This document shows positions 1-32,862 of a stretch of 32,862 bases of DNA, one piece after another; the first letter of the stretch is position 1; each line of letters opens with the position of its first letter. Origin of the DNA: an uncultured Verrucomicrobiota bacterium (lineage in GTDB: Bacteria; Verrucomicrobiota; Verrucomicrobiia; Verrucomicrobiales; Akkermansiaceae); the NCBI GenBank assembly GCA_937867415.1, contig CALMKO010000027.1, forward strand, positions 1 through 32,862. Direction: 5' to 3'. The notes below the pieces were generated by a model, which was given only the letters and a program-made list of their open reading frames with translations, was not told the DNA's origin and searched no databases. A program made the translations under genes and the position numbers.

Positions 1-80
1 GATCATGTTAGGGCTTGTAGGGGCTTGTCTGTGACTGACCGAGTGAATGAAGAGGAGGTTCCCGCTTTTTTCTTTCGCTC

Positions 81-100
81 CGGCGCTCATAGAGACGCCG
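81..100. repeat. REP-like GC-rich imperfect palindrome in intergenic DNA (CGGCGCTCATAGAGACGCCG, followed by CTACAAG)
   Basis: Direct reading: outer arms CGGCG/CGCCG pair; lies in the noncoding region upstream of position 230. Only one copy seen in this window, so repeat status is inferred. Confidence 0.35.
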
Positions 101-136
101 CTACAAGCTTGTTCATGCGCGGCATGGTAGGGGGCG

Positions 137-160
137 GGGCCGTGGTGGACACAACGGCCC
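137..160. other. Inverted repeat / hairpin GGGCCGT-N10-ACGGCCC
   Basis: Perfect 7-bp arms read directly in the intergenic region. Confidence 0.45.
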
Positions 161-201
161 GGAAACCGACGATCGGAGGAGACCTTGACTTACGGATCCG
201 A

Positions 202-221
202 GGTCTTGATTGATCAAGACC
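202..221 (-). terminator. Hairpin GGTCTTGA-TTGA-TCAAGACC just downstream of the ribD stop; possible transcription end or 3' stabilising hairpin
   Basis: Perfect 8-bp stem with 4-nt loop, 8 nt beyond the ribD stop codon; no clear U-tract on the minus strand. Confidence 0.45.
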
Positions 222-229
222 GGGTGTTT

Positions 230-1240
230 TCATCCCCTTTCACAAATGGCGCGCAATCTGATGTCATCATCAAGGCGTTGGTATTCGATCTCCTGCAATT
301 TGATGGATGCGGAAAGACCCGCGCCGCCGAGACCGGGCGCGGGACCACCACACAAGAGCGGGGCATAATAAATGACCACCTCATCGACCAATCCGGCTTC
401 GAACATCGCCGCGGAAAAAATCCCTCCGGCCTCGATCATGACCGTTAGAACCCCTTGCTCCGCGGCAAGGCGCCGGAGTATTTCTGTGAGGTCGCCTCGT
501 GGACGGATAAGGGTGCGGTCCATGGGCCCCGTGAGGGTGAGGGTTTGCGGCTGGTCGGAGATGACGACACGCCAGGGTTGCAAGCGCCCTGCAAGCAATT
601 CCGGAATGCGGATGGTGAGGGCTGGCTGGTCGCGGCGGACGGTTTCCCCACTGGTGATGATGGCATCCACGGTGGAGCGGAGTTTCTGGACATCCGCACG
701 GGCGGACTGCCCCGTCAGCCACTGGCCTTCATCGGGCGGACGGGTGATGCGACCATCGAGACTCATGGCGGATTTCCAGATGACCCAGGGCAGGCCGGTT
801 TCGCGCACTTTGAAAAACGGGCGGAGCAACTTGCGGGCCTCCTCCTCGCAGACTCCGGAAGTGACGGAGATGCCCGCTGCTGCAAGTTGCTGGTCCGCGC
901 GTCCGGCGTGGGCGGGATTCCGGTCCACACAGGCGTAGACGACGCGGGCGATTCCGGCGTCGATGAGGCCCTGCGTACATGGCGGGGTGCGGCCGTGGGT
1001 AGAGCAAGGCTCAAGGGTGATGTAGATGGTGGAGCCGCGGACCTCATGCATGGAGGCTGCGGCCGCCGCGAGGGCCTCGCGCTCGGCGTGGGGCTGGCCT
1101 GCCGCGCGATGCCAGCCTTTTCCGAGCAGGATGCCATCCTTGATGATCACCGCTCCGACCGGGGGGTTAGGCGCGGTGCGTCCGACGCCTTGACGCGCCT
1201 CGTCGAGCGCGAGTTGCATCCATGTGATATCCTCGTTCAT
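230..1240 (-). CDS. ribD: Bifunctional diaminohydroxyphosphoribosylaminopyrimidine deaminase / 5-amino-6-(5-phosphoribosylamino)uracil reductase
   Basis: 336 aa; deaminase zinc motifs (PHAERE, TLEPCSTHGRTPPC) then a reductase-like domain (PWVIWKSAMSLDGRI). Confidence 0.95.
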   Translation of the reverse strand: MNEDITWMQLALDEARQGVGRTAPNPPVGAVIIKDGILLGKGWHRAAGQPHAEREALAAAAASMHEVRGSTIYITLEPCSTHGRTPPCTQGLIDAGIARVVYACVDRNPAHAGRADQQLAAAGISVTSGVCEEEARKLLRPFFKVRETGLPWVIWKSAMSLDGRITRPPDEGQWLTGQSARADVQKLRSTVDAIITSGETVRRDQPALTIRIPELLAGRLQPWRVVISDQPQTLTLTGPMDRTLIRPRGDLTEILRRLAAEQGVLTVMIEAGGIFSAAMFEAGLVDEVVIYYAPLLCGGPAPGLGGAGLSASIKLQEIEYQRLDDDIRLRAICERG

Positions 1241-3570
1241 GGGCTGGATTTGCTGCCGCTCTCGATTGGCGCTGGCCCATCGGGCGGGGATGGCTGCCGG
1301 GTGGTGCCGCCCGCCAGCTGGATGGACAGCTCCTGGAACCGTTTTTCGATCATCAGCCGGATGTCACTCGCCACCACGTCTCCGTCGGTTTTTTCATTGA
1401 ACTCCGTCCAGAAAAAGACGGTGAACACGAGGGCGGCATCGCCGAAGTTACTCAGGATGACAACGGGCGCAGGATCCTTCAACACGAGTCCATGGCGCTC
1501 GACACACTCCTTGATGGCAGGAATGACTTCCTGTGCTTCAGAGCTATAGTCCACCCTGATCTCAAAGGAACGGCGGACGCGACGGTTGGACAAGGTGAAG
1601 TTGGTGAACTTGTTCTCAAGGAAGAAGGAATTGGGGATGAGTGTTTCCTTACCGTCAGCGCTGCGCAGGACGGAAGAGCGGGTATTGATCTCGGTGATGG
1701 AGCCGGAGATTCCGCCGACGTCCACGATATCGCCCACTCTGACCTTGCGCTCGAACAGCACGATGATGCCGCTGATGAAGTTCTTGATGAGCGTCTGTGA
1801 TCCGAATCCCAGACCGATGGCGAGTGCACCTCCGAAGAATGCGAAGATGGTGATGGGGATGTTGAGCAGGGACAGGGTGCCGATGGCGAGAAAGATGCCG
1901 ACGACGATCATGGCCCAATTCCGGAGTGTGCGGGCCTGGGCCTCGGCAATATGGCCGCGGCTGACGATGGAGTTCTGCAGGTGTCCGGCGATTTTCGCGA
2001 GAATCCAGTAGCCGATGAGGAAGAAGAAAAGGGCGCGCAGGAGAGTGCCCACGGTGACGTCGGTGGAGATTGTCTGGGTGACGCCGTCCACTTCGACAGT
2101 GAAATCCTCGCCCGCCATGACGCGGAGCGACCAGACGCCTTTGATTCTCTTCCAAACATCCGAGGAGAAAGCGGCCACTTTCTCCAAGACCGGCTGGCTA
2201 TCCTTTTTCGGTGAGTATTCGATCAGCCAGCGCTCCATCAGCTTGCGTTGGAGCGTGATGCTCTGACGGATGCGTTGGTAAAGGGATTGTTTCTCCAGCT
2301 TGAAAGCCCTGCGCTCGACGAGGAGCGGGGTGCGCGGGTCATCTGCGGGGATGGATGCCGCCTTGAGGTCGAACTGGGCGATCTCGGCGTTGCTGCTGGT
2401 ACTTTCGTTTTGAAGGTAGATGTCGAGCGCCTTGAGGCGGTCCACAAAGACGGTTAGATTGCCGAGGGACTTGGCCTGGATGGGTTCGGAGGGAGGGTTG
2501 ATGAGGATCCTGCGTTCCTGATAGGCGGTGATTTTGATGGTTTCCAACTGGATGAGGGTTTCGAGTCCCTCGGCGATGGACTGCAAGGTATCGACACGGT
2601 CGTTGGCGACTTCGAGGCGGAGTTTTGCCAATTCGAGATTGGGGGAGTTCGCGGCGTCGGGGTTGGTGGCGAGCAGGGAGTCGAGAGCGGCGCGGGCTTG
2701 TTTTTGGTTGGCGGTTGCGGAGTTTTGGCGTTTTGCCATGCCCTCGATGTCTTTGCGAATGGTGGCCTCCTGTTTTTTCGAGGCGGTCTCGAGCGTGGTT
2801 AGATTTTCCTGGGTGAAGGTGGCTCCCGCCTTGGCGATTTTCACCTTTTTGGAGAGCAGGAGCATCTCGGCTTTGGTTTCTTCAATCTGAAAGCCGAGGA
2901 TTTCGCAAAGGAGCTGGAGCAAGCCGCCCCGGGCGGCGAGGGATCTTGAGATGACATGAGAGGCCTCGAAGCGCCATTGCAGGGCAGGATTCCCCGCGGG
3001 CGCCTGGTTGAACTCGGCGGCGAGTTGCTTGGCTTTTTCGTCAGAGGATTTGGCATCACTGAGGACGGCAGCCAGCGTGCGCTTGAGGACTTGTTCTGAA
3101 GATTCCAGCGAGGAGAGCTTTTCTCTAACGGCATCCTGCTCGTTGAGCAGGTCGTCAACGAGGAGGAGTGAATACGGCGGAGGGTCGGGAAAGCCCACCC
3201 AGGCGTTGGCCGTCTCCCGGAAGGTGGCAACGGACTTGGCGGCGTTTTTCAGGCTTTCCACCGCCTTGACGTAGCGATCCACGGTGAGGGTGATCTGCTC
3301 GGTGTTGCGGCGGCGTTCATCGACTTCGTTGGGAAGGATGCCTTCAGGGAGTGAGTTGGCGGCTGCAGGGTCATCAAGGCGGGCCAGGGAGTCGCGGGCT
3401 TCCTTTTGCCATTTGAGGAGGCGCTCTTTGGTTTCTTCCGGGGTCTCGGGGGCTTTGGCAGGAGCTTCGGGCTGAGTGCCCAACGCGTTCTTGATGGCCT
3501 GCGCCTGGCCAAGCACCACGCTGGAGGAGGCCAGAAGAAGGAGCAGCGGGATGAGGCGGGTGAGTCGCAT
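1237..3570 (-). CDS. Mechanosensitive ion channel, MscS/MscK family with long periplasmic coiled-coil N-terminus
   Basis: 777 aa with signal peptide; GGALAIGLGFGSQTLIKNFISGIIVLFERKVRVGDIVDVGG is the characteristic MscS pore and beta-domain signature. 4-bp overlap with ribD. Confidence 0.92.
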   Translation of the reverse strand: MRLTRLIPLLLLLASSSVVLGQAQAIKNALGTQPEAPAKAPETPEETKERLLKWQKEARDSLARLDDPAAANSLPEGILPNEVDERRRNTEQITLTVDRYVKAVESLKNAAKSVATFRETANAWVGFPDPPPYSLLLVDDLLNEQDAVREKLSSLESSEQVLKRTLAAVLSDAKSSDEKAKQLAAEFNQAPAGNPALQWRFEASHVISRSLAARGGLLQLLCEILGFQIEETKAEMLLLSKKVKIAKAGATFTQENLTTLETASKKQEATIRKDIEGMAKRQNSATANQKQARAALDSLLATNPDAANSPNLELAKLRLEVANDRVDTLQSIAEGLETLIQLETIKITAYQERRILINPPSEPIQAKSLGNLTVFVDRLKALDIYLQNESTSSNAEIAQFDLKAASIPADDPRTPLLVERRAFKLEKQSLYQRIRQSITLQRKLMERWLIEYSPKKDSQPVLEKVAAFSSDVWKRIKGVWSLRVMAGEDFTVEVDGVTQTISTDVTVGTLLRALFFFLIGYWILAKIAGHLQNSIVSRGHIAEAQARTLRNWAMIVVGIFLAIGTLSLLNIPITIFAFFGGALAIGLGFGSQTLIKNFISGIIVLFERKVRVGDIVDVGGISGSITEINTRSSVLRSADGKETLIPNSFFLENKFTNFTLSNRRVRRSFEIRVDYSSEAQEVIPAIKECVERHGLVLKDPAPVVILSNFGDAALVFTVFFWTEFNEKTDGDVVASDIRLMIEKRFQELSIQLAGGTTRQPSPPDGPAPIESGSKSSP

Positions 3571-3585
3571 GAAGAGTGGATCAAG

Positions 3586-4686
3586 TTAGAGATCGCCGCG
3601 GCTGTCTTTTTCCAACTGGATCCGGTCGGCAAGGTTGCGGGCTTTGACGCTGTTGCGCTTGGCCCAGCGTTCGACGGTCATCTGGCGTTTTTCGGAGCGC
3701 TTTCTGAGGGCGGCGATTTCGGTTTCGAGGTTGAGGAAGTTCTCATAGCGCCCGACCTCGAGGGTGCCCGCCTCGACGGCGGCGCGGATGGCGCATTTGG
3801 CGTCTTTGCGGTGGCTGCAGTCGGAGAATTTGCAATCCCCGGCGAGGGCGGTGACGTCGGCGAAGCTCTCACGGAGCGTCGCCTCGTCAGTCCACATTTG
3901 GATTTCCCTCATGCCGGGGTTGTCGATGAGCATGCCGGTGCCGGGCAGTGGGACGAGTTCACGGGAAGTGGTGGTGTGGCGGCCCTTGCCGGTGATCTCG
4001 TTAACCTCGCTGGTCCACTGCCATTCTTCCCCGTAGAGTTGGTTGACGAGGGTGGACTTGCCAACCCCGCTCGAACCTACTACGCACATCGTAATGCCTT
4101 TTTTGAGGTATTTTTTAAGAACCTTGAGGCCATCCCCATTAAGGGCGCTGGTGACATGGACGGTGGCCCCCTCCCAGAGTGCGGCGATTTCCTCGGCGGC
4201 TTTCCGGCTTTGTTCTTTAGGGAAAAGGTCGGCCTTGTTGACCAGCACGACAGCCTTGGCACCGCTGCGGGCGATCAACATGAAGTAGCGCTCCATGCGG
4301 CGGATGTTGAAGTCCGGCCCCGCATCGGTGACCACGGCGACGTAGTCGATATTCGCCCCGATGACCTGGGCTTGTGAGCTATTCCCGGGCATTTTCCGGG
4401 AGAAGCAGGTGCGGCGGGGAAGGGTGGCGCGAATGATGTGGGGCTGGTTTTCATCGCCCAGCTCGACCATCACCCAATCTCCGACGGCGGGGAGGTCCGC
4501 ATCACAGGTGGCTTCATGCCAGACGCGGCCACAGAGCACGACGTCGATTTCATCGCCGCCTTTGATGAAGGCGCTGTAATTGATGACGGTCTCGCGGATG
4601 AGACGTGCGGGGACCCAACCTTTTCCGGCGAAGGCGGAGTGGGCGGTTTCGAGTTCGGGAGTCCAGCCGAGTTCCTTTAAATTCAT
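3586..4686 (-). CDS. rsgA: Ribosome small subunit-dependent GTPase A
   Basis: 366 aa; circularly permuted GTPase motifs (NKADL, GSSGVGKSTLVN, DNPGMRE) and C-terminal zinc motif (CKFSDCSHRKDAKCAI). Confidence 0.94.
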   Translation of the reverse strand: MNLKELGWTPELETAHSAFAGKGWVPARLIRETVINYSAFIKGGDEIDVVLCGRVWHEATCDADLPAVGDWVMVELGDENQPHIIRATLPRRTCFSRKMPGNSSQAQVIGANIDYVAVVTDAGPDFNIRRMERYFMLIARSGAKAVVLVNKADLFPKEQSRKAAEEIAALWEGATVHVTSALNGDGLKVLKKYLKKGITMCVVGSSGVGKSTLVNQLYGEEWQWTSEVNEITGKGRHTTTSRELVPLPGTGMLIDNPGMREIQMWTDEATLRESFADVTALAGDCKFSDCSHRKDAKCAIRAAVEAGTLEVGRYENFLNLETEIAALRKRSEKRQMTVERWAKRNSVKARNLADRIQLEKDSRGDL

Positions 4687-4745
4687 TCGCGGGGGAGACT
4701 AGTGGAAGATGGGCGGGTGTCGATTCCTGCTTGCAAGGGAGTCTT

Positions 4746-5210
4746 TCAAAGTTCCACCTGGAAGAAGTCGCGCATGACTTCGCGGTAGATGTCGCGCTTG
4801 AAGGGCGGGAGCCAATCAAGGTCGAACTCGATGGGCTGGATCCAGCGGTAGGCGCGGAATTCGCGTTGTTTTTGCTTCACATTCACCTGGGGCGCGCCCG
4901 GCTTGAGGTGGCAGAGAAAATAGGTTTGTTCTTGGCCGTGGTTACCGTGTTTGCGGAGTTTTTTTCCGCGTGCTTCAGGCGGGTAGAGGTAGCGGTAGCC
5001 TTCGCGGCGCGCCACGACATCGTAGTCTTTCGCTTGCAGGCCGACTTCTTCACGCACTTCGCGGTAGAGCGCTTGTTCGAGAGATTCGCCCGTATCGACC
5101 CCGCCTTGGGGGAACTGCCATGCACCGGGGATGGTCCAGCGCTCGCAAATCAGAAGATTTCCATCTGAGTTTACGATGAGTGCCGCGACATTCGGGCGGT
5201 AGCGAACCAT
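4746..5210 (-). CDS. rppH: Nudix hydrolase, RNA pyrophosphohydrolase (RppH) type
   Basis: 154 aa; Nudix box GGVDTGESLEQALYREVREEVGL and RppH-like start YRPNVAALIVNSDGNLLICER. Confidence 0.85.
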   Translation of the reverse strand: MVRYRPNVAALIVNSDGNLLICERWTIPGAWQFPQGGVDTGESLEQALYREVREEVGLQAKDYDVVARREGYRYLYPPEARGKKLRKHGNHGQEQTYFLCHLKPGAPQVNVKQKQREFRAYRWIQPIEFDLDWLPPFKRDIYREVMRDFFQVEL

Positions 5211-5272
5211 GCGGGAAGGTAGGCGGATTTTGGGCGACGGACAATCATTAACTTATCCGTATCTTTGAGGTT

Positions 5273-6778
5273 TCACGGAGCGTCAAAGACCACGCGAAAC
5301 CCAAGATCCGGCCGGCGCATGCTTCGATTGTCAGTCCATTCTCGGGAGAGGGCATTGGTGCCTGGTTTTTGAAATGAGCCGCCGATGATCACCCAGAGGG
5401 ATTCACCGAGTGGATTGGCAGGATTCGGCGCGAGGGTGGAGGTCCATTCACAGACAGATCCTGCCATGCCGAGGATTTTGTGAGAGGTGATATCGCTCGT
5501 GGGAGAGGTGACGGGTGCCCATGGGCCCGGGGGCAGGGTGGCTGGCGCATTGAGCCCCAGAGCAAGTGCGGCGAACCATTCTTCTTGAGTGGGCAGGCGG
5601 GCCTTCTTCCACTCGGCGTAGGCGCTCGCGTCCCACCAGTCCACACCGGTGACGGGCGAATCGAGGGTCACGAGCTGGTTCTGCCAAAGTTCCTTTGATT
5701 TGGCGGCGGCGAGGAGCGCGGGCCAATCGGTAGGGGTATGGGAGGTTTTCTCCACAGGTTGGCCTGGGAGATCGAAAGAATTCTGGCGCTCTCTAGCGAG
5801 ACTGTTGAGGATTTCGAGAAACTCACCATACTGGCGGATGGTGACCTCGTGGGAGGCGATGCGGAATGCTTGGAGTGAATTTTCAAGTCCGTCGGGCCCC
5901 GGGTGTTTCCCCGCGGGAATGGTGACGGGTTCGGGGAGTGCAAGAGGCGGCTTTTCCACTGGCCTAGGCGGGCGCATTTTCAAGGCGATGCCTCCAATTC
6001 CCAGCAGGATCACGCCGGTGGCGAGAGCGATCATTCCAATCGGAATCTTCCGGGACACGATGGAACCCGTTTTGGTGGGGCTGAGAGTCGATAGTGGATC
6101 GGTGAGCTGGTGCTCGATTTGCATGCAAACGTCACGCGTCTGCGCCCAATCGATGGGTGCCGCGATTCCTTCACCTCGCATCCAACTCAAGAGAGTGAGC
6201 ATCCGAGTGGTCCCCGGCTGGCCTTGAGGCACCAGCGGCGGAAGGGCGTTCCCGAGATGGAGAATATCCCGCAGCGAGTGGTCCGGGGTTCGCTTGCCGG
6301 CGATGGCGAGGTTGTTCAGACGAATCACGCCGTGTTGATCCTGATAGATGGCATCCAAGCTCAAGGGTGAGGTGGCTTGAGCGAGCGCTTCATGCTGCAA
6401 CTGGGCTTCTGACACGCGCCTCAGGATATGCGCTAGGCGGGCCGGAGAAAGCGTTAGATGCCCTTGCAGCCGTTCCGCGAGAGTGACGCCTGCGAGCATT
6501 TCGTAGGCGTAGAAGCAAAGCCCCGGCTCGGACACCGCTTCGTAAACCGAACTGACCAGCGGATGGTCCACCGAGGCCTTGACGCGGACATCTGCGAGGA
6601 ATGAGTCGGTCTTGTCGGCTTGATCCGCTTTGAGTTCGTCCACGAGCACCGTGCGCGAGACTGAAATTTGTTCCGCCAGCCATGTGTTGTATAGCGGCGT
6701 TTCGGCAATCAACTGCTTGAGGCGGTATTCACCCAATTGGCGGGCTTGCGATTCGGAATTCATGCAGTTGGAGATCAA
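5273..6778 (-). CDS. Degenerate serine/threonine kinase-like domain, TM segment, C-terminal FGE/SUMF1-like domain
   Basis: 501 aa; N-terminus LGEYRLKQLIAETPLYNTWLAEQ is kinase-fold-like; no HRD or DFG seen; TM IPIGMIALATGVILLGIGGIAL; C-terminus ASHEVTIRQYGEFLE...GVDWWDASAYAEW...RLPTQEEWFAAL...LGFRVVFDAP is SUMF1-like. Confidence 0.75.
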   Translation of the reverse strand: MISNCMNSESQARQLGEYRLKQLIAETPLYNTWLAEQISVSRTVLVDELKADQADKTDSFLADVRVKASVDHPLVSSVYEAVSEPGLCFYAYEMLAGVTLAERLQGHLTLSPARLAHILRRVSEAQLQHEALAQATSPLSLDAIYQDQHGVIRLNNLAIAGKRTPDHSLRDILHLGNALPPLVPQGQPGTTRMLTLLSWMRGEGIAAPIDWAQTRDVCMQIEHQLTDPLSTLSPTKTGSIVSRKIPIGMIALATGVILLGIGGIALKMRPPRPVEKPPLALPEPVTIPAGKHPGPDGLENSLQAFRIASHEVTIRQYGEFLEILNSLARERQNSFDLPGQPVEKTSHTPTDWPALLAAAKSKELWQNQLVTLDSPVTGVDWWDASAYAEWKKARLPTQEEWFAALALGLNAPATLPPGPWAPVTSPTSDITSHKILGMAGSVCEWTSTLAPNPANPLGESLWVIIGGSFQKPGTNALSREWTDNRSMRRPDLGFRVVFDAP

Positions 6779-7872
6779 CGTGGCGGAAGAAGCGGGAGAT
6801 TCGGATCAAAATCGAGCGGAAGGGTATCCTGAAACTCCGGCAACATCGGCTCCCCCGGATTCGCGGCGGGGCCGTTGGAAATTCTTGCCGCAAGATCGCG
6901 GGGCCAAGCCTGCACATCAAGCACCTTACCCTGATAGATGAGCGATACGACTTGGCCGTAGTAGGTTCGTTCACCAAACAGATGCTCGGTTTGTGAATCC
7001 TGGTTGGGAATGAGATAAGTCATGCGTAAGTTTTCCTCACTTCCAATCCAGTCGAAAGGAAGCGATATCCATTTTTCAGACACCCAGGATTTGTCTTCCA
7101 ATTGCACGATCTCGCCTCTGGAGTTGCGGTTGAAAAAGCTTACCGACACCGCAAGCTCCGCGACGTTGATTTGTTCGCCGGGAGCCCTCTGCACGGGTAT
7201 GGTCAGAATCACGCGCTGCCCGGCGGCATCGTTGGGATCTTTGAAAATCCGGACCCGCCCGAGAGAGAGCTTGCCGAGCATGGCATCGGGTTGCTCGAAA
7301 CCGTCCCGCAACTTCCCTGCCGCAGGTTCATAAAGCGATCCGGCACCCGAGACCCCCATTTGAAAGACTTTCTCGAAATGGGCGGCGGCCGTGTCATAGA
7401 CGCCCATTTGTTCGTGGACCAAGCCGAGCTCGTAATGGACGTTTGGATCGTCTGGAGATTGGGTGAGGGCTTCTTCAAGTTTCATGATCGCCAGCCCCAT
7501 GTCCCCCGCGACGCGGGCTTGGCGGGCCTCGGTTACCATGCGTTCCGATTTCGGATCACCGATCTTAGGGGTGGCCAACGGCGTGGGTGGCGGCAGAGGC
7601 AACGACGCCGCCGGCGGCGGCAGCGGCGCAGGAGGCCGGGAAACGATGGAAGAAGCGGCCGGAGCCGCCTCGTCAACAGGCACCCGAACCGCAACGAGTT
7701 TGGGCACCTCCTTGATGATCGTCCGCACTTCGCGGGATTCCTCAAAGCGGGTTGCCAGGGCCATCCCTGCAACCAGCAGCTGCGCAAAAGCAACAAGAGC
7801 CAACATCCAACAGGAAATGGCAAACACGGGAAGGGTGGCTTTTGGCGGCGAAGATGGGCTTTTTAGCTGCAC
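6775..7872 (-). CDS. Membrane-anchored TPR protein with proline-rich linker
   Basis: 365 aa; N-terminal TM, Pro-rich stretch, TPR-like ...DPNVHYELGLVHEQMGVYDTAAAHFEKVFQMG; 4-bp overlap with the downstream kinase/FGE-like gene. Confidence 0.7.
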   Translation of the reverse strand: MQLKSPSSPPKATLPVFAISCWMLALVAFAQLLVAGMALATRFEESREVRTIIKEVPKLVAVRVPVDEAAPAASSIVSRPPAPLPPPAASLPLPPPTPLATPKIGDPKSERMVTEARQARVAGDMGLAIMKLEEALTQSPDDPNVHYELGLVHEQMGVYDTAAAHFEKVFQMGVSGAGSLYEPAAGKLRDGFEQPDAMLGKLSLGRVRIFKDPNDAAGQRVILTIPVQRAPGEQINVAELAVSVSFFNRNSRGEIVQLEDKSWVSEKWISLPFDWIGSEENLRMTYLIPNQDSQTEHLFGERTYYGQVVSLIYQGKVLDVQAWPRDLAARISNGPAANPGEPMLPEFQDTLPLDFDPNLPLLPPR

Positions 7873-7917
7873 GTGCGAAACGTGTGATTCCTCCTCGTTT
7901 TTGTCAAATATCTCTAC

Positions 7918-9975
7918 TTAATCGAATGAAATCGCTCCGAACAGTGCTTTGAGGTAGCCGGCGGTCAGAATCTCGGGCGTGATGATCGGTTCCTGCCCGG
8001 GTGTGATCAACACATTCACCGGGATGGCCGTGCGGCCCAATTCGGCGAGTTTCGATTCGATCAGTGGATCAGGATTGGTCTTGTCCGCTTTGAACGCGAC
8101 CACCCCCCTTTCCTTCATCAGCGCAATGACCTCCTTGGAGTAGGCGGTGCGTTTGTTGACCTGGCAGGTGGCGCACCACTGAGCGGTGAAATCAATGAAA
8201 ACCGGGCTGCCTGATCCGAGCACTTCATCCACCCGTTCTTGAGACCATGGCTCCCAAATCAGCGCGGACTTCTCAGGAGGCCTGACCAACCAAAAACCAC
8301 CACCGGCGAAAAGCACAGTCAGTGCCAGCGCCACCCAGCGAACGCTCCGGGGTCGGTGCGGCAGGTTCCAACGCCCGTAAATCCAAGCCGCGACCGCGAT
8401 GCTGGTCATCCCGAATAGAGGACCCAGCATGTTTTCCAATCCGATCTGCCCCGCATAGACCCAGAACAGATATCCTGCGGTCGCAAACAGGAAAAATGAC
8501 ATCGCCTGCTTGAAACTCTCCATCCACCCGCCAGGCCTCGGGAGAAAATCAAGGAGCTTCGGAAAAATCGACAAAACCAAATACGGCAGCGACAGCCCCA
8601 TGGCCATCGCCACGAATGCTGCGAAAAACTGCACGGCGGGCAGCCCTACCGCCACACCGATCGCCGCTCCCAGAAACGGCGCCGAGCACGGCGTGGCGAC
8701 GATCGTGGCGAGCACACCCGAGAAAAACGCGCCACCCAGGCCCTGCTTGGATTGCAACGATCCGCCGACGGAAGTGGCGGATGTGCCGAGTTCAAAAAGC
8801 CCGAACATGTTCAGCGCCAGCACAAACATCAACAACATCAGCGTGAGCACCACCCAGGGCTCCTGAAGCTGGTAGCCCCAGCCTTTCGAGACACCCGAGG
8901 TCAGGCGGGCGATGAACAACACCCCGCTGAGCACGCCAAAGGAGACCAGCACACCTCCGGCGAACATCACTCCGTGAAGCGCGATCTTTTTCCGATCCGC
9001 ACCAGCCTGCTGCACGAAGCCCATGATCTTGAGCCCGATCACCGGAAAAACACAAGGCATCAGGTTCAAAATCAAGCCGCCTAACATCATGCCGCCGAGG
9101 ATCGGGAGATACTTGAAAAATGGCAGGGACTTCGGCGGCGCCGACGCAATGAGGGTTTCCGGAATTTCAAGCGGAGGAACACCCACGAGAATACCGGAAA
9201 CGGAACTTCCCTGCGGCACAGCCTTATCGAGGAAATCCATTTTGATTCGCCTTAACGTAACTACCCAGCCATCGCCGTCGCGCCGGATATCACCTCCCGC
9301 GCTGGCAGGTTGCAGGAAAGCCTCGTTCGGGATGAAGTCGCTGGGAGTGCCCTTGACGGACTCCGCGGGACTGATGCGGATCTGAACCTCGTCGCCGACC
9401 GGTTGGGCACTCACCACGAGACCCGGGACACCGCGCGCTTGATCCGCCCTCGCTTTTTCAAAAAGCGCCGAATGCGCCGGATCCATCTCCAGCTCCGCCC
9501 GCACCGGCAGCACAAGTTTCAGCACCTGCTCTTCACTGATGCAGCTATCCTTGCAGATTTGCCACTTGGCACTCGCTAACAGATCGACGGAGTCCCCCGC
9601 TTTTACACCAGCCGACACCCGTATGTCCGTCAGGAAAACCGGCGCACCTGCGTAGATGAAGCTTTTCCCGAAATAGCCATCCTTGACCTCGGGAACCGGC
9701 CATTGAATCGGTCCCGCAGTCAATCCATCTGGCAGCGTCCACTCGATGGTCGGTGGCAGCTCCACCCCCCCTGAGTTCTTGTAATAACTGTGCCATTCCG
9801 CAGGATGGACCAGCTGCAAGGCCACCGTGAATGACTTCCCCGGGGCGATCGCACTCACCTCCGACACAAGCCGTGCCTCGGAAGCCACTTTCACCCGGAC
9901 GCTTGCAACCTGGGCACTTCCAACATCAAAGCTGGCGAAGAAACAAACAAGCAGAGTGATCAGGCGATGCATCAT
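7918..9975 (-). CDS. dsbD: Thiol:disulfide interchange protein DsbD family
   Basis: 685 aa; signal peptide, N-terminal DsbD-alpha-like domain, multi-TM region (LMPCVFPVIGLKIMGF, ATPCSAPFLGAA), C-terminal thioredoxin motif WCATCQVNK. Confidence 0.92.
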   Translation of the reverse strand: MMHRLITLLVCFFASFDVGSAQVASVRVKVASEARLVSEVSAIAPGKSFTVALQLVHPAEWHSYYKNSGGVELPPTIEWTLPDGLTAGPIQWPVPEVKDGYFGKSFIYAGAPVFLTDIRVSAGVKAGDSVDLLASAKWQICKDSCISEEQVLKLVLPVRAELEMDPAHSALFEKARADQARGVPGLVVSAQPVGDEVQIRISPAESVKGTPSDFIPNEAFLQPASAGGDIRRDGDGWVVTLRRIKMDFLDKAVPQGSSVSGILVGVPPLEIPETLIASAPPKSLPFFKYLPILGGMMLGGLILNLMPCVFPVIGLKIMGFVQQAGADRKKIALHGVMFAGGVLVSFGVLSGVLFIARLTSGVSKGWGYQLQEPWVVLTLMLLMFVLALNMFGLFELGTSATSVGGSLQSKQGLGGAFFSGVLATIVATPCSAPFLGAAIGVAVGLPAVQFFAAFVAMAMGLSLPYLVLSIFPKLLDFLPRPGGWMESFKQAMSFFLFATAGYLFWVYAGQIGLENMLGPLFGMTSIAVAAWIYGRWNLPHRPRSVRWVALALTVLFAGGGFWLVRPPEKSALIWEPWSQERVDEVLGSGSPVFIDFTAQWCATCQVNKRTAYSKEVIALMKERGVVAFKADKTNPDPLIESKLAELGRTAIPVNVLITPGQEPIITPEILTAGYLKALFGAISFD

Positions 9976-10076
9976 GATGACAGGGATTGGGCAGGAAGAG
10001 TCACAGGATCAAGCATTCATTCAAACCCTTTCGACATCATGGAAGGTTTCTGGTCTCGGTGGCCGTCCGAAGCTCG

Positions 10077-10874
10077 TCACTTGATCTTATGGCCATCGAG
10101 GGTTAAGCCGGTCATGCACCACTCATGCGCCTTCGTCAGGATCGGACGCTGGATGTATTCGGTGAAGCGAGTCGGCCATGAAGAACCATCTTCTGCTTTG
10201 ATATAGTTCCAGAACGTCACGTCCACATCCGCCCCGCGAGTGCTATCAAGTCCGTTGACGGAAAACTGGAACCGCTTCATCTGCCCGCTGTCCTTCCCGA
10301 TCCAGACGATGAAGTGATCCTCCGCCGTACTCCCGATGCCAGGGGACAAGCGTCCGGCGACCAAGTGACACGACTCGTGATCCATGCTGCGCTCCTTGAG
10401 AAGACGGAAATCACGTCCATTCGCGCCAAGCCAAGACGGACCGAACAGGAAAATCGTATAGGCGTCCGCAACAAGCGCCGCAGCGCCGATGACCTCCTCG
10501 TCTTGCGACCGCAGCCCGTTGAAAAGAACCTGTGTATCCCGCCCCTTGCGCAGAACACGCTTGCTGCCGCCGGGTCCGTGGTGAAGTTGCTCCACCTGCC
10601 GCTGGCGGGGCCGATAAGTCTCTTCCGAGCACCTTCGGAACTCCGGATCCGTCACCACGGGCTGCAGCTTGGTGGCGATGAAGCTCCACTCGCCCTCGTA
10701 AGCCACGTCCACCCGCTGCCGGTTCTTCCAAGGGTCCCCCTGTAATCTGGCCGCTCTTTCGAGAACCTCCACGGCGGCAGGCTGAGACCCCGCGACCACC
10801 CGCGGCCCCGGCAAGGGCAGACTCGAACAAGAGGCCAGAAGACAAACCCAAAATCCAATCAACACCACGCGCAT
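10077..10874 (-). CDS. Uncharacterised lipoprotein
   Basis: 265 aa; lipobox-type start MRVVLIGFWVCLLASCSSLP; no domain confidently recognised. Confidence 0.7.
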   Translation of the reverse strand: MRVVLIGFWVCLLASCSSLPLPGPRVVAGSQPAAVEVLERAARLQGDPWKNRQRVDVAYEGEWSFIATKLQPVVTDPEFRRCSEETYRPRQRQVEQLHHGPGGSKRVLRKGRDTQVLFNGLRSQDEEVIGAAALVADAYTIFLFGPSWLGANGRDFRLLKERSMDHESCHLVAGRLSPGIGSTAEDHFIVWIGKDSGQMKRFQFSVNGLDSTRGADVDVTFWNYIKAEDGSSWPTRFTEYIQRPILTKAHEWCMTGLTLDGHKIK

Positions 10875-10972
10875 CCTTCACGATAAACCACCCCCTGGCT
10901 CCGTCAAGGAATGGATTCCGCAGCACGCAGCCGACGCTTGCTGGATTTCAAACTTCCAGCATACAGTCGCCC

Positions 10973-11815
10973 ATGCCGCAATCACCACGCCGACCGTTCC
11001 AAGCCCAGAAAGGACGGAACTTCGCGAAAAACCCCGGGAAAAAGCCGCCATCCAAGGATCAAGGCTGGGACCCGGTCGCTTCTTGGTATGACAAGCTGGT
11101 CGGAGAAACCGGCTCGGACTACCACCGCAATCTCATCCTGCCAGCGACCCTCCGGATGCTCGACCCCAAGCCGGGGGAATCCATCATCGATGTTTGCTGC
11201 GGCCAGGGCGTGTTGGTGAATCCGCTGTTGGAATCGAAAATCGCGCGCTTCACCGGCATCGACGCCAGTCCGCGTCTGATCGCTTCCGCCAAGGCCCGCC
11301 ATGGCGCGGACCCGCGGGTATCACTGCTTGTCGCGGACGCCTGCCTGCCCGGCCCCTGGGCCGGTGGCACCCATGACGCCGCAACCTGCATCATGGCCGT
11401 CCATGACGTGCCGGACATCGTCGCCCTGTTCTCGAACATATCCCGCGCCCTGAAGCCCGGAGCACGCGCCGTTCTCGTCTTCATGCACCCCTGTTTCCGC
11501 ATCCCGCGCAAGACCCATTGGGGTTGGGATGCCGATCAAAAAATCCAATATCGCCGTCTCGACGCTTACTCAACACCGCAGGAAATCCCCATCACCACCC
11601 ACCCGGGAAAAGCGACGGGCGAGCAAACCGTTTTCTACCATCGTCCCCTGGCCACACTTCTCACCGCCATCGGCAGCGGCGGCCTGGCCGTCACGGCCTG
11701 CGAAGAACTTTACAGCCACAGGCGCTCCCAGTCCGGCCCCTTCAGCAAGGCGGAACACCGCGCCGCAGAGGAATTCCCCATGTTCATCGCACTCAAGGCG
11801 GTGAAACCCGCCTGA
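10973..11815 (+). CDS. Class I SAM-dependent methyltransferase
   Basis: 280 aa; motif I ESIIDVCCGQGVLVNPLL, later GIDASPRLIASAKAR and ATCIMAVHDVPD. Confidence 0.85.
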   Translation: MPQSPRRPFQAQKGRNFAKNPGKKPPSKDQGWDPVASWYDKLVGETGSDYHRNLILPATLRMLDPKPGESIIDVCCGQGVLVNPLLESKIARFTGIDASPRLIASAKARHGADPRVSLLVADACLPGPWAGGTHDAATCIMAVHDVPDIVALFSNISRALKPGARAVLVFMHPCFRIPRKTHWGWDADQKIQYRRLDAYSTPQEIPITTHPGKATGEQTVFYHRPLATLLTAIGSGGLAVTACEELYSHRRSQSGPFSKAEHRAAEEFPMFIALKAVKPA

Positions 11816-11864
11816 TACGCCTTGCACGCCGGATTCATAACCCACTTGCTCCGCGCTCCCGGAT

Positions 11865-12857
11865 CTAACGGACCCGCTCCGCCACCAGCGGGCGCACCGC
11901 CACCTCATCGCCGACGCTCAGACTGAGCTCTGCGAGTTGGCGGCGCGAGAGTTCGATATCCAAAAACTGGCCGTCATGGAGTTTGGCGGTGAGAGTCGCG
12001 ACCGGGCCGGCTGAAAACAGGTGATGGACCTGGGCTAGGGAGTCGGTGGAAGGATCAAACTCCGCGGCAAACAGCACCTCGATTTCATGCGGACGCACAT
12101 AACGGGTATCATTTCCGAACCCCAGCTTGTTCACATTCCCCAAAAATTCATAGACGAAGGGCGTCCGGGGCTGATCATACACCGTCTGAGGATTTCCCAC
12201 TTGTTCAATGCGCGCGTTCCGCATGACCACCACTTGGTCCGCGAGTTCAAGAGCCTCCTCCTGGTCATGGGTTACAAAAAGAGTGGTGAGGCCGATTTCA
12301 TCATGGAAAACACGCAGCCAACGCCGGAGATCCTTGCGAACCTGGGCATCGAGCGCCCCGAATGGCTCATCCAGCAAGAGCACCTTGGGGCGGATCGCCA
12401 GTGCGCGGGCAAGAGCCACCCGCTGGCGTTGCCCGCCGGAAAGTTCGTGCGGGCGGCGACCTTCGAGTCCATCCAGTTTTACCAACTTCAGAAGCTCCAT
12501 CACCCTGCGGCGGATCTCCTCAGCTTGCAGCCTGGAACTGCGGGGAGCAACACTCAACCCGAACGCGATGTTCTGCGCCACCGTCATATGGCGGAACAAT
12601 GCATAGTGCTGAAACACAAATCCCACTCCCCGCTTGCCGGCAGGGATTGCACTGACATCCTCTCCATGGAACGCGATCCTTCCCGACCCTGGATCCGCGA
12701 ATTCCAGCCCGGCAACAATCCGCAGGAGTGTCGTTTTTCCCGAACCCGAAGGACCAAGCAAAGCCGTGAGGGAACCATCCGGCACCTCAAGAGATAGATC
12801 ATCGAGCGCCGTATAACTCCCGAACGATTTGCGAAGCGATTGAATTGAAATAGACAT
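11865..12857 (-). CDS. cysA: Sulfate/thiosulfate ABC transporter ATP-binding protein
   Basis: 330 aa; Walker [13 protein letters not shown], signature [15 protein letters not shown], Walker [13 protein letters not shown]; adjacent to two permeases and a sulfate-binding protein. Confidence 0.92.
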
Positions 12858-12883
12858 CTTGTGATTGAGGCGATGATGAAGTT

Positions 12884-13720
12884 TTAGTTTCCAGTAGACG
12901 AGTGGCCCGACCAGCGCTCGATGAGGCCCTTCAGGCCGAGAGTCACAAGCGCAAGCAAGGCAAGCAACGTGGCGCAGGCAAAAGCCGCGCTGAATTGATA
13001 TTCATTATACAGCACTTCCACATGCAGCGGCAAGGTGTTGGTCTCGCCCCGGATATGCCCCGACACCACGGATACGGCGCCGAACTCCCCCATCGCCCGG
13101 GCATTGCAAAGAAGGATACCATATAACAATCCCCACTTAATGTTAGGCAGCGTGACGCGCCAGAAAATGTTCCAGCCACTTGCACCCAGGGTCACCGCAG
13201 CCTCCTCCTGGTCATTTCCCTGCGAATCCATGAGCGGAATCAGCTCACGTGCGACAAACGGGAACGTCACGAAAACCGTCGCCAGAATGATACCGGGCAA
13301 GGCGAAGATGATCTCAATATCTCGCTCTGCCAACCATGGACCGAACCACCCCTTGGCTCCGAAGAGCAACACCCATACCAGCCCGGCAATCACGGGTGAA
13401 ACGGCGAATGGCAGATCGATGAGTGACAGGAGAAGTGCCCGTCCCTTGAAACGGAACTTGGTAATCAACCACGCCGCGCTGATTCCAAAAACTGTATTCA
13501 GCGGCACAGATATACCAGCCGCAAGAAGCGTCAACCGAATCGCCGATTGCGCCGCATCATCTTCCAGCGCCGCGAAAAAAACTTCCCAGCCGCGTCGCAA
13601 GGCTTCTGCAAAAACCGCAAACAAGGGAAGGAGCAAAAACAGCGTCAGAACGAAAATGGCTCCGGTGATAAGAACGAATCTGACCGCACGGCTCTCTGTG
13701 ATGGGTGATCTGGGATTCAT
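12884..13720 (-). CDS. cysW: Sulfate ABC transporter permease CysW
   Basis: 278 aa; permease EAA-type loop [67 protein letters not shown] typical of CysW. Confidence 0.92.
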
Positions 13721-13729
13721 GAATGATGG

Positions 13730-14551
13730 TTAACGATGCTGCCAGTCCATCCGGCGCTGCAAGAGGTTGATCAGGAGCAACAACAGGAACGAAACCGTCA
13801 GCATCGCAGCCGCGATCACGGATGCGGCGCCATACTTGAACTGCTCCAATTGCGAGACGATGAGCAAAGGCAGGATCTCCGTTTTCATGGGGAGGTTACC
13901 CGAAATAAAGATCACCGACCCGTATTCACCGATCGCCCGGGCGAAAGCCAGCGCGAATCCAGTGACAAGCGCGGGTGTAAGCATCGGAAGGATCACCCTC
14001 CAAAATACCGTCCACCGGTCGGCACCCAAGGTCGCCGCAGCCTCTTCGATGTCTTTTCCAAGATCCTCCATGACAGGCTGAACCGTTCTAACTACGAAGG
14101 GAAAGCCAATGAAAGTGAGCGCGATGAACACCCCAAGCGAGTTATAGGCAGCCTGGATTCCCAACTTTTCCAAATGAATGCCAATCCAGCCGTTCGGCGC
14201 GTAGATCTGGGTGAGAGTGATTCCTGCCACCGCCGTTGGCAAGGCGAAGGGCAGATCCACCATCCCATCGAGCAATCTCTTCCCGGGGAACTCATAGCGC
14301 ACAAGCACCCAAGTCACCAACAGCCCGAGAACCACACTGACCATCGCCGCAGCGGCGCTCGCGCCAAAGGTAAGCTTGGCCGCTTGTAACACCCGCCGCG
14401 TGGTGAGTATTTCCCACCATTCCGCAGGCCCGACCCCGGCGGCTTTGAGAAACAACGCCGCAAGAGGAATCATGATGATCAAACCGAGGTAGATCACGGT
14501 GACGCCAAGTGAGAGGCTAAAGCCGGGGATGACACGTTTCTTGCAAGCCAT
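13730..14551 (-). CDS. cysT: Sulfate ABC transporter permease CysT/CysU
   Basis: 273 aa; [58 protein letters not shown] typical of CysT. Confidence 0.92.
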
Positions 14552-14571
14552 AGGATTTAAAAAGGTTCGTT

Positions 14572-15588
14572 CTAACGTATTTGATAGATCAGGTCGAAGG
14601 TGCCGCCATCATCGAAGTGTTCCTTCTGCGCCTTGGCCCAGCCACCGAATACGGAATCGATGGTGACGAGGGGGATCTCGGGGAATCGGGACTTGAACCT
14701 GGCCGCCACCTCAGGATTTCGTGGGCGATAGTAGTGTTTGGCAGCGACTTCCTGAGCAGCAGCCGTATAGAGAAACTCAAGATACCGCTGTGCCGCCGCA
14801 CCCGATCCATGCTTGTCGGTATTCTTGGAAACGACAGCCACCGGCGGCTCGGCAAGAATGCTGAGCGATGGGTAGATGATCATCGTTTTTCCCGGGAACT
14901 CCTTTTCGATGAGGTGCGCCTCGTTCTCCCATGACAGGAACACATCTCCGATCCCCCGCTGCGCGAAGGTCGTGGTGGAGGCGCGGGCACCGGCATCCAA
15001 TACAGGAACATTCGCGAACAGACGTTTCATATAACTCAGAACCTGTTCGCGGTCGCCCTGCATCGACTGCTCGGCCCAGGCCCAGGCGGCGAGGTAGTTC
15101 CAGCGCGCGCCACCAGACGTTTTCGGATTCGGGGTGATGACTTGCACTCCGGGCCTTGCCAGATCCGCCCAGTCCTTGATCCCTTTTGGATTTCCCGACC
15201 GCACGACGAAAACGATGGTTGAAGTGTAAGGCGCGGATTTGTCAGGCAGCAGCGTCTGCCAGTCTTTGGGCAGAAGATTCCGCTCCTGATGCAAGATGTC
15301 GATATCGCCAGCAAGAGCAAGAGTCACAACATCCGCCGCAAGACCATCCATCACCGCGCGAGCTTGTTTTCCAGAGCCGCCATGCGACTGGGTGATCGTG
15401 ACTTTACCGCCAGTTTCCCCATGCCATTCCTTTTCAAAAAGCGGATTGATCTCCGCATAAAACTCGCGGGTCGGATCATAGGAAACATTGAGCAGCTTGA
15501 TCCCGCCGCTGCTGGATTTCCTGCTGGTGCAAGCATTGACTAAGAACGGAATCACTAAAATGGCGATGAGTTGTCGGAATGGTTTCAT
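14572..15588 (-). CDS. sbp: Sulfate-binding lipoprotein
   Basis: Start [26 protein letters not shown] at 15588 gives a proper lipoprotein signal; body [25 protein letters not shown]...[19 protein letters not shown] is Sbp. The longer ORF to 15876 reads through the leader and is rejected. Confidence 0.92.
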
Positions 15589-15673
15589 GGTATTGGAGAG
15601 TGCGTCGGCACCCGGTGATCCGGTGGGCATCTGCATGAATGGTCGAAATTGCCTCCGGATTTCCGGCGGGCGT

Positions 15674-15771
15674 AAAAAAAAGACCGCCGGGAAGCGGAGG
15701 ACGATCGTGCACAAACCACCGCGTAGAAGACGCTTCGGGTGCTTGGGCAATGATCGATCCCTCCGGCGGTC
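15674..15771 (-). promoter_or_regulatory. Structured 5' leader ending in a terminator-like long stem and U8 upstream of sbp; candidate cis-regulatory RNA
   Basis: Minus-strand RNA: outer stem GACCGCCGG (15771-15763) with CCGGCGGUC (15690-15682); second stem GGAUCGAUC (15760-15752) with GAUCGUCC (15706-15699), one bulge; inner CACC/GGUG and GCGU/ACGC hairpin (15741-15717); U8 at 15681-15674. Confidence 0.6.
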
Positions 15772-15790
15772 CGGTCGGTCTCTTCTGGCA

Positions 15791-15804
15791 TGGGCGGCAG
15801 CCCA
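15791..15804 (-). other. Small hairpin UGGGC-UGCC-GCCCA in the yezD-sbp intergenic region
   Basis: Perfect 5-bp stem with tetraloop read directly. Confidence 0.45.
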
Positions 15805-15820
15805 CTGAGGTGATGTAAAA

Positions 15821-16021
15821 TTATTTCTTGGTGAGGGCCGCGTCATCTCTCGACGCGAGGAAGCGTGTTTTTTCAATGCTTTCCACCTGAGTCACCCGCC
15901 CTTCGTGGATGGTGATCTGGACCGATCCGTAGCGAAGATGGGCCACGTTCTGGCGAACCACTTCGAGCCAATCGTGTTGGGTGGCGGGTGCGGAAAAGCT
16001 TTCAGAGGGGGTCGTGCTCAT
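15821..16021 (-). CDS. YezD-like small protein (DUF2292)
   Basis: 66 aa [88 protein letters not shown] resembles the DUF2292 core, which is commonly found near cys genes. Confidence 0.8.
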
Positions 16022-16592
16022 GGATGACTGGAGGTTGACTGACAAGTTGGGAGAGACCGGCAAGCAGGCCGTCCGAGGGATCCGCTTTGCGCTTCGATGA
16101 ATGCGCCGCCCCAGCCATAGCCTCCTCGTTGGCAAATGGCGGCACGATCCCGTCGCGGCGCATTTTCCGGATCGTGACCTCGACGACTTGGCCGAGCGTG
16201 TAACGGTCGAGGATCTTGGCGATGGCATTCCGGACATCAATCATGATCATCCGCAATCCACAGTGATCCTCATCAGGGCAGCTGCACGGCTGGTAAGCAT
16301 TCTCGCTGGCGCAGCAGATCGGAGCCAAGCGCCCATCCATCAGCCGGACCAGCTCGCCGATGCCGATCTCACTCGCTGGCTTCGCAAGCGAATACCCCCC
16401 GAACTTGCCTCGGTGGGTCTCGACGATTCCTGCCTCTCGCAGCTCTTGAAGAATACGCTCCACAAACTTGAGCGGCAGCCGGTTCACCTCTGCAAGCTCC
16501 GCTCCGGAAACCGTCGCGCGCCCGACCTCCGCGGCCATCCCGAGATTGATGGTCGCACGCAACGCGTATTCAGCTTTTTTTGAAAGGTGCAT
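16002..16592 (-). CDS. Rrf2-family transcriptional regulator, Cys-rich
   Basis: 196 aa; MHLSKKAEYALRATINLGMA...LPLKFVERILQELREAGIVETHRGKFGGYSLAKPASEI is the Rrf2 winged-helix signature; Cys cluster ICCASENAYQPCSCPDEDHCG. Confidence 0.9.
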   Translation of the reverse strand: MHLSKKAEYALRATINLGMAAEVGRATVSGAELAEVNRLPLKFVERILQELREAGIVETHRGKFGGYSLAKPASEIGIGELVRLMDGRLAPICCASENAYQPCSCPDEDHCGLRMIMIDVRNAIAKILDRYTLGQVVEVTIRKMRRDGIVPPFANEEAMAGAAHSSKRKADPSDGLLAGLSQLVSQPPVIHEHDPL

Positions 16593-16595
16593 TCG

Positions 16596-16623
16596 TTAAT
16601 CTGGATGAAACAGTAGGGATTAA
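16596..16623. promoter_or_regulatory. Inverted repeat TTAATC-N16-GATTAA upstream of the Rrf2 gene; possible operator
   Basis: Perfect 6-bp arms a few bases upstream of the Rrf2 start codon, in the divergent intergenic region. Confidence 0.3.
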
Positions 16624-16731
16624 AACCGGGGATTCAAGAAAAATTTTCGGATTTTTAAAAACAGGTCGATTTTTGGAATGATTCTCTTCTTTCTTGATCC
16701 AGCGGAGTGGGTTGATGAGACTGCCATTCTC

Positions 16732-17742
16732 ATGCGCTACCTCATTCCATTCCTCATTTCCCCGTTGGTCTTCGCCCATCCTGAATCAGGCACCCAGCCG
16801 GGGGACTCCCCGCACAGCGCCGTGCGGACGGGAAATGGCGCGTGGACTTACGAGGCGGTTCCGCATTGGGGCGAGCTGCCGGATGGCAAGATCATCGGGC
16901 CCACTCACGGCGGAGTCGTGGTCGATAACGATAGCGGCTTGATCTACGCATCCACGGACTCGGAACTCTCACTGCTGGTCTATCAGCCGGATGGCAAGCT
17001 CCTCCGCACCATCGCCCCCGAGTGCCAGGGATTCCACGCGATGGCGATCACCAAGGAAAATGGCAAGACCGCCATCTTCGGCGCACAACTCAATGGCAAC
17101 AAACCTCCACAGCGAATCTGCAAGATCGATACCGATGGGAAGATCTTGTTGGAGATTCCTAATGCCGGCACCGGCGAGGTTGCGGGCGGATGGAAGGGGC
17201 TCACCGCCGTGGCCGTGGCACCCGACGGCAGGATCTTCGCCGCGACTGGCTACGGGGCGCAGATCATCCATCAATTCGACGCCTCGGGCAAATTGCTGAA
17301 ATCCTTCGGCAGCAAGGGTGAGGATGAAAAGCAATTCAACACGCCGCATGGACTTGCGGTGGATACCCGATTTGGAGAACCCCGCCTGCTCGTTGCGGAC
17401 CGGGAAAAGCGCCGACTCGTCCACTTCGACCTTGAGGGAAACTGGCTCGGCGTTCACGCAAGCATGCTCCGCCGCCCCTGCGCAATCAGCATTCTAGGCG
17501 ACCACATCGCCATCGCAGAACTTGAGGCCCGCGTCACCATTCTCGACAAAACAGGCACCCCGGTCGCCTTCCTCGGCGACAATCCGGACAAGTCCCAGTG
17601 GGCGAAGTTCCCGGTTCCACCAACCGAAATGCAGCTTGGGATCTTCACCGCCCCCCACGGCCTGAGCTTTGACAAGGATGGAAATCTCTACGTCGAGGAT
17701 TGGAATAAAACCGGCCGCCTCACCAAGTTGAAAAAACAATAA
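16732..17742 (+). CDS. Secreted NHL-repeat/beta-propeller protein
   Basis: Start chosen at 16732 (MRYLIPFLISPLVFAHPESG, signal peptide); repeated GLTAVAVAPDGRIFAATGYGAQIIHQFDASGKLLKSFG / FNTPHGLAVD / FTAPHGLSFDKDGNLYVED blades. Confidence 0.8.
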   Translation: MRYLIPFLISPLVFAHPESGTQPGDSPHSAVRTGNGAWTYEAVPHWGELPDGKIIGPTHGGVVVDNDSGLIYASTDSELSLLVYQPDGKLLRTIAPECQGFHAMAITKENGKTAIFGAQLNGNKPPQRICKIDTDGKILLEIPNAGTGEVAGGWKGLTAVAVAPDGRIFAATGYGAQIIHQFDASGKLLKSFGSKGEDEKQFNTPHGLAVDTRFGEPRLLVADREKRRLVHFDLEGNWLGVHASMLRRPCAISILGDHIAIAELEARVTILDKTGTPVAFLGDNPDKSQWAKFPVPPTEMQLGIFTAPHGLSFDKDGNLYVEDWNKTGRLTKLKKQ

Positions 17743-17766
17743 ATCACCCCGAGGGAATTCTGCGGA

Positions 17767-19848
17767 TTGCCAGCATCCCATTTCACAGCAAGGATGCAGC
17801 ACCGCATGGCCCGTCAATACACTCTCCACCGTCCACAGGCCGTCGCTACATCTGGCATCGACTACGTGGCGGCTCTCAATGCCGAGCAGTATCAAGCCGT
17901 CTCCTCCCCGCCCGGCAAGGCCTTGGTCATCGCGGGGGCGGGCTCGGGAAAAACCCGGACACTCACTTACCGCGTCGCTTGGCTGCTCGACCATGGAATC
18001 GAGGCAAAGCAGGTCCTGCTCCTGACGTTTACCAACAAGGCAGCGCGGGAAATGATCGAGCGCGTTCGCGATTTGGTGCCGCATGACACCTCGGACTTGT
18101 GGGCTGGCACTTTCCACTCGATCGGCAGCCGCATCCTCCGCCGCCACGCGGATGATCTCGGCTTCACCCGCTCATTTTCCATCCTCGACCGCGACGATCA
18201 GAAATCCCTGCTCTCATCCGTCATCGCCAGCTGTGACATCGACACCAAGGAGCGCCGCTTCCCCAAGCCCGATGTGCTCGCCTCACTGTTCAGCCTGATC
18301 GAAAACACGGGAGCTTCCCTCGAAGAGGTCATCGCCGCGCGCTATGATCATTTCTATGACTGGACGGAAAAAATCGAACTCGTCCGCACCGGCTACATCA
18401 CCAAAAAACTGGAGACAAACTCCATGGATTTTGATGATTTGTTAGTCATGACCGTGCGCTTGTTCGAAGAACGCCCCGACGTGCTCGAACTCTATCAGCA
18501 GAAGTTCCGCCACGTCCTGGTGGACGAGTATCAAGACACCAACTCCGTGCAAGGACGGATGATCGATCTACTCGTGGGCGAGACCAGCAGCTTGATGGCC
18601 GTGGGTGACGACGCCCAGTCCATCTACTCATGGCGCGGCGCGGATGTGGACCACATCCTCAGTTTTCAAAGACGCTACCGCGGAGCCAAGTTATTTACGA
18701 TCGAGACCAACTACCGCAGTGTTCCGGAGATTTTAGAGCTCTCCAACGCCGCGATCCGTGCGAACTCCGGCCGCTTTGAAAAAGATCTCAACGCCTCGCG
18801 CGAAGGCCTGGGAGTGCGGCCCGCCTTGGTCGCGCTTGAAGACCCGCGCAGCCAGGCCGCCTTTGTCGCCCAGCGGATCTTGGAACTGAGGGACGAAGGC
18901 GTGCCTCTTGAAGAAATGGCCGTGCTCTATCGCGCCCATTTCCAGAGTCTGGAGATCCAAATGGAGCTCACCGTCCGCGGGATTCCGTTCTCCATCACCA
19001 GCGGCCTGCGGTTTTTCGAGCAGGCTCACATCAAGGACATCTCCGCCTTCATGCGCTTCGTCGTCAATCGCCGGGATGAGGTGAGCTTCCTCCGGATGAT
19101 CAACCTGCTCCCCGGCTGCGGCCCCGTAGCCGCGCAGAAGTTGTGGACCGAATGGCTCAAAAGCGGTTGGGCCACCCGGGAGGAACTGCCACCGAAGTGG
19201 TCGGAGCTCCTGCTCACTTTCAAGATCCCCAAGAAGGCCACCAAACATTGGCAACAACTTTGTTATGTGATGGACGAGCTCACCCCTGGCGGCGTCTTTG
19301 CACGACCCTCGGACATGATCTTCAGCATCCTGGAAGGAATCTATGATGAATACCTCCAGGCCAGTTTCGAGAATTTTGAAAATCGCCGCAACGACATCGA
19401 GCAACTCTCCCAATACGGCGGCACCTTCGATGACATCCTCGAATTCCTCGCCCAGCTTTCACTGATGAGCTCCGTCGATGGCGAACCCAAGGGTGACAAG
19501 TCGGAACCCACTGGGGAGAAAATCACCCTCTCATCGATCCATCAAGCGAAGGGACTTGAGTGGAAGGCCGTCTTTCTCGTCTGGCTTGTCGATGGCCAAT
19601 TCCCAAACGGCCGCATCCTCGAAGCCGACGACTTAAACATGTTAGAGGAAGAGCGGCGCCTTTTCTACGTGGCGCTGACCCGAGCCAAGGACGATCTCTA
19701 CCTCACCTACCCGATGATGAATCCCAAGTCCTACTCCGGAGACATCATCTGCCGCCCGTCGCGCTTCCTGGAGGACTTCCCCGCAGAGCTCGTTGAAGAA
19801 TGGCAAGTCGGAGACGCGGACGCATGGAGCGAGGACGAACCCTTCTAA
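17767..19848 (+). CDS. UvrD/PcrA/Rep-family ATP-dependent DNA helicase
   Basis: Motifs LNAEQYQAV, IAGAGSGKTRTLTYRV, VDEYQDTN, GDDAQSIYSWRGAD, TLSSIHQAKGLEW, RLFYVALTRAKDDLYL. Start uncertain (TTG 17767, ATG 17794 or ATG 17806). Confidence 0.93.
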   Translation: MPASHFTARMQHRMARQYTLHRPQAVATSGIDYVAALNAEQYQAVSSPPGKALVIAGAGSGKTRTLTYRVAWLLDHGIEAKQVLLLTFTNKAAREMIERVRDLVPHDTSDLWAGTFHSIGSRILRRHADDLGFTRSFSILDRDDQKSLLSSVIASCDIDTKERRFPKPDVLASLFSLIENTGASLEEVIAARYDHFYDWTEKIELVRTGYITKKLETNSMDFDDLLVMTVRLFEERPDVLELYQQKFRHVLVDEYQDTNSVQGRMIDLLVGETSSLMAVGDDAQSIYSWRGADVDHILSFQRRYRGAKLFTIETNYRSVPEILELSNAAIRANSGRFEKDLNASREGLGVRPALVALEDPRSQAAFVAQRILELRDEGVPLEEMAVLYRAHFQSLEIQMELTVRGIPFSITSGLRFFEQAHIKDISAFMRFVVNRRDEVSFLRMINLLPGCGPVAAQKLWTEWLKSGWATREELPPKWSELLLTFKIPKKATKHWQQLCYVMDELTPGGVFARPSDMIFSILEGIYDEYLQASFENFENRRNDIEQLSQYGGTFDDILEFLAQLSLMSSVDGEPKGDKSEPTGEKITLSSIHQAKGLEWKAVFLVWLVDGQFPNGRILEADDLNMLEEERRLFYVALTRAKDDLYLTYPMMNPKSYSGDIICRPSRFLEDFPAELVEEWQVGDADAWSEDEPF

Positions 19849-19867
19849 CTGACAAGCCCGTCCGCGA

Positions 19868-21772
19868 TCAGAGATACTTCATGAATGCCGTATACACCTC
19901 GGACGGAATGTCGAGCAGGGCGTAATCCTTGGATGAGACAAACAACAGACTCTGCCTGCCTTTTCCTAACAACTCATTGTCAGACCCGAAAATCTGATGC
20001 TCGAGCGTACAGAATTTACGGTTGAAGTCCGCCACGCGGATCTTCACCGTGATGGTGTCGAACTCACGCGCCTCCCGCACGAACTTGTGCTCGAAGGAGC
20101 GGGTGAGGATGTAGAACTTCGTCGTTTTCAAGTCGAAGTCCGGCATTGCCTTGTTGAAGAAAAGCTCGCGGGTCTTGCCGACATACATGCCATACATTCC
20201 GAAATAGACATTTCCCACCGAGTTCGTATCGGCATAGGTGGCAATCATCGAGTAAACAAACCACTTGTCCTCGAAATGTCCGCCCAGCGCATGCCCATCC
20301 TGCGGAGGAGAAACCTCGGAACCGGTCACCACGCTTGCCGTCTTGGCAATCGCCTTGATGGCGGGGATCTCCGAGGCGGCTTCGATCACCTCACCCGCCT
20401 TTTCAGTCACCACCCGCAGAAGATCCGCATTGAAAACCAGCCAGACCACATAAACCAAGGGCAGGATGGCCCCCAGAATCAACAAAGGCGTCTGACTTGT
20501 CATATAGCCAAACGCGAAAACCACCAATGAAACGCTGGACATCATGAACATCCGGATCTGAGGCAAGGGCTGTTGTGAATTCGGAACGTAGCAGCGGGCG
20601 ATCGCCAAAGCGGCGTAACCGACGAAGAAGGATGCGTAGAACACCATGAAATACTCAAGCTGCAGCCTCGCGAGGATACCCAGCGAGGTGATCACCCCGA
20701 CCACGAAAAAAGTCGGCACGGGAGATCCGAGAATCTGCTTCGGAATCAAGGAAATGAGCATATTGTCACTTTTCTCGACATTCTTTTCCAAGAACCACTT
20801 CAAGGCGATGTAGCCGCTATCCAGCGTGGTGAGGGCACAAATTCCAAGGAAGGTGAAATAGGCCGTCCTCATGACCCCCTCCGCACCTGGGTTCCTTTGG
20901 AAATACTGGGTCACCAAATCATGGGCATAACGGAAGGTATCCAGCCCCTCGTTGGTGGCGAACTGACTGCCATCCACCCTCATCACCCACATCGCAAGAC
21001 AGCCGTGGAACAACAACATCAGGAAAAAGATGATTCCGCCGAAAAGGTAACTCGCGCGGATGGATGTTTTCTCACGGTGAATCTGGATCGCCCGCTGCCA
21101 ATGCTGAAGATCCAGCCAGGGCCCGACCAACAACCCGATCACCAAGGGAACCGCATAACCGAAAAACCTCGCTCCCCTCCATTCGTCCTGGAAGGGAGAA
21201 GTCCACTGAAAGGGTTCCGGTGAAAATGGATTCAAATTGAATAGAATCGTCGCCACGCAAATCACCAGCAAACCGCCCAGAAGCCCATGGCTCAGCTTGA
21301 TTTTTGCAATTCCGAACTCCTCTCCGAGAAGGCAACCCGCCGCCAGGATCACAAACACGATCAGACAGAGGTAAATCGCCAGCAGTGGCCCGGTGGCAAG
21401 ATTCAGCGGAACAAACAGGTATTTCACCAGCGCGAAAACCGTCAACGAAAGCGCTACAATCTGATAAAGATACAGAATCAGCCGGAATGGCTTGGAAAAC
21501 TTGTCGAAGAAAATCGCCAAGGATTCCTGCCCGCCCTGATGGCTTTTGGCAACATTCTGGGTCAAAAGCCCGAACAACATGAGCCCCAGGGCATTAGGAA
21601 TGGCAAACATCAGCAGTCCCTGAAGCCCGAACATGAAAGTCATCTGCACGCTGAAAAACAACCCCAAGCCCCACATCCAGGATAGTGCCACGGAATTCCC
21701 CCAAAGGACTGCGTTCAACCAGCGAAAGTTCATAAAGTTCATCAGGAAACCTTCGATTTGCCCCTGCGGCAA
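19868..21772 (-). CDS. Multi-TM SSS/APC-type transporter-like protein fused to a C-terminal hotdog-fold thioesterase domain
   Basis: 634 aa (alternative start 21739, MNFMNFRW); N-terminal ~480 aa is hydrophobic with many TM segments and GPWLDLQHWQRAI; C-terminus (about 19868-20283) FVYSMIATYADTNSVGNVYFGMYGMYVGKTRELFFNKA...FEHKFVREAREFDTITVKIRV is hotdog thioesterase-like. Confidence 0.75.
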   Translation of the reverse strand: MPQGQIEGFLMNFMNFRWLNAVLWGNSVALSWMWGLGLFFSVQMTFMFGLQGLLMFAIPNALGLMLFGLLTQNVAKSHQGGQESLAIFFDKFSKPFRLILYLYQIVALSLTVFALVKYLFVPLNLATGPLLAIYLCLIVFVILAAGCLLGEEFGIAKIKLSHGLLGGLLVICVATILFNLNPFSPEPFQWTSPFQDEWRGARFFGYAVPLVIGLLVGPWLDLQHWQRAIQIHREKTSIRASYLFGGIIFFLMLLFHGCLAMWVMRVDGSQFATNEGLDTFRYAHDLVTQYFQRNPGAEGVMRTAYFTFLGICALTTLDSGYIALKWFLEKNVEKSDNMLISLIPKQILGSPVPTFFVVGVITSLGILARLQLEYFMVFYASFFVGYAALAIARCYVPNSQQPLPQIRMFMMSSVSLVVFAFGYMTSQTPLLILGAILPLVYVVWLVFNADLLRVVTEKAGEVIEAASEIPAIKAIAKTASVVTGSEVSPPQDGHALGGHFEDKWFVYSMIATYADTNSVGNVYFGMYGMYVGKTRELFFNKAMPDFDLKTTKFYILTRSFEHKFVREAREFDTITVKIRVADFNRKFCTLEHQIFGSDNELLGKGRQSLLFVSSKDYALLDIPSEVYTAFMKYL

Positions 21773-21869
21773 GCTAGATTCTTTTCCTTCTACCGAGAAT
21801 TACCATTGAAGCCGCCCGAGCGACCCTCTTTACTTCCCGAGCACCCATCAACGGCAGCCCCACCATTTC

Positions 21870-23537
21870 ATGATTGAAAACCTCCGCAAATACACCGGCC
21901 TGATCATCATCACCTTTGTGATCTTGTTCATCAGCTTCTTCTTCCTCGACACCAGCTCCATGCGGAATGCGGGCAGCGGCCAAGCCATCTTGAAGATCGC
22001 AGGGCGCACCTACAACGACAAGGAATTCAAAATCCTCGGCGAATCCTCCATGGAGCTCGCCTCGGGACTCGCTCGCTCCGGTGACTTCGGTATTTACCAA
22101 TTCCTCATGGGACTCTCCACAGGTGCCACCGGCCAGGATGATGCACCCGAGAAATTCTTCATCGGCCGGATGATCCTGCGCGAGGCCAAGACCGAGTTCG
22201 GAGTTTTCCCCGGCGACGAGGAGATCTCCAAATACCTCCGTGGCCTCCGTGCTTTCACCGGCCCCGATGGCAAGTTCAACGCGGAAACCTACCAAAACTT
22301 CATCTCCAAATATCTCGGCCGCCTCGGCTTGACCGAAAAAGACCTCCGCGAACTCGCCTCGGACGTGCTCGCCTCCCAAAAAATCAGCGCCATCGTCGGC
22401 TCCGGCCTCAACGTGGATCGCGACGCCGTCGCCAAAAACCTTGCCCTCGAAAACCAACAAATCTCCGGTGACGTCGCCCGACTGGCCATCGCCCCCTTCG
22501 AGGAGAAAATCAACCCCACCGAAGAGGAAATCAAAACCTACTGGGAGGGCATTTCCGACTCCTTCACCACCGAGCCGCGACGTAAATTCACCTACGTGAC
22601 CGTCACTCCAAACCTGCCCGAGGAACCCAAAGCAGAACCGGACGCCCCGGAATCCATCGCCGACGCCACCGCCTCGGAAGAGGCCAAAAAGGAAGCCGCC
22701 AAGAAAAAGGAGGAAGAAAAAGCCAAACGCGCCGCAGAACACGCCACCGCACGCCGCGCCAAGCAAATGGAGACGGACACCCTCGTCGACGACTTCCTCT
22801 TCGCCCTCGAACAGCAAAAAGGCGCGGGCTTCGAAGACCTCGCCAAGGCAAATGGCTGGCAGATCGTCACCTCCGAACTCTTCACCCGCAGCTCTCCTCC
22901 CAAGGACCTCGACGTCAACCTCCGCGCCTCCAGCCGCGGCGGCAAGGCGGTCGACCAACTGTTCCTCATCACCGAGACTTCCGACCCATTCTCAAAAATC
23001 TCGGAAGCCATCGCCATTGGAGAAAACCAATGGATCATCGCCCGCCTCGACGGCGAGGAAAAATCGCGCACCAAGACCTACGACGAAGCCCGCGCCGACG
23101 CCCGCGCCCAGCTCATCGAAGAAAAATCCGCAGAAGCTCTGAAAACCGCTGCCAATGAAGCGGTTACCAAAATCAAAACCCTCCTCGTCGCCGGCAAGAC
23201 CTTCGCCGATGCCGCCAAGGAAGCGGGCGTGCCCGACACCAAGTCCTTCGCCGCCATCACCAGCACCTACCGCCCCGACGAAGCAACCGAGCCGAAAAAC
23301 CTCTTCGAGGCCTCTAAAACCATCGATCCCGGCTCATTCGCAGACGTCATCCTCGAGTCCGACCGCGCCTTCATCCTCCACGTCGCCAAGCGTGAGGTCG
23401 TCAAAGCCGCTGATGCCGCAACCCGCATCGAGAGCGAAGTCACCTCCACGGGCAACAACAACGAGACCATCGCCTTCACATCATGGATGACTGCCCGCAC
23501 CGAAGCGGCCAAGGTCCAGCAGCTCTACAAACGCTAG
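21870..23537 (+). CDS. PpiD/SurA-N-like membrane-anchored periplasmic chaperone-type protein
   Basis: 555 aa; single N-terminal TM MIENLRKYTGLIIITFVILFISFFFLDTS followed by a SurA_N-like region (AGRTYNDKEFKIL...); K/E/A-rich helical segment; C-terminal ~300 aa only weakly parvulin-like. Confidence 0.7.
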   Translation: MIENLRKYTGLIIITFVILFISFFFLDTSSMRNAGSGQAILKIAGRTYNDKEFKILGESSMELASGLARSGDFGIYQFLMGLSTGATGQDDAPEKFFIGRMILREAKTEFGVFPGDEEISKYLRGLRAFTGPDGKFNAETYQNFISKYLGRLGLTEKDLRELASDVLASQKISAIVGSGLNVDRDAVAKNLALENQQISGDVARLAIAPFEEKINPTEEEIKTYWEGISDSFTTEPRRKFTYVTVTPNLPEEPKAEPDAPESIADATASEEAKKEAAKKKEEEKAKRAAEHATARRAKQMETDTLVDDFLFALEQQKGAGFEDLAKANGWQIVTSELFTRSSPPKDLDVNLRASSRGGKAVDQLFLITETSDPFSKISEAIAIGENQWIIARLDGEEKSRTKTYDEARADARAQLIEEKSAEALKTAANEAVTKIKTLLVAGKTFADAAKEAGVPDTKSFAAITSTYRPDEATEPKNLFEASKTIDPGSFADVILESDRAFILHVAKREVVKAADAATRIESEVTSTGNNNETIAFTSWMTARTEAAKVQQLYKR

Positions 23538-23574
23538 GCACTGCCGACTTCGGCCACCCAGCAATACTCCCCGG

Positions 23575-23907
23575 ATGTCCGACGATCTCCAAAACCTCTT
23601 CGACGACGCAAACGGCCATCTCGCCTTGGGCGAATTGGACGAGGCCACCGCGCTCTATCGCCAATGCGTCGCGCTCGACCCGACGTTCTTCGACGCATGG
23701 CACGCGCTTGGCATGGCCCTGCTCAAGCAAGGAGAGGTCAAAGAAGCCATCGGCTGCGGTTTGCAATCGGTCACCCTCCAGCCCAACGACCTGCTCGCCT
23801 GGACCAGCCTCTCACAGATGTACGTCCGCGACGGAAACATTCCTGAAGCAGAATCCGCCAAAGGAAACGCCCGGATTCTATCCCTGGGCGGCAAGGTCGT
23901 CCGATAA
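23575..23907 (+). CDS. Small TPR protein
   Basis: 110 aa; ANGHLALGELDEATALYRQCVALDPTFFDAWHALGMALLKQGEVKEAIGCGLQSVTLQPNDLLAWTSLSQMYVRDGNIPEA. Confidence 0.8.
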   Translation: MSDDLQNLFDDANGHLALGELDEATALYRQCVALDPTFFDAWHALGMALLKQGEVKEAIGCGLQSVTLQPNDLLAWTSLSQMYVRDGNIPEAESAKGNARILSLGGKVVR

Positions 23908-23983
23908 GCCCCCCGCTCTGAATCCCGCCCGCTGCCGGTGAGAGAAAACGGCACCATTTCTGCTTCCCCGGTTTCAGGTTCCG

Positions 23984-25036
23984 ATGCCAAGTCAAGACAG
24001 CACCGATCTTTCCGAGTTTCTCGAAATCCTACAACAGCTCGTGCGCGAGCCATCCGTAGTGGGCACGGAAGATTCGTTTTTCAGGGTGTTGCGCCGCGAG
24101 TTGGAGGAGGTCAACGTGCACGTGGAGCGCCATCTGGGAGTTTTGGTCGCACGCGGCTCCAATCCTGCGAGCGTCATCCTCTCCGCCCACATCGACCGCC
24201 ACGGGTTGCTCTGCACGGGGCCGAACGAGTTCCAATACGCCGCCTTCATTGCCAGTAACCGCGGCGAGCTGACAGGTGACTCGGTTTCCGAGCAGATGAT
24301 GGCCTCCATCGCCGACCGCTTCACCGGTCAGCGCGTGCAAGCGCACCTTCCCTACACGGGAACTTATGTCGGGCAGGGAAAAATCTCATCCGGCCACCTG
24401 TGCCCGAACCGTCACAACCTGATCTTTGAAATCGAGGGGCTCGAGTTCTTGCAACCGGGAACGCCGGTCTCATTTTTGGATCGCCTCAAGGTGACACCTA
24501 CCCACCTTTCCGCCCAGCTCGACAACGTGCTGAGCGTGGCCTTGATCGTGCACCTGTTCCGCAACGGCTTTACCGGCACCGCCTTGTTTACGGCCCAGGA
24601 AGAGGCGGGGCGGAGTTGGCGCTACGCCCTCGCCTGGCTGCAACGCGAGTCGATCACGACGCGGCGCTTGTTAGTCCTGGATACCAGCCCCTACCCCACG
24701 CCCGAGGCGGCTGGAGAACAGGACCTCGTTTTGAGAAAAAAAGACGCGACCGCTTCGTTCGACGCCGACTTCACGGTGGAGATCCAGGACTTCTGCCGCG
24801 AACTGAAGATTCCCTATTCCTACAAGGACACGTGGATCGAAGCGCAAAACCTCAACCGCACCAAGCCGCTCTCGCTAGGCCGGACCGAGTTAGGCCGCCT
24901 GGTGGCTGCCACGGCTGGCCAGATCAATGGCACCACCCTGCAAATCCCAACCACCGGCTACCACACCGCAAGCGAGACCGCATCCCTCTCTTCGATTCGC
25001 GCCGCCATCCGGTTGCTGCGTTGTTTCGTTTCATAA
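23984..25036 (+). CDS. Zn-dependent peptidase, M42/M20-like
   Basis: 350 aa; metal-ligand pattern SAHIDRHG, SAQLDNVLS, TAQEEAG, LDTSPYP, TTGYHTASE. Confidence 0.8.
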   Translation: MPSQDSTDLSEFLEILQQLVREPSVVGTEDSFFRVLRRELEEVNVHVERHLGVLVARGSNPASVILSAHIDRHGLLCTGPNEFQYAAFIASNRGELTGDSVSEQMMASIADRFTGQRVQAHLPYTGTYVGQGKISSGHLCPNRHNLIFEIEGLEFLQPGTPVSFLDRLKVTPTHLSAQLDNVLSVALIVHLFRNGFTGTALFTAQEEAGRSWRYALAWLQRESITTRRLLVLDTSPYPTPEAAGEQDLVLRKKDATASFDADFTVEIQDFCRELKIPYSYKDTWIEAQNLNRTKPLSLGRTELGRLVAATAGQINGTTLQIPTTGYHTASETASLSSIRAAIRLLRCFVS

Positions 25037-25135
25037 CCCCGGTCGGTGGCCGCCATGTGCGACCACCTCAGCCTTGTCCGCGGATTCCAGTTGGAACAGG
25101 AAATCCCCGGAAAAGCTGCCGGAAGACACGAGCGT

Positions 25136-27745
<2,610 letters not shown>

Positions 27746-27756
27746 GGTGTGGAAAG

Positions 27757-28068
27757 TTAATGGGTCATGAGGCAAGAGTCATGGGTGTCTGACTGTGGGC
27801 CGCTGGATTTGATGGAGGCGTTGAGGCGTTTGCGGAGGGATTCGACAAGTGAATCCCAGCTATAGTAACAAAACTTCTGCTTCTCCTTGTGGTGAAACCT
27901 GCCGTGGCCTTTGGAGATGTTTGCTGCGATGAAGCCAATCGAGCGCACGAACTGCATGCCGACGGTGTCCTTGGCCAGAAAGTCCCAATTGACCACCCAG
28001 CTCCAAACAATCTCCCCGCGACGCATCGCCTCGCGGTAGATTTCCAGATCGTTTAAAGATTTACTCAT
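27757..28068 (-). CDS. Four-helix-bundle protein (TIGR02436 / 23S rRNA intervening-sequence protein-like)
   Basis: MSKSLNDLEIYREAMRRGEIVWSWVVNW...TVGMQFVRSIGFIAANISKGHGRFHHKEKQKFCYYSWDSLVESL; QFVRSIGFIAANISKGHGRFHHKEKQKF is characteristic. Start 28068 is preferred over the ORF start at 28110, which would translate the flanking repeat. Confidence 0.85.
   Translation of the reverse strand: MSKSLNDLEIYREAMRRGEIVWSWVVNWDFLAKDTVGMQFVRSIGFIAANISKGHGRFHHKEKQKFCYYSWDSLVESLRKRLNASIKSSGPQSDTHDSCLMTH
27759..27786. repeat. Left heptad-repeat block AATGGGT CATGAGG CAAGAGT CATGGGT
   Basis: Four consecutive degenerate 7-mers read directly; overlaps the 3' end of the four-helix-bundle ORF. Confidence 0.6.
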
Positions 28069-28096
28069 ATCACTCGTGACCCATGACTCGTGACGG
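28069..28096. repeat. Right heptad-repeat block ATCACTC GTGACCC ATGACTC GTGACGG, inverted relative to the left block
   Basis: Four consecutive degenerate 7-mers immediately upstream of the four-helix-bundle start; 28079-28099 matches the reverse complement of 27766-27786 at 17 of 21 positions. Confidence 0.6.
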
Positions 28097-28102
28097 ATGT
28101 CA

Positions 28103-30715
<2,613 letters not shown>

Positions 30716-30769
30716 TCACCCCCGGAAATGGAACTTCAAATCATTAACAATCAATAGATTACATCACGT

Positions 30770-31168
30770 CTATCGCTTCATCCAGTCCTTGAGAAACCAG
30801 CTGACCGACAGGCACGTGATGATTGCCAAAACAAACAGGGTGATCACCCACAGAGTCTTGGCTGTTTCCCGAAGTTCCAGATGGCGATGATCCAGTCCCG
30901 AGTCCGCACGGATTCGGCCTTTCCGGCTCGCCGACGAGAGCTGACTGGAACCTGTGCTGGACCTTGTCAAGGAGTCGCTTGAACACGTTGCGGGTGGCGG
31001 ATTCAAAAGAGGAGAAGGCGGAGCATGTTCAGTGAAAGCAGGCGCACTGACCAGGGTGCCGCAGTTCGGGCAGGGGCCGCTGATTCCGGCTTGGTGGCGC
31101 CCAGCCGAAAGCTTGAGATCGCAAGCCGGGCACTTGAAGAGAAGACACTCTGTTGAATCGGCGGGCAC
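30770..31168 (-). CDS. Small protein with N-terminal zinc ribbon and C-terminal TM segment
   Basis: 132 aa; FKCPACDLKLSAGRHQAGISGPCPNCGTLVSAP (CPxC...CPNC) then linker and TM LWVITLFVLAIITCLSVSWFL. Confidence 0.6.
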   Translation of the reverse strand: MPADSTECLLFKCPACDLKLSAGRHQAGISGPCPNCGTLVSAPAFTEHAPPSPLLNPPPATCSSDSLTRSSTGSSQLSSASRKGRIRADSGLDHRHLELRETAKTLWVITLFVLAIITCLSVSWFLKDWMKR

Positions 31169-31208
31169 CAGGCGGCAGAGGTCAGGGGGAAATCAGGAGG
31201 GCGATGAA

Positions 31209-32279
31209 TCACATTCCAAGGCATTCCCGCTGCCATTGCAATAACACAGCGGCAGGCGGCACCTCATCAGCAGCCAAGGACTCCAAAACCGCGCGTGGAG
31301 CGATCAGCGAGCCGTCAATATCGAGTTTGGCAGCAGCCTGCTCACGAGCGGCAAGCAGCACATCAACCTTGCGCTCAAAATCACGATCCCGCTTGCGACG
31401 CTTACCGGCGGGACGCTCGGGCCATTCCGCCTCTGGCAAGGCCTCGGCTGCCGCGAGCGCCGCGCGGAAGCGCTTCACCCGGTCTGGGCGATAGTGTGAT
31501 GGTAGTGAAATCGGCTGCCCGGCCCCCAGCGCGATGCTCCACTCGAGCAATTGCCGGTTGGGCGCAACCATGAACGATGGGCGGTCCCATGCCTTTGCTT
31601 CACCGTCCCGCCAGTGCCAGAGCGCCCTTAAACAGGCCAGGCCATAGGGCGCGAGCTTCCCCGAACCTTGGACCCGCCAATTCTCTTCCTTGGAATCGTC
31701 ACGCTCCAAGACCCGCTGCCGGGCGGCGAGGCAACTTTCCAGAAACCACTCATAACGACCTTTTTCCTTAAGGGCTGCCACGATCTGATCCCCCATTTCT
31801 AACAAATAATGCACATCATTGAGCGCATATTCGATCATTTTTGGCGATAGCGGACGCTTGCCCCAATCTGCTTTCTGCGAAGACTTTGAAAGATCCACCC
31901 CGAAGTAGTGGCTCACGAGGTCGCCCAAGCCGAAGCGACGGACACCGAGGAGGCGCGCGCCGATTTGGGTGTCGTAGACGACGGCTGGTAGATCACCAAA
32001 CTGCCGCTTGAACATGGTCATGTCATAGTCCGCTCCGTGCATCCAGACGGTCGCTGCGGACAGGTAATCACCCAAGGCGGACAGGTCATCGATGGCCAAG
32101 GGATCGATCAATACGCATTGATTCCGATCCGCAAACTGGATCAAGCAAAGCGACTCGCGATAGCGGTGGAGGCTGTCAGCCTCGGTGTCGATGGCACAGA
32201 CCGGGTTGGTGACCCCTTGGCGGCTTGTTTGCAGGTGGCTAACAAGCCGCTCGGTAGTATCAATCATTTCTTGGCTCAT
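31209..32279 (-). CDS. rnd: Ribonuclease D
   Basis: DEDD exonuclease motifs CAIDTEADSLHRYRESLCLIQFAD, HGADYDMTMF, YALNDVHYLLEM; C-terminal HRDC-like helical region. Start at MSQEM (32279) preferred; the ORF extends to 32297. Confidence 0.92.
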   Translation of the reverse strand: MSQEMIDTTERLVSHLQTSRQGVTNPVCAIDTEADSLHRYRESLCLIQFADRNQCVLIDPLAIDDLSALGDYLSAATVWMHGADYDMTMFKRQFGDLPAVVYDTQIGARLLGVRRFGLGDLVSHYFGVDLSKSSQKADWGKRPLSPKMIEYALNDVHYLLEMGDQIVAALKEKGRYEWFLESCLAARQRVLERDDSKEENWRVQGSGKLAPYGLACLRALWHWRDGEAKAWDRPSFMVAPNRQLLEWSIALGAGQPISLPSHYRPDRVKRFRAALAAAEALPEAEWPERPAGKRRKRDRDFERKVDVLLAAREQAAAKLDIDGSLIAPRAVLESLAADEVPPAAVLLQWQRECLGM

Positions 32280-32333
32280 CAACCCGCTTGAGAACACCCT
32301 TTACGCTGGGAAGTTGTTAGTAAACACCGCTGC

Positions 32334-32862
32334 TCAGAGCCCGGTAAGAGCAACTCTCCACCGATACTTGTGGCCAGCTGTGCCAGGAGGCAATGTCGGG
32401 AGGGCTGCGGTTCCGGTGTTGCTCACGATTCCGATCGTCGTGTCGTTGTCAATCACCGTCCAGTTCGCATCGCTCACCATGTCCACCCAGACATCAGGTG
32501 CCGGTGCCACGCTGGTACTGCGCTGCAGGACCTGAACAACATCAGGGAGGTAGCCGACAGGCTTCCTTGCCAGAATTCCGAAAAAGGTCGGGGTCGTGGT
32601 TGGAGGAAAGGTCGGCGGAACGACTGGAACACCAGGAACCAGCCTTGGGACCGGCTGAATGGGAACACTCGAAGCATCCTGCGCACGCGTGTTCAACACC
32701 CACTCGGTCATATTGTTGACTCGATCACCATCGAAGTCCTCTGTGATGCTGATCTTTCTTCGGTTGGTCCCAAAGCTCCGATTGGCGTAGTCGGAATAGG
32801 AGCTGACAAAACGGATGGGGATCTGGTAGATCCGGGAGGACGTGTCGTAGATCGCCGCGTTG
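32334..32862 (-). CDS. C-terminal part of an uncharacterised probably secreted protein; 5' end beyond the window
   Basis: Open frame continues to the window edge (NAAIYDTSSRIYQIPIRFVSSYSDYANRSFGTNRRKISITEDFDGDRVNNMTEWVLNTRAQDASS...); DFDGDRVNNMTEW is a calcium-binding-loop-like DxDGDxxxNxxEW motif. Confidence 0.65.
   Translation of the reverse strand, partial: NAAIYDTSSRIYQIPIRFVSSYSDYANRSFGTNRRKISITEDFDGDRVNNMTEWVLNTRAQDASSVPIQPVPRLVPGVPVVPPTFPPTTTPTFFGILARKPVGYLPDVVQVLQRSTSVAPAPDVWVDMVSDANWTVIDNDTTIGIVSNTGTAALPTLPPGTAGHKYRWRVALTGL

Follow-up and report, generated by a model that had tools for sequence, protein, structure and literature searches.

S23 genes between inverted heptad arrays, with a decayed copy at a gyrB-gyrA junction: candidate partners in a REPIN-RAYT-like system

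Introduction

Several described systems of short bacterial repeats bear on the locus considered here. In the REPIN-RAYT (TnpA-REP) system, a single gene lies between inverted repeats and is kept in place, while cognate inverted doublets that form hairpins are dispersed in the same genome (PMC3116915). A second point of comparison is offered by the intervening sequences (IVSs) of 23S rRNA genes: in Coxiella, tandem GACAGAT heptamers precede the S23p open reading frame and the IVS carries terminal inverted repeats (PMC4990558), and it therefore fits the anatomy of the S23 elements described below. Dispersed tandem hepta- and octanucleotide repeats, mostly in inverted pairs, were reported from Geobacter and read as regulatory sites (PMC2700814), and dispersed TAACTGA repeats from Beggiatoaceae and cyanobacteria (PMC4679880). 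A literature search, mostly of papers free of subscription, returned no report linking S23 or GxxExxY genes generally to hepta- or octamer arrays or to dispersed cognate hairpins.

The S23 gene of the window and its arms

The window, that is, the whole 32.9-kb stretch of DNA analysed, carries an S23/IVP gene situated between gyrB and gyrA (Table 1) and not inside a 23S rRNA gene. Its placement between the gyrB stop and the gyrA start, with both genes on the minus strand, agrees with the first-pass annotation, and the family assigned there is upheld by two narrow passes, at 27.4 bits for TIGR02436 (cut-off 24) and 35.1 bits for PF05635 (cut-off 33.8). The most plausible start is the ATG at 28068, from which 103 codons run on the minus strand to 27757. 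The same annotation had taken the gene for a four-helix-bundle gene, but an intact bundle is not encoded: relative to the nearest gyr-junction relatives, an 81-nt in-frame deletion, established by aligning both DNA and protein to L043 and L047, has removed helix III, so that the bundle is incomplete here and complete in most of those relatives. Conserved residues are substituted as well, and the original stop codon has been lost, as a result of which the open reading frame extends into the downstream arm. The gene is a relic, a decayed copy of an S23 element. It is a PF05635 gene only and does not encode an HUH/Y1 transposase, and no reverse transcriptase, such as would accompany an Avd accessory protein of a diversity-generating retroelement, was found among the 10 window proteins scanned.

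Two blocks of degenerate heptads in inverted orientation had been noticed on either side of the gene, and they withstand comparison with dinucleotide-preserving shuffles. ACCCATGACTCGTGACGGATG (28079-28099) agrees in 17 of 21 positions with the opposite block once that block is reverse-complemented; the inverted match has a shuffle p of about 0.002, and the best 21-mer p ≤ 0.003. Period 7 is enriched on both sides (p=0.007 for 27746-27800, p=0.002 for 28066-28105), with no enrichment at periods 5, 6, 8 or 9. A self-match of 17/28 at period 7 is reached at three places only in the entire window, two of which are the arms.

Table 1. Coordinates of the features at the gyrB-gyrA junction of the window
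Feature	Position	Strand	Basis or remark
gyrA, downstream neighbour of the S23 gene	25136..27745	-	start codon at 27745
Decayed S23/IVP gene (PF05635, TIGR02436), helix III deleted, stop codon moved into the downstream arm	27757..28068	-	ORF, profile scores, alignment
Downstream (3') arm AATGGGTCATGAGGCAAGAGTCATGGGT, inverted; gene sense ACCCATG ACTCTTG CCTCATG ACCCATT	27759..27786	-	period 7 p=0.007; overlaps the extended ORF end
81-nt deletion junction, at a TCGAATCC direct repeat	27838..27846 (near)	-	TCGAATCC occurs twice in intact relatives
Upstream (5') arm ATCACTCGTGACCCATGACTCGTGACGG; gene sense GTCACGA GTCATGG GTCACGA GTGAT, period 7	28069..28096	-	period 7 p=0.002, inverted match p=0.002
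gyrB, upstream neighbour of the S23 gene	28103..30646	-	stop at 28103

Inverted arrays accompany S23 genes in many phyla

Inspection of flanks revealed degenerate tandem heptads in inverted orientation on both sides of nearly every S23 gene of the relatives, with a motif differing from element to element. An exact TCATGA, tried as a common flank motif, failed in a search of other S23 flanks because every S23 clade has its own motif, and a motif-free test of period and inversion was used instead on 121 deduplicated PF05635/TIGR02436 genes from many phyla. Period 7 (self-match at least 18/28) was found in 39% of the upstream and 50% of the downstream flanks versus 1.6% of 687 control windows, and period 8 in 17% and 19%, respectively, versus 0.7% of controls; apart from a harmonic at 14, no other period was prominent. 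The two arms matched each other in inverted orientation with a score of at least 14 in 79% of the genes, compared with 3-4% when partners were swapped between elements, and with a score of at least 20 in 54%, compared with at most 1%. ParE toxin genes of the same genomes, 26 in all, served as a negative control and had arms in no case. Heptad repeats at other TIGR02436 genes, which the first-pass annotation had proposed to look for, are thus present, mostly with period 7 and in some cases 8, and the possibility that homologues elsewhere would lack them is decisively contradicted.

Named carriers of armed S23 genes include Bacteroidota, Ignavibacteriota, Chloroflexota, Lentisphaerota, and CPR lineages. 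The 5' arm is poor in C (11-12% C, 32% G), and the genes are oriented like the adjacent genes (60:5 and 61:4 for the two sides). At 20 other S23 loci Rfam gave no match, and none of them is inside rRNA. The view that an S23 gene and its inverted arms constitute one unit, recurring in many genomes, phyla, and unrelated loci, is supported by these data. One such locus is the metK-sahH junction of an essential metabolism operon, where S23 elements of several related clades were observed (L157, L301-L304, L029, L030, L032).

The repeat motif goes with the S23 protein. In the 88 elements whose two arms are both periodic, motif similarity increases with S23 protein identity even where the flanking genes are not homologous, the mean motif cosine being 0.08 at 20-30% identity and 0.38 at 60-70% (Mantel r=0.30, p ≤ 0.001, reached by none of 999 permutations). 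The share of element pairs with the same period likewise goes from about 0.5 to 0.8 with rising identity. Since the motif tracks the S23 protein at non-homologous loci, the arms belong to the element and the protein lineage and not to the target.

The gyrB-gyrA junction among congeners

The gyrB-gyrA junction is extremely variable in the 73 congeners: about 20 are short (28-79 nt), 14 hold an S23 gene, and the rest contain relBE-like toxin-antitoxin pairs or further genes. All 14 junction S23 proteins fall into one clade (local support 96), and the S23s adjacent to it in the tree, from Ignavibacteria and Bacteroidota, likewise have GTCA-type heptads. The arms of these orthologous copies differ, from GTCATGA through GTCATTA/GTCAGCG to an 8-nt GGTTGACT type in L063, with left and right generally matched. 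Junction states (S23, empty, other) are scattered over a gyrB/gyrA protein tree that is poorly resolved, its resolution being too low for gains and losses to be counted.

The first-pass annotation had tentatively regarded the gene and its flanks as a mobile unit inserted at this junction and had suggested a comparison with empty sites. The unit does recur at unrelated loci, and empty junctions exist in many congeners; they are, however, not clean pre-insertion sites. Remnants of other genes or of heptads persist in some, heptads being kept in the S23-less junctions L130, L131, L054, and L100, and the spacers are too diverged to be aligned. Vertical descent, named beforehand as the observation that would speak against mobility if empty alleles were missing, appears to hold for the most part, yet empty alleles exist. 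As all 14 proteins form one clade, one old arrival is preferred over recent insertion, and the S23 gene at gyrB-gyrA is best explained by such an arrival, followed by decay and many losses, possibly with exchange via the gyr genes.

The junction is also a hotspot of small inserted genes in its own right (L036, L038, L039, L041, L054, L057, L096, L100, L109, L114): relBE-like toxin-antitoxin pairs, an ORF of about 1 kb ending NALSRA, and a module of about 780 nt occur there, elsewhere S23, and remnants of inserted genes persist in several "empty" junctions.

Cognate hairpins without a gene

A DNA search with the S23 element of G057 that lies between metK and sahH (names assigned by reading the flanking sequence; AGACNNN heptads) detected the element itself in some 22 of the 73 congeners. 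Many further matches covered just the array, frequently in two inverted copies separated by a few tens of bases. Three motif families, AGAC, GTCA, and GTTGA, were thereafter pattern-searched over the 73 genomes, yielding 1193, 1185, and 655 matches with a very uneven distribution; such exact-pattern counts are inflated by tandem expansions in some genomes (G059, G102), and an S23 element's own arms contribute a few matches, which is much of the total where matches are few. Among the matches listed from all these searches, close opposite-strand pairs had the order plus then minus.

Array number is associated with the cognate S23 clade. The median per genome was 15 AGAC arrays with the clade versus 0 without it (p=3e-7; absence here refers to a search scoring 8 candidates per genome), 20.5 versus 1 for GTCA (p=3.4e-5), and 30 versus 0.5 for GTTGA (p=8e-4; the list of S23 genes comprising fetched loci only). 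Five of the six non-cognate combinations were not significant, the exception being GTCA S23 with GTTGA arrays (p=0.015). When each S23-bearing genome was paired with the nearest S23-less genome by gyr identity, the former had the higher count in 14/15, 10/13, and 5/5 informative cases for the three clades. Many arrays occur without a detected cognate S23 in some genomes (G059, G037), for which the model developed below therefore needs gene loss or missing contigs.

In the 23 hairpins whose whole sequence was read, about four heptads are followed by a loop (median 41 nt) often beginning with GAAGA and then by four inverted heptads. Their left arm, with 10.8% C and 31% G, has the same composition as S23 5' arms, and geometry and polarity are alike. 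Dispersed inverted doublets of a gene-flanking repeat, as known from REPIN-RAYT systems, are found in the same genome as the gene, weakly so in that of the window (3 GTCA matches). S23 loci are common to several species, whereas hairpin sites are not: no GTTGA site was common to species, 0 of 105 locus pairs (15 loci) having homologous flanks, and the sole homologous AGAC pair consists of two S23-bearing loci. Judged from these sequences, the gene-less hairpins are the parts that look dispersed.

How arrays change was followed in the close pair G057/G105, which share the same S23 element. Its left arm has about 22 heptads in one and 4 in the other, and its right arm also differs; unit variants differ between the two arms, and units are gained or lost in 7-nt steps, independently per arm. 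The idea that one arm is copied from the opposite one was rejected on account of this independence of unit number and variants in the one pair. Arrays can grow to 20 or more units. Over about 35 kb of orthologous DNA, arrays were mostly common to both genomes, the indels being deletions within coding sequence, expanded arrays, and the insertion of two unrelated genes, with no hairpin insertion having base-precise ends or a target duplication; since no such clean insertion was seen, we infer dispersal from the distribution of the hairpins. For one element tested, no near-identical copy at a second locus was found in the 73 genomes. In G105, a 1.25-kb insertion missing from G057 lies beside the palindrome GACCAATGATTGATGCGGCCGCATCAATCATTGG (L452 around 7736-8989, G105:C175), and two other families of dispersed repeats, roughly 150 and 220 nt long and apparently unrelated to the heptads, have many 80-92% identical copies (L377:4739-4974 and 6931-7093).

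Proposed mechanism and its alternatives

Our preferred reading, to which we would assign a probability of roughly 0.6, is that S23 elements are the gene-bearing partners in a REPIN-RAYT-like system in which S23 recognises the arrays, the window holding a decayed copy. Because both adjacent genes read in the same direction, expression of S23 genes presumably comes from read-through of the host operon. The protein would then bind the tandem array cognate to it, most likely in the form of DNA, and would help an enzyme to copy or move array-bounded hairpins. To our knowledge S23 has no known catalytic site; a partner enzyme must therefore be assumed, which may belong to the host or to a third party. 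The S23 gene itself would mostly stay put, being inherited vertically and lost often, and each clade would have its own motif, with gene-less hairpins of that motif dispersed where the clade is, or recently was, present. The model predicts that an S23 protein binds the array of its own clade in preference to, and to the exclusion of, the arrays of other clades; it also predicts that removal of S23 stops hairpin turnover.

The most serious competitor holds that S23 is a nucleic-acid-binding regulator and that the paired arrays, at its own gene and elsewhere, are operators, making up a regulon and not a mobile system. Motif tracking and the cognate association would be expected equally under such a scheme, the arrays are mostly common to G057 and G105, and the paired tandem repeats of Geobacter were annotated as binding sites of a global regulator (PMC2700814). 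It sits poorly, however, with hairpins of one family at non-homologous sites across species (0 homologous pairs among the 15 GTTGA loci), with congeners ranging from 0 to over 200 copies, with expansion to 20 or more units, and with frequent loss of the S23 genes, and we consider a regulon unlikely.

Less credible still is selection of the arms for an RNA stem, which would either leave the S23 ORF looped out of the operon mRNA or be a substrate of RNase III, with no mobility involved. S23 genes do stand in sense orientation inside operons, and in the 23S IVSs, whose ends are likewise inverted, RNase III carries out the excision (PMC4990558). Yet G-U-type mismatches between arms do not exceed A-C-type ones (112 versus 131 for S23; 36 versus 46 for GxxExxY), so that recognition or upkeep at the DNA level is favoured, and a stem leaves the 7/8-nt periodicity, the cognate dispersed hairpins, and the motif tracking across loci unexplained. 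Selection on S23 arms thus probably does not act on an RNA stem. Similarly improbable is a self-contained unit whose gene and arms moved together and were recently inserted as a block at gyrB-gyrA, as filled and empty junctions alternating among congeners and related S23 genes with related arms at unrelated loci might suggest, for the junction S23s are monophyletic, the window copy is decayed, and the one element tested had no near-identical copy at a second locus in the 73 genomes.

A wider extension of the preferred REPIN-RAYT-like reading, offered tentatively and at rather less than even odds, is that S23/IVP proteins are a new kind of mobility factor, not transposases, each of which recognises a tandem 7- or 8-nt array of its own and disperses array-bounded hairpins in trans, that 23S IVSs are copies that landed in rRNA genes, and that GxxExxY nucleases form a parallel system with 8-10-nt units. 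Were this true, a family that ranks among the most frequent small proteins of environmental bacteria and is still uncharacterised would gain a function-bearing context, the long-noted hepta- and octanucleotide repeats of bacterial genomes would be explained, and the 23S rRNA intervening sequences would fall within a general element type.

Comparison with known systems

GxxExxY genes (PF13366, PDDEXK_3) resemble S23 in their inverted arrays (81% of 48 genes versus 11% with partners swapped), in their recurrence at operon junctions such as pheS-pheT, and in the occurrence of solo arrays; they differ in a unit spacing of 8-10 nt (by eye), in their motifs, and in nuclease-like conserved residues. 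They were observed at pheS-pheT and metH-like junctions in L064, L067, L070, L071, L074, L077, and others, bounded by inverted arrays with 8-10-nt spacing (e.g. CGCCAAGA, CGCAGAGG, ACAGGATTA, CCACTGAG). In 0.8 Mb of G065 that were surveyed, units with S23 or GxxExxY as cargo were encountered, beside GxxExxY-type arrays standing alone and palindromes resembling those of integrons, with no third cargo family in that stretch. A cluster of near-identical palindromes of 27-29 nt in L298 (G065:C1:2751406-2757682; TTTGGGAGTGCAGTGAGAATCACTGCTTT) has an integron-like look.

Gene-less hairpins are like MITEs in being short, dispersed inverted-repeat units devoid of genes, and unlike them in that no related autonomous transposon or target duplication was found. 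The repeats of Geobacter, Beggiatoaceae, and cyanobacteria share with S23 arrays the dispersed tandem units of 7 or 8 nt; the two reports concerned (PMC2700814, PMC4679880) make no link to S23, and the reading there is regulatory. With the IVSs of 23S rRNA, S23 elements have in common the protein family and the terminal inverted repeats around the ORF, whereas the elements described here lie between protein genes and have cognate gene-less hairpins dispersed in the genome. REPIN-RAYT shares with S23 elements the single gene between inverted repeats, the dispersed, hairpin-forming cognate doublets and, probably, a gene that is inherited in place instead of multiplying; the S23 protein is, however, a four-helix bundle and not an HUH transposase, and its arms are clade-specific tandem arrays of 7- or 8-nt units in place of single REPs, which are palindromic and carry a tetranucleotide tag.
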